Origin: Corynebacterium simulans
Lineage (GTDB): Bacteria > Actinomycetota > Actinomycetes > Mycobacteriales > Mycobacteriaceae
Assembly: GCF_001586215.1 (NCBI RefSeq)
Contig: NZ_CP014634.1
Span: 1,798,001-1,862,000 of the forward strand
Reading direction: 5' to 3'
Length of the DNA stretch: 64,000 bases
Part shown: in pieces, positions 1 through 64,000 of the stretch
Position numbering within the stretch: position 1 is the first letter of the stretch
Layout of the letters: every line of letters starts with the position of its first letter
Program-made: the position numbers and the translations under genes
The notes under the pieces: model-generated
Seen by the model: only the letters and a program-made list of their open reading frames with translations
What the model was told of the DNA's origin: nothing
The model's database searches: none

Positions 1-237
1 CAGAATCATGCCTTGGGCCAAGGGATCGGCGATTTGATCGCCATACTGGGCGGTCTCGCGGCCGTCGATAGGCGGCGAACCCGCCTTGCCGCCGGCCTGC
101 AGCATGAGCAGGTTAGCGCCGTTACCGAGCAGCAAAATGCCCAGCAGCATCTTGGTCATCGCGCGGTCCAGCATGAGGTAGACGCCGGTACCGCACAGCA
201 CGCCCGCGGCGAGGAGAAGGAACAGGTTTGCTTCCAT
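1..237 (-). CDS. mrpC: Mrp/Mnh Na+/H+ antiporter subunit C (partial)
   Basis: Reading leftward from an ATG at 237, the frame encodes 79 residues beginning MEANLFLLLAAGVLCGTGVY and runs off the window edge. It shows two hydrophobic helices and the segment DPLAQGMIL, typical of the NuoK-like subunit C of the multisubunit cation/proton antiporter. The ATG lies three bases beyond the mrpA stop, with GGAG-type bases (AAAGGAGAAA) inside the mrpA 3' end as ribosome binding site, so the two genes are one operon. Subunit C is an integral membrane part of the Mrp complex that exports Na+ in exchange for H+. The frame is too short to appear as a separate long ORF because it is cut by the window. Confidence 0.88.
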   Translation of the reverse strand, partial: MEANLFLLLAAGVLCGTGVYLMLDRAMTKMLLGILLLGNGANLLMLQAGGKAGSPPIDGRETAQYGDQIADPLAQGMIL

Positions 238-239
238 GT

Positions 240-3185
240 TTATTTCTCCTTTCCGGAGGTCATTGTTCGGCTTGCGGATTGCGCCGTGGCGCGGTTGCGC
301 TGGCGGCGCGCGAGGGAGCGGGCGCGGTCGCGGGCGCGCTGCTTACGCATGTCCTCTTCCTCGTCGAGCTTGGCGCCCAGCGAGTTCAGGATGTAGAGCG
401 TGAGCCCCACGACGATGAGGTAGACCCCGGCGTCGAAGACCAAGGCCGAAGGTAGTGAGACATCGCCCACCAGCGGCACCGGCAGCTTGGTGTAGCCGGT
501 GGTCAGCGGCGGATGGCCGAAGGCAAAGGGGACTACCACCGAGGCGATCGAAATCAGCAGGCCGGTGCCCATGGTGCGCCCGCCGTCGATTGGCAGTGCC
601 TCATCGAGCTCCGTGCGGCCGCCGGCGAGGTAGCGCAGGATGAGCGCGAGCGCGGCCACCAGGCCACCGGCGAAACCGCCGCCCGGCGCGTTGTGGCCAG
701 AGAAGTAGAAGTAGAGCGAAAGTGCAATCATTGAGGGGAAGAGCAAGCGCGTGGTGACGTCCACCATGAGCGAACGGTTCAGCGCCTGCTCGGATTCCGC
801 ACCGGCTGCCAGCCAGCGACGCCCGGTCACGCGCAGCGTAGGACGCCGCGAGGAGCGGGTAAAGGACTGGGTGCGGTAGATCAGCGAGGCGATGCCGGTG
901 GCCGCGATGACCAGGACGGTGATCTCGCCGAAGGTATCCCACGCACGCAGGTCCACCAGCAGCACGTTGACGGTGTTTGCGCCGTGGCCGATTTCCTTGG
1001 CCAGCTCCGGCATGAAGGTGGAGATGGACTCGCTGCGACGGGCATTGATGGAGAACATGCCCACCAAGGTCACGCTAAGGCCAACGCCAACGGCAAGCCA
1101 GGCGCGCAGGCGCGAGACCTTGGGGTCTTGCTTCCAATCGGTGTTTGCCGGCATGCGGCGCAGCACCAGCATGAACAGCACCATGATGATGGTCTCCACG
1201 AGCAGCTGGGTTAGCGCCAAATCCGGTGCGCCGTGCAGGGCGAAGATGAAGGACAGACCATAGCCGGTCACGCCGACGATGATGACGCCGGAGAGGCGGT
1301 TATCGGTCACCGTGGCCGCAATTGCCGCGACCATGATGATGACGGCGGCGACTATCTGCCATGGGTTTTCCGCGACTTCCATGTGCACGTTGGTCAGATC
1401 GCCGCGGATCAGCATGATGACCGGCAGGATCATGAGCGTGCCGAAGATGATGGACATGTTCATCTGCAGCGAACCGCGCTGGGTGGAGGCGGTGGTGCGC
1501 AGCGAGAGGGTGCGCAACGCCTGGAGCACGGAATCGTAGGCGGCGTCGGCTGAGCCCAGCGCCGGGTACTGGAACTGCCACTTGGCCACCACATTGCGCT
1601 GCCAGTGCACGATGAATCCCACCACCACGATGAGCAGCGACAGGCCCAGCAGGATGGTGATGCCGTGCCACAGCGCTAGGTGGGTGTGCTCGTGGTGGCC
1701 GAAGAGATTGTCCAGGTGCTGGTTGATGCCGAGGGAAAGCGGGTTTGGCTGCAGGCCCAAGAAGATGGTCAGCGCGGTCAAGATTGCCGGCGGAATCCAC
1801 AGCAGCGGGGCGAGCGCATGCATGTTCTCCACGGCTTCGGAGGTGCCCAGACGCTCGCCGTCTTTATCCTTCTTTACGGCGAAGGCGCCCCACAGGAAAC
1901 GTAGCGCATAAGCCATGGTGAGCATAGAGCCCACCACGACGCCGACGAGCAGCATGTTGCGCGGCATTCCTACGAGGAGGGACTCGTGGAGGATGGCCTC
2001 CAGCGTTGCCTCCTTGGCCACGAATCCCAGCAGCGGTGGGATACCAGCCATGGACAGCGCGGGGATGATGGCCAGCAGATACAGTCCCGGTTTAGCGCGG
2101 CCAAGGCCGGAAAGCTTGGCGATGTCGCGCGTGCCCGAAGCATGGTCGATGGCGCCGACAATCATGAACAAAGCAGCCTTGAACAGCGAGTGCGCGAAGG
2201 TCAGTGCCAGGCCTGCTTGTAGCGCCTCCCGGGAGCCGATGGACACGATGGAGGTGATAAAACCGAGCTGGGAGACGGTGCCATAGGCCAGAATCAGCTT
2301 GAGATCGCGCTGCTTTAGGGCCATCCAGCCGCCCAGCAGCATGGTGAAAAGGCCCAAAGGAATGATCACCAGGTGCCAGGTGGCTACCTCGTGCAGCTCA
2401 GGGGCGAGGCGGGTGACCAGGTAGATGCCTGCCTTAACCATTGCGGCGGAGTGCAGGTAGGCCGAAACCGGTGTTGGCGCTGCCATGGCGCCGGGCAGCC
2501 AGAAATGGGCGGGGGCGATGGCGGACTTACTGATCGCACCGGCCAGGATAAGGACGATAGCGATCGTGATATAAGGCGTCTGTGTGATCTGCTCGAAATC
2601 TGTGAGTGCACTAAAGGTCCACTGGCCGGTCTGGCGGCCCAGCAAAATGATGCCCATGAGCATGGCCAAGCCGCCCAGGGTGGTGATCATCAGCGCCTGC
2701 TGGGCCGCACGCCTTGAGGAAGCTCGTTCTCCGTAGTAGCTGACGAGGAGGAAGGAAAGCAGGGAAGTGATTTCCCAGAAGACGTACATCATCAAGATGT
2801 TGTCTGAAACCACCAAGCCAAACATGGCGGTGGCAAAGGCCGTCATCTGCGCGCCAAACATGGCCAAGCGGCGACGGTTGTGGTCGAAGTAGCTCCAGCA
2901 GTACAAAAGCACGAGCGCGCCTATACCTAAGATGATGAGGCTAAACAGTGCCGATAGCCCATCCATCCGCAGGGTGATGTTGAGGTTGGCGTCCGGCATC
3001 CATTCCAGGTTGTACTGCAGCGAGTTGCCGTCATTGAACGTGGAGTTTGTCAGCTGGCTGAGTACCCAGAAAAAACCCGCGCCTGGGGCGATGGCAAGAA
3101 TGCCGAAGGCAGGCCTGCCCAAGTAATAGATCAAAAATGGCGCGAGGACTGTGGCCAGAATTAGAGCACTCAGCACTGCTATCAC
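240..3185 (-). CDS. mrpA: Mrp/Mnh Na+/H+ antiporter subunit A (A/B fusion type)
   Basis: A 981-aa polytopic membrane protein homologous to NuoL/MrpA. The first ~600 residues carry the proton-translocating antiporter core (for example SKSAIAPAHFWLPGAM and LKLILAYGTVSQLGF), and the last ~300 carry the MrpB-like region (SGHNAPGGGFAGGL), as in actinobacterial and other fused A/B forms. It forms the main proton path of the Mrp sodium/proton antiporter. I place the start at GTG 3185 because AAAGGAG lies 13 bases upstream; an in-frame TTG at 3209 has no ribosome binding site. mrpC follows directly. The C-terminal tail is basic (KQRARDRARSLARRQRNRA), likely cytoplasmic. Confidence 0.9.
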   Translation of the reverse strand: MIAVLSALILATVLAPFLIYYLGRPAFGILAIAPGAGFFWVLSQLTNSTFNDGNSLQYNLEWMPDANLNITLRMDGLSALFSLIILGIGALVLLYCWSYFDHNRRRLAMFGAQMTAFATAMFGLVVSDNILMMYVFWEITSLLSFLLVSYYGERASSRRAAQQALMITTLGGLAMLMGIILLGRQTGQWTFSALTDFEQITQTPYITIAIVLILAGAISKSAIAPAHFWLPGAMAAPTPVSAYLHSAAMVKAGIYLVTRLAPELHEVATWHLVIIPLGLFTMLLGGWMALKQRDLKLILAYGTVSQLGFITSIVSIGSREALQAGLALTFAHSLFKAALFMIVGAIDHASGTRDIAKLSGLGRAKPGLYLLAIIPALSMAGIPPLLGFVAKEATLEAILHESLLVGMPRNMLLVGVVVGSMLTMAYALRFLWGAFAVKKDKDGERLGTSEAVENMHALAPLLWIPPAILTALTIFLGLQPNPLSLGINQHLDNLFGHHEHTHLALWHGITILLGLSLLIVVVGFIVHWQRNVVAKWQFQYPALGSADAAYDSVLQALRTLSLRTTASTQRGSLQMNMSIIFGTLMILPVIMLIRGDLTNVHMEVAENPWQIVAAVIIMVAAIAATVTDNRLSGVIIVGVTGYGLSFIFALHGAPDLALTQLLVETIIMVLFMLVLRRMPANTDWKQDPKVSRLRAWLAVGVGLSVTLVGMFSINARRSESISTFMPELAKEIGHGANTVNVLLVDLRAWDTFGEITVLVIAATGIASLIYRTQSFTRSSRRPTLRVTGRRWLAAGAESEQALNRSLMVDVTTRLLFPSMIALSLYFYFSGHNAPGGGFAGGLVAALALILRYLAGGRTELDEALPIDGGRTMGTGLLISIASVVVPFAFGHPPLTTGYTKLPVPLVGDVSLPSALVFDAGVYLIVVGLTLYILNSLGAKLDEEEDMRKQRARDRARSLARRQRNRATAQSASRTMTSGKEK

Positions 3186-3562
3186 AGTTAGGCCGGATCT
3201 CCTTTGCAAGATGGAGACGCGCGAGCATTTTTAGGCGCACGTGCGACGTTGTGTGTACACGAAATCGAGCATGCGCCGATGAAGACATCTAGGCCACCGA
3301 AAAGACCTGGTTGATGAACCACTGTGAAAAGGAAACCCCACTAGAGGGGTGCCGCTGGCAGCGTCAACGCCCTGCCTCAAAAGAAAGTAGGGGGCGTGTC
3401 ACATTTGGCGCAGCCAATACGGCCACTATACCGGCATAACCGGCAAAAGTCACAGGTTTTTAATTAGACAGTATTATATGGGGCTATTTTGGCTGAATAC
3501 AGCCTCAATAGCCCCATGAGCTCAAGGCAGTCACAGCGCCTGCTGTGCGGTCTGCCGCGCGA
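3186..3562. other. Intergenic gap before mrpA
   Basis: This 377-base gap separates the M20 peptidase stop from mrpA, both leftward. It holds the hairpin at 3479-3516 and, nearer to mrpA, presumably the mrp promoter, although I cannot assign a convincing -10. A CCGGCA direct repeat lies near 3431-3444. I see no coding frame here. Confidence 0.5.
3479..3516 (-). terminator. Long stem-loop after the M20 dipeptidase gene
   Basis: TGGGGCTATT pairs with AATAGCCCCA, and inside it GGCTG pairs with CAGCC around AATA, giving a near-perfect 38-base hairpin. It lies about 50 bases past the stop of the leftward dipeptidase gene. No clean T-run follows (ATATAATACTG on the minus strand), so it may be a weak terminator or an mRNA-end stabiliser. 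Confidence 0.5.
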
Positions 3563-4945
3563 TTAGGCGAAGCGCTGGAGGAAATAAGCCTCGGCGGTGG
3601 CGATCTTTTCGATCTCGTTTGGATCGACGGACTCGTTTGCCGAGTGGATGGTGGCCTGCGGATCCTCCACTCCGAAAAGTGCGATCTCCGCGTTCGGGTG
3701 CTTTTCCTGCAGCTCTACGGTCAGCGGGATGGAACCACCCATGCCCTGGGAGATGGTCGCAGTGCCGTATGCCTCAGCTAGGCACTCGCCGAGCAGCGCT
3801 GCGGCTGGCTTTGTAGGATCGGTCTCGAAACCGCGGTTGGCCTCCAGAATGTCGACCTTGATGTGAGCGCCCCACGGAACGTGGTTCTTCAGGTGCTCGG
3901 CAATGGCCTCGGCAGTGGCGCGCGGATCCATGGTGGCCGGGGTGCGTAGGTTCAGGTTTGCAGCGGCGGTAGCCGGAACGGCATTGACGGCCTCGGCAAC
4001 CGGGGTAGAGGTAAAGCCGGTGACTGTCACTGCCGGGCGGGCCCAGATCATGTCGCCGATTTCGGTGGCGCCGGCTGGATCTTGTGAGCCCATGATTTGG
4101 GTGCCCTCAAGCATCTGCGCGTCGGTGCGGAAATCTTCCGGCTTATAAGCGGTGGTCTGGCCCTCAGCCAGCGGCCAGGTGCCGGCGCAATCGACGCCGT
4201 CGATAGTCGTGCGGCCGTGCTCGTCGCTCAGGGAATCGAGTGCGCGCATCAGCGCCTTAACGGCATCTGGAGCGGCGCCGCCAAACTGGCCGGAGTGTAC
4301 GCCGGCTTCGAGGGTGTCTACCTGGACATAGATCTGCGCGCCGCCGCGCAGGGAGGTGGTCAGCGTGGGCTGGCCAGCTTTGGCGTTGCCGGCATCGGCG
4401 ATGAGGATGGCGTCGGCAGTGAAAAGCTCTGGGCGCTCCTCGATGAGTGCGGACAGGCCTTCGCCGCCGCGTTCCTCAGAACCCTCGATGAGGAAGGTCA
4501 GGTTGAGGTCGGTGCCACCGTTTGCGTCGATAGCGCGCAGGGCGGCCAGGTGCATGGCGATGTTGCCCTTGCAGTCTGCCGCGCCGCGGCCATACCAGCG
4601 GGTATCGCCGGAAGGTGCAGTGCGCTCGGTCAGGGTCAGCGGGTCAGATTCCCATGGCTCGCGTGGGCCGACCGGGACTACGTCGTAATGGGAGTAAAGC
4701 AGGACGGTCTTGGCACCCTCTTTGCCGGCGCGCTTGCCGACGAGTGCGGTAGAACCGTCCGCAGTCTTCACCGCCTCGACCTTGACGCCGGCGTCAGTAA
4801 GGGTCTTTTCAACCCACTGCGCTGCCTTCTGGGCATCTTCCTCGAGGCCCGGCTCGTTGTGTACGGAGTTGAAAGAAACGAGTTCTTTGAGCTGCGCGAA
4901 GATATTCGCGCGATCATTTGCGATGTAGTCAGAAATAGCAGTCAT
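3563..4945 (-). CDS. M20 family metallopeptidase (dipeptidase)
   Basis: A cytosolic zinc dipeptidase/acylase-like enzyme of 460 aa. Metal ligands are visible in order: HYDVV (His86, Asp88), GAADCKGN (Asp124), EGSEERGG with the catalytic Glu pair near 157-158, IADAGN (Asp184), and a C-terminal TIHSANE histidine. The length fits the dipeptidase/CNDP branch of M20. The start is the ATG at 4945: a TATGTT hexamer at 4953-4958 sits exactly 7 bases before it, which fits leaderless transcription, whereas upstream starts at 4975 and 4957 have no support. It is followed by a hairpin and is monocistronic. Its natural substrate is not evident from sequence. Confidence 0.87.
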   Translation of the reverse strand: MTAISDYIANDRANIFAQLKELVSFNSVHNEPGLEEDAQKAAQWVEKTLTDAGVKVEAVKTADGSTALVGKRAGKEGAKTVLLYSHYDVVPVGPREPWESDPLTLTERTAPSGDTRWYGRGAADCKGNIAMHLAALRAIDANGGTDLNLTFLIEGSEERGGEGLSALIEERPELFTADAILIADAGNAKAGQPTLTTSLRGGAQIYVQVDTLEAGVHSGQFGGAAPDAVKALMRALDSLSDEHGRTTIDGVDCAGTWPLAEGQTTAYKPEDFRTDAQMLEGTQIMGSQDPAGATEIGDMIWARPAVTVTGFTSTPVAEAVNAVPATAAANLNLRTPATMDPRATAEAIAEHLKNHVPWGAHIKVDILEANRGFETDPTKPAAALLGECLAEAYGTATISQGMGGSIPLTVELQEKHPNAEIALFGVEDPQATIHSANESVDPNEIEKIATAEAYFLQRFA

Positions 4946-4952
4946 GTTGTCC

Positions 4953-4958
4953 AACATA
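4953..4958 (-). promoter_or_regulatory. -10 hexamer (TATGTT), leaderless start of M20 gene
   Basis: TATGTT reads leftward with a 7-base gap to the ATG at 4945. This spacing puts the +1 on the start codon. No Shine-Dalgarno sequence is present. Confidence 0.5.
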
Positions 4959-5129
4959 CTCGCAGGTTTGGACACGCACGCCAGGTGCCGTTCGGGAAAC
5001 CTGTCCGAAAATTAGTATTGACTGATCGTTTGAGATCGTGCCCGGGTGAACTAGAGTTCTAAGAATATTTAATTCCCATAATTAGATACTCATACCTTCA
5101 CATCGGTTTCTCGTTAGAAAGGTCTCGGC

Positions 5130-7151
5130 ATGGCACATGACGCCGTCCAGGCTTCCCCCGCATCTTCGTCCCACTTACCAGGGGCAACCGGCAATGATGC
5201 AAGTTCTTTGCACGAGCTGACGCTGCGCGGCATCCTAATCGGTGGACTCATCACGTTGGTCTTTACCGCAGCCAACGTCTATCTCGGCCTCAAGGTCGGC
5301 CTGACCTTCGCCACCTCGATTCCGGCAGCCGTTATTTCTATGGCTGTGCTGCGTCGCTTTGCCGGGCACAATGTCAAAGAAAACAACATTGTGCAGACCA
5401 TCGCTTCTGCGGCCGGCACTCTTTCTGCCATCATCTTCGTCCTGCCGGGCCTGGTCATGGTGGGCTACTGGAAGGGATTTAGCTTCTGGGAGACCGCAGC
5501 TGTCTGCGCCATCGGTGGCGTGCTCGGCGTGATGTACTCGATCCCGCTGCGCCGCGCGCTGATTACCGGCTCTGACCTGCCCTACCCGGAGGGCGTTGCC
5601 GCCGCTGAGGTTCTCAAGGTAGGCGATAGTAACGGTGCGTCGGAAGCCGCTGCGGAAGAAAACGCCCAGGGCTTGCGCGTCATCTTGGTTGGCGGCGTTA
5701 TCTCCGCGGTGATGGCGCTGTTGGCTGCGATGAAGGCAGCAGCCTCCTCAGTCTCGACCTACTTCAGGCTGGGTTCTGGTGCCACCACCTTGGGTACCTC
5801 GCTGTCGCTGGCACTCATCGGTGTGGGCCACCTCGTTGGCCCGGCCGTCGGCTTTGCCATGCTCATCGGCGTCACCATTTCCTACTTCTTCCTGCTGCCG
5901 ATGCACACTGCGGGCGATGCCTCTGGCCTGGACGCCACTGCGCTGGCTGATACCGTCGATTCCGTTTTCTCCGGCGAGATCCGCTTCATCGGTGTCGGTG
6001 CCATGGCCATCGCCGCGATCTGGACGCTGATCAAGATCACCGGCCCGATCATCAAGGGCATTTCTGAGTCTCTGGCTTCCTCCCGCGAGCGCAGGGAAGG
6101 TCACACCGTCGATGTCTCCGAGCGCGACATCCCGTTCCCGTACGTGCTTGGCACCATCGTCATCTTGATGGTTCCGATTGCGCTACTACTGTGGGACTTC
6201 GTACGCGGCACGGATATCCACGAGCACATGGTCGTGCTGATTACAGTCTCGGTGCTGTTTACCTTGCTGGTTGGCCTCATCGTCGCTTCCGTGTGCGGCT
6301 ACATGGCCGGCCTGATTGGTGCGTCTAACTCGCCGATTTCTTCCGTTGGCATCATCGCCGTGCTGGCTACCTCACTGCTGATTGCCGCGGTAACTCGCGG
6401 CAGCAGCGCGGACCCGCTTTCGCTGGTGGCTTATACTCTCTTCACCGCGGCCATCGTCTTCGGCATCGCCACGATTTCGAATGACAACCTGCAGGACCTG
6501 AAGACCGGTCAGCTCGTTGGCGCGACGCCGTGGAAGCAGCAGGTTGCGCTGATTATTGGCGTCCTCTTCGGCTCCGTTGTCATTCCACCGATTCTGCAGA
6601 TCATGCTCAACGGCTTCGGCTTCCAAGGCATGGAAGGCGCGGGCGAGGACGCTCTCGCTGCTCCGCAAGCTGCGCTGATGTCTTCGGTGGCATCGGGCAT
6701 CTTCGATAACTCCCTAGACTGGAACCTCATCTTCACCGGTGCCGTCATCGGCGCGGTTCTCATTGTTATTGATGAAGTTCTGCGTAAGACCACCAAGAAG
6801 TTCTCCCTTTCCCCACTGGCCGTGGGTATGGGCATGTATCTTCCGGCCGCGCTGACCATCATCATCCCGATTGGCGCAATCCTGGGATACTTCTACGACA
6901 AGTGGGCGGCAAGGCAGGCTAATCCGGACTTCTCCAAGCGTATGGGTACCTTGCTGGCAACCGGCCTCATCGTTGGTGAGTCGCTGTTCGGCGTGGTCAA
7001 TGCCGCCATCATCGCGGCAGCCGGCGGCGAGTCCCCGCTGGAGATCTTCGAAGGTGGCACCTCCGCCAACGTCTTCGGCCTCATCCTGTTCATCACAGTA
7101 CTGGGCTTTATGTACCGTTGGACCGCCAAGAAGGTGAAGAAGGCCGAGTAG
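5130..7151 (+). CDS. OPT family oligopeptide transporter
   Basis: A 673-aa integral membrane protein with about 14-16 hydrophobic helices. The N-terminal LRGILIGGLITLVFTAANVY followed by GLKVGLTFATSIPAAVIS is the hallmark of the OPT superfamily, bacterial branch. It likely imports short peptides, or metal chelates as in YSL relatives, across the cytoplasmic membrane by proton symport; substrate is not determined by sequence. GAAAGG lies ahead of the ATG at 5130. The gene is monocistronic and ends at a strong hairpin (7209-7261). It lies head-to-head with the M20 dipeptidase, so the pair could take up and then hydrolyse peptides; that link is inference. Confidence 0.88.
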   Translation: MAHDAVQASPASSSHLPGATGNDASSLHELTLRGILIGGLITLVFTAANVYLGLKVGLTFATSIPAAVISMAVLRRFAGHNVKENNIVQTIASAAGTLSAIIFVLPGLVMVGYWKGFSFWETAAVCAIGGVLGVMYSIPLRRALITGSDLPYPEGVAAAEVLKVGDSNGASEAAAEENAQGLRVILVGGVISAVMALLAAMKAAASSVSTYFRLGSGATTLGTSLSLALIGVGHLVGPAVGFAMLIGVTISYFFLLPMHTAGDASGLDATALADTVDSVFSGEIRFIGVGAMAIAAIWTLIKITGPIIKGISESLASSRERREGHTVDVSERDIPFPYVLGTIVILMVPIALLLWDFVRGTDIHEHMVVLITVSVLFTLLVGLIVASVCGYMAGLIGASNSPISSVGIIAVLATSLLIAAVTRGSSADPLSLVAYTLFTAAIVFGIATISNDNLQDLKTGQLVGATPWKQQVALIIGVLFGSVVIPPILQIMLNGFGFQGMEGAGEDALAAPQAALMSSVASGIFDNSLDWNLIFTGAVIGAVLIVIDEVLRKTTKKFSLSPLAVGMGMYLPAALTIIIPIGAILGYFYDKWAARQANPDFSKRMGTLLATGLIVGESLFGVVNAAIIAAAGGESPLEIFEGGTSANVFGLILFITVLGFMYRWTAKKVKKAE

Positions 7152-7208
7152 AACCGCGAAAATGCGAAGAACCCAGTAGGCTCCGCAAACTCCGCAACTT
7201 AATTTCTG

Positions 7209-7261
7209 ACACGAACACCCTCCGGAACGCTCACAGCGAACGTACTGGAGGGTGTTCGTGT
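7209..7261 (+). terminator. Rho-independent terminator after OPT gene
   Basis: ACACGAACACCCTCC pairs perfectly with GGAGGGTGTTCGTGT across a 23-base loop, followed by CTTTCCTT. It separates the transporter gene from the groEL control region. Confidence 0.8.
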
Positions 7262-7267
7262 CTTTCC

Positions 7268-7293
7268 TTGCACTCGTAGTAGTCGAGTGCCAG
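7268..7293 (+). promoter_or_regulatory. CIRCE operator 1 (HrcA site)
   Basis: TTGCACTC, a 9-base spacer, then GAGTGCCAG. This matches the CIRCE consensus TTAGCACTC-N9-GAGTGCTAA with the required spacing. It is the binding site of the heat-shock repressor HrcA. Confidence 0.85.
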
Positions 7294-7301
7294 AATGGTC
7301 G

Positions 7302-7328
7302 CTAGCACTCCCACCGGGTAAGTGCCAG
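7302..7328 (+). promoter_or_regulatory. CIRCE operator 2 (HrcA site)
   Basis: CTAGCACTC, a 9-base spacer, then AAGTGCCAG. A second, slightly diverged CIRCE copy begins 34 bases after the first. Two tandem operators before groEL point to HrcA repression. Confidence 0.8.
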
Positions 7329-7350
7329 AAAATCTCATCTATGTGGTTGA

Positions 7351-9090
<1,740 letters not shown>

Positions 9091-9149
9091 TAGCGCCAAA
9101 CCTCGAAAGGCGTCCATGTAGCTCCGTGCGAGCTAGATGTTGTCGATTT

Positions 9150-9194
9150 AAGGCGCCCTACGTGAGATAAAGAACGTCTCTCGTAGGGCGCTTT
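9150..9194 (+). terminator. groEL terminator
   Basis: AAGGCGCCCTACGTGAGA pairs with TCTCTCGTAGGGCGCTT with one internal mismatch, followed by T-rich bases. Confidence 0.8.
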
Positions 9195-9759
9195 CGCGTG
9201 TCGCTACACGGAAAGATGAAAAGTGTGATTCCAAACCTCAACTTTCACACTAGACAACAATTTTCACAGCTAGCGGCCCATTTTTGAGGCTGAATGGCGG
9301 TTGATTGGTTGCGCCTTCGCCTCTATTTGACTGCCTGGAACTCCGGGCGAAAGCGAAAACGGCCAATCTGGGGTCTTTGGTGCACCCCCGCATTGGGGCA
9401 ATTTTGGAACCGATTTTCCGCTGAATTTCTGAATTTTGGACCGTGTTCATCGGAGCGTTCCTGATGTTTGTTACGCACGTTTGCCAAAGAATTTGATCAA
9501 TTCTGTCCAGCGTCAGAAAACCCGCTGGTAATAGGCATATCGATTAACTTTTGGGCAAGAAATGACTTAGAGTATGCTGTGTGTAAAGTGACGGTTGGGA
9601 ACTGTGGGGAGCTTTCCCGAGATTTAAAAACTCGAGAGTTTCGGATTGATCTTTGAGCGCTGTGTGACAAAATAGTTACTTGTGACGCCCACAGAGGGTG
9701 TCTGCAAATCCGCAATACCCTCGGGTGTAAATACCCGAAACCTATCCAAGGAGTTCATT
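9195..9759. other. Long porH upstream region
   Basis: This 565-base gap has lower GC than its surroundings and no convincing gene; short frames at 9250-9450 (minus) and 9468-9656 (plus) lack ribosome binding sites and family resemblance. It must hold the porH/porA promoter, which in C. glutamicum drives very strong expression. A small stem-loop (9721-9738) lies in the leader just before the porH ribosome binding site. Confidence 0.5.
9721..9738 (+). promoter_or_regulatory. Stem-loop in the porH leader
   Basis: TCGGGT pairs with ACCCGA around GTAAAT, ending about 11 bases before the AAGGAG of porH. It may stabilise the abundant porin mRNA or control ribosome access; that is inference. Confidence 0.4.
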
Positions 9760-9948
9760 ATGGACCTCTCCATGATTCAGACCCACCTCGACAACTTCGT
9801 TGACACCTGGGAAGGCTGGGGCAAGATCCTGGGCAACGTTGGTTCCTTCTTCCAGAACACCATCAAAGTCTTCGACTTCCTGTCCTCCGAGCCTGAGGCA
9901 TCTGACTTCTTCCCAGGCACCTCTTCCCTGATTGCTGAGAACAAGTAA
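9760..9948 (+). CDS. porH: PorH-like mycomembrane channel protein
   Basis: A 62-aa acidic amphipathic helical protein starting MDLSMIQTHLDNFVDTWEGW, with no signal peptide. In C. glutamicum, PorH (57 aa, MDLS start) and PorA form a hetero-oligomeric cation channel in the outer mycolate membrane and are O-mycoloylated on serine. Identification rests on size, N-terminal similarity, and position between groEL and porA/ppk2, as in C. glutamicum. AAGGAG lies 6 bases before the ATG at 9760. porA follows 72 bases downstream, probably on the same transcript. Serines such as those in GTSSL could be acylated; this is untested. Confidence 0.82.
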   Translation: MDLSMIQTHLDNFVDTWEGWGKILGNVGSFFQNTIKVFDFLSSEPEASDFFPGTSSLIAENK

Positions 9949-10020
9949 TTCATTTACTTCTCATCGGGGCCTTTTAGGTTCTGATCTTCAATCTTCAAAT
10001 ACTAGTCCTAAGGAGATAAA

Positions 10021-10152
10021 ATGGACGGCTTCATTAACTTCGCAATCGGTTCTTCCGAGTTCGCAAACGACCTGAACATCTACGCAACCCTGATCGATCC
10101 GCTCGTTCAGATTGCTAAGGGCGCTTCCCAGCTGATCGGCATGTTCGTCTAA
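10021..10152 (+). CDS. porA: PorA-like mycomembrane channel protein
   Basis: A 43-aa protein (start MDGFINFAIGSSEFANDLNI, end IGMFV) preceded by CTAAGGAGATAAA. It has no signal peptide and is amphipathic with a hydrophobic C-terminus, like C. glutamicum PorA (45 aa), the partner of PorH in the main cell-wall channel. Two adjacent serines (11-12) resemble the mycoloylated serine position of PorA. The family diverges fast, so assignment depends mostly on size, tandem placement behind porH, and the conserved groEL-porH-porA-ppk2 order. A terminator follows at 10178. Confidence 0.8.
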   Translation: MDGFINFAIGSSEFANDLNIYATLIDPLVQIAKGASQLIGMFV

Positions 10153-10177
10153 GAACATCCATCGCGTAAGCGATTCT

Positions 10178-10206
10178 AAGAGCCTCACCTTTTGGTGGGG
10201 CTCTTT
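10178..10206 (+). terminator. porA terminator
   Basis: AAGAGCCTCACC pairs with GGTGGGGCTCTT around TTTT, followed by TTGCT. It closes the porH-porA unit. Confidence 0.85.
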
Positions 10207-10290
10207 TGCTATGTCTGGGTGGGGGAGGGCTTAGGGGTAAATCGGTGGAGTTGCGGTGTAATTTAACGCGCCGAATAGTTGGGTGACCGG

Positions 10291-10296
10291 TAAACT
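10291..10296 (+). promoter_or_regulatory. -10 hexamer (TAAACT), leaderless ppk2 start
   Basis: TAAACT is followed by 7 bases and the ATG at 10304. No Shine-Dalgarno sequence is present. Confidence 0.55.
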
Positions 10297-10303
10297 TTTA
10301 AGT

Positions 10304-11203
10304 ATGGCTGATATTAAAGACGACGAACTTCCCGAGATCGACCTTGCTAAGACCGACGGCTACGTCGTCGATGATTCTGATGAGGATGACCCAGCGCTGA
10401 TCATGCCGGATGGTTCCCCCATCGATACCTGGCGAGAGAACTACCCTTATGAAGAGCGCATGTCGCGCGATGAGTATGAGGCCACCAAGCGCGCGCTGCA
10501 GATTGAGCTTCTGAAGTGGCAGAACTGGACCAAGGAAACCGGCCAGCGCCACATCATCTTGTTTGAGGGCCGTGACGCAGCAGGCAAGGGTGGCACAATC
10601 AAGCGCTTCAACGAGCATCTGAACCCGCGTGGTGCGCGCACCGTCGCACTGGAAAAGCCTTCCCCGCGTGAGTCCACCTCGTGGTACTTCCAGCGCTACA
10701 TTCAGCACTTCCCAGCTGGCGGCGAGATCGTCTTCTTCGACCGTTCCTGGTACAACCGCTCCGGCGTCGAGCGCGTCATGGGCTTTTGCACCGAGTCCCA
10801 GCACGCAGAGTTCCTGCGCGAAGTGCCGATGCTCGAAAACATGATTCTTGGTTCCGGTATCTCCCTGACCAAGCTGTGGTTCTCCGTTACTCGTAAGGAG
10901 CAGCGCACCCGCTTCGCTATTCGTCAAATTGACCCAGTGCGTCAGTGGAAGCTTTCCCCGATGGATCTGGCTTCCCTCGACAAGTGGGACGACTACACCA
11001 GCGCGAAAGAGGAGCAGTTCCGCTACACGGATACTGAAGAATCGCCGTGGATCACCATCAAGTCCAACGACAAGAAGCGCGCCCGCATTAACGCTATGCG
11101 CTACGTGCTCTCCAAGTTCGAATACACCAACAAGGACCATGAACTGGTCGGCGAGCCTGACCCGCTCATCGTTATGCGCGGCCGTGACCAAATTGGTGAC
11201 TAA
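10304..11203 (+). CDS. ppk2: Polyphosphate kinase 2 (PPK2)
   Basis: A 299-aa cytosolic PPK2-family enzyme that transfers phosphate between polyphosphate and nucleoside diphosphates. It has the Walker A loop EGRDAAGKGGT, the lid region NPRGARTVAL, and the Walker B/arginine motif FFDRSWYNRSGVERVMGF. Residues 1-60 form an acidic N-terminal extension before the kinase core, as in the class I corynebacterial enzymes. C. glutamicum ppk2B occupies the same position beside porA. I choose ATG 10304 over GTG 10283 because TAAACT lies 7 bases before it, the usual leaderless layout in this window. A hairpin terminator follows. Confidence 0.92.
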   Translation: MADIKDDELPEIDLAKTDGYVVDDSDEDDPALIMPDGSPIDTWRENYPYEERMSRDEYEATKRALQIELLKWQNWTKETGQRHIILFEGRDAAGKGGTIKRFNEHLNPRGARTVALEKPSPRESTSWYFQRYIQHFPAGGEIVFFDRSWYNRSGVERVMGFCTESQHAEFLREVPMLENMILGSGISLTKLWFSVTRKEQRTRFAIRQIDPVRQWKLSPMDLASLDKWDDYTSAKEEQFRYTDTEESPWITIKSNDKKRARINAMRYVLSKFEYTNKDHELVGEPDPLIVMRGRDQIGD

Positions 11204-11244
11204 CGTTAGTTTCGCCGTGAGGCCCTAGGTTGGCTCTAAAGCCG

Positions 11245-11275
11245 AAGGCTGGACGCACGATGCATCCAGCCTTTT
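11245..11275 (+). terminator. ppk2 terminator
   Basis: AAGGCTGGA pairs with TCCAGCCTT, followed by TTTGCTTT. Confidence 0.8.
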
Positions 11276-11290
11276 GCTTTGCGCCCCATC

Positions 11291-11356
11291 GCCCTAAGTG
11301 CCAAATCATGGGCCTACGATGGCTAAATCTTCCCACGATTTGGCATCTAGGCAGGC
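11291..11356. repeat. Paired inverted motif, copy A (TGCCAAATC-N29-GATTTGGCA)
   Basis: The arms TGCCAAATC (11299-11307) and GATTTGGCA (11337-11345) are separated by 29 bases. The outer flanks GCCCTA and TAGGCA extend the symmetry. A second copy with identical arms, the same 29-base gap and the same flanks lies at 50315-50377. Copy A sits between the convergent ppk2 and Pls-like genes. Confidence 0.75.
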
Positions 11357-11417
11357 AAGCCGGCGAAAAATGCCGCTGCAGCCAATTCCGCAGAGGATAA
11401 TCGGCGGCAGGCCGGGC

Positions 11418-14400
11418 CTAGTCCCACGGCTCAATTGGATTGCCCTGCCATACGGAGTTGGCGGGCACGCGGTCGCCGCGCATGACGAGCGAGCCGGGGC
11501 CGACGGTGCCGGCGTCGCCAAGCAGCGATGCTGGCAGTGCGACCGAGTGGGCAGCAAGGGTCGCGCCGTCTTCGATGGTGACGGTATCCAAGCTCATAAC
11601 GCGGTCCTGGAAGAGGTGGGTCTGCACCACGGTGCCGGGGCCCACGGAAGCGCCCTTGCCCACGTAACAGAGATCCGTCTCCGGGAACCAGTAGGAATCG
11701 ATCCAGGCGCCCGCGCCGATCTTTACGCCCAGCGCGCGCAGGCCGAGATTGATCTCCCCAGTGCCCAGCGTGTGCTGGAAGAACCACGGCGCCGCGACGG
11801 CCTCAACGAAGGTGTCCTGCAGCTCGTTGAGCCACACGAACGCGGACCACAGTGGGTGGTCGGCCGCGCGGTGCTTGCCCACGCAGATCCACTTCACGGC
11901 CACGGTGATAGCCATGCTGACCGCGCCAATTGCCATAAGCAGCAGTCCAGAGACAGCCCAGGCAAGGCCCACACCGTAGTTATCCACGAGCACGTACATG
12001 GTGGCTAACGTTGCTGCCAGCAGCATCGCCGAGGTCATCGGCGCAAGCAGGCGCATGGTCTCAACGAGACCGCGGGCCGCCTTCACTCCGAAGCCAGGGT
12101 TATAGGTCAGGGACTCGCCCTGCACGCCCTCAACGCTGGCCTCCACGCGGCGCATGCGCTCCGGCGGCGAACCCCACCAGTTCGAGCCCGACTTGGACTT
12201 CTTCGGCGTCGAGGAGAGCACCGCAACCAGCGAGTTCTTACCCAGCTTGCGGCCCGGGCCCGTGATGCCGGAGTTGCCCACGAAGGAGCGCTTGCCCACC
12301 TTGGTCTCGCCCGTGAGCATCCAGCCGCCGCCCAGCTCGTAGCCGCCGATCATCGTGTCGTCGGCCAGGAAGGCGCCGTCCTTGATGTCCGTCAGCTTCG
12401 GAATCATCACTGCTGTGGAAATCTCCACGTCTTTGCCGATCTTCGCGCCCAGCGAGCGCAGCCACGTCGGGGTTAGCTGCGAGGCGTAGAGCGGGAAGAG
12501 CGTCGTGCGGGCTTCGTCCATGAGACGCTCAACGGACCACAGGCGCCAGCCGGCAGCAGACCGTACCGGAGCCACGCCAGGCTTGAGGCCGATGGACAGA
12601 ATCCGCACGCCCAGCCAGGTCTGCGCCATGAAGCAGGCGAATGCCGCCAGTGCGCCTAGCGGCGCGAAGAAGATCGAGCCGATGAAGTCGTTGCCCGCGG
12701 TCATGCTAAGGCCTGCGACAACGACGGCCGCGCCCACAGCGAGAGCTACCACCGGCTGGATGGCCAGCAGGATCGACGTTGCGCCGTAGAACGCAACCCA
12801 CCACGGGCGGCGCTTCGGCGGCTCGGCGGGGAAGCGGTGCTTGGAGCGGCCTACCTTCTTGGCAGGCGAACCGGACCAGCGCTGACCGTCCTTGATCTTC
12901 TTTCGAGCCGTGACCGTGGAGCCGGCCTCCACGTGGGCGTACTTGCCCACATTGGTGCCCGGCAGCAGGGTAGATCGCGCACCAACGCGCGCGCCTTCGC
13001 CAACGTTGATGGCGCCAACGTGCAGTACGTCGCCGTCGAGCCAGTAGCCAGAAAGATCCACTTCCGGCTCGATAGCCGCGTGGTCACCCAACTTGAGCAG
13101 GCCCGTCACCGGGGGAAGAGAGTGCAGGTCAACGCCGCGGCCAATCTTCACGCCGAGTAGGCGCGCGTAGTTGTTCACCCACGTCGCGCCCGCAATCGAG
13201 CGCGAGCCCGAGGCATCAGCCCAGCGCTCCGCGGCCCAAATGCGCAGGTGCGCCGAGCCTCCGCGCGGGTAGTCGCCCGGCTTGATTCCCGCAGTGATAA
13301 GGCGCGCGCCGATGCCGCCTATCGGGATGCGGCCAATCGGAGTCGCAAAGAGCACCACCATGACGGCAACCAGCCACCACGGGGTAGTCAGCGCCCAATC
13401 CGCACCGAGCGCGTTCGCCACATTCGAGCCAAGCAGCAGCCAGGTCAGCCACGAAGTCGCAGCCAAGGTCATCACCGGAATCTGGATGAGCGTCTGCACC
13501 ACGCGCGTGCCCATGCCCACCTTGCGCACCGTGCGTTTGGGCGCAGCCGAAGGCCGCTCCTCGACGCCGCCGATGTGCTCGGCCAGCGAGCCTAGGCGCG
13601 GGTGGTCGTAGAGGTCACGCACCGCCACGGTGGGGTAGCGCTCACGGATGCGGCCTACCAACGTCGCCGCGGCCAGCGAGGTGCCGCCCAGCGAGAAGAA
13701 GTCCGCGTTCTCATCCGAGACGGAAACGCCCAGCGTTTCCACCCACAGCTGCGCCAGCCACTGCTCGGTCTGGGTAAGGCCCGCGGCCTCCACACCCACG
13801 CCTGGAAGTGGCCACGGCAGGGCCTTCTTATCCACCTTGCCCGAGGTGCGAACCGGCAGCTCTTCCATCACGCAGATGCGAGGGACGAGTGCAGCCGGCA
13901 TGGTCTCGGCCAGACGCTCGTGCGCGGCTTTTTCGTCAAAGCCCTTCGCCTCATCCTCCAAGGAAACGTAGCCCACCAGCACGGACTCGCCGCCCGGCGT
14001 CTTCTGCACTGCCACCGCGGAGTTATAGACGTTCGGCAGGGCCGCCACGTTGGCTTCGACCTCGCCGAGCTCGATGCGCCGGCCGCCAATCTTGACCTGG
14101 TCATCGATACGACCCACGAAGTACAGGCCGTCTTCCTCCAGACGGACGTGGTCGCCCGTGCGGTACGCGCGCTCCCACGCCATAGAGTCCAGCGGCGCGT
14201 ACTTTTCCGCATCCTTTGCCGGATCCAAGTAGCGAGCCAAGCCGACGCCGCCGATAACCAGCTCGCCGACTTCGCCCACGCTCACCGGGAAGCCTTGCTT
14301 ATCCACGACCACCAAGTCCCAGCCGTTCAAAGGCAAGCCGATGGAAACCGGCTGGCCCGGCACCATGCGCTGGGCACAAGCGACGACCGTCGCCTCCGTC

Positions 14401-15368
14401 GGGCCGTATGTATTCCACATCTCACGCTCGTCTGTTGCCAGGCGGTCTACCAGCTCCTGGGAACAGGCCTCGCCGCCGACGATGAGCAGGCGGATATTGT
14501 CCAGCGCCTCCGCCGGCCACAGGCCCGCCAAGGTCGGCACCGTGGAAACAACCGTGATGTCGCGGCGGATGAGCCACGGGCCTAAGTCCATGCCGGAGCG
14601 CACCAAAGAGCGTGGCGCCGGCACCAGGCAGGCACCGTGGCCCCAGGCCAGCCACATCTCCTCACAAGAAGCGTCGAATGCCACCGACAGGCCGGCTAGC
14701 ACACGGTCGTCGGGGCCAAGCGGGCCTTGTGGGTGATCGACCAAAAACAGCGCCGCCTCGGCATCCACGAAAGCGGCCGCGGAGCGGTGGGTGACGGCCA
14801 CGCCCTTCGGCTTGCCCGTGGAACCGGAGGTAAAGATGATCCACGCGGTGTCATCCGGCGTCGGTGCACCCTGGTGGGCGTCCTTTCCTACGCGCTCAGC
14901 TGAACGCAGCGAGCGGAAGCCCTCATCCGTAAACAGGCCATCGATGTCGGCCTCGCCAAAGACCATCTCGGCGCGCTCGTCGGGATCGTCCGCGTCGACC
15001 GGCACATAGGCCGCGCCCGCAGCCAAGGTAGCCAGAATCGCGAGATAGAGCTCTCGCTTGCCGGAGGTCATGCGGATGCCGATGCGGTCGCCGCGGCAGA
15101 CGCCGTTGGCCTGCAGCTCGGCGGCCCATGCCTGGACGTCGGTGATGAGCTCTGAGTAGGTGAGCACCTCGCCGTCGTCAAGCGCGGCGGCGTCCGGGTT
15201 TAGCTCTGCAGTGGTTTGCACGATGTCCCACAGTGTGCGCTCGCGCGGCGCGCGATCCCGCAACAGGTATTGCTCCGGAATATGCACGATGCCCGCGCCG
15301 GGCTGCCGGGAATCTAAAAGGTCTTCGGGCAGCGCGTGGCGCCCGGTACTAGCGTCCTCTTCCGCCAT
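11418..15368 (-). CDS. Pls/PosA family NRPS-like adenylation and membrane synthetase
   Basis: A 1316-aa enzyme. Residues ~45-520 are an amino-acid adenylation domain (A3 FTSGSTGKPKG 179-189; A4 FDASCEE 231; A5 NTYGPTEAT 319; A8 GRIDDQVKIGGR 419; A10 Lys511). Residues ~530-600 are a carrier domain with phosphopantetheine serine 564 in FFSLGGTSL. The rest alternates transmembrane pairs with three left-handed beta-helix (hexapeptide) domains. This is the layout of Streptomyces epsilon-poly-lysine synthetase and PosA, which activate one amino acid and polymerise or transfer it at the membrane without a condensation domain. The product here is unknown. The ATG directly abuts the MarR stop (TAAATG), so translation is coupled. 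It lies convergent to ppk2. Confidence 0.85.
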   Translation of the reverse strand: MAEEDASTGRHALPEDLLDSRQPGAGIVHIPEQYLLRDRAPRERTLWDIVQTTAELNPDAAALDDGEVLTYSELITDVQAWAAELQANGVCRGDRIGIRMTSGKRELYLAILATLAAGAAYVPVDADDPDERAEMVFGEADIDGLFTDEGFRSLRSAERVGKDAHQGAPTPDDTAWIIFTSGSTGKPKGVAVTHRSAAAFVDAEAALFLVDHPQGPLGPDDRVLAGLSVAFDASCEEMWLAWGHGACLVPAPRSLVRSGMDLGPWLIRRDITVVSTVPTLAGLWPAEALDNIRLLIVGGEACSQELVDRLATDEREMWNTYGPTEATVVACAQRMVPGQPVSIGLPLNGWDLVVVDKQGFPVSVGEVGELVIGGVGLARYLDPAKDAEKYAPLDSMAWERAYRTGDHVRLEEDGLYFVGRIDDQVKIGGRRIELGEVEANVAALPNVYNSAVAVQKTPGGESVLVGYVSLEDEAKGFDEKAAHERLAETMPAALVPRICVMEELPVRTSGKVDKKALPWPLPGVGVEAAGLTQTEQWLAQLWVETLGVSVSDENADFFSLGGTSLAAATLVGRIRERYPTVAVRDLYDHPRLGSLAEHIGGVEERPSAAPKRTVRKVGMGTRVVQTLIQIPVMTLAATSWLTWLLLGSNVANALGADWALTTPWWLVAVMVVLFATPIGRIPIGGIGARLITAGIKPGDYPRGGSAHLRIWAAERWADASGSRSIAGATWVNNYARLLGVKIGRGVDLHSLPPVTGLLKLGDHAAIEPEVDLSGYWLDGDVLHVGAINVGEGARVGARSTLLPGTNVGKYAHVEAGSTVTARKKIKDGQRWSGSPAKKVGRSKHRFPAEPPKRRPWWVAFYGATSILLAIQPVVALAVGAAVVVAGLSMTAGNDFIGSIFFAPLGALAAFACFMAQTWLGVRILSIGLKPGVAPVRSAAGWRLWSVERLMDEARTTLFPLYASQLTPTWLRSLGAKIGKDVEISTAVMIPKLTDIKDGAFLADDTMIGGYELGGGWMLTGETKVGKRSFVGNSGITGPGRKLGKNSLVAVLSSTPKKSKSGSNWWGSPPERMRRVEASVEGVQGESLTYNPGFGVKAARGLVETMRLLAPMTSAMLLAATLATMYVLVDNYGVGLAWAVSGLLLMAIGAVSMAITVAVKWICVGKHRAADHPLWSAFVWLNELQDTFVEAVAAPWFFQHTLGTGEINLGLRALGVKIGAGAWIDSYWFPETDLCYVGKGASVGPGTVVQTHLFQDRVMSLDTVTIEDGATLAAHSVALPASLLGDAGTVGPGSLVMRGDRVPANSVWQGNPIEPWD

Positions 15369-15827
15369 TTAAGCATCACCCTCGCTTGAAGACATGATGG
15401 CGCGGGCCAGCTTGCGCAGGTGCTTGAGCTGCTTGGAGGTGGACTCGTCGAGGGCTTCGTCCTCGGCTGCGGCGACGAGCTCCGCGAGCTCCTTGTGGGC
15501 CTTCACGCCTTTCTTGGTGGAAGCCACGATCTGACGGCGGCGATCCTTCGGGTCGCGCTCGCGCTTGGCCCAGTTGCGCTCCTCCAGGGAATCGATGAGG
15601 CGCACCATGTCGGAGGCGTCGATCGCGAGGGTCTCGGAGAGCGCGGACTGGGAAGCAACGTCACCATCGACGAGGCAGGTAAGTACCCAGTACTCGCGGA
15701 TGGTGGTCTGCCGGGTGCTGAGCGCTTGCTCGACGCCGTCGCGGGTGCGGCGGCGGAGGCGCTCCAGCTGGAAGGAAGGAGACTCTAGGAGCGCGGTAGG
15801 GATGGAAATAGAATTCAATGAAGGCAT
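15369..15827 (-). CDS. MarR family transcriptional regulator
   Basis: A 152-aa winged-helix regulator. The recognition helix region SALSETLAIDASDMVRLID and the wing KRERDPKDRRRQIVAST match the MarR fold. The start at ATG 15827 is supported by TAGAAT at 15835-15840, 7 bases upstream (leaderless); upstream codons to 15860 add only an arginine-rich stretch. Its TAA touches the ATG of the Pls-like synthetase with no gap, so both are one operon and MarR probably controls it, perhaps sensing a small aromatic or amphipathic ligand as family members do. The ligand and operator are not evident. Confidence 0.85.
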   Translation of the reverse strand: MPSLNSISIPTALLESPSFQLERLRRRTRDGVEQALSTRQTTIREYWVLTCLVDGDVASQSALSETLAIDASDMVRLIDSLEERNWAKRERDPKDRRRQIVASTKKGVKAHKELAELVAAAEDEALDESTSKQLKHLRKLARAIMSSSEGDA

Positions 15828-15834
15828 GCCGATG

Positions 15835-15840
15835 ATTCTA
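15835..15840 (-). promoter_or_regulatory. -10 hexamer (TAGAAT) of the marR-pls operon
   Basis: TAGAAT reads leftward, 7 bases before the ATG at 15827, implying a leaderless transcript. Confidence 0.55.
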
Positions 15841-15888
15841 ACGCGCCTACGGCGGAACACCTAAATTATGGGTTATGGCCCATTAGTT

Positions 15889-16218
15889 TTACGCCGAGGC
15901 TAGCTTCTGAACAATGAGGGTGTTAAGGGATACGCCCTCTCGCTCCGCTTCAATGGTGAGGCTCCGGTGGAGCGATTGAGGGATGCGAAGGTTGAACTTT
16001 CCGGAAAAGCTGCGTTGGCCAAAAGGTTCTGGGGCTTGCTCATTGTTGCGTTGCATATCTTCTAGAGTTTCTTCGACGATGCTGCGCAGCTCGGACTCAG
16101 CGGTAGCTGCAGTGGAGTCGAGCCATGACAAGGAGGGGAACTCTAGGACTGTGGCAACGAATTCTCCATCCTCTTCGGACCACGCGGTTTGGTAGGTGTA
16201 TTTGTCTGCGAGGTTCAT
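15889..16218 (-). CDS. hicB: HicB-like antitoxin (solitary)
   Basis: A 109-aa protein with the HicB partial RNase H-like fold (TYQTAWSEEDGEFVATVLEF, then the LSWLDSTAATAESEL turn) and a C-terminal ribbon-helix-helix/Arc-type segment (GKFNLRIPQSLHRSLTIEAE) for DNA binding. HicB neutralises the mRNA-cleaving toxin HicA and represses its own operon. Here the upstream hicA is only a 21-residue stub (16228-16293), so the antitoxin is orphaned. The ATG at 16218 has CTAGGAG upstream. A 42-base palindrome at 16323-16364 is a plausible operator. It may persist as a regulator or as protection against an incoming HicA. Confidence 0.85.
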   Translation of the reverse strand: MNLADKYTYQTAWSEEDGEFVATVLEFPSLSWLDSTAATAESELRSIVEETLEDMQRNNEQAPEPFGQRSFSGKFNLRIPQSLHRSLTIEAEREGVSLNTLIVQKLASA

Positions 16219-16227
16219 GGTCTGCTC

Positions 16228-16293
16228 CTAGAAATAGAAGTCGCACTCAAGTTGCAGCTCAGAGAAGCGAACATTATTCCGAGAAGTCCGCAT
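16228..16293 (-). pseudogene. hicA: Truncated hicA toxin remnant
   Basis: An ATG at 16293 opens a 21-codon frame, MRTSRNNVRFSELQLECDFY plus one residue, then TAG. The first ~14 residues match the conserved N-terminus of actinobacterial HicA toxins; the dsRBD-like remainder with the catalytic histidine is absent. It ends 9 bases before the hicB ATG, the normal hicA-hicB spacing, so an internal deletion is likely. It cannot encode an active toxin. The stub may still be translated as a leader peptide. Confidence 0.65.
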
Positions 16294-16322
16294 CTTGATG
16301 AGGATCTTTTCTATCTTTGAAA

Positions 16323-16364
16323 CCACACTTTAGTGGTACCGTAAATGGTACCACTACTGTGTGG
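16323..16364. promoter_or_regulatory. 42-bp palindrome, probable HicB operator
   Basis: Core arms AGTGGTACC and GGTACCACT flank a 6-base centre (16332-16355). Outer arms CCACAC and GTGTGG extend the symmetry. It lies about 30 bases upstream of the hicA stub, contains TANNNT hexamers (TACCAT, TACGGT) reading toward hicAB, and overlaps the last codons of the rhodanese gene. HicB proteins bind such repeats through their ribbon-helix-helix domain. Confidence 0.6.
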
Positions 16365-16656
16365 GGTAAACCATGGGACAACCTTGGGCCTTCCAACCAT
16401 CCGTTCCGCCCTCGACGTTGATGACGTCCCAGCCCTTGGTGTGCTCCAGGTACTGGCACACCTGCATGCTGCGTCCGCCTAGGTGGCAGATGACGTAGAT
16501 GTCTCGGTCCGGGTCAATCTCGTCGAGGCGCTCGACGAGGTCTCCCATCGGGATGTGCGTGGCGCCCTGGGCGTGCTCGGTGTTCCACTCGTGGTCCTCG
16601 CGGACGTCGATAAGCTGGGCGTTCTCTGGTACTTCCTGGGGCGTTACGTTTCTCAT
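16354..16656 (-). CDS. Rhodanese-like domain protein
   Basis: A 100-aa single-domain rhodanese. The active-site loop is CHLGGRS with the catalytic cysteine in VICHLGGRSMQV, preceded by the typical LIDVREDHEW and followed by NVEGGTDGWK. Such proteins carry persulfide sulfur in the cytosol; the sulfur acceptor is unknown. The start is ATG 16656, with TAGGGT at 16664-16669 lying 7 bases upstream, rather than GTG/ATG codons up to 16674. Its 3' end runs into the palindrome in front of hicA. Confidence 0.88.
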   Translation of the reverse strand: MRNVTPQEVPENAQLIDVREDHEWNTEHAQGATHIPMGDLVERLDEIDPDRDIYVICHLGGRSMQVCQYLEHTKGWDVINVEGGTDGWKAQGCPMVYPTQ

Positions 16657-16663
16657 GCCCCAT

Positions 16664-16669
16664 ACCCTA
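16664..16669 (-). promoter_or_regulatory. -10 hexamer (TAGGGT), leaderless rhodanese start
   Basis: TAGGGT reads leftward with a 7-base gap to the ATG at 16656. Confidence 0.5.
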
Positions 16670-16692
16670 GTCACGCGGAGGGCCTAGTGTTG

Positions 16693-18699
16693 CTACTCCA
16701 CTCGTCGCGTCCATGGAAGAGCTTCAAACTCTGCGCGGTCTCCGTTCACAAACCGCTCAAGGAGGGACAAGGCTTCGTCGATGTCCTCAAGGAGCATCTG
16801 GAAGCTTTCCTCCTCACCGTTGTTGTGGCCCCATTCGACGAGGTAGCGCGCTGCTCCTGTTTCTGAGGGTTCCACGCGGTCGACCTGGCAGTAATCGCCC
16901 GGAACTATTCGGTCAAAGGCCGCTACCCACGCTCCCACTTCGGGGAAGCCGTCCTGGCGAACTGCTTCGAGAAGGTCATCGTTGAAAAGATATGCGGCCG
17001 AGCCGAAGACCGTGGCATTGACCATGAAGCGCTCTTCCTCAGGGATATCTGAGGACGACTTCTGATCTTGCCAATTCACTTTGTCCACCAATTGCGCTGG
17101 GGAGTAGGTGAATTCAACCATCACACCCAGAGCAAGGGGCAGTGGGGTAGAAGGGATTTCGTGTAGTTTCCCGTCGGGGGTGACAAGGTCAAGCGAAACG
17201 TTGTCGCCCGTGTAGGTGGTTGCCAAGGTATAACGCTCCTGGAAGTCCACCTGACTCCCGGATCGAACCTCAAGCTTCCATCCTGTGAAGAAGCGAAGCC
17301 CAGCTTCGAGTACGGAGGAGGATGTAGCCACCTCCCAAGTGTTCACATACAACTTATCCGCGAGTAGCTTCAACTGGCAGCTCTCAGCCCCTGGAAGCGG
17401 CTTGCCCGACGGGTTATACAGCGCCAGGGAATCATCGACAACAAGCGAAATGCCATAGTCCTGTGCCAGATGAGTTAGTCTCTCGATCGTGACCGTCCTG
17501 ACGTCAGCAGGGATGAGCAGCCGAGTAAGTGCTTGGGCCTCTACCTGTTCCTCAGCGAGGAGGATTTCGCTTCCGAGCTTTGTGTTAATCCTCTCAATGT
17601 ATTTCTGCATCCGAGGGCTGGGCTCGCCATTATGGTCAGCGCGGATGCGGTGCATCATGCATACTGATGCTTCAGTCCACTGTTCCTCGCGCTCTGGTAG
17701 CTCCATTGCTGTGACCGTGGTGTACGGCGCGGGATCCGAAGATGAAGAGTCCGGGAAGACCGTGGAAATCATCTCGCCGTTGCCGTCTAAATAGTGCTCC
17801 GCCACTGCGATGACTTCGTCTGCAATATCGAAGGTCTGCACATTGTCGGTGCCGAGGTTATCGTAAACCTTTGCGGTCCACTGTCCCTGTGTATTGCGGC
17901 CGTAGGCCAGGGAAAATGTTGGCCATTTGTGCAGGTGGACCATCACGCCTTCGGGGAGCTCCTTCACCGCGTCCAGCCGGCGCCAGGGTGTTTCGTGGCG
18001 GAATGAAGGATCCAGGATAGGTTTTGATGCGCGCTGAGAAAGCGGCTCCCATGCGAATTCTTCGATCAACGGGTTGCGATCACTGAAGGAAAGCAGAATT
18101 TCTCGTGCTTCTTCGTAAGTATCGACAGTGAGTGTGCGGAATACCGGTTCAGTGGCCTCTGGAGGGAGGCTGGACCATATCAGTTCGAACTGGCCGCTTG
18201 CGCGCACGTGCATGGACATTTCGAGGCCGTAGCTTCGTTCTTCCGAGCCATAGTTGATTACCTGAATCCACGTCTGTTCGGACATCGGCAGGCGGAGTGC
18301 GTCTTCAAAGGCGCGATCAAGCATAGGTCTGCTGACCTGTCGCCACATAGTTCCCATGCAGTTCCTGATGGAGGAAAGGCCATTGCTGCTCGTGGGGATT
18401 CCAGTCGCATTAAAGAGGATGTCTGTGGTTCCAATGAAGACCACCAAGCCGTGGTAATACGCCAACAAAGCTAGCTTTTCTTGGAGCTCTAAATTGCTGG
18501 AATCCATCGTGACCGTGACGGCCGAATGCGCGGGCACGTCCTGTCCGAAGAGCTTGGAGAGTGCCGCCGATGCCTCTTCCATTTCTGGATCCGGCTTACG
18601 AAAGGAATCCAGCCCTTCCGTCTGTATTAACTCCAGAAAATAGTCATGGTCGGCAATTAATTCTTTCTTAAAGCGCACGATGTTGAGCTGCACGTCCAT
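16693..18699 (-). CDS. Large uncharacterised protein (668 aa)
   Basis: I do not recognise this family. It is an acidic, soluble 668-aa protein with no signal peptide, membrane helix or nucleotide-binding motif. Three stretches look like diverged repeats of one module, each an aromatic-rich strand followed by an acidic helix: FRTLTVDTYEEAREILLSFS (~residues 187-206), TFDIADEVIAVAEHYLDGNG (~290-310), and FQMLLEDIDEALSLLERFVN near the C-terminus. GAAGGA lies 9 bases before ATG 18699. GC appears somewhat lower than its neighbours. It lies in an accessory patch with rhodanese and hicB, suggesting horizontal transfer; function unknown. Confidence 0.75.
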   Translation of the reverse strand: MDVQLNIVRFKKELIADHDYFLELIQTEGLDSFRKPDPEMEEASAALSKLFGQDVPAHSAVTVTMDSSNLELQEKLALLAYYHGLVVFIGTTDILFNATGIPTSSNGLSSIRNCMGTMWRQVSRPMLDRAFEDALRLPMSEQTWIQVINYGSEERSYGLEMSMHVRASGQFELIWSSLPPEATEPVFRTLTVDTYEEAREILLSFSDRNPLIEEFAWEPLSQRASKPILDPSFRHETPWRRLDAVKELPEGVMVHLHKWPTFSLAYGRNTQGQWTAKVYDNLGTDNVQTFDIADEVIAVAEHYLDGNGEMISTVFPDSSSSDPAPYTTVTAMELPEREEQWTEASVCMMHRIRADHNGEPSPRMQKYIERINTKLGSEILLAEEQVEAQALTRLLIPADVRTVTIERLTHLAQDYGISLVVDDSLALYNPSGKPLPGAESCQLKLLADKLYVNTWEVATSSSVLEAGLRFFTGWKLEVRSGSQVDFQERYTLATTYTGDNVSLDLVTPDGKLHEIPSTPLPLALGVMVEFTYSPAQLVDKVNWQDQKSSSDIPEEERFMVNATVFGSAAYLFNDDLLEAVRQDGFPEVGAWVAAFDRIVPGDYCQVDRVEPSETGAARYLVEWGHNNGEEESFQMLLEDIDEALSLLERFVNGDRAEFEALPWTRRVE

Positions 18700-18831
18700 T
18701 AAGCGGGGTCCTTCCGGGGTGGGTTGGGCAAGGGCACGAACAAGCTTATATGTCTTGCGTCACAGTTTTCTTGGGATCCTCTGGACGGTCTCTGTCAGGG
18801 CGCTCTTGTCGACGGTGGGCGGGCGCGGGCT

Positions 18832-19488
18832 TTAGCGGTGCGCTGAAAGGTACTCCAAGATTGCCTTGACGCGGCGGTTGTCTTCGCTGGGATCTAAACG
18901 CAGCTTGGTGAAGATATTGGAGACGTGCTTGGCCACCGCGGCGGAAGAAAGGACGAGCTCGGCGGCGATGTCCTTGTTGGACTTGCCGCGGGACATGAGT
19001 TCGAGCACCTCGCGCTCGCGCGGGGTGAGCTCACCCAAGCCGCTGCGCCCGGAGCTCATTAAAGCCTGAGCCACGGTGGGGTCGATGACGGTGCCGCCCT
19101 GGGCCACCACGTCCAGGCTGGAGAGGAAGTCGCGCACTTCGGAGACGCGGTCTTTCAGAAGGTAGCCGGTGCCGGCATCGGGGGAGTCGAAGAGCTCCAC
19201 CGCGTATGCGGGGGCCACATATTGGGAGAGCACCATGACGGGCAGGCCCGGGTATGCGTTTCTTAAGTTCACGGCGGCTTTCAAGCCGTCGTCGCCCATG
19301 CCCGGCGGCATGCGCACGTCCGTGATGACGATGTCCGGAAGCTCATCGCGCAGCTTGTCCACCACCGCCTCAAGCGCCGGGGCGGAGTCCGCCTGGCCCA
19401 CAATTAAATGCCCGCGGCGCTCCAACAGGCCGGCGAGGCCCTCGCGCAGAATGGCGGAGTCATCCGCCACGACGATTCTCAAACTCAT
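18832..19488 (-). CDS. NarL/LuxR-type response regulator
   Basis: A 218-aa two-component regulator. The receiver domain shows the acidic pair Asp9-Asp10, phospho-acceptor Asp57 (DIVITDVRMP) and Lys112 (YLLKD). The C-terminal HTH reads LTPREREVLELMSRGKSNKD with recognition helix AAVAKHVSNIFTKL. The ATG overlaps the kinase stop by four bases (ATGA), so the two are co-translated. An in-frame start at 19536 would lie inside the kinase gene and is less likely. It probably controls the divergent ABC-protease operon at 20285, where a perfect 16-bp palindrome sits between the divergent genes. Confidence 0.9.
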   Translation of the reverse strand: MSLRIVVADDSAILREGLAGLLERRGHLIVGQADSAPALEAVVDKLRDELPDIVITDVRMPPGMGDDGLKAAVNLRNAYPGLPVMVLSQYVAPAYAVELFDSPDAGTGYLLKDRVSEVRDFLSSLDVVAQGGTVIDPTVAQALMSSGRSGLGELTPREREVLELMSRGKSNKDIAAELVLSSAAVAKHVSNIFTKLRLDPSEDNRRVKAILEYLSAHR

Positions 19489-20195
19489 TGGTGAACTCCT
19501 GACTGTCCGCGATCGAGAAGAAGGGGAATCGAGCACGTCAGCCTCGTCGGCCCGCCCGGGGGAGAGCTCAGCGTCATCTCTCCGCCGAAAGCGACGAGGC
19601 GCTCGGCCATCCCCGCTAAGCCGTGACCTTGTAAAACCTGTGCGCCACCCGGCCCCTCATCCACCACGGTGATTTTCAAGGAGGCATCCGCGGTCACTAA
19701 AACGGAGACCGGCGCGCCGGGCGCGTGCTTGGCAGCGTTGGTTAAAGCCTCCGTGCCGAAGAAGTAGCCGCAGGCCAACACGGAAGCGGATAGCTTGGGC
19801 AAAGGATGCGGGGCGAAGACGCTGACGTGGGGGCCGTGGGAAGAAGCAGCGTCGGCAAGCGCGGCCACCAAACCATGATCCTGCAGGACCTGGGGGTGGA
19901 TGCCGTGCACCGTGGCGCGCAAGGACTTGAGGCCGCGGTCCACGTCCTGCTTGGCCGCGGTGAGGAGCTCGGCGAGGTCTGCGGGGGCGTCGAGAAGAGC
20001 CTCCCCCAACTTCATGCTCGCGGCCACGAGGTATTGCTGCGCGCCATCGTGCAGGTCGCGCTCGATGCGAGCGCGCTCCACCTCATAGGCGTCCGCGATG
20101 GCGCGGCGCGAGGCCGTGAGCTGCGCAATCTGCTGCGCCTGCTGCTGCTCGTGCGTGGTGGAATGGGGCTTCTTACGGAACACGGTGCTAAGCAT
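19485..20195 (-). CDS. Soluble NarL-type sensor histidine kinase
   Basis: From ATG 20195 the protein is 236 aa. It has a short coiled N-terminus (HEQQQAQQIAQLTASRR), the HisKA_3 dimerisation box ERDLHDGAQQYL with phospho-His49, and an HATPase_c domain (TEALTNAAKH, VVDEGPGG, GHGLAGMAERL). No transmembrane or extracellular sensing domain is present, so it must receive its signal through another protein, plausibly the adjacent ABC transporter. The start is uncertain; an in-frame codon at 20306 would overlap the palindrome and the ABC gene start. It is the first gene of the kinase-regulator unit. Confidence 0.87.
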   Translation of the reverse strand: MLSTVFRKKPHSTTHEQQQAQQIAQLTASRRAIADAYEVERARIERDLHDGAQQYLVAASMKLGEALLDAPADLAELLTAAKQDVDRGLKSLRATVHGIHPQVLQDHGLVAALADAASSHGPHVSVFAPHPLPKLSASVLACGYFFGTEALTNAAKHAPGAPVSVLVTADASLKITVVDEGPGGAQVLQGHGLAGMAERLVAFGGEMTLSSPPGGPTRLTCSIPLLLDRGQSGVHQ

Positions 20196-20218
20196 ATCGG
20201 GCGACGGTCCCGTCAGGG

Positions 20219-20234
20219 GTAGTGCTGGCACTAC
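20219..20234. promoter_or_regulatory. Perfect 16-bp palindrome between divergent TCS and ABC operons
   Basis: GTAGTGCTGGCACTAC is identical to its own reverse complement. It lies 24 bases before the kinase ATG and about 50 bases before the ABC ATPase ATG, the expected place for the NarL-type regulator to bind. Confidence 0.6.
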
Positions 20235-20284
20235 CTTAAAGAGCAACGCTAGGGCTGTTCTTTCCGCGGGCCCGGCACGGTGGA

Positions 20285-20980
20285 ATGAGAGACATGGCAA
20301 AGACACTTTCCCTGACAGACATCACCAAGGATTTCGGCGGCGGCCCGGTGCTCGCTGGAATCTCCCTCGACATTGAACCGGGCGAGCTCGTGGCCGTCAT
20401 GGGGCCGTCCGGCTCCGGCAAATCCACGCTGCTGCACTGCATGTCCGGCGTGCTGACGCCTACGCACGGCAGCGTGCGCTACGGCGACGAGGAGCTCTCC
20501 GCGCTTGGCGACGGCCCCCGCTCCCGCACCCGCCTGCGCAACTTCGGCTTCGTCTTCCAAGACGGCCAGCTGCTGCCGGAGCTGAGCAACGTGGACAACG
20601 TGGCGCTGCCCGCCATGCTCAACGGAGTATCGCGTGGGGCTGCCCGCAAGCGCGCGATGGAGCTTCTTGGTCAGCTTGGCCTTGGCGGTTTGGCGGATCG
20701 TCGCCCGGCGCAGGTCTCCGGTGGCCAGGCGCAGCGCGTGACCATCGCGCGTGCACTGGTGGCAAATCCGGGCATCGTCTTCGCCGACGAGCCCACCGGT
20801 GCGCTGGACCAGTCCACCGGCCACGAGGTGATGCAGATGCTCACGACCATCGTGCGCCAGTCGGGTGCCAGCCTGGTCATGGTCACGCATGACCCGAAGG
20901 TGGCCGATTGGATGCAGCGCCGCGTGGAGATTCGCGATGGCATCATTCACGACGACCGCCGCCTTGGGGTGATTCGATGA
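20285..20980 (+). CDS. ABC transporter ATP-binding protein (MacB/BceA type)
   Basis: A 228-231-aa ATPase. Walker A GPSGSGKST, Q-loop FVFQDGQLLPE, signature VSGGQAQRVTIARAL, Walker B IVFADEPTGALD and the H-loop VTHD are all present, in the LolD/MacB/BceA subfamily that drives FtsX-like permeases. Two starts are possible: ATG 20285 or ATG 20294 (MAKTLSLTD); neither has an ideal ribosome binding site. The stop overlaps the permease ATG (ATGA). With the permease, the S41 protease and the divergent two-component system it forms a self-contained module resembling lantibiotic-resistance loci. Confidence 0.93.
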   Translation: MRDMAKTLSLTDITKDFGGGPVLAGISLDIEPGELVAVMGPSGSGKSTLLHCMSGVLTPTHGSVRYGDEELSALGDGPRSRTRLRNFGFVFQDGQLLPELSNVDNVALPAMLNGVSRGAARKRAMELLGQLGLGGLADRRPAQVSGGQAQRVTIARALVANPGIVFADEPTGALDQSTGHEVMQMLTTIVRQSGASLVMVTHDPKVADWMQRRVEIRDGIIHDDRRLGVIR

Positions 20981-22377
20981 ACACCGCGACCCTAGTTATG
21001 GACCTGCAGCGCGAATCTATTCGCGCGCGCTCAGGCACGGGAATCGTCTCGATGCTGGCGATTGTGAGCTTGACCATTGGCTCCGCCATCGCCTTCCTCG
21101 TTGCGGGTGGTACCTGGATGTTCTGGCAGCGCGCCCAGCACGTCGAGGATGCCGCCCCGGCACTCAAGGAGGCCTTCGGCAACGATATTACGGCCTGTTT
21201 TTATATCTGGTTCGCCCTAGCCCTTTTTGCCTGCGCGTTCATTCTTCCGGCGCTGTTTAACCTCACAGCCCAAGCAGCCGTCCTCGGTGCGTCCGGCAGG
21301 GAGCAGCGCCTGGCCACCCTGCGCCTGTTGGGGCTGAGCTCCCGGCAGGTGGAGCGCATGGCCATTGTGGAGACCGGCCTCCAGGCGGTGATCGGCATCG
21401 TGCTCGGTGGGCTGATCAGCCTGCTCGTCGCGCCGGTCTTCACCCAGCTGGATTTCCAGATGCGCCCCATCGCTCTGTCCGAGCTTCTCCTCCCGTGGTG
21501 GGGCTACCTCGCCGTGGCGGGTGTGCTTTTCCTGCTGGCCATCGGCGCCGCATTCGTCGGCATGCAGCGCGTGCGTGTGAGCCCGCTGGGCGTGGCCAAG
21601 CGTCAGATGCCCGCGGCTTACCGCTGGTGGCGCGCCATCGTCTTCCTCATCATCGTGGCGGCCGGTGGGGTTTTCCTCTTCGGCAAGGCGGGCCCGCCGA
21701 CCGCCATGGTCATCGTGGTCATGTTCGGCATGCTGATGAGCATCAACCTCATCGCTCCCTTCATCCTGCAGCTCGGCGCGCACATCTTGTCCCTCTTCCC
21801 AGGCACCGCGCACTTCGTGGCCTGCCAGCGCGTGGCGGGCAATGCGCGCCCCGCCTGGCGGCGGAGTGCTGCCATCGGCTTCTTCGGTTACTTGGCGGGA
21901 TTCCTCGTTGCCGCGCCCCTGGGCGCAGACGCTTTGGCCCTATCTCTGAAGGAAGACCCGGGGACGAACGTGGTGTTCAAGGACATCTCCACCGGTGTCT
22001 TGTTAACCCTCATCTTCGGCTTCACGCTGACCACCATGTCCATCATCCTGGGACAGGTCTCCGGCATTTTTGAGGACAAGGAGCTCATCCGCTCCCTGGA
22101 TCTCATGGGCGTGCCGCGCGGCTTCCAGTTCCGCTCCGGTGCCTGGACCGTCATGGGCCCGGTCGTGGGCTTGAGCTTCTTCGGCTTCCTCTTCGGCGGT
22201 GGCATCGCCTCGCTGATGTTCTTCTCCGGCCTCGATTCAAGCGACGTCGACGTGAGCGCTCGCCTGCTTATGGCCTTCGGCTTCCTGGCGGTGGGCTGGG
22301 TGGTCACGCTTCTTGCCATTGTCCTTGTTGAACCGTTGCGCGGCTACGTGCTGCGCACAGGAGGTCGAAAAGAATGA
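20977..22377 (+). CDS. FtsX-like ABC permease
   Basis: A 466-aa membrane protein with about ten hydrophobic segments, arranged as two FtsX-like halves (first half ending before AKRQMPAAYRWWR, ~residue 215). The conserved intracellular motif RLLGLSSRQVERMAIVE is repeated in diverged form as LIRSLDLMGVPRGFQF. Unlike BceB or MacB it has no large extracytoplasmic domain. It pairs with the ATPase just upstream (four-base overlap). Its stop overlaps the ATG of the protease gene. Transport substrate is unknown; antimicrobial peptide or lipid-linked cargo would fit the locus. Confidence 0.88.
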   Translation: MNTATLVMDLQRESIRARSGTGIVSMLAIVSLTIGSAIAFLVAGGTWMFWQRAQHVEDAAPALKEAFGNDITACFYIWFALALFACAFILPALFNLTAQAAVLGASGREQRLATLRLLGLSSRQVERMAIVETGLQAVIGIVLGGLISLLVAPVFTQLDFQMRPIALSELLLPWWGYLAVAGVLFLLAIGAAFVGMQRVRVSPLGVAKRQMPAAYRWWRAIVFLIIVAAGGVFLFGKAGPPTAMVIVVMFGMLMSINLIAPFILQLGAHILSLFPGTAHFVACQRVAGNARPAWRRSAAIGFFGYLAGFLVAAPLGADALALSLKEDPGTNVVFKDISTGVLLTLIFGFTLTTMSIILGQVSGIFEDKELIRSLDLMGVPRGFQFRSGAWTVMGPVVGLSFFGFLFGGGIASLMFFSGLDSSDVDVSARLLMAFGFLAVGWVVTLLAIVLVEPLRGYVLRTGGRKE

Positions 22378-23305
22378 AAACTGTACTGAAAATTTTGGCG
22401 GACTCTTAGTCGTTGCCTTTATCGCGGTGCTCGCCGCCGTGTACTTCCTCGGCCCCTCCTATGGCGGGGCGCTCCTGGGCAAGCCCTATATTCTTTTCAA
22501 CACCAGCGAAAAACGTATCAACACCGCGATGGTGGATACCGCAGCGTATACCGGAATCTATGGCGAGAGCGAAGAATTTCAGCGCGCCCGCGAGGCCTTC
22601 AAAGAGGACCCGACCAACGCGGAGCTCCTCGTTGCCGCCATCGATGCCGCCGGCGGCAAGCACTCCAAGGTCTTTAACACCGAGAAGGAAAAGGCCATCG
22701 ACAACGCCGAGCCCTCGGTTTCCTTCGAGGACGGCATCCTGCGCGCCACCGTCCCGTCTATCGGCCGCCACGATGATGGCCAGGCCTATGCCGATACCTT
22801 GGCTCAAGGCCTGACTGCCCACCCGGAGGCCTGTGCCGCCGTGGTGGATCTGCGTGGCAACGACGGCGGCGATATGGGCCCGATGTACGCGGGCTTAAGC
22901 CCCCTGCTGCCGGATGGCACCGCGCTCTCCTTCGTCAGCCGCATGGGCACATCTGACGTGGTCATCGACGGCAATTCCGTCACCGGCGGCGGCACGCCCA
23001 CCACCACGTCGGGCGGCAAACTTGAGGTTCCCGTCGCCGTGATTACCGACGACGAAACCGCCTCCTCCGCCGAAGCCGCCCTCCTGGCCTTCCGCGGGCT
23101 GGACAACGTGCGCACCTTCGGCGAGCCGACCGCCGGCTACGCCTCCGCGAACGTGGTTCTGGATTACCCGGACGGCCGCTCGCTCATGCTCACCACGGCC
23201 AAAGACAAGGCGCGCACCGGCGAGGAATTCGCCGAGGACCCCATCGCCCCCGATGCCCCGGAATCCGAGCTCGATTCTTGGCTCGCTTCCCGCTGTGGCT
23301 CCTAA
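22374..23305 (+). pseudogene. S41 protease, nisin-resistance-protein-like, frameshifted near the N-terminus
   Basis: AGGAGG precedes the ATG at 22374, which overlaps the permease stop, but the frame (MKTVLKILADS) stops after 11 codons. Adding one G at 22397-22398 restores MKTVLKILGGLLVVAFIAVL, a signal anchor, joined to a complete extracytoplasmic S41 domain ending at 23305. That domain has VDLRGNDGGDMGP and the catalytic motif DDETASSAEAALLAF; TASSAE is the active-site signature of the nisin-cleaving protease NSR. The protein would be about 310 aa, as in NSR. The defect could be real or a base-call error. A GTG or ATG start downstream would lose the membrane anchor. Confidence 0.75.
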
Positions 23306-23320
23306 GCACGTTGCGGCTTC

Positions 23321-24154
23321 CTAGCCGCAACGCTCGCCTTCCCACCGCCAGTAGTGGTGCCACTTCCACGGCGGAGGAACGAACTCGCCCCGCCGTTTGA
23401 TGACCGCGAGGACCTGGTGCACAGCGACGTCAAGGTGGTGCTCAATCGTGGCGGCGGTGAAGTGGAGGGGCAGGTAGCCGCGCTGAATGGCGTCGTTAAG
23501 CTTCTGGCGGTCGATTTCGAAGCGCTGCCGGTTCTCGCCTTTGTGATACGCATAGCCGTCCACCTCGATGGCAACCTTGTGTTCCTCTAGCACCAAGTCC
23601 CAGCGGTAGGGCCCAACCCGCACGTTGTTGCGGACTTTGACGTGGGGTTCAAGGCCCCGGGTGAGGTCGCGCTCCGGCTTGCTATCCGCCCCGACGATGG
23701 CCTTCTCCAACACCTCACGCGTGTGCTTGGGCAGGCGGCGAAAGTCCAGCTGCTCGGTCTCGATGCGCGAGCGCCCGTGTGGCCCAGCGAAGAAGGCCTC
23801 GATGAAGGCCACGCCATCCTCCTGCGCCATGGCCTCAATGCATTACAGCGGGCTGCACACGTTTACCCCGTTCATACTGCCCAGCGCCTTGGGCCGTGCC
23901 CGCCGGCTGCGGAAATACGTGCTTGATGCCATCGTTCCTGCACGCAGGAAGTGAAGCGGAAAAGTCAGTTCTTGGCCAAGATACTGCTGAGCGGCGGAAT
24001 AGCCGTCTAAAGCTGAGTCCGGCCAGCGCCGCGAGACGACTTCAGCGAGCTCGCGCGGCGTTGGCACCGCAGATAAATACAGACCGCGGCAAATCTTGAT
24101 TGCCTGCCCCTTAGCAGCGCGGCGAGTCCCCGCGCGTCCCTCGAAAATTTCCAT
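23321..24154 (-). pseudogene. AbiEi-type wHTH plus DUF559 endonuclease-like gene with in-frame stop
   Basis: From ATG 24154 the frame encodes an AbiEi-like N-terminal domain (KICRGLYLSAVPTPRELAEV) of 103 residues, ends at TAA 23843-23845, and continues in the same frame (CIEA, then MAQEDGVAFIEAFF) to 23321. The second part is a DUF559/Vsr-like nuclease domain (RWDLVLEEHKVAIEVDGYAYH, with ENRQRFEIDRQKLN). Actinobacterial relatives are one continuous protein of about 280 aa, so a nonsense mutation is the simplest reading. A separate 169-aa protein could still start at ATG 23830. Function in relatives is unknown beyond the nuclease-like fold. Confidence 0.7.
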
Positions 24155-24211
24155 GTGCCCCCGACGAGTACGTTTCTAACAAATAAGCCCCCAGAAACCG
24201 CTGTTTTCGGC

Positions 24212-24337
24212 CCCCTATTTGATCGAATCGTACGTCACGAACGAGGAGTTGTCGCGGTGACAAAGAAAAAGGACGTTTCGATCAACTAAGGCCTCTCAAA
24301 CCCTCGGATTTTGAGCCCTATTTGATCGAAACGTCCC
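24212..24337. repeat. Three-copy inverted motif CTATTTGATCGAAACGTCC
   Basis: Copies lie at about 24214-24233 (diverged, ATCGAATCGTACGTC), 24271-24291 (inverted, GGACGTTTCGATCAACTA) and 24316-24336 (CCTATTTGATCGAAACGTCC). Copies 2 and 3 form a long hairpin with an inner CTCAAA/TTTGAG pair. It fills the gap between ppa and the broken DUF559 gene and may terminate ppa transcription or be a small mobile palindrome. Confidence 0.65.
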
Positions 24338-24349
24338 TAGAAACGTGAA

Positions 24350-24823
24350 TTACTTGAAGCGAGCGATAGCCTCTTCGAGGATCTTCTCCGCCTCAGCCTT
24401 GTCGCCCCAGCCAGAGCCGGTAACTTCCTTGTTCGGCTCCAAGTCCTTGTAGTGGACGAAGAAGTGCTCGATCTCGTCCTTGATGGAATCCTCAACATCG
24501 TTGATGTCCTGGTAGCGCTCCCAGCGAGGATCATCGATGACGCAAAGCAGCTTGTCGTCGCCGCCGGCCTCGTCGGTCATCTTGAAGACGCCGAGGACGC
24601 GAGCCTCAACAACAACGCCCGGGAAAACTGGCTCCGGCAGGATAACGAGAGCGTCGAGCGGGTCACCGTCCTCACCCAGGGTGTGGTCGATGAAACCGTA
24701 ATCAGCCGGGTATGCCATTGGGGTGAACAGGTAGCGGTCGAGGTGAACCTTGCCGGTCTCGTGGTCAACCTCGTACTTGTTGCGGGAGCCCTTTGGGATC
24801 TCGATGGTTACTTCAACGCTCAC
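24350..24823 (-). CDS. ppa: Inorganic pyrophosphatase
   Basis: A 157-aa family I soluble pyrophosphatase that hydrolyses PPi to drive biosynthesis. The active-site signature DGDPLDALV, the N-terminal [16 protein letters not shown] and the late DIEHFF-like segment ([13 protein letters not shown]) are intact; the length matches actinobacterial enzymes. The start is GTG 24823 with GGAGG 8 bases upstream; ATG codons further up to 24889 would add a non-conserved leader. It is divergent from dacB, as in other corynebacteria. Confidence 0.96.
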
Positions 24824-24925
24824 TGCGTATTCCTCCATACAAATTGTGGGTACTGGGGGATTGCGGCCGAGAATATTCGGCATCATCAATCGCTGCCAAT
24901 AGTCTACCGTGCCCCATTATCGCGC

Positions 24926-24931
24926 TAGGGT
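24926..24931 (+). promoter_or_regulatory. -10 hexamer (TAGGGT) of dacB
   Basis: TAGGGT is followed by 8 bases and the dacB ATG at 24940. The intervening GAAAGG could alternatively be a ribosome binding site for a slightly longer transcript. Confidence 0.4.
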
Positions 24932-24939
24932 GAAAGGCG

Positions 24940-26214
24940 ATGAAAGCGAAGCATATGTGGTGGACGGGCACGGCCGTGGTGATGGCCGCTGCCATTGCAG
25001 GCACGGCTGCACTCGGGGTAAACATCCAGAGCGCCTACAACAATTTGGACCACGGGACCCCGTATTCTCAGCCCACGCCGGCGACACCTTTGCAGGTTGC
25101 CCAGCCCGGTGAGGTGGATTTAGAAGCGCTGAAGGCCCGCCTTGATTCCCAGGCTAAGGACCCCGCGTTGGCGACGTTCGGCGCGCAGGTCATCGACACC
25201 ACCAGCGATGAGTTGGTGTGGGAGCGCGACGCCCAGCGCCCGCTGACGCCGGCATCTTCCACCAAGGTGTTAACCCTTGCCGCAGCCACGTTGGCACTCG
25301 GCGAGGACGAACGGATCACCACGCAGGTCCTGCAGGGCGAGGAGGAAGGCACGGTTGTGCTGCGCGCGGCTGGCGACGTCTGGATGACCTCCGCACAGCT
25401 CGATGACCTTGCCGCCCAGGTGGGAAACGCTAAGCGCGTGGTGCTGGATACTTCCGCATGGGCAGGCCCGCAACAGGCGCCGGGTTGGGACCCCGAGAAT
25501 GTCGACGAGGGCTTCGTGGCGCCTATGCAGCCCGCGATGCTTTACGGCGGCCGCGTCGGCGCCACGACTGGCGACGTCCCACGTAGCCACACCCCGGCCA
25601 CGGATCTTGCGCATGCACTGGCAAAACGCTTAGGCACCGACAAAGTCGAGGAAGGCGATGCCCCGCAGGCCGGCGTCGTGCTCGGTGAGGTGCACTCCGC
25701 GCCGCTGGCCGAACGCGCGCAGGAAGCCGCGAAGCATTCCGACAACGTCATGACCGAGGCCATTGCCCGCGAGCTGGCCACGGCCCGTGGAAAGGAAGCT
25801 AGCTTCCAAGGCGCTACCGAGGCCACCCGCGAGGTGCTCGAAGAAAACGACATCGACTTAAACGGCGTGAATATTAAGGACAACTCCGGGCTGTCCACCG
25901 AGAACCGCATCCCGGCGGCAGTGCTGACGCGCATCGTGGACATCGCCGCGACGAACGACGCCCTGCGCCCCCTGCTGGGTTATCTTCCGCTGGCCGGCGG
26001 CGAGGGAACCTTGTACGAGCGCTACGGCGATTCGCCTGCCCGCGGCTATGTTCGCGCCAAGACTGGCACGCTGACCGGCGTCTCTGCGCTGGCTGGTACC
26101 GCACAGGGCCAGTCCGGCCGCGTCTATGCCTTCGCCTTTTTGGTCAACGACGGTGACATCTTGGCCGCCCGCAAGGCCCAAGACGCGCTGGCCAGCGTGC
26201 TACATGAGTTCTAA
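24940..26214 (+). CDS. dacB: D-alanyl-D-alanine carboxypeptidase/endopeptidase (PBP4 type)
   Basis: A 424-aa exported penicillin-binding protein, peptidase S13. An N-terminal signal anchor (TAVVMAAAIAGTAALGV) precedes the catalytic SxxK at Ser106-Lys109 (ASSTKVL), the SDN triad (KHSDNVMTEAI) and the KTG box (AKTGTLTGVSAL). It trims or cleaves peptidoglycan cross-links outside the membrane. It is transcribed away from ppa and its last 11 bases overlap the tilS start, opening the long dacB-tilS-hpt-ftsH-fol cluster. Confidence 0.94.
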   Translation: MKAKHMWWTGTAVVMAAAIAGTAALGVNIQSAYNNLDHGTPYSQPTPATPLQVAQPGEVDLEALKARLDSQAKDPALATFGAQVIDTTSDELVWERDAQRPLTPASSTKVLTLAAATLALGEDERITTQVLQGEEEGTVVLRAAGDVWMTSAQLDDLAAQVGNAKRVVLDTSAWAGPQQAPGWDPENVDEGFVAPMQPAMLYGGRVGATTGDVPRSHTPATDLAHALAKRLGTDKVEEGDAPQAGVVLGEVHSAPLAERAQEAAKHSDNVMTEAIARELATARGKEASFQGATEATREVLEENDIDLNGVNIKDNSGLSTENRIPAAVLTRIVDIAATNDALRPLLGYLPLAGGEGTLYERYGDSPARGYVRAKTGTLTGVSALAGTAQGQSGRVYAFAFLVNDGDILAARKAQDALASVLHEF

Positions 26215-27211
26215 ATACGCGGCAAAGCCCTTCTGGCCGCGAGTTTCGCCAAACTTTCTGGCCTGCCGCCGCGCGGTGGTGGAGTGGGCGCAGGAGGCAA
26301 AGCCACAAGAGAGCATAGCCGTGGGGCTCTCTGGCGGCGCCGATTCTTTGGCACTGACCGCGGCCTTGGTGGCCGAGGGCTTCGAGGTACAAGCCCTGTG
26401 CGTCGATCATGGCCTGCAGCCGGGTTCTGCCGAGCAAGCCGGGAAGGCCGCCGGCCAAGCAGAAAGCTTGGGCGCGCGGGCAGAAGTACTGAAGGTGGAG
26501 GTTGCAGATCGAGGCTCCCTGGAGGCCGCCGCGAGACTAGCGCGCTACCAGGCTTTCGCCGGTGCGACGCGGCTGCCCGTGGCCGTGGCGCATACCGCTG
26601 ACGACCAAGCCGAGACCCTGCTGCTTGGCGCGCTGCGCGGCAAGGTCGCCGGCATGCTGCCTGCCGCCGAGATTGAGGGCGTGCGCGTGGTGCGCCCCCT
26701 GCTGCAGGTCCGCCGCGCGCAGACGCTTGCCGCCTGCGAAGAGCTGGGTCTTGCGGTTTGGCATGACCCGCAAAACCGCGATACCTCCTTCCGCCGCGTG
26801 GCGCTGCGCCGCGAGATCATCCCGCAGCTTTCCCAGCTGATCGGGGGAGACGCCGTGCCCGCACTCGCCCAGGCGGCGGGGGATGCCGCGCTTGACGACG
26901 CCGCGTTAAGTAACGCGGCGTTGAGTAAGGCGGCGTTAAGCAACGCGGCACCGGGAAGCGAAGGCCTCGACGCTGCGGAGTTGGCAGCTCTTAGCGAACC
27001 GGTGCGACGGCGTATCCTGGCTGCGTGGCTGCATGAGCAGGGGGCGGAAGTAACCCGTGAGGTGCTGCGCGGCGTCGGCAAGCTGTGCACCAACTGGCAC
27101 GGACAGGGAGGCGTGGCCGTGGCGCCGAGCCTGAAAGAGCAAAAAATCATGGGGCAGAGGTTGGAAGTAAGAAGGGTTGGTGGCAAACTGGCACTATTGC
27201 CCGGTCACTAA
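26204..27211 (+). CDS. tilS: tRNA(Ile)-lysidine synthase
   Basis: A 335-aa N-type ATP pyrophosphatase that converts C34 of tRNA-Ile(CAU) to lysidine so that it reads AUA. The PP-loop SGGADS is at residues 43-48, followed by CVDHGLQPGS and the HTADDQAETLLLGALRG motif. ATG 26204 overlaps the dacB stop by 11 bases. Unusual: residues ~227-244 contain a run of AALS pentapeptide units (AALSNAALSKAALSNAA) encoded by 15-bp tandem repeats, inserted in the linker after the catalytic domain. Confidence 0.94.
   Translation: MSSKYAAKPFWPRVSPNFLACRRAVVEWAQEAKPQESIAVGLSGGADSLALTAALVAEGFEVQALCVDHGLQPGSAEQAGKAAGQAESLGARAEVLKVEVADRGSLEAAARLARYQAFAGATRLPVAVAHTADDQAETLLLGALRGKVAGMLPAAEIEGVRVVRPLLQVRRAQTLAACEELGLAVWHDPQNRDTSFRRVALRREIIPQLSQLIGGDAVPALAQAAGDAALDDAALSNAALSKAALSNAAPGSEGLDAAELAALSEPVRRRILAAWLHEQGAEVTREVLRGVGKLCTNWHGQGGVAVAPSLKEQKIMGQRLEVRRVGGKLALLPGH
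26900..26949 (+). repeat. 15-bp in-frame tandem repeat inside tilS
   Basis: About three copies of a GCG(T/T)TAAGTAACGCG-like unit encode repeated ALSNA/ALSKA pentapeptides. The copies differ by one to three bases, so the tract could vary in length between strains by slippage without breaking the frame. Confidence 0.7.
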
Positions 27212-27223
27212 AGGAGCGCAAGC

Positions 27224-27811
27224 GTGCACGACAAAAAAGATTTCAACGTCCCAGCAAATGCTTACGGCAAAGACGTCGAAGCCGTCCTCATTGGCGAGGA
27301 AGAGCTGCAAGCACGAATCCAGGAAATGGCGGATAACGTAGCCGCTAAATATAAGGACGCAGAGGAAGAACTCATCCTCGTTTGCGTGCTCAAGGGAGCC
27401 GTTTTCTTCATGACGGACTTCGCGCGCAAGCTGTCTATTCCTTCCCAGATGGAGTTCATGGCGGTTTCTTCCTACGGCAACGCCACCTCCTCTTCCGGCG
27501 TGGTCCGCATCTTGAAGGACCTTGACCGCGACATCGAAGGCCGCGACGTTCTCATCGTTGAGGACATCATCGACTCTGGCCTCACCCTGTCCTGGCTGAT
27601 CCGCAACCTCAAGGGCCGCAACCCGCGCTCCCTCGAGGTGGTCACCTTGCTGCGTAAGCCGGAGGTCATTCGTGCCGAGATCGATCTGTTCGATGTTGGA
27701 TTCGATATTCCGAACGAGTTCGTCATCGGCTACGGTCTCGACTACGCGGAGCGTTACCGCGACCTGCCTTACGTCGGCACCTTGCATCCAGACGTCTACA
27801 CCAACAAATAG
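27224..27811 (+). CDS. hpt: Hypoxanthine phosphoribosyltransferase
   Basis: A 195-aa purine-salvage enzyme that joins hypoxanthine or guanine to PRPP. The PRPP-binding loop [17 protein letters not shown] and the [15 protein letters not shown] segment are typical, as is the C-terminal [22 protein letters not shown] 27224 has AAAGGAG 7 bases upstream. It lies 12 bases after tilS and 26 before ftsH, the standard tilS-hpt-ftsH order. Confidence 0.97.
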
Positions 27812-27837
27812 GGATTACTAGGTACAAATAGGTACTA

Positions 27838-30180
27838 ATGAAAAACAAGAAACTCCTTCGCTACGGCGGAATCGCAGCGCTTGTACTCGTAGCGCTTTAT
27901 GCATTCACCTTCTTTACCAACGATGCACGCAACTACGTCCAGGTGGAGACATCCGTAGCGGTCAAGCAGCTGACGGACAAAAACGTCGCTGAGGCGCAAA
28001 TCGACGACCGCGAACAGCAGCTGCGCCTCAAGCTCAAAAAGCCAGTGACGGTGGAAGAGCGCGAGGGCGTCGAAGAAATCATCGCCAAGTACCCGGCCCG
28101 CGCCGGCGAACAGATCTTTAACTCTGTTAAGGACTCCGGCGCGGAGAAGTACCAGACCAAGGTCACCCAGGAATCTTTCCTGGGCTCGATGGTCAGCTTC
28201 CTGTTGCCGATGATCATCCTGTTCGCGTTCCTGTTCTGGTTCATGTCCCGCATGCAGCAAAACGGCGGCGGGATGTTCGGTATCGGCGGCTCCAAGGCCA
28301 AGGAGCTGACCAAGGACATGCCCACCAACACGTTCGAGGACGTGGCTGGTGCCGATGAAGCAGTGGACGAGCTGCAGGAAATCAAGGATTTCTTGGACGA
28401 GCCCGAGCGCTACCATGCCCTCGGCGCGAAGATTCCGCGCGGCGTGTTGCTCTACGGCCCTCCCGGCACAGGTAAGACGCTGCTGGCCCGCGCCGTTGCG
28501 GGCGAGGCGGGAGTTCCTTTCTTCTCCATCTCCGGCTCGGACTTCGTGGAGATGTTCGTCGGCGTGGGTGCTTCCCGCGTGCGCGACCTGTTTAAGCAGG
28601 CGAAGGAAAACAGCCCGTGCATCATCTTCGTCGACGAGATTGACGCCGTGGGCCGCCAGCGTGGCTCCGGCACCGGCGGCGGACATGACGAGCGCGAGCA
28701 GACCCTGAACCAGCTGCTGGTGGAAATGGACGGCTTCGGCGACCGCGAGGGCGTCATCCTCATCGCGGCCACCAACCGCCCAGACATCCTGGACCCGGCG
28801 CTGCTGCGCCCGGGCCGCTTCGACCGCCAGATTCCGGTTACTAACCCAGACCTGGCTGGCCGCGAGGAGATTCTGCGCGTCCACGCTAAGGACAAGCCTT
28901 TGGCCAAGGAAGTCGACGTCGCCCAGCTGGCCAAGCGCACCGCCGGTATGTCCGGCGCGGACCTGGCTAACGTCCTGAACGAGGCTGCACTTTTGACCGC
29001 CCGCATTGGCGGCAATGTGATTACTTATGACGCTCTCGAGGAGGCCACCGACCGCGTCGTCGGCGGTCCGCGCCGCCAAGGCAAGATCATCTCCGAGCAC
29101 GAGAAGAAGGTCACCGCGTACCACGAGGGCGGCCACACCTTGGCCGCTTGGGCGCTCAAGGACATTGAGCGCGTTTACAAGGTCACCATCTTGGCCCGTG
29201 GCCGCACCGGTGGCCACGCGATGACCTCGCAGGAAGACGACAAGGGCATGTACACCCGCGACGAGCTCTTCTCCCGCTTGGTCTTTGCCATGGGCGGCCG
29301 TGCTGCCGAGGAGCTCGTGTTCGGCGCGCCGACAACCGGCGCCTCCTCTGATATTGAAAACGCCACCAAGATCGCTCGTTCCATGCTGACCGAGTACGGC
29401 TTCTCCCCGGACCTTGGCACCGTGAAATACGGCAAGGAGCAGGGCGACCCATTCGGCTACGGCATGGGCGGCGGTTCCATCGAGTACTCCGAAGACGTGG
29501 CTACCCGCATCGACGAGCAGATGCGCTACTTGTTGGATCGCGCGCATCAGCAGGCCTACGACATCTTGGCGGAGCACCGCGACTACCTGGATAAGCTCGC
29601 GGAGATGCTGCTGGACAAGGAGACCCTCCGTCGCCCCGACCTGGAGGGCATCTTTGAGGGCATCGAGCCACGCGCGGCTTTCGACGTCTTCCCGAACGAG
29701 GACGATCGCTTCCCGCGCCAGGCTGGCCGCGAGCCAGTCAAGACTCCGGCCGAGTTGGCCAAGGAACGCGGCGAGGAGCTGCCACCGCGCATGACTTTGG
29801 TTGAGGCTTCCCGTGCGGCACGCGAGCGTCGCCTAGCAGGCCAGGACCCACAGCCCACCGGCGAGATTGGCTTCAACTTTGGCCAGCACGCGGGCGACAA
29901 GGTCGATAGCGAGAAAAACACTTTCTTCGCACCAGAAGAAAAACAAGCCGAAAAGCCGGCACAGCCTGCTCCGGCTCCCGAAACTCCCGCTGGCCAGGCC
30001 CCGAGCGACCGCCCGACCACCGAAATTCCCCGCGTCGGCAGCCGCCACGCCAAGCCGCAGCCTGACCGCGACCAGTGGTCCAGCTTCGGCGAGAACCAGC
30101 GTGCCAATAACCCGTACAACGCGCCTCGCTCTGGCAACCAGGGCCAGGCCAGTCCCTACAAGGATTCAGATGAGCAATAA
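27838..30180 (+). CDS. ftsH: ATP-dependent zinc metalloprotease FtsH
   Basis: A 780-aa membrane-anchored AAA+ protease that degrades misfolded membrane and regulatory proteins. Two N-terminal membrane segments ([15 protein letters not shown], then [15 protein letters not shown]) flank a small extracytoplasmic domain. Walker A GPPGTGKT is at 207-214, Walker B IIFVDEID follows, then the SRH GRFDRQI, and the zinc site HEGGH near 428-432. The C-terminal ~150 residues are a low-complexity Pro/Gln/Lys-rich tail, longer than in E. coli (644 aa) and usual in actinobacteria. The 3' end overlaps folE by 11 bases. Confidence 0.97.
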
Positions 30181-30760
30181 CATCCCCGCCAGGGGCGAAT
30201 TTGATCAGGCCCGCGCGGAGGCAGCGATCCGCGAGTTGCTCATCGCAGTAGGGGAGGACCCCGACCGCGAGGGCCTGCAGGAGACGCCAGCCCGAGTCGC
30301 GCGCGCTTACAAGGAAGTCTTCGCCGGCCTGCACGCGGACCCAACCGAGGTCCTGCACAAGACCTTCGCCGAGGAGCACCAAGAACTGGTCTTGGTGCGC
30401 GATATCCCGATTTACTCCACCTGCGAGCACCACCTGGTGCCTTTCTACGGCGTGGCGCACATCGGCTACATCCCGGGCCCAGACGGCCAGGTCACCGGCC
30501 TGTCCAAGCTAGCCCGCCTGGCCGATATGTACGCCAAGCGTCCGCAAGTCCAGGAGCGTCTGACCTCCCAGATTGCCGATGCCCTGGTGGAGGTCCTCCA
30601 CGCGCAATCTGTCATCGTGGTCATCGAATGCGAGCACCTGTGCATGGCCATGCGCGGCATCCGCAAGCCTGGCGCTACCACCACGACCTCGGCCGTCCGC
30701 GGCGGTTTCAAGTCCAATGCCGCTTCCCGCGCTGAGGTAATGAGCCTTATTAGGAGCTAG
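30170..30760 (+). CDS. folE: GTP cyclohydrolase I
   Basis: A 196-aa enzyme converting GTP to 7,8-dihydroneopterin triphosphate, the first step of tetrahydrofolate synthesis. Zinc and catalytic residues are in [12 protein letters not shown] and [15 protein letters not shown]. The start ATG 30170 ([13 protein letters not shown]) overlaps the end of ftsH. folP begins 2 bases after its stop, so folE-folP-folB-folK form one operon here. Confidence 0.97.
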
Positions 30761-30762
30761 AA

Positions 30763-31674
30763 ATGACTGTCAGTGACTTGACCGTCCCGGGCCGCACGCT
30801 GGTCATGGGAATCGTGAACGTCACCGAGGATTCTTTTTCTGACGGCGGGCGGTGGCTCAACATCGACGCCGCGATTGAGCACGCCCGCGAATTGGTCGCG
30901 GCGGGTGCAGACATCATCGATGTTGGCGGCGAATCCACCCGCCCCGGCGCAGTCCGCGTGGACGCGAAGGACGAGGAAAACCGCGTGGTTCCGGTCATCC
31001 GCGCGCTGCACGAGGAGGGCATCAAAACCTCCGTGGATACGATGCGTGCGTCGGTGGCGGCGGCGTCGGCAAGCGCGGGCGTGGACCTCATCAACGATGT
31101 CTCCGGCGGGCTTGCGGACCCTGACATGCTGGCCGTGATGGTCGATAGCGCGCTGCCCGTGTGTCTGATGCACTGGCGTACCGTACAGTTCGGCTCCGCC
31201 GCCGGCAGTGCGGACCATGGCGGCGATGTCGTGCGCGACGTGCACGAACGCCTAGCGCAGCTGAGCGACGCCGCCCTTGCAGCAGGCGTGCGCGCTGACA
31301 ACATCGTCCTGGATCCGGGCCTGGGCTTTGCCAAGACTCCGCAGGATAACTGGGCGTTATTGAAGGCACTGCCGAGCTTCCTTGAGGGCGAGTTTCCGAT
31401 TCTCGTGGGCGCTTCCCGCAAGCGCTTCCTCGCCGCCATCCGTGAGGACCGCGGCGCGGAAGCCTCGCCCGTGCTCGCCGATCCCGCCACCGCCGCTGTC
31501 ACCGCAATCTCCGCGCAAATGGGCGCGTGGGGCGTGCGCGTGCACGAGGTCGGCGTCTCCCGCGATGCCGTCGACGTCGCCGCCGCGTGGAACGCTGGCT
31601 TGGCCTATTCTGGCGGCGTAAACGCCACCCGCAGCTACACCAACGGCGCTGCGTCTAAGGAAGGAAACCGCTAA
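30763..31674 (+). CDS. folP: Dihydropteroate synthase
   Basis: A 303-aa TIM-barrel enzyme joining pABA to dihydropterin pyrophosphate, the target of sulfonamides. Signature motifs are present: MGIVNVTEDSFSDGG, DVGGESTRPGA, and GASRKRFLA. The product overlaps folB by one base (TAATG). The C-terminus (ATRSYTNGAASKEGNR) is a short unconserved tail. The full motif set suggests this is the functional copy rather than the inactive FolP2-type paralogue. Confidence 0.96.
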   Translation: MTVSDLTVPGRTLVMGIVNVTEDSFSDGGRWLNIDAAIEHARELVAAGADIIDVGGESTRPGAVRVDAKDEENRVVPVIRALHEEGIKTSVDTMRASVAAASASAGVDLINDVSGGLADPDMLAVMVDSALPVCLMHWRTVQFGSAAGSADHGGDVVRDVHERLAQLSDAALAAGVRADNIVLDPGLGFAKTPQDNWALLKALPSFLEGEFPILVGASRKRFLAAIREDRGAEASPVLADPATAAVTAISAQMGAWGVRVHEVGVSRDAVDVAAAWNAGLAYSGGVNATRSYTNGAASKEGNR

Positions 31675-32048
31675 TGGCAGACCGCATCGAACTGACCGGC
31701 CTGGAGTGCTTTGGCTACCACGGTGTCTTCGAAGAAGAAAAGCGCGAGGGTCAGCCCTTCCTGGTGGACATCACCTGCTGGACTGAGTTCCCAACCACAG
31801 ATGACCTTGCGAACACCGTAAGCTACGCCGAGCTTGCCGACGTCGCGGCGGACATCGTCGAGGGCCCGTCGCGCGATCTCATCGAGACCGTGGCCAACGA
31901 GGTGGCCGATACCGTGATGCAGCGTTATGACCTGCTGCATGCGGTCGAGGTGACCATTCATAAGCCGAAGGCGCCGATTCCGCGCACCTTCGCCGACGTC
32001 GCCGTCGTGGCGCGTCGCTCGCGAAAGAGCATGCGAGGAGGCAAGTGA
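31674..32048 (+). CDS. folB: Dihydroneopterin aldolase
   Basis: A 124-aa enzyme that cleaves dihydroneopterin to 6-hydroxymethyl-dihydropterin and glycolaldehyde. The motifs LECFGYHGVFEEEKREGQPF and a C-terminal VTIHKPKAPI lysine are conserved. It starts inside the folP stop and its own stop overlaps or abuts folK. Confidence 0.96.
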   Translation: MADRIELTGLECFGYHGVFEEEKREGQPFLVDITCWTEFPTTDDLANTVSYAELADVAADIVEGPSRDLIETVANEVADTVMQRYDLLHAVEVTIHKPKAPIPRTFADVAVVARRSRKSMRGGK

Positions 32049-32050
32049 CG

Positions 32051-32518
32051 ATGCGCGCGGTACTTTCGATTGGCTCCAACATGGATGACCGCCGCGCATT
32101 GCTGCAGACGGTCTTCGACGAGTTCGCCGCGGAAACCGTGGCAGCCTCGCCCATTTATTCCACCCCGCCGTGGGGTGTTACGGACCAGGACGAGTTCCTT
32201 AACGCGGTGCTCATCGTGGACGTAGAGGAGAGCCCATTGGAGTTGCTGCGCCGCGGCCAGGCCCTTGAGCAGGCCGCCGAGCGCGTCCGCGTGCGCCACT
32301 GGGGCCCGCGCACCCTGGACGTGGACATCGTGCAGGTAGAAGGCGTGACCTCTAGCGATCCGGAACTGACGCTTCCGCATCCTTATGCCCACGAGCGCGC
32401 CTTCGTGCTGGTGCCATGGCTGGCTGCGGACCCAGATGCGCGGCTTGGCGATACCCCGGTTGCAGACCTCATCGCTGCGCTCGACCCGGCCGAGGTAGAG
32501 CAGGTGAAGCTGGCATGA
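32051..32518 (+). CDS. folK: Hydroxymethyl-dihydropterin pyrophosphokinase
   Basis: A 155-aa kinase that pyrophosphorylates 6-hydroxymethyl-dihydropterin for FolP. Motifs: LSIGSNMDDR near the N-terminus, IYSTPPWGVTDQDEFLNAV, and HWGPRTLDVDIV with metal-binding aspartates. AGGAGG lies 9 bases before ATG 32051; GTG 32045, overlapping the folB stop, is only 3 bases from it and less likely. Its stop overlaps the next gene (ATGA). Confidence 0.95.
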   Translation: MRAVLSIGSNMDDRRALLQTVFDEFAAETVAASPIYSTPPWGVTDQDEFLNAVLIVDVEESPLELLRRGQALEQAAERVRVRHWGPRTLDVDIVQVEGVTSSDPELTLPHPYAHERAFVLVPWLAADPDARLGDTPVADLIAALDPAEVEQVKLA

Positions 32519-32979
32519 AGCGGACGTCGATAGGCTGGCTTGTCGGAGTAGGGCTCTTCGTTGCCGCTGCGGCTGCGATTTTGACCTCCCGCTTTTATGG
32601 CTCCATGCTGGCCATCCCGGCGACTGTCTCCATTTCCCTGTGGGCCGTGACGGCCGTGTGTGTCTTTTTGACGTGGAAGGTGCGCCAAGCCAAGAGCAAA
32701 GAACACGGTATTGGTCTAGATAACTCGCAGCTCAATCCCATGACCATCGCGCAGTTTCTGCTCGTGGGCAAAGCCTCGGCGTGGACCGGCGCCATCGTCG
32801 GCGGCGGCTACTTGGGCATGTTGGTCTATGTGCTTCCTCATGCGAATGAGCTGGTGGCCGCCGCTAGTGACCTTACGGGCGTGCTGACTTCCGCTCTCGG
32901 CGGCATCGCCATGGCAGTGGCTGGCGTGGTCTTGGAACGCCACTGCGAGGTGCCGCCCGACGCGCTGGGGCAGACTTAG
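32515..32979 (+). CDS. DUF3180 membrane protein
   Basis: A 154-aa protein with four hydrophobic segments (IGWLVGVGLFVAAAAAIL; MLAIPATVSISLWAVTAV; GAIVGGGYLGMLVYVLP; LTSALGGIAMAVAGVVL). It corresponds by position to the conserved membrane gene after folK in mycobacteria (Rv3605c family, DUF3180). Its function is unknown. Translation is coupled to folK through a four-base ATGA overlap. Confidence 0.88.
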   Translation: MKRTSIGWLVGVGLFVAAAAAILTSRFYGSMLAIPATVSISLWAVTAVCVFLTWKVRQAKSKEHGIGLDNSQLNPMTIAQFLLVGKASAWTGAIVGGGYLGMLVYVLPHANELVAAASDLTGVLTSALGGIAMAVAGVVLERHCEVPPDALGQT

Positions 32980-33016
32980 TGGGCTAATTAAAGGATCGGA
33001 CTGTAAATTGGTTTCC

Positions 33017-34048
33017 ATGACTGCTCCGACCCCTGAACCACAGCAATCCGCCCCCAAGAAAGCAGACGCCGGCTCGATTGGCCTTATTGCACTGGTGATT
33101 TTGGCCGTCATCGCCAGCTTGGTCATGCTCATTTCGGGCTCTGCTAGTGCTTTGAAACTGGCGCTCATCGCCGCATTGTGGGCGGCTGTCCTGGGCTTTT
33201 TCATGGTGGTGCGCTACCGCCGCGAGGCCGCGGAATCGGCCGCGCTGCTGGAATCTGAGCGCGCCCGCAAGGTCGAGCCAACCCAGGGCGATTCCGACAT
33301 TATGGAGGAAATTCGGCGGGAGCTGGCCTCCATCCGCGCCCAGATTGAGGAGCTGTCTGGCCGCGAGTTCACCTATGAGCCAGCCGCGCTGCACGCAGAG
33401 GCACGTCGCATCATGGAGCTTGAGGAAAAGACCCGCGAGCCAGAGGTCAACTTCACCCAGGCTTCCAAGGGTGCGCCAACTGCCGACGCCGTCGCCGGCC
33501 GCCTCGGCTCCCAGCCCAGCGCCCGCACCCCGCAGCACAACCCGCTGGATGACATCATCTCCCAAAAGGTCCAACAGCGCGTTCAGCAGCCGGCGCAGGC
33601 GCAGACCCAGCAGTCCCAGCAGGCGCAGCAGGCGCAGCACCAGGCCCAGGAGCGCGCCCGCCAGAACTTCGGCCGTCCGACCTTCCCAGCGCAGGGGCAG
33701 GCACAGCAGGCACAGCAGGCACAACAGCCGCAACGCCAGCAAGCGGTCTCCCAGCCGCAAGCTAAGCCGGCCTCCGCAAAGCCGAGCCAGCACTTCCCAG
33801 GCGGCCAGCCGCAGAAGTCCCCGGAGTCTACTTTCGACACCGCTTCTTTCCAGACCGTGCGCTGGGATGGCCAGCAGGGCCAGCAGGCACAGCCGCAGCC
33901 GCAGCAGGCAAGGGCGGCGCAGCACGCTAGCCATAAGCACCGCGCGCCGGAGCAGGAAGGATCCCGCGGCCGTCGCCGTAGCGACGAGGCACGCGAGGGC
34001 TCTGTCTCAGTGGCCGAGCTCATGGCCGCAATGAAAAAGAAGAAGTAA
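33017..34048 (+). CDS. Gln-rich membrane protein (DUF6779/Rv3604c-like)
   Basis: A 343-aa protein. Two membrane helices near the N-terminus (IALVILAVIASLVMLISG and ALIAALWAAVLGFFMVV) are followed by a coiled-coil segment (IMEEIRRELASIRAQIEELSG) and a cytoplasmic low-complexity Gln/Ala-rich region (about residues 190-300). A basic patch GRRRSDEAREG and a lysine tail end the protein. Position after DUF3180 matches mycobacterial Rv3604c. Role unknown. I use ATG 33017; TTG 33008 is possible. The next gene starts immediately at the stop (TAAATG). Confidence 0.82.
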   Translation: MTAPTPEPQQSAPKKADAGSIGLIALVILAVIASLVMLISGSASALKLALIAALWAAVLGFFMVVRYRREAAESAALLESERARKVEPTQGDSDIMEEIRRELASIRAQIEELSGREFTYEPAALHAEARRIMELEEKTREPEVNFTQASKGAPTADAVAGRLGSQPSARTPQHNPLDDIISQKVQQRVQQPAQAQTQQSQQAQQAQHQAQERARQNFGRPTFPAQGQAQQAQQAQQPQRQQAVSQPQAKPASAKPSQHFPGGQPQKSPESTFDTASFQTVRWDGQQGQQAQPQPQQARAAQHASHKHRAPEQEGSRGRRRSDEAREGSVSVAELMAAMKKKK

Positions 34049-34720
34049 ATGCGCGCACCGCGGATGCGCGTCGCGCTCTTCGGAAACTCGCAAGCCGGCC
34101 AGCTTCTCGCTGAGGAGATGCGCATGGTCGGCCACACCGTGGAGTCGCTCACAGAACTAACCGAGCTACAGGACTATCAAGCACTCATCATCGCGCTTGG
34201 CGATGCCCGCTTGGAGCAGGCCGTCGACATGCTCGAAACCTACGTGCACGACGGCCTCATCGTCTTTCACACTTGCCTTTCCCGCGGAGTGCAGGTGCTC
34301 GATCCCCTAGAGACTCGCGGCTGCGTCGTCGCCGCCATCGCGCCGTGTCATGCGCGCCGCTGGGCCACCACGACTATCGACGAGCTTGGCCAAACCATCG
34401 CCGAGCTGGTGTTGGGGGAGTTCCAAGCCAGCGGGGCGTCGCTAAGCGATAGCGAAAGGCCCGCGTTTGCCGCCCGCGTGTACTATGCCCAGATGATGAC
34501 CGAGCTGGCCGTGCGCGCGAACGAGGATGTATTCAGCGAGACTCTGGTCAAAAGCGCCGAGGCCCTCGAAGCGGCCGAAAGCGCCGAAATCATCGCGGCG
34601 TATCGAGGCATCACCGAGCCCGGAATGCGCCGCGCCTTCGTCGAAGCGGCCCGTCGATTCGGCGAGGTCTTTCGCCGCGAAGAACTAGAAATGTGGGCGC
34701 TACAGGAGGAGAACCGATGA
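34049..34720 (+). CDS. Rossmann-like protein of the panC cluster (Rv3603c type)
   Basis: A 223-aa protein with an N-terminal dinucleotide-fold start (MRVALFGNSQAGQLLAEEMR) and a helical C-terminal half (YYAQMMTELAVRANEDVFSE), resembling the DUF2520/6-phosphogluconate-dehydrogenase-like family found before panC in mycobacteria. The usual GxGxxG glycine motif is weak (GNSQAGQ). Substrate is unknown. It starts directly at the preceding stop and overlaps the panC-like gene by four bases, so it is likely tied to pantothenate metabolism or its control. Confidence 0.78.
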   Translation: MRAPRMRVALFGNSQAGQLLAEEMRMVGHTVESLTELTELQDYQALIIALGDARLEQAVDMLETYVHDGLIVFHTCLSRGVQVLDPLETRGCVVAAIAPCHARRWATTTIDELGQTIAELVLGEFQASGASLSDSERPAFAARVYYAQMMTELAVRANEDVFSETLVKSAEALEAAESAEIIAAYRGITEPGMRRAFVEAARRFGEVFRREELEMWALQEENR

Positions 34721-35484
34721 ACATCGTCGAGGACATCGAACGCATTCGCATGGTGGGCAGCGCCTACCGCAAGACCGGCCGCCGCGTGGTTCTGGTTCCC
34801 CTGGGTCGCGGCGTGCACGCGGGGCATCTGGCGCTGGTGCAGGCCGCCCGCCGGATTCGCGGCGCGGTGGTCGTCGTGGCGCTCACCGACCTGCAGGATG
34901 CGCAGCTGCTTGGCGAAGTCGACGTCGTCTGGCATGCGCCCCAAGCCCCCGAACGCACGCGGATCGTGCCGCAGTGGCATGGCATGGAGGACATTAGCGT
35001 TGAGCTAACGCGCATTATTGGTCTGATTGGTGCGCTTGCGCCAAGCGACGTCGTCATGGGCGAGAAGGATTACGAGCTGCTCGTCGCGACCCAGCAGGCG
35101 TGCACCGACCTGCACTTGGGCGTGCGTGTCCAGGGCGTGCCGGCGGTACGCATGGCTGATGGCGTGGTGATGAGCCTGCGCAATGCGGACGTGGCGCCGG
35201 AGGCTCGCGAGCAAGCTAGTGCGTTGTCGGCGGCGCTGACCGCGGGTGCCTATGCGGCCGAATCTGGTGCTGAGAAGGTACTTGAGGTAACGCGCGAGGT
35301 GCTGGCTGCTGCAGGTGTGGAACCGGAGTACTTGGAACTGCGCGGCCGTGACTTGGGCGAGCCGCCGGCTGAGGGCGACGCGCGCCTCTTTGTCGCGGCC
35401 ACACTCGGCGGGGTGCGGCTGATCGATAGCGTCGGCTTGCCATTGGGTATCGGTTTCCGCAATTTGGAGAACCAAGATAGCTAG
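34717..35484 (+). CDS. panC: Pantothenate synthetase-like protein
   Basis: A 255-aa member of the pantothenate:beta-alanine ligase fold. HAGH (in GVHAGHLALVQAA) is the nucleotidyl-transferase HxGH signature; MGEKDYELLVATQQ and SLRNADVAPEAREQA match PanC motifs. However the invariant PTMGALHEGH is changed to PLGRGVHAGH and SSRN to SLRN, so activity is uncertain and it may be a divergent PanC paralogue. It begins in an ATGA overlap with the Rossmann-like gene. panE follows 10 bases later, and no panD is present. Confidence 0.8.
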   Translation: MNIVEDIERIRMVGSAYRKTGRRVVLVPLGRGVHAGHLALVQAARRIRGAVVVVALTDLQDAQLLGEVDVVWHAPQAPERTRIVPQWHGMEDISVELTRIIGLIGALAPSDVVMGEKDYELLVATQQACTDLHLGVRVQGVPAVRMADGVVMSLRNADVAPEAREQASALSAALTAGAYAAESGAEKVLEVTREVLAAAGVEPEYLELRGRDLGEPPAEGDARLFVAATLGGVRLIDSVGLPLGIGFRNLENQDS

Positions 35485-35494
35485 TCTGGGATCC

Positions 35495-36409
35495 ATGAAG
35501 ATTGGATTTCTGGGCGCAGGCGCCATTGGCGGTTACTTTGGCGGCACTCTTTCGCAGGCAGGCCATGAGGTGGGCTACGTAGCCCGCGGCAAGACCCTTG
35601 AAGCCCTGCACTCGGGGCTCACGCTTATCGACGCCTCCGATAACGAAACCCTCATCCCCTCCCCACCGGCGGCGGAAACGTTTGCCGAGCTAATTGAGCA
35701 ATTGGGCGGACTCGACGTGGCGATTATCGCCACGAAAGCGCTGCCGGGGAATGACACTTTCGGCCCTGATCCGGAATCGCTCACGGGTATTCCCGTGGTG
35801 ACCACTCATAATTCGGTGGAGATTCCGTACTTGGCTGCAGCTCGTTTCGGTGAGGGAAATGTGCTGGCTGGTGTTGCTCGCGTCTTCGCGACCCGCCTAG
35901 GGCCGGCGAAGATTAAGCGCAACCCCGGTCCGTTGAGCTTGGCATTCGGCCCGATGGCGGGCTCGATTCCGGTGGGGCAGCAGTTGGCTGCTGCTTTGAA
36001 CGAAGCCGGCGCCCGGGGCAAATATCATGCGGAACCATTGGTCGATGTGTGGGCCAAGGCCATGTTCGTAACCACCACGGGCACTTTGGGCGCATTGGTT
36101 GATCGGTCGATTGGTTACCTCGTCGACGAAATCCCGGGGCAGTTGGAGGCCTTCATGCGCGAGGTCGAGATTGTCGCTCGAGCGTTGGACGTCGCGCTGC
36201 CGAATAACGTGGTGGAGCAGACGATGGGTTTCGCCCGCGAACAGTATCCGCAGGCCACGACATCAATGCAGCGTGATATCAAGGACCGTTTGCCCAACGA
36301 GCTCGATGCCCAGGTCGGCGCCATTCGCCGGATGGGCCAGCGCGCTGGAGTTGCGACCCCGCTCTTCGACTTTGCTCAGGACGTGTTGGAGGCCCAGCTC
36401 CGCAACTAG
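35495..36409 (+). CDS. panE: 2-Dehydropantoate 2-reductase (ketopantoate reductase)
   Basis: A 304-aa NADPH-dependent reductase making pantoate. The Rossmann glycine motif GAGAIGGYFGG opens the protein, THNSVE follows mid-domain, and the helical C-terminal domain carries the catalytic lysine segment DVWAKAMFVTTTGTL and the late RDIKDRLPNELD. It lies 10 bases after the panC-like gene, giving a small pantothenate unit at the end of the fol cluster. Corynebacteria can also use IlvC for this step, so the gene may be redundant. Confidence 0.9.
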   Translation: MKIGFLGAGAIGGYFGGTLSQAGHEVGYVARGKTLEALHSGLTLIDASDNETLIPSPPAAETFAELIEQLGGLDVAIIATKALPGNDTFGPDPESLTGIPVVTTHNSVEIPYLAAARFGEGNVLAGVARVFATRLGPAKIKRNPGPLSLAFGPMAGSIPVGQQLAAALNEAGARGKYHAEPLVDVWAKAMFVTTTGTLGALVDRSIGYLVDEIPGQLEAFMREVEIVARALDVALPNNVVEQTMGFAREQYPQATTSMQRDIKDRLPNELDAQVGAIRRMGQRAGVATPLFDFAQDVLEAQLRN

Positions 36410-36454
36410 CGCGCCCGCCCTCACTGAGCAAACACCCAGGCCTGGAACTGCACC

Positions 36455-36535
36455 CCTGGAAACCCAGACCTCCTGTTCGCGGTGCGCTGTCATTTTTCGC
36501 GCCCGGACCGCGACCTTGAGGTCTTGGTATCCAGG
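36455..36535. repeat. Imperfect inverted repeat with nested stem
   Basis: CCTGGAAACCCAGACCTC (36455-36472) pairs with GAGGTCTTGGTATCCAGG (36518-36535). Inside, GCGGT pairs with ACCGC. It could terminate panE or phoX transcripts. Confidence 0.55.
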
Positions 36536-36589
36536 ACTGGGTAAATGGAAAGTGGTGGAGCAGCGGCGAGGTAGTGCGCGCCACAAATA

Positions 36590-36708
36590 CAAATGGTGAG
36601 GTCACCCCGTAACCACTGAGGCCTGTGTTGACCAGAGTGATTATTGTTGGGTGACCTCACCATTTGGTCCTCACCATTTAGTTAGGCAGCAGCCAAATGG
36701 TGAGGTGG
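36590..36708. repeat. Four-copy motif CAAATGGTGAGGTCACC
   Basis: A perfect inverted pair, CAAATGGTGAGGTCACCC (36590-36607) and GGGTGACCTCACCATTTGG (36649-36667), is followed by a partial inverted copy (TCCTCACCATTTAG, 36668-36681) and a partial direct copy (CCAAATGGTGAGGTGG, 36693-36708). A degenerate TAGGCAGC-GCCAAA direct repeat follows. Confidence 0.7.
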
Positions 36709-36760
36709 TGGCCAAATGACTAGGCAGCGGCCAAAGGCGAGCGGCGAAAAGGAGAGCGAG

Positions 36761-38851
36761 CTAGTTAACGCCAATCTTGCCGTCTTTCCATACCACAACC
36801 ACGGCCGGGCGCGGGGTGGTCTTGCCACCGTCAGGCCAGTGGGAGGTCGCGGCGTCGAAGGTGGCGTCGTCAGCCTCGCCCGGGTGCTGGACGTTGACCA
36901 TGACGCGGTCGTCGTCAACGATTGGGCCACAGGTCTCTGCGCCGGCCGGAACCGTGAGGAAGCACTTCAGCTCGCCGCGGGTATCGCCGCTGGTGGTGAC
37001 CGCATAGAGGCCGTCGTTGCTGTCCAGTGCGTTGCCGTCAGTGGTAATCCACAGGTTGCCGTGGTTGTCGAAGGCCAGGTTGTCCGGGCAGGAAATCGGG
37101 GAGACCTTGGACTTATCGAAACCGCCGAAGTAGGTGTTGGCTTCATTCGGGTCGCCGCAAACCAAGAAGAGGTTCCAGGTGAAGGACTCGCCGACGTGGT
37201 CATCATCAATTTCCATGACCATGCCGTTCTTGTTCTCCTTGACTGGAGCCCATTCCTTGGCATCTTCCTTGTTCTTCTTGGCGTTCTCGCCGGTAGCGCC
37301 GCGGTAGGAGTTATTGGTCAGCGCCACGTAGACCTTGTGGGAATCCGGGTGGACCTGGATGTCCTCAGGGCGGTCCATCTTGGTAGCCCCCACCTTGTCA
37401 GCAGCTTCACGGGTAAAGATCGCAACCTCTTCCGCGCTGAAGCCATCAACGTGAGATTCAAACTTGTTGTTCTCCGTGTCAGAGGTCAGCAGCTTGACCC
37501 ACTTGCCCTTGCCGTCGAAGGCGCCGTCCTCAGGCAGAACGCCCGAGCCGTCGATTTCGTCCTCAGGGGAGTTGCCCTCCATCACGGCGACGTACAGGGT
37601 GCCGTGGTCCAGGATGGAGAGGTTGTGCTCGATGTTGCCCTCTTCGTACTTCTTGGTGGAGATGAACTTGTAGATGTATTCGAAGCGGGAGTCATCGCCG
37701 GAGTAGCAGACCACGGTGCCGTCATCAGCGATGTGGATGTTGCCTGCCTCGTGCTTGAAGCGGCCCAGCGCGGTGTGCTTGACCGGAGTAGAGGTTGGGT
37801 CCAGCGGGTTAATCTCAACGATCCAGCCGAAGCGGTTTGGCTCGTTTGGCTCCTTGGAGCAGTCGAAGCGGTCGTCGAAGCGCTCCCACTTGCGGGCGGT
37901 TTCCTTGTCCTCAATACCGAAGCGCTCCAGCGACTTCTTTGCCTTCTCGTCCTTGATATCGCCAGCAGCGAAGTACTGGTCAAAGTTCTCCTCGCCAGAC
38001 AGCATGGTGTTCCATGGGGTCACGCCGCCGGAGCAGTTGTTCAGCGTGCCGCTTACGGTCTCACCCTTTGGATCGGCCTTGGTCTTGACCAGGTCGCTGC
38101 CCTTAGCAGGGCCAACCAGCTGGAACGGGGTAGTTGCAGTAATGCGGCGGTTTAGCGGGCCGAACTCGCGCTTGAGCTCGCCGGTATCGCCAACCTTGGA
38201 GACCTCCAGGATGGTGTGGCCGTGGCCAGCCCAGCCGATCTTGACCTGCTCTTCGGTGGGGTTCTCCGGGTCATAATCCGGGAACATCATCGGCTCGGTG
38301 GTGTACTCGTGGGAGCACATGTAGACCAGACGCTCCGGGTTGTCCGGGTGCTCGATGAGGCCCGCGAAGTCATTGTTGAAGCCGAACTGCTTTTTCGCAG
38401 CTTCCGCAGTTTGCTTATCGACGTCGAATTCCGGTGCCCCCTCAATCACCGGGTCACCCCAGGCGATGAGCACCGACTGCTCGTAGCCCTTCGGTACAAC
38501 GACCTCGTCCTTGGTGTTTGGCTGGACCGCATCGAACTGCATGCCCTCTGCGGAGGTGAGCTCGACGTTGGCCTCGGTAGTCTTGCCGGCACCTGCGTTG
38601 CCCTCGGAGTCACCCGGGCCAGCGCCGTCGCCAGAGCAGGCGGCCAAGGCTGCCGAACCGCCTACTGCAACCACGCTGAGGCCGCCCGCGCGCAGTGCGG
38701 TACGGCGAGAAAGCGGGGTGGTGAAACGGTCACCGAAGTAGGAGTTGTTGGAAGGGTTATCGCATTCGCCCAAGCAGGCGTTGCCGCACTTGTAGGTGCA
38801 GGTCAGCGAGGAACGCGAGGAAGTAAAAAGGTTAAGGCCCTTGAGTGCCAT
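36761..38851 (-). CDS. phoX: PhoX family alkaline phosphatase (DUF839), Tat-exported
   Basis: A 696-aa protein with a long N-terminus followed by a twin-arginine signal (LSRRTALRAGG, Arg49-Arg50) and a lipobox-like ALAACS, so it is probably a Tat-exported lipoprotein. The body is the PhoX beta-propeller family (for example GWAGHGHTILEV, NNCSGGVTPWNT, KHTALGRFKHEAGNI and ENIQVHP-like DIQVHPDSHKVYVALTNN). PhoX enzymes hydrolyse phosphoesters using iron and calcium. AGGAG lies 10 bases before ATG 38851. It is divergent from lysS; phosphate control is expected, but I cannot assign a Pho box. Confidence 0.88.
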   Translation of the reverse strand: MALKGLNLFTSSRSSLTCTYKCGNACLGECDNPSNNSYFGDRFTTPLSRRTALRAGGLSVVAVGGSAALAACSGDGAGPGDSEGNAGAGKTTEANVELTSAEGMQFDAVQPNTKDEVVVPKGYEQSVLIAWGDPVIEGAPEFDVDKQTAEAAKKQFGFNNDFAGLIEHPDNPERLVYMCSHEYTTEPMMFPDYDPENPTEEQVKIGWAGHGHTILEVSKVGDTGELKREFGPLNRRITATTPFQLVGPAKGSDLVKTKADPKGETVSGTLNNCSGGVTPWNTMLSGEENFDQYFAAGDIKDEKAKKSLERFGIEDKETARKWERFDDRFDCSKEPNEPNRFGWIVEINPLDPTSTPVKHTALGRFKHEAGNIHIADDGTVVCYSGDDSRFEYIYKFISTKKYEEGNIEHNLSILDHGTLYVAVMEGNSPEDEIDGSGVLPEDGAFDGKGKWVKLLTSDTENNKFESHVDGFSAEEVAIFTREAADKVGATKMDRPEDIQVHPDSHKVYVALTNNSYRGATGENAKKNKEDAKEWAPVKENKNGMVMEIDDDHVGESFTWNLFLVCGDPNEANTYFGGFDKSKVSPISCPDNLAFDNHGNLWITTDGNALDSNDGLYAVTTSGDTRGELKCFLTVPAGAETCGPIVDDDRVMVNVQHPGEADDATFDAATSHWPDGGKTTPRPAVVVVWKDGKIGVN

Positions 38852-39002
38852 AATGTGATGCTCCTGATTTCATGTTTTAAGTCATGAGGTTTGCCGGAGC
38901 ATATTTAAGCGCATCTGCATTTACAGCCTGTGTAATCGAAATGTCATTTGAATGAACACTCGTTAAACGGGTACGAGATCACACTGTCTTAAGGGGATCG
39001 AC

Positions 39003-39008
39003 TACCCT
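39003..39008 (+). promoter_or_regulatory. -10 hexamer (TACCCT), leaderless lysS start
   Basis: TACCCT is followed by 8 bases and the GTG at 39017. Confidence 0.5.
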
Positions 39009-39016
39009 AGACAATC

Positions 39017-40594
39017 GTGAGCGAGCAGAAGAATACCCCCGAAGTAAACGACGTCCCTGAGCAGCTGCGCATCCGCCGCGAAAAGCGCGAGCGCCTGCTG
39101 GCTGAAGGCACCGAGGCATACCCGGTCACCGTTGACCGCACCATTGCCATGAAGGACCTTCGCCACAAGTTCCAAGTCCTGGCAGAAGACCAAGAGCCGG
39201 GCCAGGAAGCCGACGTAACCTACCTGCACGCAGGCGACGAGACCGAGATCGAGCACGCCATCGCCGGCCGCCTTATCTTCATGCGCAACACCGGCAAACT
39301 TTGTTTTGCCACCCTGCAGGACGGTGACGGCACCCAGGTACAGGCCATGCTTTCTTTGGCCGAGGTCGGCGAAGAGCAGCTGGCTGCCTGGAAATCCGAC
39401 GTTGACTTGGGAGACTTCATCTCCGTGCGCGGCCGCGTCATCGCTTCGCGCCGCGGCGAGCTTTCCATCATGGCGACCAAGTGGACCATGGCGGCGAAGT
39501 CCCTGCGCCCGCTGCCCGTTTCCTTCGCGGACATGAATGAAGAGACCCGCGTGCGCCAGCGCTACAACGATCTCATCGTGCGCGAGGAGGCTCGCAAGAA
39601 CGCGATGACCCGCGTGAAGGTCATGCGCGCGCTGCGTAACTACATGGAGGATCAGGGTTTCGTCGAGATCGAGACCCCGATGCTGCAGACCTTGCACGGT
39701 GGCGCGGCAGCTCGCCCGTTCGTGACCCACTCCAACGCTCTCGACATCGACCTTTACCTGCGCATTGCGCCGGAGTTGTACTTGAAGCGCGCCGTCGTTG
39801 GCGGCATCGACCGCGTCTTCGAGATCAATCGCAACTTCCGTAACGAGGGCGTCGACCGCTCCCACTCTCCGGAGTTCGCCATGCTAGAGACCTACGCGGC
39901 CTGGGGCGATTACAACGATTGTGCTCGCACCACCCGCGAGTCCATCCAGGCTGTGGCCGAGGCCGTCTTCGGCTCCCACAAGGTCACCTTGGCTGATGGC
40001 ACCGAGTATGACTTCGGCGGCGAGGAATGGCCGGAGATCGAGATGTACCCATCCCTGAACGAGGCACTTGCCCGCAAGTTCCCGGGCCAGCCGGAGGTCA
40101 CCATCGACTCCACCGTGGAAGAGCTCAAAGAGATTGCCAAGGTCATCGGCCTGGACGTTCCAAAGAACGGCGGTTGGGGCCACGGCAAGCTGGTCGAGGA
40201 GATTTGGGAAGTCCTGTGCGAGGACCAGCTCGAGGGCCCAATCTTTGTCAAGAACTTCCCGGTTGAGACCTCCCCGCTGACCCGTCAGCACCGCTCCATC
40301 CCGGGCGTTACCGAGAAGTGGGATCTCTATGTCCGCGGCTTCGAGTTGGCCACCGGCTACTCCGAGCTGGTGGACCCGGTTATCCAGCGCGAGCGTTTCG
40401 AGGATCAGGCCCGCCTGGCCGCCGGCGGCGACGATGAAGCCATGGTTCTCGACGAGGACTTCCTGGCCGCCATGGAGCAGGGTATGCCTCCAACAGCCGG
40501 TACCGGCATGGGCATGGACCGCCTGCTCATGGCACTTACCGGCCTGGGCATCCGCGAGACGGTTCTCTTCCCAATCGTGAAACCGGAAAAGTAG
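39017..40594 (+). CDS. lysS: Lysyl-tRNA synthetase (class II)
   Basis: A 525-aa class II synthetase charging tRNA-Lys. It has an OB-fold anticodon domain ([19 protein letters not shown]), motif 2 ([17 protein letters not shown] just before it) and motif 3 ([15 protein letters not shown]). GTG 39017 is preceded by TACCCT with 8 bases between and no Shine-Dalgarno, indicating a leaderless mRNA. The gene lies 6 bases from the end of the convergent decayed kinase gene, with no clear terminator. Confidence 0.97.
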
Positions 40595-40600
40595 ACGGCT

Positions 40601-42416
40601 TTAGCAGGCTGGAATCTCGGCTGCGGATTCCAGCTCGCCCCGATAGAAAATCACAAAATTCGAGTGTTTTCCGTCGGGGTAGAATCCGGTGAGGTCGTCT
40701 GCATAAGCCACGACCTCTAAGCTGCAGCGATCGCCTTCCTTGCGCGCACTACCCCGCCCAGGGGAGGCTTTTTGAAATCGCTGCGCGCGTCGGAGGAGGC
40801 AAATTCCAGCACGCTTATCTGCTGGCGCGGGCTGGAGCAGCTTATCGACGCCTCCATCGGCGCCTCCGCTGCCACCTCCTGCGGGTTGCATTTCAGGCCT
40901 TCCCAGCCGGTGCCGCCTTCCTTCTCGCCCACAATTTGGGGATATTCTGCTGCGATTTCCTTTTGCGTTCCGCTCCAGTCTTCTTTGGCTAGGTAATTCC
41001 ATGCACCGGCCACGCCGATGCCGCAGAGACCGAGTACCATCGCGGCTAGAAGCCATTTGCGCGCTGTACTCTTGCGCCGCGGGGTAGCGGTGGGCGTGGT
41101 CAGCTCCTCGATGAACTCCTGTGCGCTGGTATAGCGGCGCGCCCGATTTTCCGCGAGAGCCTTGTGCAGCACCGTGTTGATGTGCTCAGCAAAGTCTTGG
41201 TTGCGCGGGCCTAAGTCCTGCGCGGTGATTTCCGGAATCAGGCGCGAATGCGCCCATTGCTGCTGGTTGTAGTGCTCGCGCAGATTCTCCAGTGTGAGCA
41301 TTTCTAGCGCGATGAGTGCGAGGGCATAGCGATCGCTCGCCGCGGTGGCGGAGGGCGCCTTTGCGCTAAGCGACGTCGGATAGAGCTCCGGTGCCAAATA
41401 GGCATCCGTGCCCACGCGCATGCCCTCGGAGGTGATGCGATTATCCTCTTCGTAGAGCACAATACCGAAGTCTGTCAGGACCGTCGCCGAGGGGCGCGGA
41501 TCATCGGGGACCAGGATATTTGCGGGTTTCACATCGCGGTGGACAACCGGCGTGGGAAGGCTGGCCAGGTAGTCCAATGCCTGTGCGATAGGTTCGAGAT
41601 AGATAGCAACCTCGGCCAAGTCGAAGTGGAGCCCTGCGGCCTTGCGGACCTTCAGGACGTCGTAAAGCGTGCCGCCCTCTACGTAGCGCATGACAAAATA
41701 GGGCAAACCTTCCGTCGTGCCGCCGGTGTAAACCGGAACGATGGCGGAGTGGCTGAGGTGGCTCATGCGCCGCATCTCCGCGCGGAAACGCTCGCGTGCA
41801 TCGGGGCTGGGGTGGCCTTGATGACCTTGATGGCTACGTCGCGTTCCAAGTCCTTTTGGCGCGCGTAGTACACGCGCCCCATGCCGCCCTCAGCGATGAG
41901 GCGGATGTCGGTGTAGCGCTCGTCGATTCCTCGGCCAGTTCCTTGGTAGAAGGAATCACCACGCGCGGCACGGCGCTGGGATCCTTGAGAAGCGGGCGCG
42001 CGAGAGCTTCGAGCACGCGGCGCTGCTCGTAATTGGGCTCGAAAGTATTCCGGGTAAATTCTGCGTTTGGCAGGCTATCTACCTCGGGTTCTGTGACAGG
42101 GGTGCCCTGCACGAGCTCTAATTCATAGCGCATCATCTTGGTGGAAAAACGCAAAAGCGAGGAGCCAAGTGGAATGATGGCGGTGGTTTGGGGAACAACG
42201 CGGATAGGAGAATAAGCGCGGTTGCTGGTCGAAGACATCGTGACGGTCAGGAAATTGCCGATGTTTTTGACCAATCACACTCCGTCCGATTCGAAGAAGT
42301 GGAGAAAATGGCGGTGTACGGCTAAATCATCTTTCCAACTACATTGCCGCACTCGGGAGAACTCCCCAGATCGCCTTTGAAGTGTCTTTTCTCACAAACG
42401 CCTGGTCTTGCTGCAA
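40601..42416 (-). pseudogene. Decayed FHA-Ser/Thr protein kinase gene
   Basis: Joining frames rebuilds a membrane kinase of about 600 aa. An FHA-like N-terminus (KDDLAVHRHFLHFFESDGV, KNIGNFLTVT) leads to a kinase domain with AEGGMGRVYYARQ, VAIKVIK, HRDVKPAN, DFG and APE, then a single membrane helix (WLLAAMVLGLCGIGVAGAW) and an extracytoplasmic domain (AEYPQIVGEKEGGTGWEGLK). Five one-base losses in short runs break it, near 42355, 42331, 41929, 41809 and 40769, plus a TGA at 42275-42277. The largest surviving frame is 40717-41775. Catalytic motifs are otherwise intact, so decay is recent. The extracytoplasmic domain resembles that of the protein at 44522-45925. The start (TTG 42416) is uncertain. 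Confidence 0.75.
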
Positions 42417-42435
42417 GATGCGCGCGGGACTGCCC

Positions 42436-42441
42436 TAATCT
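42436..42441 (+). promoter_or_regulatory. -10 hexamer (TAATCT), leaderless MFS start
   Basis: TAATCT is followed by 8 bases and GTG 42450. No Shine-Dalgarno sequence is present. Confidence 0.5.
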
Positions 42442-42449
42442 CTGTCTTC

Positions 42450-43874
42450 GTGTCCCAAAATTCTTCTGCTCCCGATTCCTTGTCCCGCGACGTAGTTATT
42501 AACCTCACGATTCTGGTCTTGGGCGCCATGATTATGATCTTGAACGAGACCTCGTTGTCGGTGGCATTGCCTGCCGTCATGGCAGACTTTTCCATCCCGG
42601 CGACGGCGGCGCAGTGGCTGACCACGGGTTTCATGCTGACCATGGGTGTGGTCATTCCCACCACGGGGTACCTGCTGGAGCGCTTTAGCACCAGGCAGAT
42701 CTTCTTTGCTTCGACCGGACTCTTCCTCGCCGGCACCGTGATTGCGGCGCCGGCGCCAGCCTTCTTGGTCTTGCTTGGCGGACGCGTGGTGCAGGCGGCG
42801 GGCACGGCGCTAATGATTCCGACGTTGATGACGGTGGCTATGACCCTGGTTCCGCCGCAGCGCCGTGGATCGGTGATGGGCATCATCTCGATTGTCATTT
42901 CGGTGGCTCCCGCCCTAGGCCCCACGGTGGGCGGCGCGATTGTTAATGCTTTGAGCTGGCACTTCATCTTCTGGGCGATGGCCCCGCTGATGGCGTTGCT
43001 GGTGGTAGCGGGCATGGCCAAGCTTGTCGACGTCGGGGAAAGCCGCGATACCCCGCTGGACCCATTGTCGGTGGTGCTTTCGGTATTCGCCTTCGGCGGG
43101 CTGGTCTACGGGCTTTCATCCATCGAAAAGATGCTGGAAGGCGACGGCCTGGTGGAAATTATCGCCACCGTGGTGGGCGCGGTGGCTTTGGTTGTCTTTG
43201 CTAAGCGACAGCTAGCGTTGGGCAAGGAGAACCACGCGCTGATGGACTTGCGCCCCTTCCGCGTGCACAATTACACGATTGCCGTGGTCATCATGCTGGT
43301 TTCCTTTGGGCTGATGCTGGGCTCGGTGACGGTCTTGCCGATTTACCTGCAAACCTCCCTCGGCGTTTCCGCCTTGGTTACTGGCCTGGTGGTGATGCCG
43401 GGCGGCCTGCTGCAGGGCCTTGTCTCGCCATTTGTGGGGCGCATCTATGACTCTCATGGCCCGCGCCCGTTGATGATTCCCGGCGCCATCCTGCTGGTGT
43501 TGGGGCTTGGCGCGATGGCAACGCTGGGGGAGGGCTCTCCGGTGTGGCTTGTGGTGGTCATGCACGTGACCTTTGCGGTGGGTATTGGCCTTATGATGAC
43601 TCCGCTTATGACTACGGCTTTGTCCTCGCTGCCGAATGAGCTCTACTCGCATGGCTCGGCAATCATGAACACTCTGCAGCAGCTCGCCGGTGCGATGGGC
43701 ACGGCCTTCCTAGTGGTTTTCTTGACCCGCGGCACTGTTGCTGGCATGGAGGCGGGCATGGACGAAGCCGTCGCCACCGCACAGGGCACGCATTGGGCAT
43801 TCTTGTTCGCGGCCGTCGCATCGCTTGTGGCACTCGTGCTCGCGCCGATGCTGCGCCCAGTTCCGCAGGATTAG
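42450..43874 (+). CDS. DHA2 family MFS multidrug transporter
   Basis: A 474-aa major-facilitator exporter of the 14-helix EmrB/QacA type. Conserved features include the N-terminal NETSLSVALPAVMADF, QWLTTGFMLTMGVVIPTTGYL, the motif-A loop LERFSTRQIFF, and motif C GIISIVISVAPALGPTVGG. It likely expels amphipathic drugs in exchange for protons. GTG 42450 is supported by TAATCT 8 bases upstream. It is divergent from the kinase pseudogene and convergent with the small membrane protein at 43882, with 7 bases between stops. Confidence 0.9.
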   Translation: MSQNSSAPDSLSRDVVINLTILVLGAMIMILNETSLSVALPAVMADFSIPATAAQWLTTGFMLTMGVVIPTTGYLLERFSTRQIFFASTGLFLAGTVIAAPAPAFLVLLGGRVVQAAGTALMIPTLMTVAMTLVPPQRRGSVMGIISIVISVAPALGPTVGGAIVNALSWHFIFWAMAPLMALLVVAGMAKLVDVGESRDTPLDPLSVVLSVFAFGGLVYGLSSIEKMLEGDGLVEIIATVVGAVALVVFAKRQLALGKENHALMDLRPFRVHNYTIAVVIMLVSFGLMLGSVTVLPIYLQTSLGVSALVTGLVVMPGGLLQGLVSPFVGRIYDSHGPRPLMIPGAILLVLGLGAMATLGEGSPVWLVVVMHVTFAVGIGLMMTPLMTTALSSLPNELYSHGSAIMNTLQQLAGAMGTAFLVVFLTRGTVAGMEAGMDEAVATAQGTHWAFLFAAVASLVALVLAPMLRPVPQD

Positions 43875-43881
43875 CCTCTAG

Positions 43882-44508
43882 CTAGCAGGGGGAGAGGAAC
43901 TCCGCACGGTTGGAGAGGATACGCGGGTTGCCACCCAGGCGGGAAGCAGCGAAGCACAGCCTATCGGTGTCGAAGCCATAGTCGATGACCACCGGGTAGA
44001 CCTTGCCCTCTGCTACCTCGCCGCGCACAGATGGGCAGATACCTGGGTTGTAGTATTCCGCACCGGGGTAGGCAGCGACTGAGCGCTCAAGCTGTGGAAG
44101 GGCCTCTTCCGGGCTTCCGGCCACGACGGAATCGACGATGAGCACGCCGTGGCCGTCGCAAGCAACGGCGGAAGGATTAAATCCAGCGGGCAAGTCCGAG
44201 CTGGAATTTTTAGTTGCAGGAGCCGTGTATTCCTGCGTGACCGTCTGCTCCACGGTCTCGGTTATGGTTGCAGCTTCTTCAGATTTCTCGCTCTCAGTGC
44301 GTCGGCTGCTTTTAGAATTCTCATCCTCTTTCGCGGTGCTCTCAGTTGTAGGGGCTTCGGCAAGTGGGGCTAGCTGGGATTGCGCATTTTCTTTGGCACC
44401 GCCTAGCATTCGCATGGCCAGAACACTGCCACCTACCAGTGCAATAAGTGCTAGGACTGCGACGGCAACCGCGATGTAGATGGTCTTGTTTTCCTGCGAT
44501 TTATCCAT
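43882..44508 (-). CDS. Membrane-anchored extracytoplasmic protein, partner of the pseudokinase-like gene
   Basis: A 208-aa protein with an N-terminal membrane helix (IYIAVAVAVLALIALVGGSVLA), a Ser/Thr/Glu-rich linker and a C-terminal domain with four cysteines (VACDGHGVLIVDSV, PGICPS, DRLCFAAS, LSPC) that likely form disulfides outside the cell. I do not recognise a named family. It starts 13 bases after the upstream gene (44522-45925) and is almost certainly co-transcribed with it. Confidence 0.78.
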   Translation of the reverse strand: MDKSQENKTIYIAVAVAVLALIALVGGSVLAMRMLGGAKENAQSQLAPLAEAPTTESTAKEDENSKSSRRTESEKSEEAATITETVEQTVTQEYTAPATKNSSSDLPAGFNPSAVACDGHGVLIVDSVVAGSPEEALPQLERSVAAYPGAEYYNPGICPSVRGEVAEGKVYPVVIDYGFDTDRLCFAASRLGGNPRILSNRAEFLSPC

Positions 44509-44521
44509 GGTCGCTGCTCCT

Positions 44522-45925
44522 TTAGGCGCACAATTGCATCTTTAGGCGCGCGTTCTCCGCGTCTGCGCCCCAGATAATGAAGGCGGACTGGGTGCCAGGC
44601 ACTGCCATGTAATAGGTCGGCTCCTCGGCGTTCGGGGCTTCGAAGCTCTGGACGGTGCACTGACCATTGGAAAGCTCGGTGGGATCAGAAGGCAGGATGG
44701 CGTCGCGGGCTTCCACGGATTCGTAGGAGGCGACAGAATAGCTTAGGTCCTCGCCCTCACAGGTGATCTTCGCCAGCTGGCCTTCCTCCGGCTCGCGGTG
44801 GTGGCACTTGGTATCGCCATAGCCGGAGGTGCCGCTGCGCGAGCCCAGCAGGCCAGGGTAGGCCTCTGCGAGGTTGCTTTCATCATCGTTCCAGCCCGGG
44901 TACTGCTTGAAGAAGAAGATGCCGGCGGCGGCGAGAACGACCACTGCCAGTGCGGCGCACAGCGCGATGAGGCCGGTCTTCTTGCCAGAGCCGGACTTCT
45001 TTTCTGCAACCGGTGTAGCAAATTCCGCGCCGTGTGGTTGGCCCTGCATCTGCCCCTGCGGCTGGCCTTGTGGGTAGCCTTGCTGGAACCCCTGCTGGTA
45101 CTGGCCTTGCTGCATCATCGGCTGCTGTTGCGGCATGTACTGCGGTGGCATCTGCTGCTGCGGGGCCTGCTGCGCTGGCTGAGGCTGCGTCTGCGGGTGG
45201 GTTTGCTCGCGGGTTGCCGCAGCTTGCGGGCTGGCGAACTGGGAAGCAAAACCTGTACCTGCGGCATCAGCTGCTCCCGCTGCAGCGACGCCCGCTGCAG
45301 CGGTACCCGTGGAAGTAGAGGCGTGACGCAGGGCGTCGATAACCGAGCCAGCCGAGTTGAACTGGGAATCTGGCTTGAACTCCGGATGCGCAGACTTAAT
45401 GAGCTCCGCAAAGCGCTGCGTGACCTGCTCAGCGGTGACGTTGCCCACGCCCGGGCCTACCGCACACAGCACCGCATTGCTGCGCGAACCCGTAACCATG
45501 ATGCGGCGCGGATGCAGCGCATGCATGGCAAAGCCCGCCTGGTTGTTCTGCAACAGGTAATCCATTGCCTCGGCCAAAGGAGTAAAAACTGAAAGCGCCT
45601 CGGTCTTGGTGAGATGCTGCGCGCCTAGGCCAGAGCCGGTGAAGGCAGAAAGCGCCTCTCCGGAAAGTGCGGCGCGCACCAGAAAGTCCTGGCCCTTTTC
45701 TGTGGTTCCGGTGCCGACGAGCGGGGCGATGGAGCGATGGTGGACGTCGGAAAGCGCGGAGGCTTGCTTAACCGCACCGCGGTGGTTGGGCTCAAAAAGC
45801 TCGACCGTCATTGGCTTATTAGAGGAGTCCACGACACCGAAAAGCGTGGAGACCGGGGATTCGTCCATTACGGAAAGCTGACGAAGTTGATGCTGAGTAG
45901 AGAAGAACTCAGGGAGCTTTTTCAC
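44522..45925 (-). CDS. Pseudokinase-like membrane protein with Gln-rich linker
   Basis: A 467-aa protein. The first ~200 residues resemble a degenerate protein-kinase fold (FGVVDSSNKPMTVELFE, LSDVHHRSIAPLVGTGTTEKGQDFLV, AMDYLLQNNQAGFAMHALHPRRIMVT) but lack the VAIK lysine, HRD aspartate and DFG. A Gln/Pro-rich linker (~245-310) leads to one membrane helix (LIALCAALAVVVLAAAGIFFF) and an extracytoplasmic domain (NLAEAYPGLLGSRSGTSGYG, cysteines in TKCHH and KITCEG) that matches the one at the end of the neighbouring kinase gene. GTG 45925 has AAAGGATG upstream. It probably senses or scaffolds rather than phosphorylates. Confidence 0.75.
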   Translation of the reverse strand: MKKLPEFFSTQHQLRQLSVMDESPVSTLFGVVDSSNKPMTVELFEPNHRGAVKQASALSDVHHRSIAPLVGTGTTEKGQDFLVRAALSGEALSAFTGSGLGAQHLTKTEALSVFTPLAEAMDYLLQNNQAGFAMHALHPRRIMVTGSRSNAVLCAVGPGVGNVTAEQVTQRFAELIKSAHPEFKPDSQFNSAGSVIDALRHASTSTGTAAAGVAAAGAADAAGTGFASQFASPQAAATREQTHPQTQPQPAQQAPQQQMPPQYMPQQQPMMQQGQYQQGFQQGYPQGQPQGQMQGQPHGAEFATPVAEKKSGSGKKTGLIALCAALAVVVLAAAGIFFFKQYPGWNDDESNLAEAYPGLLGSRSGTSGYGDTKCHHREPEEGQLAKITCEGEDLSYSVASYESVEARDAILPSDPTELSNGQCTVQSFEAPNAEEPTYYMAVPGTQSAFIIWGADAENARLKMQLCA

Positions 45926-46035
45926 AGGGATTCATCCTTTAAAGGCAAGCGGTATAGGGTGCGTTTCTTAATTAAGAGTAACGGCCAAACGGACATCGCT
46001 AAGCGAAAAGGGGCATACAAGTGGCATAAACTTCC

Positions 46036-46053
46036 TGTTCGCTACCGGCGTAC
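46036..46053 (+). promoter_or_regulatory. Probable ClgR operator before clpC
   Basis: TGTTCGCTACCGGCGTAC fits the corynebacterial ClgR motif (CGCY-N-A-N-R-GCG with flanking A/T) with one mismatch. ClgR activates clp genes in C. glutamicum. A GGGAA-N20-GTT pair at about 46067-46094 could be a heat-shock SigH promoter. Confidence 0.5.
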
Positions 46054-46176
46054 AGTGGTGTGAGCTGGGGAAATGGGTATATAGATGGGTGGGTTTTAAA
46101 AACGGCGAATTGCATGTCCAGTCAGCGCGTTAGAGTGGATGACACATTATTAGCGAAAGCATAGAGGTATAAGGCA

Positions 46177-48897
46177 ATGTTCGAGAGGTTTACTGACCGT
46201 GCTCGCCGCGTCATCGTTTTGGCGCAGGAGGAAGCACGCATGCTCAACCACAACTACATCGGCACCGAGCACATCCTGCTCGGCCTCATCCATGAGGGTG
46301 AAGGCGTTGCCGCAAAGGCCCTCGAGTCCATGGGCATCTCGCTCGAGGACGTGCGCCGCGAGGTTGAGGAAATCATTGGCCACGGCTCCCAGCCGCACAC
46401 CGGCCACATTCCGTTTACCCCACGCGCTAAGAAGGTCTTGGAGCTTTCCCTGCGCGAGGGCCTGCAGATGGGCCACAAGTACATCGGCACCGAGTTCCTC
46501 CTGCTCGGCCTCATCCGTGAGGGTGAAGGCGTTGCTGCGCAGGTGCTGATCAAGCTCGGTGCTGACCTGCCACGCGTGCGTCAGCAGGTTATCCAGCTGC
46601 TTTCTGGTTACGAGGGTGGCAATGGTGAAAATGACGGCCAGTCCCAGGGCGGTCCCGTCGGCGCTGGCGCCGGCGTTGGTTCTGGCGGCCGCACCGCGCC
46701 GTCGGGTTCCGGTGAGCGTTCCAACTCCCTGGTGCTGGACCAGTTCGGCCGTAACCTCACCCAGGCAGCCAAGGACGGCAAGCTTGACCCAGTTGTCGGC
46801 CGCGAGTCCGAGGTTGAGCGCATCATGCAGGTGCTTTCCCGCCGTACCAAGAACAACCCGGTCCTCATCGGTGAGCCGGGCGTTGGTAAGACCGCCGTCG
46901 TTGAGGGCCTGGCTCTCGACATCGTCAACGGCAAGGTCCCAGAGACCCTGAAGGATAAGCAGCTTTACTCGCTGGACTTGGGTTCCCTCGTTGCAGGTTC
47001 CCGTTACCGCGGTGACTTTGAGGAACGCCTGAAGAAGGTCCTGAAGGAGATTAACCAGCGCGGTGACATCATCCTGTTCATCGATGAGATCCACACCCTC
47101 GTTGGTGCAGGTGCCGCAGAGGGCGCTATCGATGCTGCTTCGCTGCTGAAGCCGAAGCTGGCCCGTGGCGAGCTGCAGACCATCGGTGCAACCACGCTCG
47201 ATGAGTACCGCAAACACATCGAGAAGGATGCTGCACTGGAGCGTCGCTTCCAGCCGGTCAAGGTGGACGAGCCATCCTTGGATGACACCATCCTGATTCT
47301 CAAGGGCCTGCGCGATAAGTACGAGGCACACCACCGCGTCTCCTACACCGATGAAGCACTGAAGGCTGCGGCATCGTTGTCTGACCGCTACATTAATGAC
47401 CGCTTCCTGCCGGACAAGGCAGTTGACCTCCTCGACGAGGCCGGCGCCCGCATGCGCATCAAGCGCATGACCGCGCCGGAAGGCCTGCGTGAGGTCGATG
47501 AGCGCATTGCCCAGGTGCGCAAGGAAAAGGAAACCGCCATCGATGCTCAAGACTTCGAGAAGGCAGCTGGCCTGCGTGACCAGGAGCGCAAGCTCGGTGA
47601 AGAGCGCGCGGAGAAGGAAAAGCAGTGGCGCTCTGGCGACCTCGAGGAGATCGCCGAGGTAGGCGAGGACCAAATCGCAGAGGTTCTGGCGCACTGGACC
47701 GGCATCCCTGTGCTCAAGCTGACGGAGAAGGAATCCTCCCGTCTGCTGCACATGGAAGAGGAGCTGCACAAGCGCATTATTGGCCAGGACGATGCCGTCA
47801 AGGCCGTCTCCCGTGCTATCCGCCGTACCCGTGCAGGCCTCAAGGACCCACGCCGTCCTTCCGGCTCCTTCATCTTCGCCGGCCCGTCCGGCGTTGGTAA
47901 GACGGAGCTTTCCAAGTCCCTGGCTAACTTCCTGTTCGGCTCCGATGATGACCTCATCCAGATCGACATGGGTGAGTTCCACGACCGTTTCACCGCGTCC
48001 CGCCTCTTCGGTGCTCCTCCGGGATACGTCGGCTACGAAGAGGGCGGCCAGCTCACCGAGAAGGTTCGCCGCAAGCCATTCTCCGTGGTTCTCTTCGACG
48101 AGATCGAGAAGGCCCACAAGGAGATTTACAACACCTTGCTGCAGGTCCTCGAGGATGGCCGCCTGACCGACGGTCAGGGTCGCATCGTGGACTTCAAGAA
48201 CACCGTTCTGATCTTCACCTCGAACCTGGGCACCCAGGACATTTCCAAGGCCGTAGGCTTGGGCTTCACCGGCTCCTCTGAGAACGACGCTGATGCGCAG
48301 TACGAGCGCATGAAGAACAAGGTCAACGATGAGCTGAAGAAGCACTTCCGCCCAGAGTTCCTGAACCGCATCGACGAGATCGTGGTCTTCCACCAGCTCA
48401 CTCAGGAGCAGATCGTCGAGATGGTTGAGCTTCTCATCGGCCGCGTGGAGAAGCAGCTGGCTGAGCGCGACATGGGCATCGAGCTGACCCAGAAAGCAAA
48501 GGACCTGCTGGCAAAGCGCGGCTTTGACCCAGTCCTCGGTGCGCGCCCGCTGCGTCGCACCATCCAGCGCGAGATTGAGGATCAGCTCTCTGAGAAGATT
48601 CTCTTCGGCGAAATCGGCGCCGGTGAAATCATCACCGTCGACGTGGAGAACTGGGATGGTGAGTCCAAGGACAACTCCAAGGCCACCTTCACCTTCACGC
48701 CGCGTCCACGCCCACTGCCGGAGGGCACCTTTGAGGATGACCTCGCTGACGCTGAGGTGCGCGAGAACGAGGAAGAGACTACCGCTGCAGATTCCACCGA
48801 CACCCCGGATATCCTCTCCAGCGACGTCTTGCCAGAGTCCAATGATGACGACGGCGAGGGCAACCCACCAGCAGCTGGTGCTGGCCAGCCGCTCTAA
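46177..48897 (+). CDS. clpC: ATP-dependent Clp protease ATPase subunit ClpC
   Basis: A 906-aa Hsp100 unfoldase that feeds substrates to ClpP. Two N-terminal Clp repeats (residues 1-145), a Gly-rich linker, AAA+ module 1 (Walker A GEPGVGKT 232-239), a UVR/coiled-coil middle segment (~440-473) and AAA+ module 2 (GPSGVGKT ~568-575) are in order. The acidic Asp/Glu-rich C-terminal tail after residue ~840 is typical of actinobacteria. A GAGG-like sequence precedes ATG 46177. A 250-base upstream region holds a likely ClgR site. A strong bidirectional hairpin follows. Confidence 0.97.
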
Positions 48898-48920
48898 GGC
48901 TCGCCGCTAGCTGAAAAGCA

Positions 48921-48963
48921 AAAGGGGCGCCTGCGTACAACATGAGTACGCAGGCGCTCCTTT
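48921..48963. terminator. Bidirectional terminator between clpC and the lipase
   Basis: AAAGGGGCGCCTGCGTAC pairs with GTACGCAGGCGCTCCTTT around AACATGA. T-runs on both strands let it serve the convergent genes. Confidence 0.82.
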
Positions 48964-49005
48964 CGTTTGCCTTCTTCTAGATTCGCTTAGTTTCTGTTCT
49001 CTGCT

Positions 49006-50253
49006 CTACTCTGCAGATTCTGCTTCGGTGCTTAGGGTCTCTTCGAGCCAATCGATTGCTGGTTCATATTGTCCGATAAGACCTGCGATGTGACCGCCGG
49101 CAACGCGGGAGGAGAGTGCACCGCCGCGGTCTTCGAGGGTTTCTACTTCACCGCCGAGCTCCTGCCAGTCGGTGGCTAGCTGCATTGCTTGGGCGTGGTC
49201 CACGATGTCGTCGTTGGGCGCGCTGCCCACCAAAACCTTGCCGGCCGGGCGCAGATTGCCGATGCGTTGTGCTTCCAGCACGGAGCGCACCCGCTCATCC
49301 GAGGTAATGAACTCACTCATCGAAACTCCAGTGTCGGTGAGCTCGGACAGATCCGTCATGGACCAGCGCATCGAGGAATCCACGATGCAGGAGCGGGAGT
49401 TTTCTTCCAACCAGTGCTTGCCCTTCGCATTGAAGTACTCATCAACCGCGGCGGAAAAATCCTGCGAACGGGCGCTAAATCCTTCAATGGCATAGGCCAA
49501 GTTCGGCCCAAGCCTTGGGGAACCGGCGAGCACCTTCACTAGGTCTGCCGGAGGAGCGCCCGCAAAGGTCGCACGTAGGTCTAGCTCCGGCGCATATTCC
49601 GGAACGAGCTCAGCCGCGGCGGCTGCGGCACCGCCGCCCTGGGAATAGCCAAAGAACGCGACGGGCCCAGATGCGGCGGCCCGTGCGGCGTCGATAAGCG
49701 CGTGTCCTTGCTCAAGGCGGTTGGCATAGGTGTGCACGCCCGGGGTACCCAAACCAATGTAGTCCGTGATGACCAGGCGCATTCCGCGGTCCAAGAACTT
49801 GGAATACAACGGGGATTCATAGTTGACATTGATGGAAGAACCCAACAACGAGACCGGGCCTAAAAAGTCTTTGCTTCGCGAAGGCGCACAACTATCCGCC
49901 ATTCCCCGGGTGCCCGGAGCCATCACCACCGTGGGAGCCTCACCCGGGCCTTCCCACTGCTCAGTCGGCTCCATGACGGTGCCCGAAACATAAGTGGGAG
50001 TGCCATCTTCAAGCCGGGAGGAATAAAGAATGCGTTCGACCCCGGGCGCTATGTTCTCGCGGCGCAGCACGGTGCCGGGCTCAGCATTGGCGACGCCCTC
50101 GGGCTCATCTTCGTAGAAATCCGCCACGAGGGCGCTGCTGAGCGAGGAACCCGCCATAGAGGAGCCAGAACTCAGCGCAGCCTGAGCCGGCATGCTCGGT
50201 GCAAAGAGGAGCAAGCTGGTGACAGTAGGGGTAAGAAGGCGCAGGAAATTCAC
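49006..50253 (-). CDS. Secreted lipase (LIP/LipS type alpha/beta hydrolase)
   Basis: A 415-aa exported esterase/lipase. A Sec signal (LLTPTVTSLLLFAPSMPAQA) is followed by a LIP-family alpha/beta hydrolase with nucleophile Ser204 in GYSQGGG, a conserved DYIGLGTPGVHTYANR segment, and VGSAPNDDIVDH plus GGHIAG near the end carrying the acid and histidine. Related lipases let lipid-requiring skin corynebacteria such as C. accolens (LipS1) release fatty acids from triacylglycerol. The start is GTG 50253, with TAGACT at 50261-50266 lying 7 bases upstream. Substrate range here is inferred. Confidence 0.88.
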   Translation of the reverse strand: MNFLRLLTPTVTSLLLFAPSMPAQAALSSGSSMAGSSLSSALVADFYEDEPEGVANAEPGTVLRRENIAPGVERILYSSRLEDGTPTYVSGTVMEPTEQWEGPGEAPTVVMAPGTRGMADSCAPSRSKDFLGPVSLLGSSINVNYESPLYSKFLDRGMRLVITDYIGLGTPGVHTYANRLEQGHALIDAARAAASGPVAFFGYSQGGGAAAAAAELVPEYAPELDLRATFAGAPPADLVKVLAGSPRLGPNLAYAIEGFSARSQDFSAAVDEYFNAKGKHWLEENSRSCIVDSSMRWSMTDLSELTDTGVSMSEFITSDERVRSVLEAQRIGNLRPAGKVLVGSAPNDDIVDHAQAMQLATDWQELGGEVETLEDRGGALSSRVAGGHIAGLIGQYEPAIDWLEETLSTEAESAE

Positions 50254-50260
50254 GGATTCC

Positions 50261-50266
50261 AGTCTA
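50261..50266 (-). promoter_or_regulatory. -10 hexamer (TAGACT), leaderless lipase start
   Basis: TAGACT reads leftward with a 7-base gap to GTG 50253. Confidence 0.5.
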
Positions 50267-50314
50267 CTGGCATGGGGGATTTTCTCCGGGCTGAGGCGTG
50301 CGATTGCGGCTTTG

Positions 50315-50377
50315 CCGCCCTAGATGCCAAATCGTGACCGAATCTGCGGGCGTTGTCCCGTCGATTTGGCATGTAGG
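50315..50377. repeat. Paired inverted motif, copy B (TGCCAAATC-N29-GATTTGGCA)
   Basis: Arms at 50325-50333 and 50363-50371 with a 29-base gap and flanks GCCCTA and TAGGCA, as in copy A at 11291. The central 29 bases differ between copies. It lies in the divergent gap between the lipase and the DUF4236 gene. Confidence 0.75.
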
Positions 50378-50434
50378 CACATTGAGTAGGGCGCTAAGGC
50401 GCCGCAATGCGATAGCGCGCTGAGACCACCGCGC

Positions 50435-50440
50435 TAAACT
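50435..50440 (+). promoter_or_regulatory. -10 hexamer (TAAACT), leaderless DUF4236 start
   Basis: TAAACT is followed by 8 bases and the ATG at 50449. Confidence 0.55.
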
Positions 50441-50448
50441 GTATAGCC

Positions 50449-50619
50449 ATGGGCATTCAATACCGATCTCGTAAGAAAACCGGCAAGAATAGCTGGATCA
50501 ACATCTCCGGCTCTGGGGCATCCATGTCCACCAAGGTGGGGCCGGTGACCTTCAACTCCCGCGGCGGCATGTGGATCAACCTGCCTGGCGGGCTGAACTT
50601 CCGGGGACGCTGGCGCTAA
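50449..50619 (+). CDS. DUF4236 microprotein
   Basis: A 56-aa basic protein, MGIQYRSRKKTGKNSWINIS then GSGASMSTKVGPVTFNSRGG. The conserved arginine-lysine start and the Ser/Gly-rich core resemble DUF4236, a short domain of unknown function. TAAACT lies 8 bases before the ATG, supporting a leaderless transcript and a real gene even though it is too short for usual ORF cut-offs. The threonine exporter gene begins 17 bases after its stop, so the two may be co-transcribed. Confidence 0.75.
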   Translation: MGIQYRSRKKTGKNSWINISGSGASMSTKVGPVTFNSRGGMWINLPGGLNFRGRWR

Positions 50620-50636
50620 ATTACAAGGTCGCAACC

Positions 50637-51935
50637 ATGGAAGAACCTACGAGTGACTATGTCCGCATGGGCATTGAAGCCGACGTTGTGCTGCGCCTTG
50701 GCATGCTGCTTATGGGCGCCGGCACGTCGGGCTATCGTGCGCTGCGCGGAATGAAGCGCGCGGCCCGCGCTCTAGGTTTTTCCCGGTTGGACGCCAACGT
50801 AGGCGTTACCCAAATTACGTGCACCTTCCATAAGGGGCGAGCTTTTCGCACCGTGGTGGCGCAGCAGCATTCGCCAGCTGTCGACGCATCTCGTATCGAA
50901 GCCCTTGAGGATCTCACCCATAATCGCCTCTACGCCGGCATTACTGCGGAAGAACTCGATGCTTTCCTCGATGACATCGAGTCTCACGTGCGCAAGCGCT
51001 GGAATGGTTTTACCTTGGCCACTGCCGCGGGCGTGGCCTGCGCTTCCTTCTCAGTGCTTAACTATTTCCAGTCCTATGTTGTCTTCTTGGTCGCGCTCGC
51101 TGCCTTTTGCGGGCAGTTTGTCAGGTGGGCGCTGCATCATAAGCACGTGCACCAGATCGGCTGCATTGTGGCAGGTGGCGCCACGGCGAGCTTGGTCTAC
51201 TTCCTGAGCACCGAGCTTTTGTCTATTGCTGGCTTAGCCAATCCCACAGACTTCTCCTCGGGCTATGTAGCCGCAGTACTTTTCCTGATTCCCGGCTTCC
51301 CGCTGTTTTCCGCGCTGATTGATTTGGCGCGCTTTGACTTTGACGCCGGCATGGCGCGGCTTAGCTACGCACTGACCGTCATCATCGCGGCTACCTTCAC
51401 GGTGGCCATGGTCAGCTGGTTCACGGAACTTACCCCAATTGCGCCGCCACCTGTGCCCGATGCCAGCTGGTACGCAGCCGCCATCCTGGCTAGCTTCTTA
51501 GGCATCGCCGGCTTTGCCTTCCTGTTTAATTCCTCGCGGCGCATGGTGATTGCCGCCGCAATAGTAGGCACCGTAGCCAACATGGTGCGCTTGGGCATCC
51601 TAGAGCTGGGAGTGACCAGCTACTTCGCAGCTTTCGTGGGCGGCACGATCATCGGTCTGCTGGGCGGGCGCGTGGCGCGCACCATGCATCTGCCACGTAT
51701 CACCACCACGGTTCCCGCCGCAGTCATCATGATTCCCGGCGCAGCGATGTTCCGCTCTGTCTATCACTTGAATGCCGGCAACATGGATCAAGCGTTGTCC
51801 AATCTCGCCACAGCCTCGATGGTTGTGCTCTCCATCGGCTGCGGCCTTATCTTCGCGCGCCTGCTTACTGATAAAGACTGGTCGCTGGGCCGGCTTATCG
51901 ATTTCTCGCGCCAACCACACGATTCGCGCTACTAA
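50637..51935 (+). CDS. Threonine/serine exporter (ThrE family)
   Basis: A 432-aa protein of the ThrE/DUF1212 family. A cytoplasmic N-terminal hydrolase-like domain (LGMLLMGAGTSGYRALRGM, TFHKGRAFRTVV) is followed by ten hydrophobic segments. The membrane part includes FLIPGFPLFSALIDLARFD and AVIMIPGAAMFRSVYHLNAG, both family signatures. In C. glutamicum ThrE exports threonine and serine using the proton gradient. ATG 50637 (MEEPTSDYVRMG) has only a weak AAGG upstream. The C-terminal RLIDFSRQPHDSRY is cytoplasmic. It ends 10 bases from the convergent mutY stop. Confidence 0.88.
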   Translation: MEEPTSDYVRMGIEADVVLRLGMLLMGAGTSGYRALRGMKRAARALGFSRLDANVGVTQITCTFHKGRAFRTVVAQQHSPAVDASRIEALEDLTHNRLYAGITAEELDAFLDDIESHVRKRWNGFTLATAAGVACASFSVLNYFQSYVVFLVALAAFCGQFVRWALHHKHVHQIGCIVAGGATASLVYFLSTELLSIAGLANPTDFSSGYVAAVLFLIPGFPLFSALIDLARFDFDAGMARLSYALTVIIAATFTVAMVSWFTELTPIAPPPVPDASWYAAAILASFLGIAGFAFLFNSSRRMVIAAAIVGTVANMVRLGILELGVTSYFAAFVGGTIIGLLGGRVARTMHLPRITTTVPAAVIMIPGAAMFRSVYHLNAGNMDQALSNLATASMVVLSIGCGLIFARLLTDKDWSLGRLIDFSRQPHDSRY

Positions 51936-51944
51936 AACGCCGCA

Positions 51945-52808
51945 TTAATGGGGCAGGTGGAAAAGGCCCTGGGAATCTTGCTCCGCGAGGCCGTCGTCAA
52001 GCAGCGAAGCCAACGACCGCGAGCGTTGCGCCGCATCGGACCACACCACATCGATTTTGCTCTTCGGCACTGGGGCATCGGCGCCGCGCAGGACATCCAG
52101 AATCAGCCCACGCACCTGGCGGTCGGTGCCTTGGAACTTCTGCACGCGTTTTTTGGCCCTAGAAAGCTCGGCCTCACTAGGCTGCGGGCAGCCCGCTAGC
52201 TGCCAGGCACAACCTTCGCGTAGCGGGCACCCTTCACAATTGGGGGCCTTTGCCGTGCAGACCAAAGCACCGAGTTCCATGAGCGCGGCTGAAAAGCGTG
52301 GACCATTTTCTGGCGGGAGGAGTTTTTCCACGGCGGAAAGTTCCTTCTTCGAAGGCTGTGGCTGCAGGAAGCGGCCGTCCACGGCGCGCGCGTAAACTCG
52401 GCGCACATTGGTATCAACCACCGGCACGTTGCGCTTGTAGTGGAAACAAGCCACCGCCCGCGCCGTGTAATCGCCGATGCCGGGCAGCTTCAGCAGCTTC
52501 TCGACGTCGCTTGGCACCGGCTTTTCACCTATGGCCTGTGCACACTCCCACAAGCGCAACGCGCGCCGGGGATAACCCAGCTTGCCCCACGCGCGCAGCG
52601 CCTCCGCGCGGGAGGCCGCCGCGAAGTCGGCCGGGGTAGGCCACCGCTGCATCCATTCCTCCCACACCGGAGCCACACGTGCGACTGGAGTCTGTTGGCT
52701 CATGACCTCACTGAGCAGGACGCCCCACGCGGAGGTGCCGGGGCGGCGCCAGGGGAGGGGACGCTCGGCTGAATCAAACCAGTCCAAAAGAGCAGCGGTG
52801 TTAATCAT
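51945..52808 (-). CDS. mutY: A/G-specific adenine glycosylase MutY
   Basis: A 287-aa base-excision repair enzyme that removes adenine opposite 8-oxoguanine. The helix-hairpin-helix LPGIGDYTARAVACF leads to the catalytic VPVVDTNVRRV; a 4Fe-4S ligand set C-x6-C-x2-C-x5-C lies in CTAKAPNCEGCPLREGC. The length is shorter than E. coli MutY (350 aa); the C-terminal 8-oxoG-recognition domain is reduced. ATG 52808 is preceded by TACACT at 52817-52822 with 8 bases between. Its promoter overlaps that of the divergent carbonic anhydrase gene. Confidence 0.95.
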   Translation of the reverse strand: MINTAALLDWFDSAERPLPWRRPGTSAWGVLLSEVMSQQTPVARVAPVWEEWMQRWPTPADFAAASRAEALRAWGKLGYPRRALRLWECAQAIGEKPVPSDVEKLLKLPGIGDYTARAVACFHYKRNVPVVDTNVRRVYARAVDGRFLQPQPSKKELSAVEKLLPPENGPRFSAALMELGALVCTAKAPNCEGCPLREGCAWQLAGCPQPSEAELSRAKKRVQKFQGTDRQVRGLILDVLRGADAPVPKSKIDVVWSDAAQRSRSLASLLDDGLAEQDSQGLFHLPH

Positions 52809-52816
52809 CGGGAAAC

Positions 52817-52822
52817 AGTGTA
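52817..52822 (-). promoter_or_regulatory. -10 hexamer (TACACT), leaderless mutY start
   Basis: TACACT reads leftward with 8 bases to the ATG at 52808. Its -35 region must overlap the -10 of the divergent gene (52843-52848). Confidence 0.45.
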
Positions 52823-52842
52823 AGCCAGCCTGCGTTCAGGAC

Positions 52843-52848
52843 TACAGT
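52843..52848 (+). promoter_or_regulatory. -10 hexamer (TACAGT), leaderless carbonic anhydrase start
   Basis: TACAGT is followed by 7 bases and the ATG at 52856. Confidence 0.5.
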
Positions 52849-52855
52849 TGAATCC

Positions 52856-53482
52856 ATGCCACTTTCAAAAGTCCCGAAAGATCCCCAAAAAGTTTGGGAA
52901 GCCCTACAAGCTGGAAACGAGCGCCTGGTCAGTGGAAACGCTATCTCCGTCAACACTGAGTCGCGCCTCCGCGCCCGGCTAACCCGAGGCCAAGACCCGC
53001 GCGTCATCGTGCTGGCATGCTCCGATTCGCGCGCCCCGATTGAGCACGTATTTAACATCGGTTTCGGCGATGCCTTCGTCATTCGTACCGCCGGCCATAT
53101 CCTGGACAACGCGGTGCTTGCCTCGCTGGACTATGCCTTGGAGAACCTAAACGCCAACCTTCTCGTGGTGATGGGTCACCAGTCCTGCGGTGCGGTGGGT
53201 GCGGCCTCGGCGTTCCTGAACGGAGATATCAACCTGCCGACCGGGCTGCAGCGACCCATCATTGAGAAGGTCGCGGCTTCGGCGCTGCAGGCCAAGCGCC
53301 AAGGCCGTGAGACTAGGCCCGATTTCGAGCGCGAGAACACGGCCCAAACGGTCTCTCAGATCATCGCTGATGTGCCGGCGGCGCGGCGGCTTCTCGACGC
53401 CGGCACGCTCGGCGTTGTCGGCCTGCGCTACCTGCTGGAAGATTCCAGCGTGGAAACGGTGGTGCGCCACGGCGTGGACTAG
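52856..53482 (+). CDS. Beta-carbonic anhydrase
   Basis: A 208-aa zinc enzyme interconverting CO2 and bicarbonate, needed by corynebacteria for carboxylation at ambient CO2. Zinc ligands are Cys55 with the dyad Asp57-Arg59 (LACSDSRAP), His108 and Cys111 (MGHQSCGAV). It matches the gene next to mutY in mycobacteria (Rv3588c). The ATG at 52856 has a -10 hexamer 7 bases upstream and no ribosome binding site. Confidence 0.95.
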   Translation: MPLSKVPKDPQKVWEALQAGNERLVSGNAISVNTESRLRARLTRGQDPRVIVLACSDSRAPIEHVFNIGFGDAFVIRTAGHILDNAVLASLDYALENLNANLLVVMGHQSCGAVGAASAFLNGDINLPTGLQRPIIEKVAASALQAKRQGRETRPDFERENTAQTVSQIIADVPAARRLLDAGTLGVVGLRYLLEDSSVETVVRHGVD

Positions 53483-53540
53483 GGCCATTTAGGCCTAGAC
53501 ACGCGGCGAGGGCTGGTGCAAGTTTGTCTGTGTCACCCCT

Positions 53541-53546
53541 TAAAAT
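53541..53546 (+). promoter_or_regulatory. -10 hexamer (TAAAAT), leaderless start of the 245-aa gene
   Basis: TAAAAT is followed by 7 bases and the GTG at 53554. Confidence 0.5.
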
Positions 53547-53553
53547 CGGAAGC

Positions 53554-54291
53554 GTGACTGATAACCGACGCAAACCCCTGCCCCAAGAGATCTACATGCG
53601 CCGCCGCGTTGCTGCGCTGATTGGACTTTTGGTGCTCGTCGGGCTGCTCATCTGGGCAGCGACCAGCATGTTCGGCGGCTCCGATGAGTCGGTGCCTACC
53701 GCTGCTACCAGCGCCCGCGGCTCGGAGGCTGCGCCGGAGACCAGCAAGACGAGCGCTGCCCCAACTAGTGACGCGGCATCGAGCAGCGTAAGCGCCGCGC
53801 CGAGCAGTGCGGAAAGCAGCGCCGACAGCAGCGCTGCAAACCCAAGCGAGTCTTCGCCTTATCCGGCGCCTAGCGCAGGCGCGGAGCCGGCTAAGAATAC
53901 CTGCGCCTTGGAGGACTTGGAGATCGTAGGTACTGTCAGCCAACCTAGCTACAGTGAGGGCGAGTACCCAACCTTCTTCATGGAAGTCAAGAACCCTACC
54001 GCCGCTGATTGCGTGATTGACCTAGATAAGGACATCCTGCGCTTTGAGGTCTATGACCTTTCCACCAATGAGAAGAAGTGGGCTGATACTGACTGCTTCC
54101 CGCCGGTGGATACTGGTGAGGTCACCTTCGAGCCAGGAAAGCAGCGCACCTTCCAGGCTGATTGGTCCCGTAAAATGTCCCAGCCAAACCAGTGCAATGA
54201 CCGTGCACCGGCCCCGGTGGGTGGCTACTTCATGCACGCAGTTATTGGTAACCACGCCTCGAAGGCAGAAACCTTCAACCTCGATAGCTAG
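53554..54291 (+). CDS. Membrane-anchored extracytoplasmic protein with Ser/Ala-rich stalk
   Basis: A 245-aa protein. One membrane helix near the N-terminus (VAALIGLLVLVGLLIWAATS) leads to a Ser/Ala/Thr-rich stalk (~residues 50-110), likely glycosylated or wall-spanning, and a C-terminal beta-rich domain with cysteines (KNTCALEDLEIVG, AADCVIDLDKD, TDCFPPVD, PNQCNDRAP) and HAVIGNHASK. It resembles the family of exported proteins beside radA/carbonic anhydrase in corynebacteria; function unknown. GTG 53554 is chosen because TAAAAT lies 7 bases upstream. Its stop overlaps the convergent radA stop (CTAG). Confidence 0.8.
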   Translation: MTDNRRKPLPQEIYMRRRVAALIGLLVLVGLLIWAATSMFGGSDESVPTAATSARGSEAAPETSKTSAAPTSDAASSSVSAAPSSAESSADSSAANPSESSPYPAPSAGAEPAKNTCALEDLEIVGTVSQPSYSEGEYPTFFMEVKNPTAADCVIDLDKDILRFEVYDLSTNEKKWADTDCFPPVDTGEVTFEPGKQRTFQADWSRKMSQPNQCNDRAPAPVGGYFMHAVIGNHASKAETFNLDS

Positions 54292-55664
54292 CGCAAAAGG
54301 GCGATGGCCTCGCCCAAAGTTCCAGCTTGCAGCACCCGTATCCCGGCGGCATCCACCTTGCCCGCCGGGACGATTGCGTTTTCATAGCCCAAGCGCGCGG
54401 CCTCGCTCAAGCGGCGATCCAGGTTGGGCACGCGGCGCAGCTCGCCAGCCAGGCCCACCTCACCGATGACCACCGTCTTGGGCGGTAGCGGCTTTTCATG
54501 CAAAGAGGACCAGGTGGCAAGCGCTACGGCAAGATCCGTGGCAGTCTCCTGGATGCGCACGCCGCCCACGGTGGCGACGTAGGCGTCTTTGTCATTAGTG
54601 CGCTCTCCTGCGCGTGCCTGCAGAACCGCCAGCACCATGGGCACGCGGTTGGAGTCCAATCCCGTGACCACGCGGCGCGGGTTCTTTGCCACTGGATCCA
54701 CGGTGAGCGCCTGAACCTCCGCGAGCATGGGACGTACACCGTCCATGGCAACGGTGACCGCGGAGCCATCCGGCGTGCTCCCGCGGTGGGAGAGGAAGAG
54801 CCCAGAAGGATCTGCTACCTCGCGAATGCCGCCGGAAGTCTGCTCGAAACATCCCACTTCATCGGTGGCGCCGAAGCGGTTCTTGATGCCGCGCAGCATG
54901 CGTAGGCTGGACTGCCTGTCACCCTCGAAGTTCAACACCACGTCAACCAAGTGCTCGAGTACGCGGGGACCTGCAACGTTGCCGTCCTTGGTTACGTGGC
55001 CCACAAGCAGCACCGGAATGCCGGTGGACTTTGCCAGGGTGGTTAGCGCCGCAGTGACCGCGCGTGACTGGGCCACGCCGCCCGCTACGCTCTCGACGCC
55101 TGCCGCATGCATGGTCTGTACAGAGTCCACGATGATAAGGCTGGGCTTGAGTTGTTCAACGTGGCCGAAGACTACGTCCAAGTTAGACTCGGCGGCTAGG
55201 TAGAGGGTCTCGTGGAGCGCGTCAGTGCGCTCGGCACGCGCCCTTACTTGGCCCGCTGACTCCTCTGCGGTGACATATAGTGCCGTGCGTTCGAGCTGCG
55301 CCCACCTTGAAGCCACCTCCAGTAGCAACGTGGACTTACCAACGCCGGGCTCGCCGGCCATGAGTACAACCGAGCCTGGAACGATGCCTTTGCCCAAAAC
55401 ACGGTCTAACTCGCCGATACCCGTGTTGATGGTCTTAGTAGCACTCGCCCCAATCTTGGTGATGGGTTGCGCCGGGCTGGAAGGCGTTAGACCCTTGACC
55501 ATCTGCCCGGTCACCGCAGCCGAGGCAGCCGTGCCCTCAGAAGCAGCCGGGGCGGATTCCTGCAGCGTTCCCCACGAGCCGCAATCTGGGCAGCGGCCTA
55601 GCCACTTCGGAGAGACGTAGCCACACTCGGAACAGGTGTGGATTGGACGAGATTTCTTAGCCAT
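54288..55664 (-). CDS. radA: DNA repair protein RadA
   Basis: A 458-aa RecA-like branch-migration ATPase in recombination repair. An N-terminal C4 zinc finger (CSECGYVSPKWLGRCPDC) is followed by Walker A GEPGVGKS, the RadA-specific KNRFG motif (GIKNRFGATDEVG) and a C-terminal Lon-like domain (VGGVRIQETATDLAVALA). ATG 55664 is chosen because TAGAGT at 55672-55677 lies 7 bases upstream; longer starts to 55718 are unconserved. The order lpqE-radA is as in mycobacteria. The stop overlaps that of the convergent gene. Confidence 0.96.
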   Translation of the reverse strand: MAKKSRPIHTCSECGYVSPKWLGRCPDCGSWGTLQESAPAASEGTAASAAVTGQMVKGLTPSSPAQPITKIGASATKTINTGIGELDRVLGKGIVPGSVVLMAGEPGVGKSTLLLEVASRWAQLERTALYVTAEESAGQVRARAERTDALHETLYLAAESNLDVVFGHVEQLKPSLIIVDSVQTMHAAGVESVAGGVAQSRAVTAALTTLAKSTGIPVLLVGHVTKDGNVAGPRVLEHLVDVVLNFEGDRQSSLRMLRGIKNRFGATDEVGCFEQTSGGIREVADPSGLFLSHRGSTPDGSAVTVAMDGVRPMLAEVQALTVDPVAKNPRRVVTGLDSNRVPMVLAVLQARAGERTNDKDAYVATVGGVRIQETATDLAVALATWSSLHEKPLPPKTVVIGEVGLAGELRRVPNLDRRLSEAARLGYENAIVPAGKVDAAGIRVLQAGTLGEAIALLR

Positions 55665-55671
55665 GCCAGTA

Positions 55672-55677
55672 ACTCTA
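55672..55677 (-). promoter_or_regulatory. -10 hexamer (TAGAGT), leaderless radA start
   Basis: TAGAGT reads leftward with a 7-base gap to the ATG at 55664. Confidence 0.5.
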
Positions 55678-55709
55678 AAACACCCACCGGACACGAGCGC
55701 CAACGAGAA

Positions 55710-55733
55710 ACCCCGCACTTAAAAGTGCGGGGT
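55710..55733 (-). terminator. lpqE terminator
   Basis: A perfect 11-base stem (ACCCCGCACTT/AAGTGCGGGGT) around two bases, followed on the minus strand by TTCTCGTT. It lies between lpqE and radA, both leftward. Confidence 0.8.
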
Positions 55734-55770
55734 CGAAGGGCTAATTTAAGGGCTTATTTCACCCGGAGGC

Positions 55771-56364
55771 TTAGTGGTGAGATGCCTCAGGGGATTCGGT
55801 GGTAAAGCCCTCGGTGGACTCAACGTCGCGGTTGTACTCACCGGACTTCAGCGGGGAAGCGGCAACAGCTGCGTCCACCTCGATGGTGCCGTTGTTGAAG
55901 GTGAAGGTAACCGGGCGGGAGCCGGCGTAGCCAAAGTCCTCATTCTCGAGGGAGGTCTCGACGTACTGAACGTTCTTGTTCTTCTTGTCCTTCTTCAGCT
56001 CTTCCAGGTTCTTGGCGGAATCAGCGATGATGGACTGGTCACGGGCCATCGGCTTCGTGGAGCCCAACTCTACGTCCTGGCCATCGACGGAAACGGACTC
56101 CAGGGTGACGTCAGAAACGTCGTAGCCCTGGTTGACGGCAACGAACTTCAGGGAAGTCTCACCGGAATCCGGCTCAACCTGGATAGTGACGTCGCGGACT
56201 GCGACAGCGCCGTCCTCGGTAGCAGCGGAGGAACCATCGACAGCCGCAACCTTCTGGGAAGTTTGAGTGATGTGGCCTGCCGAGCAGGAAGCCAGAGCCA
56301 GCGCAGACAGGGCGGTTACGGAAATGATGGCACCGCGACGAGCGGCGGTCTTCAAGGGCTGCAC
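55771..56364 (-). CDS. lpqE: LpqE-like lipoprotein
   Basis: A 197-aa exported lipoprotein with signal peptide and lipobox (ALSALALASCS, acylated Cys ~27). The mature part is beta-rich (VRDVTIQVEPDSGETSLKFV, DVTLESVSVDGQDVELG) and carries an acidic, His-ending tail (ESPEASHH). The position between carD and radA matches mycobacterial lpqE (Rv3584). Its biochemical role is unknown. GTG 56364 has GGAGG 9 bases upstream. It is divergent from carD. Confidence 0.82.
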   Translation of the reverse strand: MQPLKTAARRGAIISVTALSALALASCSAGHITQTSQKVAAVDGSSAATEDGAVAVRDVTIQVEPDSGETSLKFVAVNQGYDVSDVTLESVSVDGQDVELGSTKPMARDQSIIADSAKNLEELKKDKKNKNVQYVETSLENEDFGYAGSRPVTFTFNNGTIEVDAAVAASPLKSGEYNRDVESTEGFTTESPEASHH

Positions 56365-56583
56365 TTTGAGGGTCCTCCATAGATTGCGATCACAAAGCTT
56401 ATCAACGCTTTAGCCTAGTACCTTTCCGCCCCAAGTACACAGTTTCCTCTAAACCCGTTGGGTAGGTGGCGGGGTAATACGGGGGTAGACCATGGGCGTC
56501 GACAAGCGCAAAAGCTCTACGTGCTAAACTAGTTGCCCTGTATGCGTGCCGCGCGAGGCACGAACATTAAACAAGGAGTGGGA

Positions 56584-57168
56584 ATGGAATTTAAGGTCGG
56601 AGAGGTCGTCGTCTACCCGCACCACGGTGCTGCCAGGATTACTGACATTGAGCAGCGTGAGATGGGCGGCGAGACCCTGGAGTTCCTCGTCCTCCAGATC
56701 AACCAGTCTGACCTTGTGGTTCGAGTGCCTTCGAAGAACGCCGAGACCGTCGGTGTGCGTGACGTCGTGGGCAAGGAAGGCCTCGAGCGCGTCTTCTCCG
56801 TTTTGCGTGAGCTCGACGTGGAAGAGGCCGGCAACTGGTCCCGCCGTTACAAGGCAAACCAGGAGCGCCTAGCCTCTGGTGACATCAACAAGGTCGCGGA
56901 AGTGGTTCGTGACCTGTGGCGCCGTGACCAGGATCGCGGCCTGTCTGCTGGTGAGAAGCGCATGCTTACCAAGGCTCGCCAGATTCTCGTGGGCGAGCTC
57001 GCGCTGGCTTCCCCGGTCGATGAAAAGAAGGCCGACACCATGATGGAAGAAATCGATGCCACCATCGAGCGTCACCGCGCTGCCGGCATCGTGGAGGATA
57101 AGTCCATCACCACCGATATCGACAACGACATCGATCTCGATGACCTCTCCTTCGACGACGAAGACTAA
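56584..57168 (+). CDS. carD: CarD family RNA polymerase-binding transcription factor
   Basis: A 194-aa essential initiation factor that binds the RNA polymerase beta subunit and stabilises open complexes. The N-terminal Tudor-like RID ([20 protein letters not shown]) and the helical DNA-binding part ([21 protein letters not shown]) with the conserved [10 protein letters not shown] are intact. A C-terminal acidic tail ([17 protein letters not shown]) lengthens it relative to the mycobacterial protein (162 aa). ATG 56584 has AAGGAG upstream. Its last 29 bases overlap ispD in another frame. Confidence 0.95.
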
Positions 57169-57829
57169 GGTCTACGGCCTCATCGCGGCCGCAGGCATGG
57201 GCACCCGCTTGGGCGCCGAATTGCCGAAGGCTTATGTTGAGCTGGAAGGCCGCACTTTGCTGGAGCGTTCTGCGGCGGCCATGGGGGAGGTCTGTGACGA
57301 GCTGATCGTCACCGTCAGCCCCGAGATGGAAGAGCACGCACGCGCCCTGCTGCCCAGCGCTCACTTGGTCCACGGCGGCGGCGAGCGCGCTGACTCCGTA
57401 TGGGCTGGCCTCCAACACATCCCCGACGATGCCATCGTCCTCATTCACGACGCCGCCCGCGCGCTAACCCCGCCCGAGATGATCGCGCGCGTTGCCGAGG
57501 CCGTGCGCAGCGTCCCCGCGGTCGTCCCGGTGGTGCCGGTCGCGGACACCATCAAGGTCGTCGACGAGCACCGCGTCGTATCCACCCCGGACCGTTCAAA
57601 GCTGCGCGCGGTCCAAACCCCGCAGGGCTTCCGCGTGGCTAAGCTGCGCGAAGCGAACGAAGCCTATTTCTCAGGCCAGCAAGATTTCGTGGCCACTGAC
57701 GATGCCAGCTTGATGGAATGGTTTGGCGTCCCCGTCACGACCGTCGAGGGCGACCCACTAGCTTTCAAAATCACCACGCCCATCGATCTCACGCTGGCCA
57801 CGGCGATTTTAAACAAGGAGCTCTCATGA
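57140..57829 (+). CDS. ispD: 2-C-methyl-D-erythritol 4-phosphate cytidylyltransferase
   Basis: A 229-aa enzyme of the non-mevalonate isoprenoid pathway that makes CDP-ME from MEP and CTP. The nucleotide-binding start [20 protein letters not shown], the HDAARAL motif and TPQGFR with ATDDASLME are conserved. ATG 57140 lies inside carD (29-base overlap); the first eight residues (MTSPSTTK) precede the conserved fold. The stop overlaps ispF by four bases. Confidence 0.95.
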
Positions 57830-58308
57830 CCCAGCCCATCATCCCGCGCGTAGGCATTGCCACCGACGCCCACCAGATTGAGGAAGGCAAGCCCTGCTGG
57901 ATTGCTGGGCTGCTTTTCGACGACGCCGATGGCTGCGAGGGCCACTCCGACGGCGACGTGGTCAGCCACGCGCTTGTCGACGCCCTCTTGTCCGCCGCCA
58001 ACCTCGGTGACTTGGGCTCGTTCGTGGGTGTGGGGCGCAAAGAATACGACAACGTTTCGGGCGAGCGCCTGCTGCGCGAGTGCCGTGAACTGCTTGAAGA
58101 AAATGGCTTCGTGATTGGTAACGCCGCAGCTCAGCTGGTGGGACAAACCCCGAAGATGGGCCCGCGCCGCGAAGAGGCCGAGCACGTGCTCAGTGAGATT
58201 TTAGGCGCTCCCGTTTCCGTCTCCGCTACCACCACCGACCACCTGGGCTTCACCGGCCGCTCCGAAGGCCGCGCCGCGGTGGCGACGGCGGTGGTCTGGA
58301 AGCAGTAA
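57826..58308 (+). CDS. ispF: 2-C-methyl-D-erythritol 2,4-cyclodiphosphate synthase
   Basis: A 160-aa zinc-dependent trimeric enzyme forming MEcPP. The metal site VGIATDAHQ, the [24 protein letters not shown] signature and the C-terminal [11 protein letters not shown] are present. ATG 57826 overlaps the ispD stop (ATGA) and has AAGGAG upstream. carD-ispD-ispF-cysS-rlmB is the standard actinobacterial order. Confidence 0.96.
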
Positions 58309-58383
58309 TTCCCGGGAAAGGCGCGCGCGGAAGGCGTATCGCTGTGTCTTAAAGCAACCGCAAACAGCCAAGAGCCCATAGCC

Positions 58384-58389
58384 TAGAAT
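58384..58389 (+). promoter_or_regulatory. -10 hexamer (TAGAAT), leaderless cysS start
   Basis: TAGAAT is followed by 7 bases and the GTG at 58397; it overlaps the alternative ATG at 58388, which it argues against. Confidence 0.55.
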
Positions 58390-58396
58390 GGTCAGG

Positions 58397-59821
58397 GTGA
58401 GTAACCTACGCATTTATGACACCGCCACCCGTAGCCAACGCGATTTCGTGCCCGTTAAAGAGGGCCACGCCTCGATTTACTTGTGTGGTGCCACCCCGCA
58501 GGCACAGCCGCACATCGGCCACCTGCGCTCCGGCGTAGCCTTTGACATTCTGCGCCGCTGGCTCATGGCGCAGGGCCTGGACGTCGCCTTCGTGCGCAAC
58601 GTCACCGACATCGATGACAAGATTCTCACTAAGGCCGCTGATAATGGCCGCCCCTGGTGGGAGTGGGTTTCCACCTACGAGCGCGAGTTCACCAAGGCCT
58701 ACAACACCCTGGGCGTCCTGCCGCCATCGGTAGAGCCGCGCGCCACGGGATTCGTTACCCAAATGGTGGACTACATGCAGCGGCTTATCGACGCCGGCTT
58801 TGCCTACGCGGTATCTGACGATACCGCGGGGGCAGACGGAGCCGGTTCCGTCTACTTCGACGTCCAAGCCTGGGTCGCGGCCGAAAATTCTGATTACGGC
58901 TCCCTGTCCGGCAACCGCGTCGAGGAGATGGAGCAGGGCGAAGACCCAGAGGCTCTCAAGCGTGGAAAGCGCGGGCCGCAGGACTTCGCGCTGTGGAAGG
59001 CCGCCAAACCCGGCGAGCCTTCTTGGCCTACCCCGTGGGGCCGTGGACGCCCCGGCTGGCATTTGGAGTGCTCGGCTATGTCCACCTACTACTTGGGCGG
59101 CGAATTCGACATTCACTGCGGTGGCCTCGACCTGCAGTTCCCGCACCACGAGAACGAGGTCGCGCAGTCCCATGCCGCCGGCGATAAGTTTGCCAATTAC
59201 TGGATGCATAACCACTGGGTGACCATGTCCGGCGAGAAGATGTCCAAGTCCTTGGGCAACGTCTTGTCGGTTCCCAACATGCTGGAGCTTGTCCGCCCGG
59301 TTGAGCTGCGCTACTATCTGGGCTCCGCGCACTACCGCTCCGTGCTGGAATACTCTGAGGCGGCCCTCACCGAGGCCGCTGCCGGCTACCGCCGTATCGA
59401 GGACTTCGTGAACAAGTTCGACGATCTAGCGCTGGGCGAGTGGACCTCGGCCTTCGAGGACGCCATGAACGATGACATCGCCGTTCCGCGCGCTCTGGCC
59501 GAGATTCACACCAACGTGCGCGCAGGCAACAAGGCCCTGGGCGCTGGCGATGAAGCTCAGGCACGGCAAATCGCCGAATCGGTCCGCGCCATGGCCGCAG
59601 TGCTGGGCTTTGATCCTTTGGCTGAACAGTGGAAAGATGGGGCGTCGACAAGCACTGCGGATACAGCGCTGGACGCACTCGTCCAAGCAGAACTGGAGCG
59701 CCGCACCCAAGCCCGCGCGGAGAAGGACTGGGCCACTGCGGACGCCGTCCGCGACCGCCTCGCCGCAGCTGGCATCACCATCACTGACACTGCCGACGGC
59801 CCCACCTGGTCGCTGGCCTAA
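58397..59821 (+). CDS. cysS: Cysteinyl-tRNA synthetase
   Basis: A 474-aa class I synthetase. The zinc cysteine in YLCGATPQ is followed by the PHIGHLRSG (HIGH) motif; the remaining zinc ligands lie in WHLECSAM and PHHENE; the KMSKSLGN loop is intact. GTG 58397 (MSNLRIYD) is chosen because TAGAAT at 58384-58389 sits 7 bases upstream; ATG 58388 lies inside that hexamer. rlmB follows 9 bases after the stop. Confidence 0.96.
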
Positions 59822-59830
59822 GGAGAATTC

Positions 59831-60778
59831 ATGGCACGTACGCACGGCCGCGGCGGCGCGGGCATCCGCAAGACAAACAAGAAAGGCGCCACTAAGGGCA
59901 GTGGCGGCCAGGTAAAGAAGGGCCTTGAGGGCAAGGGCCCAACGCCTAAGGCAGAGGATCGCGTCTACCACGCGAAGCACAAGGCCAAGCTGGAGCGCGA
60001 GCGCCGTAACTCGGGCCGCCACCAGAAGGAGACGGCGGAGATGGTCGTCGGCCGTAACCCGGTTGTCGAGTGCCTGCACGCAAAGGTGCCTGCTACCTCG
60101 CTGTACGTCGTGCAGGGCACCCGCAACGATGCGCGCCTGTCGGAGGCCGTGGCCATTGCGAATTCCCGCAACATTCCTATCCTTGAGATTCAGCGTCACG
60201 AGATGGATCGCATGACCGGCAACGGTATGCACCAGGGCATTGGCCTGCAGATTCCGCCTTATAAGTACGCCGATTTCCATGACCTGATGGACCGCGCGAA
60301 GGACGCTGGCGAGCCTGGCATGTTTGTCATTCTGGATAACATCACCGACCCGCGTAACTTGGGCGCGGTTATCCGCTCCGTTGCGGCGTTCGGCGGCCAC
60401 GGCGTCATCATTCCGGAGCGCCGTTCGGCTTCGGTTACGGCGGTGGCTTGGCGTACCTCTGCTGGTACCGCAGCTCGCCTGCCCGTCGCGCGCGTGACTA
60501 ACGTGACCCGCACCGTGCAGGAATTCCAGAAAGCCGGTTACCAGGTCGTTGGCCTGGACGCCGGCGGCGAGCACACGCTCGACACCTATGCGGGTGGCAA
60601 GGATCCCGTGGTCATCGTCATCGGCTCTGAGGGAAAGGGCATCTCCCGCTTGGTCCGCGAGAACTGCGATGTCATCATGTCCATCCCGATGACCGCCTGG
60701 GTTGAGTCCTTAAACGCATCCGTTGCTGCGGGTGCAGTGCTTTCGGAGTTTGCTCGGCAGCGTCGCGCTGCGAAGTAA
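59831..60778 (+). CDS. rlmB: 23S rRNA (guanosine-2'-O-)-methyltransferase RlmB (TrmH family)
   Basis: A 315-aa SPOUT methyltransferase acting on 23S rRNA. A basic N-terminal extension (~65 residues, [20 protein letters not shown]) precedes the substrate-binding domain ([20 protein letters not shown]) and the knot motifs [27 protein letters not shown] and [24 protein letters not shown] lies 6 bases before ATG 59831. It ends the carD-isp-cysS run and is followed by a terminator. Confidence 0.95.
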
Positions 60779-60790
60779 CACGTAAATTGG

Positions 60791-60818
60791 AAGGCGTCGC
60801 GTTGTGCGGCGCCTTTTT
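60791..60818 (+). terminator. rlmB terminator
   Basis: AAGGCGTCGC pairs with GCGGCGCCTT around GTTGT, followed by TTTGC. Confidence 0.8.
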
Positions 60819-61207
60819 GCTGTTTTACTCGGCCTGGTTTTAGCTTTTGGGCAGGGCTAAGTAGCAAAATGTGTGTCCGCTACGGCGTGTCGTGGGTACG
60901 TATCTCCAGGTATAAAGCCTCCTAGGGGCTACGTGGCTTCCATCATTGTGAGCACAAGGTGTGCGCCTCGGACATCGCACATACCAGTTTGTGTGCGCCT
61001 CGTTTGAGGCGTCGTAGAGGGCCGGTATGAAGCCTTTAAGCGTTCTACCTGCAATGCGCTGCAGGTAGCTAATCTAAACCGTTGCATTCCGCTCTGATGA
61101 ACCCCCGCGACAATGAAGTTGTATTCACGGCTTCTAAGAGTCGGATGCTGTGGACTACCACAGACTCACATCGAAAGCGGTATTTCGCTATCTAACCTGG
61201 CTTATTT
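60819..61207. other. Structured intergenic gap with direct repeats
   Basis: This gap has no coding frame I can support. It contains two copies of GTGTGCGCCTCG (60959-60970 and 60991-61002), two of GGTATAAAGCCT/GGTATGAAGCCT (60909-60920 and 61023-61034), a stem CGCCTC-GTTT-GAGGCG (60996-61011), and a perfect 9-bp inverted repeat CTACCTGCA/TGCAGGTAG (61045-61068). It could encode a small RNA or be decayed mobile DNA. Confidence 0.5.
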
Positions 61208-61230
61208 TGAAGCGTCCTGGGTTTAGTTCC
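61208..61230. repeat. IS3-type terminal inverted repeat, transposase 3' side
   Basis: A 23-base end beginning TGAAGCGTCCTGGG lies just beyond the transposase stop. It matches the inverse of 62910-62932 at 22 of 23 positions. No target-site duplication is visible at the outer borders. Confidence 0.75.
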
Positions 61231-61240
61231 GCTTCTTTTA

Positions 61241-61640
61241 CTACCCCGTACTGACGGGCTGGGTGAGATAGTACTCGATTTCTACCTCCTGCGGGGTGGC
61301 GTAGTCCAATGCTTCGTGAAGGCGCTTGGTGTTCCACCAATGCACCCACCGCAAGGTGGCCAGTTCGACTTCCCCACCGATGTCCACGGGCCGTGGGCGT
61401 GAATGAGTTCAGCTTTGTAAAGCCCGTTGACTGTCTCGGCGAGAGCGTTGTCATAAGAATCTCCGACCGTTCCGACGCTCGGCCGGATTCCGCTAGTGCG
61501 GTGGAATACTTCAGTGACATGTACTGGCTGCCTCAATCGCTATGGTGAATCAGCTGGTTTCCATGGATTCGTCCTGCAGTCGTTAACGCATGTTCCAATG
61601 CCTCCATGGGCAGCGTATCGGTACGCATCGTCGAGCGTGT
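61241..61640 (-). pseudogene. IS3 family transposase OrfB remnant
   Basis: Fragments of the C-terminal DDE integrase core read leftward: MRTDTLPMEALEHALTTAGR, HHSD then TGA where relatives have Arg, GSQYMSLKYSTALAESG, a frame change, SGIRPSVGTVGDSYDNALAE with the catalytic-region motif, and after a lost G near 61372 ATLRWVHWWNTKRLHEALDY to a TAG at 61241. OrfA and the first half of OrfB are missing. It is clearly non-functional. Confidence 0.85.
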
Positions 61641-61670
61641 AGCAACACCAACGAGCCATCTGCCGACGAC

Positions 61671-61880
61671 ATGGCTGCGGCCTTCTTCGCTAGCTCGAGC
61701 CGCGGCGCAAAGATTATTGCTCCAATCCTGGCTGTCATCGCAGTCCTTGGCGGTGCTGCCTACGACCTCATCCCCACCATCAACCGCGTCTTTAGTCTCA
61801 ACATCCCCGCAGCCACAGCTGCCAAAGATTCCGGGCCTGAACTAGTCCCCGTTCGCCCTCTGTCCCTCGTCTCACATTGA
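61671..61880 (+). CDS. Possible small membrane protein (fragment)
   Basis: From ATG 61671 the frame encodes about 69 aa: MAAAFFASSSRGAKIIAPIL, a hydrophobic helix (IIAPILAVIAVLGGAAYDLI) and an unconserved tail. I see no ribosome binding site and the 5' side abuts the transposase remnant, so it may be the tail of a disrupted gene. Weakly supported. Confidence 0.3.
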   Translation: MAAAFFASSSRGAKIIAPILAVIAVLGGAAYDLIPTINRVFSLNIPAATAAKDSGPELVPVRPLSLVSH

Positions 61881-62009
61881 GGCGGGGATTTTCTGTTACG
61901 TTGGCACATTTCGCGGCGGCCTCTATTTGTTAGAAACGTCGCTTGAATGATTCGGCTTCGCTGTGTGGCCAACAGCGATCTAGTTATGGACAAACCGTTC
62001 TGGAATGAG

Positions 62010-62015
62010 TAGTAT
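62010..62015 (+). promoter_or_regulatory. -10 hexamer (TAGTAT), leaderless tetR start
   Basis: TAGTAT is followed by 7 bases and the ATG at 62023. Confidence 0.5.
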
Positions 62016-62022
62016 GAAACTC

Positions 62023-62397
62023 ATGGGGCGGCCTCGTAAATTTAATGAAAGAGAAGTTCTTGCCGGCGCGATCACGTTATTTGGCACGAGCGGATTCACT
62101 GCAGTCTCCGTGGATGATGTGGTGAATCAGCTGGGACTTAACCGGTCCAGTTTCTACAACCTCTTCGGCTCGAAACATGGACTGTTTCGTGCAGCAGCTG
62201 AAACGGTGTGCGCTGAAGCTGAAGGCGGCCGACTGTCGGATGCTGCAAAGGACTTCGTGGTGGTGGCACTGGTTGAGGTGGCGCCAGTCAGTAAGGATTT
62301 ACGCGAGCTTATCCAGCGGGCTTATGAACTGTGCTTCACCGGCCCGGAATCGCTAGGACAGCATGTGCTGGCCCGTGCACAAGGACGCAAACACTAA
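62023..62397 (+). CDS. TetR/AcrR family regulator (short)
   Basis: A 124-aa regulator with a normal N-terminal helix-turn-helix (GRPRKFNEREVLAGAITLFG, then VDDVVNQLGLNRSSFYNLFG) but a ligand domain of only ~70 residues, shorter than the usual 190-200 aa. It may be truncated: the C-terminus (ARAQGRKH) has no typical helix 8-9. ATG 62023 is supported by TAGTAT 7 bases upstream. It is followed after 11 bases by the PH-domain gene, so it probably controls that gene and itself. Both lie inside IS3-type ends. Confidence 0.8.
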   Translation: MGRPRKFNEREVLAGAITLFGTSGFTAVSVDDVVNQLGLNRSSFYNLFGSKHGLFRAAAETVCAEAEGGRLSDAAKDFVVVALVEVAPVSKDLRELIQRAYELCFTGPESLGQHVLARAQGRKH

Positions 62398-62408
62398 GGA
62401 GAGCCATT

Positions 62409-62765
62409 ATGAACAACAAACTCACTCTGACAGATACAGAGCTCATCATCGAACCACTCGGGCTAGACAAGCTTTGGTCTCTGACCGGCAGCATCACGGT
62501 TCCGTGGGAGCATGTGCGAGGCGCTACCCATGACCCGGGCATGAAGCACGAGCCTAAAGGTCTTCGCGCGCCAGGGCTGCGCAGCGGACAGAAGCTAGCG
62601 GGCACCTTCCACACGGGTGGCGGCCGACAATTCTGGAACATCAGCGGCTATGAGAATGCCGTTGTCATCGAGCTTAAAGACGAGCATTTCGATCGGCTCA
62701 TCGTGTCCTTGAATAATCCGACTGAATGTGCAACGCGCATCAATGAAAAGGCTCAGGCTGTCTGA
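62409..62765 (+). CDS. Bacterial PH-like domain protein
   Basis: A 118-aa soluble protein with a beta-rich pattern, LTLTDTELIIEPLGLDKLWS then TVPWEHVRGATHDP, followed by GTFHTGGGRQFWNISGYENA and VIELKDEHFDRLIVSLNNP. This resembles small bacterial PH-like or SAV-type proteins that often pair with TetR regulators. AAGGAG lies 8 bases before ATG 62409. Function is unknown; ligand or protein binding is likely for the fold. Confidence 0.7.
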   Translation: MNNKLTLTDTELIIEPLGLDKLWSLTGSITVPWEHVRGATHDPGMKHEPKGLRAPGLRSGQKLAGTFHTGGGRQFWNISGYENAVVIELKDEHFDRLIVSLNNPTECATRINEKAQAV

Positions 62766-62838
62766 ACCCGCCACGAATTGTCGTCCACTATTTACCATGA
62801 ATGACACGTTTAGGTTGAAAGGATCTTGGTTCCGGAGT

Positions 62839-62896
62839 TGAAGTGTTCCAAGTCTTGTCCCATCTATCCAGACGGAACAGAATCTGGGACACTTCA
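62839..62896. repeat. 58-bp imperfect palindrome, MITE-like
   Basis: Ends TGAAGTGTTCCAAGTCTTGT and its near inverse ACAGAATCTGGGACACTTCA enclose a ~14-base centre, about 23-base arms in all. The arms look like two back-to-back insertion-sequence ends (TGAAGTGTCCCA type) with the interior gone. It lies 13 bases inside the right IS3-type end. Confidence 0.65.
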
Positions 62897-62909
62897 CTTA
62901 CCTGAGGTA

Positions 62910-62932
62910 GGAACTAAGCCCAGGACGCTTCA
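62910..62932. repeat. IS3-type terminal inverted repeat, distal side
   Basis: The inverse complement of this 23-base tract begins TGAAGCGTCCTGGG and matches 61208-61230 with one mismatch. It ends one base before the stop codon of the esterase gene. Confidence 0.75.
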
Positions 62933-62933
62933 G

Positions 62934-63734
62934 CTATAAGCCGAAGAAGTCCTCCACCACTTGGGCCGCGATGAAGCTATCGGTATTCGGGCCCAAGCGC
63001 GCGTCGAGCTCGTTGCCCGAGGGGATGACGTGGCCCACGCCTTCCATGGTCCACAGTTCGACGGGGTTGTCACCTTCCCAGGAATGCAAAGACACATCAG
63101 AAAACGGGCGGGTTACCTTGGCCTTAGAGCAACCGTTCATCGTGGCGAAGCGCTGCGCAGTCCACAACGCGGAAGTAACCTCGCCGCGGGAGCTATTGGC
63201 GAGGCCAGCTTGGCCGCCTTCATAAGGCGCTAGCGGATCCGCAGTGCCGTGCATCATGAGAATTGGGGTGGGCTTATAACCATCGGGATTAGACGGCGCA
63301 TGGTTAGAGCCGCTGCCCATCGTCGATGCGAAGATGCAGGCGCCGTCGAGGAAGCCGGGGGCGTCGAAAAGCAGGCGAATTACCATCTGCCCACCGTTGG
63401 AATAACCGCATGCGTAGGTGCGCTGCGTGCCGTACTCGTGGTGGATTGTATCCACCACGTGCTGGAGGAACGCGACGTCGTCAATGCCAAGCTCACGGGC
63501 CTTGACCGGAAGCACCGCGCGGGCGTCGTTGAAGTGCCTGTCCACGCCGTCGGGGTAGACAACCACCGTGCCTGTACGGGCGGCGAGCTCATCAAAAGTG
63601 CCGTTTGTAAAGCGCCGCATCACGCTGCCATTTTGCAGCGAACCGTGGAGTAAAAGCAGCAGGTTCGGGCCGGGATTCTCCGGCGCGACGACGGTGTACT
63701 TACGCTTTCGGCCCTGAAATTCCACGATGGTCAT
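62934..63734 (-). CDS. LpqC/PHB-depolymerase-type esterase
   Basis: A 266-aa alpha/beta hydrolase of the polyhydroxybutyrate-depolymerase/LpqC group. The oxyanion segment LLLLHGSLQNG, nucleophile Ser112 in ACGYSNGGQM, the acid in MMHGTADPLAPYEGG and the histidine in GVGHVIPSG form a complete triad set. There is no signal peptide, so it probably acts in the cytosol, unlike secreted LpqC. ATG 63734 is preceded by TAAACT at 63743-63748 with 8 bases between. Its -10 overlaps the stop codon of the upstream permease gene. The true substrate is unknown. Confidence 0.87.
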   Translation of the reverse strand: MTIVEFQGRKRKYTVVAPENPGPNLLLLLHGSLQNGSVMRRFTNGTFDELAARTGTVVVYPDGVDRHFNDARAVLPVKARELGIDDVAFLQHVVDTIHHEYGTQRTYACGYSNGGQMVIRLLFDAPGFLDGACIFASTMGSGSNHAPSNPDGYKPTPILMMHGTADPLAPYEGGQAGLANSSRGEVTSALWTAQRFATMNGCSKAKVTRPFSDVSLHSWEGDNPVELWTMEGVGHVIPSGNELDARLGPNTDSFIAAQVVEDFFGL

Positions 63735-63742
63735 GGAGCAAA

Positions 63743-63748
63743 AGTTTA
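63743..63748 (-). promoter_or_regulatory. -10 hexamer (TAAACT), leaderless esterase start
   Basis: TAAACT reads leftward with 8 bases to the ATG at 63734; the TAA is also the stop of the upstream gene. Confidence 0.5.
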
Positions 63749-64000
63749 GTCGGGGTGAGCGCAGGTTTCGTCGTGCGTGCTGGTGTGGTGGCGTTCGGCA
63801 TCGCTGCGGCCCTCAAAATGGGACTTCTTAACGCGTGCTGCTGCGATGTCGTCGCGCACGGCACGGCGGTTGCGCAGCCAGCCGATGAGACGGCAAACCA
63901 GGTAAATGACAAAAGAAATCGTGGTCACGAAGACCGAGACCGGCAAGCCTGGTGCTAGCGAGAGGATAAGGCCACCCACGGCGGCGACCTCGGCGAAAAG
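63746..64000 (-). CDS. C-terminus of a probable metal-type ABC permease (partial)
   Basis: The last 84 residues of a membrane protein enter from the right edge: AEVAAVGGLILSLAPGLPVS, a helix VFVTTISFVIYLVCRLIGWL and a cytoplasmic tail ending in His-rich ERHHTSTHDETCAHPD. The Gly-Leu-x-Leu-Ser and Pro-Val-Ser pattern at the last helices resembles ABC-3 (Zn/Mn) permeases, and the His/Cys-rich tail fits metal handling. With only the C-terminus visible this is tentative. Confidence 0.55.
   Translation of the reverse strand, partial: LFAEVAAVGGLILSLAPGLPVSVFVTTISFVIYLVCRLIGWLRNRRAVRDDIAAARVKKSHFEGRSDAERHHTSTHDETCAHPD

What the first reader, a model, noticed from the sequence alone, without database searches (positions are those of the whole stretch)
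18832..23305. NSR-like peptide-resistance module with an unusual signalling pair
Seen: divergent kinase-regulator and ABC ATPase-permease-S41 protease genes with four-base overlaps; the protease has the TASSAE motif. Known: streptococcal nisin-resistance loci (nsr, nsrFP, nsrRK) combine an S41 protease with that active-site motif, a BceAB-type transporter and a two-component system. Different here: the kinase is soluble and NarL-type, and the 10-TM permease lacks the large extracellular domain. It could be a distinct actinobacterial lantibiotic-defence or bacteriocin-immunity family.
Basis: partly seen in the sequence, partly recalled or inferred. Interest (0 to 1): 0.75.

Follow-up and report, generated by a model that had tools for sequence, protein, structure and literature searches.

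The report
Corynebacterial nisin-resistance operon with its operator
This is a lantibiotic-resistance gene set of a kind already described for Corynebacterium, here with a damaged peptidase start; comparison of relatives reveals an 18-base DNA switch that its regulator very probably binds and that also sits in front of some distant peptidase genes.

Summary
Window 18832-23305 carries a divergent NarL-type regulator/TM-less kinase pair and an ABC ATPase/10-TM permease/S41 peptidase set with ATGA overlaps. The peptidase matches nisin resistance protein NSR (4y68, E 2.4e-32; model TM 0.81). The "distinct family" is not new: PMC8003753 (2021) describes such operons (nsrRKFPX) with the same oddities and nisin MIC gains on expression. 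Here the frame opened by the peptidase's overlap ATG stops after 11 codons; a near-identical relative shares the frame displacement, and intact copies exist elsewhere. Strong kinase and permease hits fall in the same 86 of 242 genus genomes; the peptidase adjoins them in 20. New here: an 18-bp palindrome (20218-20235) before the ATPase in 83 of 85 modules (both misses explained). It also precedes the unlinked peptidase in 13 of 23 module-bearing genomes, 0 of 35 module-less ones. Half-site position 6 tracks one recognition-helix residue of the regulator (G/G-Gly 5/5, A/A-Ser 3/3, any T-Ala 75/76). It is very probably the regulator's operator, in trans too. Against: genome-wide, the reversed pattern also hits 48 genomes (65 for the real one), so position matters, not mere presence. 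New member of a known kind.

The parts
18832..19488 (-). NarL/LuxR-type response regulator (NsrR-like), recognition helix ...AAVAKHVSNIF
   Evidence: Pfam Response_reg 5.3e-14, GerE 6.1e-15; helix alignment
19485..20195 (-). Soluble HisKA_3-type histidine kinase, no membrane segment
   Evidence: Pfam HisKA_3 9.4e-13, HATPase_c 9e-09; hydropathy; DevS and DesK catalytic parts among the nearest PDB chains
20218..20235 (.). 18-bp palindrome GGTAGTGC TG GCACTACC, probable operator of the response regulator
20294..20980 (+). ABC ATPase (NsrF-like)
   Evidence: Pfam ABC_tran 2.5e-34; LolD/MacB-like in NCBIfam, below the curated cut-offs
20977..22377 (+). FtsX-type 10-TM permease without extracellular domain (NsrP-like)
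22374..22409 (+). Short frame opened by the overlap ATG; stops after 11 codons (start-proximal break of the peptidase gene)
   Evidence: sequence; junctions of relatives L002-L007 and their 309-310-residue proteins
22313..23305 (+). Open frame holding the NSR-like S41 peptidase (292 residues from GTG 22427)
   Evidence: Pfam Peptidase_S41 1.2e-18; PDB 4y68 E 2.4e-32; fold TM 0.81; omega 0.08-0.14 against six relatives

Best explanation
The locus is a corynebacterial Nsr-type lantibiotic-resistance module (nsrRKFPX in PMC8003753). Most likely working: a lantibiotic at the membrane is sensed by the BceB/YbbP-like transporter without extracellular domain, or with its help; the TM-less kinase, found only with that permease, takes up the signal and phosphorylates the NarL-type regulator. 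The regulator binds the 18-bp palindrome between the two transcription units and raises both the signalling pair and the transporter/peptidase operon. Where the NSR peptidase gene lies elsewhere, copies of the same palindrome often put it under the same regulator. The peptidase cuts the lantibiotic and the transporter removes it or shields against it. In this genome the peptidase has lost its normal start, so its contribution is uncertain. Shown here: gene content, homology, co-occurrence, operator conservation and operator/recognition-helix covariation. Shown in the paper for C. casei and C. ammoniagenes operons: nisin resistance. Inferred: kinase-transporter signalling, DNA binding, direction of regulation.
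For: NSR homology and fold. Published phenotype and the same architecture. Strong kinase and permease hits fall in the same 86 genomes, within 4 kb in all 84 where both are on one contig. Palindrome upstream of the ATPase in 83 of 85 assessed modules, against a mean of 0.05 and a maximum of 1 of 85 for 200 shuffled half-sites; 1.61 bits per position in the site against 0.16 and 0.31 in the flanks of 38 non-redundant copies. Unlinked peptidases: site in 13 of 23 genomes with the module (shuffled half-sites mean 0.035, maximum 1), 0 of 35 without (Fisher 3.6e-7, relatedness not corrected). At one conserved place the site sits between an upstream gene's stop and the peptidase in 4 module-bearing genomes and is absent in 7 module-less ones. 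Recognition-helix residue tracks operator position 6 in 83 of 84 modules; on an ATPase tree Gly arose at least twice, and Ser needs 4 changes, at least 2 on well-supported branches.
Against: No binding or expression experiment is available. The paper saw no nisin induction in the heterologous host, and its C. lactis operon gave no resistance. Ten of 23 module-bearing genomes with an unlinked peptidase lack a site before it. Genome-wide the strict pattern (up to 1 mismatch) hits 65 of 242 genomes, but its reversed control also hits 48, so mere presence proves little. G141 breaks the simplest helix rule (A/T site, Ser). Only eight modules carry the informative G/G or A/A sites, and the rule was noticed in the same data. 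The peptidase of this genome may not be made.
Confidence: 0.85

Rival explanations
1. Bacteriocin self-immunity locus rather than general resistance: the module would protect a producer from its own peptide.
For: Some species with such operons, C. casei for one, have predicted bacteriocin clusters (PMC8003753).
Against: No LanC homologue in the genome (where one control genome rang); the LanB search is uninformative because nothing rang anywhere. The window neighbours look like housekeeping genes (ppa, dacB, tilS by eye). The paper says none of its bacteriocin clusters matched its resistance hits.
Confidence: 0.05
2. The palindrome is a target of some other regulator, and its link with the module is indirect.
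For: No binding data; a few sites lie near other envelope genes; the reversed pattern also has many genome-wide hits.
Against: Fixed position before the module ATPase, presence before unlinked peptidases only in module-bearing genomes among those examined, and covariation with the module regulator's recognition helix. At up to 1 mismatch, 60 of 86 module-bearing but 5 of 156 other genomes have a match (with the set).
Confidence: 0.08
3. The S41 gene is an ordinary C-terminal processing protease (Ctp/Prc) with a housekeeping role.
For: S41 fold; weak hits to prc/Ctp models, far below their cut-offs.
Against: Best sequence and fold match is NSR by a wide margin (2.4e-32 against 5.1e-06 for the next; TM 0.81 against at most 0.59 among the other rows listed), with the NSR His and Ser positions conserved.
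Confidence: 0.04
4. In this lineage the peptidase is a decaying gene and only the signalling/transport core is still under selection.
For: Frame displacement shared with G222, which also lacks the DNA matching 22652-23057 including the His codon; G086 has the same deletion end points and an internal stop; remnants in G195 and G099.
Against: Core under purifying selection like intact copies (omega 0.08-0.14 against 0.06-0.16); a 292-residue frame from GTG 22427 could be made; identity to G222 drops from 99.5% to 90.4% across the deletion, so the window's core may have been re-acquired by recombination.
Confidence: 0.45

Closest known systems
Corynebacterium nsrRKFPX / nsrFPX / nsrPFKR operons (Goldbeck et al. 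2021, PMC8003753)
   Same: TM-less kinase with regulator, two-gene ABC transporter with 10 TM and no extracellular domain, NSR-like peptidase; same genus
   Different: Peptidase start broken in this genome; palindrome, operator and binding site are not mentioned in the paper's main text
Streptococcus agalactiae nsr-nsrFP-nsrRK
   Same: S41 peptidase with Ser236/His98 equivalents, an ABC transporter and a two-component system
   Different: NsrK has two membrane helices and NsrP a large extracellular domain (text of PMC8003753); neither is present here
BceAB-RS modules (B. subtilis)
   Different: No extracellular domain; soluble NarL-type kinase instead of the type with two membrane helices
E. 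coli YbbAP
   Different: No two-component partner or NSR peptidase known to me (recalled)

Membership tests
NSR (nisin resistance protein) S41 peptidases | S41 peptidase domain | tested here: met
   PF03572 E 1.2e-18
NSR (nisin resistance protein) S41 peptidases | Ser of TASSAE(M) and His of the GG(G)KH segment | tested here: met
   Aligned to 4y68; both columns invariant in 22 homologues; roles of Ser236/His98 from passages of PMC4698656. The M of TASSAEM is A here
NSR (nisin resistance protein) S41 peptidases | NSR fold | tested here: met
   TM 0.81 to 4y68, other rows listed at most 0.59 (50 of 442 matches listed); the tunnel was not measured
NSR (nisin resistance protein) S41 peptidases | N-terminal membrane helix | tested here: inconclusive
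   Hydrophobic stretch encoded in the main frame, but the overlap ATG is out of frame with it
NSR (nisin resistance protein) S41 peptidases | Cleaves nisin | not testable with these tools
   MIC gain by nsrX of C. casei and C. ammoniagenes in PMC8003753
BceAB-type transporter with its kinase | 10-TM FtsX-type permease with BceB fold | tested here: met
   (YbbP scores slightly higher)
BceAB-type transporter with its kinase | About 200-residue extracellular domain between TM7 and TM8 | tested here: not met
   15 residues between the seventh and eighth long helix of the model
BceAB-type transporter with its kinase | Kinase with two membrane helices | tested here: not met
   No segment above threshold in the 236- or 273-residue reading
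Corynebacterial nsrRKFPX operons (PMC8003753) | TCS + two-gene ABC transporter + NSR gene in one locus | tested here: met
   the NSR gene has a broken start
Corynebacterial nsrRKFPX operons (PMC8003753) | TM-less kinase and permease without extracellular domain | tested here: met
Corynebacterial nsrRKFPX operons (PMC8003753) | Confers nisin resistance | not testable with these tools
   Shown in the paper for C. casei and C. ammoniagenes operons, not for the C. lactis one; not known for this copy

The most novel reading that the evidence does not exclude
A BceB-like transporter without extracellular domain and a fully soluble NarL-type kinase form a distinct kind of transporter-coupled sensor. 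It drives a dispersed lantibiotic-defence regulon through an 18-bp operator that has co-evolved with the regulator, and the regulon captures NSR peptidases (and in some species perhaps a lantibiotic-protection-like ABC ATPase, LCP ligases or YeiB/DUF418 membrane proteins) that lie elsewhere in the chromosome.
Probability: 0.45. Interest if true: 0.65.

Novelty: new member of a known kind. Interest (0 to 1): 0.43.

Why it matters
PMC8003753 left open what the transporter and two-component system do and why no induction was seen. A predicted operator, a three-class natural specificity series (Ala/Gly/Ser with T/G/A) and in-trans peptidase targets make the wiring directly testable in harmless species. 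The strict pairing of the soluble kinase with this permease narrows where the signal may enter. It may also mean that linkage of the peptidase gene to the module is a poor guide to which Corynebacterium species can respond to nisin.

Tried and rejected
Own-genome regulon beyond the module: the strict pattern (up to 1 mismatch) gives only the module site. The relaxed pattern with up to 2 mismatches gives 21 sites against 61 for the reversed control, so no further target is claimed. The relaxed pattern with up to 1 mismatch in 31 chosen genomes is in most of them outnumbered by its reversed control too.

Genome-wide counting: the strict pattern matched 65 of 242 genomes and the reversed pattern 48 of 242 by my count of the table; its list of places was capped, so sites of G196 and G237, among others, were not examined.

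Extra sites in other genomes: near YeiB/DUF418 or HGSNAT-type membrane proteins (L164, L268, L272 by Pfam; L269 by likeness to L268), near LytR-CpsA-Psr proteins (L273 by Pfam; L274 and L279 by likeness to it by eye), about 240 bp before an ABC ATPase closest to TIGR03740 lantibiotic protection but below its cut-off (L270), and near another NarL-type kinase gene (L276, by eye). L271, L275, L277 and L278 lie inside coding frames. Given the control these are leads only.

Half-site symmetry alone is weak except at position 6 (28 of 38 symmetric, 20.4 expected).

LanB absence proves nothing, as no control rang. A permease sequence search against PDB found nothing. The literature search with the half-site letters returned 1,423 papers, of which 15 were listed, none on this subject. 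In the order-wide sample the permease gave strong hits in 3 of 397 genomes, all of this genus; the other 20 of its 23 hits lie outside the genus and are shorter or much weaker.

Rows dropped: the peptidase tree leaves out G041 (partial match) and 14 of the 20 linked copies; the ATPase tree leaves out G129, G223 and G014 (short); the helix table leaves out G078 and G223. First-look candidates were scored only in part in the whole-genome searches, so absences hold at that sensitivity.

My own errors: one search used wrong frames for kinase and permease (redone); one search used a wrong frame for the peptidase and its omega values are void (redone).
Full report

THE PEPTIDASE. Its main frame matches the solved S. 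agalactiae NSR 4y68 at E 2.4e-32; the next PDB sequence is at 5.1e-06. The as-is 292-residue reading models at pLDDT 90.7 and superposes on 4y68 with TM 0.81; no other of the 50 rows listed exceeds 0.59. The catalytic Ser and His known from SaNSR (passages of PMC4698656 seen) are aligned and invariant in 22 homologues. However, the frame opened by the overlap ATG stops at 22407-22409 and the core lies in another frame. Clusters P0001, P0002, P0088, P0098 and P0099 read the main frame straight through this junction, and P0003-P0010 begin at the same internal GTG. Genome G222 is 99.5% identical over 20900-22651 and has the same frame displacement; it also lacks the DNA matching 22652-23057, which includes the His codon, and after the gap its identity to the window is 90.4%. 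One of the two therefore has a recombined 3' part; the window's is 90-96% identical per block to G073, whose contig has the length of the C. aurimucosum record L002. G086 has the same deletion end points and an internal stop. The window's core shows ordinary purifying selection (omega 0.08-0.14 against six relatives; 0.06-0.16 among 15 pairs of these). Intact copies with the overlap start exist in relatives. Whether the peptidase is made here is open.

ALREADY PUBLISHED. PMC8003753 (outline, parts 1-4 of 7 of the text and the figure/table section read; term look-up; remaining parts and supplements not read) describes these operons in Corynebacterium. It found NSR-like peptidases in 32 of 114 species and 38 homologous transporters, almost all beside a two-component system, with the peptidase in the same locus in 10 genomes. 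It notes the missing extracellular domain and the kinase without membrane helices. The C. casei operon raised the nisin MIC of C. glutamicum from 1.25 to 5.00 ug/mL (2.50 without the peptidase gene), the C. ammoniagenes operon from 1.25 to 5.00 (1.25 without it), the C. lactis operon not at all. So the finding as worded is a member of a known kind.

CO-OCCURRENCE. Of 242 genomes of the genus (unnamed; Corynebacterium by the named matches), 83 hold the peptidase at E 1e-10 and 86 the permease at E 1e-20. The kinase gives hits in 110 at E 1e-20. The 86 of these better than 1e-60 are exactly the permease-bearing genomes, and both genes are within 4 kb in all 84 where they share a contig (G099 and G223 are split across contigs). 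Peptidase and module are both present in 44 genomes (about 29.5 expected; Fisher 6.5e-5, relatedness uncorrected): adjacent in 20, elsewhere in 23, and in G099 a remnant lies near the kinase. Three of the 20 adjacent copies (G086, G195, G222) are remnants or internally deleted. The transporter-kinase pair is therefore the fixed core and the peptidase an accessory.

AN OPERATOR. Between kinase and ATPase lies GGTAGTGC-TG-GCACTACC (20218-20235). In the window it occurs once; the only other match at up to 3 mismatches has 3. Of 86 module loci 85 could be read, and 83 have it with at most 3 of 16 mismatches within 300 bp upstream of the ATPase. The two misses are a contig end (G099) and a partial ATPase match (G129); both genomes have a site near the kinase. 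Two hundred shuffled half-sites give a mean of 0.05 and a maximum of 1 of 85. In 38 copies with flanks under 70% identical the site holds 1.61 bits per position against 0.16 upstream and 0.31 downstream (the site was used for anchoring, which favours it). Presence somewhere in a genome is not specific: at up to 1 mismatch the pattern hits 65 of 242 genomes and its reversed control 48. Of the 65, 60 carry the module (of 86) and 5 do not (of 156).

IN TRANS. Peptidase loci of 59 of the 83 genomes were examined for the site within 300 bp upstream: 13 of 23 module-bearing genomes with an unlinked peptidase, 0 of 35 genomes without the module, 0 of 1 linked. Not examined: 19 of the 20 linked, G099, and 4 module-less genomes (G042, G069, G093, G199). 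On a peptidase tree of 63 rows the with-site label needs 4 changes, at least 2 on well-supported branches. At one conserved place G033, G002, G100 and G236 have the site between an upstream gene's stop and the peptidase. Seven module-less genomes there (G135, G136, G160, G161, G210, G152, G173) do not; neither do G092, G096, G154 and G186, which have the module, nor G187, whose upstream part aligns poorly.

CO-EVOLUTION. In 20 regulators plus the window's, the residue X of VXKH in the recognition helix matched operator half-site position 6. Extended to the 84 modules with both readable: G/G sites have Gly (5 of 5), A/A sites Ser (3 of 3), sites with at least one T have Ala in 75 of 76 (G141 is Ser). 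Of the 63 modules added after the rule was seen 62 fit, but all have a T half-site, so the informative cases are the eight seen first. On an ATPase tree of 83 rows Gly arose at least twice; Ser needs 4 changes, at least 2 on well-supported branches. By recall, X corresponds to NarL Lys188, a base-contacting residue. This is the best evidence that the module's regulator binds the palindrome. I found no report of such an operator: searches, and term look-ups in PMC8003753, PMC9927463 and PMC8760817, none of which covers most subscription papers, preprints or supplements.

HOW IT WORKS. Most likely transporter-coupled sensing of a lantibiotic, relay through the soluble kinase, and activation from the palindrome of transporter, signalling pair and, linked or not, the NSR peptidase. 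DNA binding, direction of regulation and the signal itself are inferred. Self-immunity is unlikely: no LanC homologue was found.

VERDICT. A real and correctly described module of a published kind, with a damaged peptidase in this lineage. The comparative work adds a probable operator, peptidase control in trans and a natural specificity series, which raises an otherwise low interest score to moderate.

Noticed in passing
22374-22409 and 22313-23305: Start-proximal frame displacement of the peptidase, shared with G222, in which a further 406 bp of the core are missing; identity between the two falls from 99.5% to 90.4% across that gap, so the gene is a mosaic in one of them.
   Followed up: partly
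L270 1548 (G166): Palindrome with one mismatch about 240 bp upstream of an ABC ATPase whose best model is TIGR03740 (lantibiotic protection), below cut-off.
   Followed up: partly
L273 1470, L274 1435, L279 1483 (G090, G194, G091): Palindrome with one mismatch about 56-63 bp upstream of LytR-CpsA-Psr family genes in three genomes (L273 by Pfam, the other two by likeness to it).
   Followed up: partly
L164 1501, L272 1506, L268 1493, L269 1485: Palindrome (0-1 mismatch) upstream of YeiB/DUF418 or HGSNAT-type membrane proteins in G091, G090, G061 and G062 (L269 by likeness to L268).
   Followed up: partly
G025, G055, G061, G062, G187, G190, G196: Second S41 peptidase copy close beside the first in seven genomes.
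   Followed up: no
23321-23830 (-): Gene next to the module for a 169-aa protein that by eye resembles DUF559/Vsr-like nuclease domains; no family search was run on it.
   Followed up: no
16693-18699 (-): 668-aa protein beside the regulator with a counterpart upstream of the module in L002 and L005 but not in the other module loci (some are cut short there); identity not determined.
   Followed up: no
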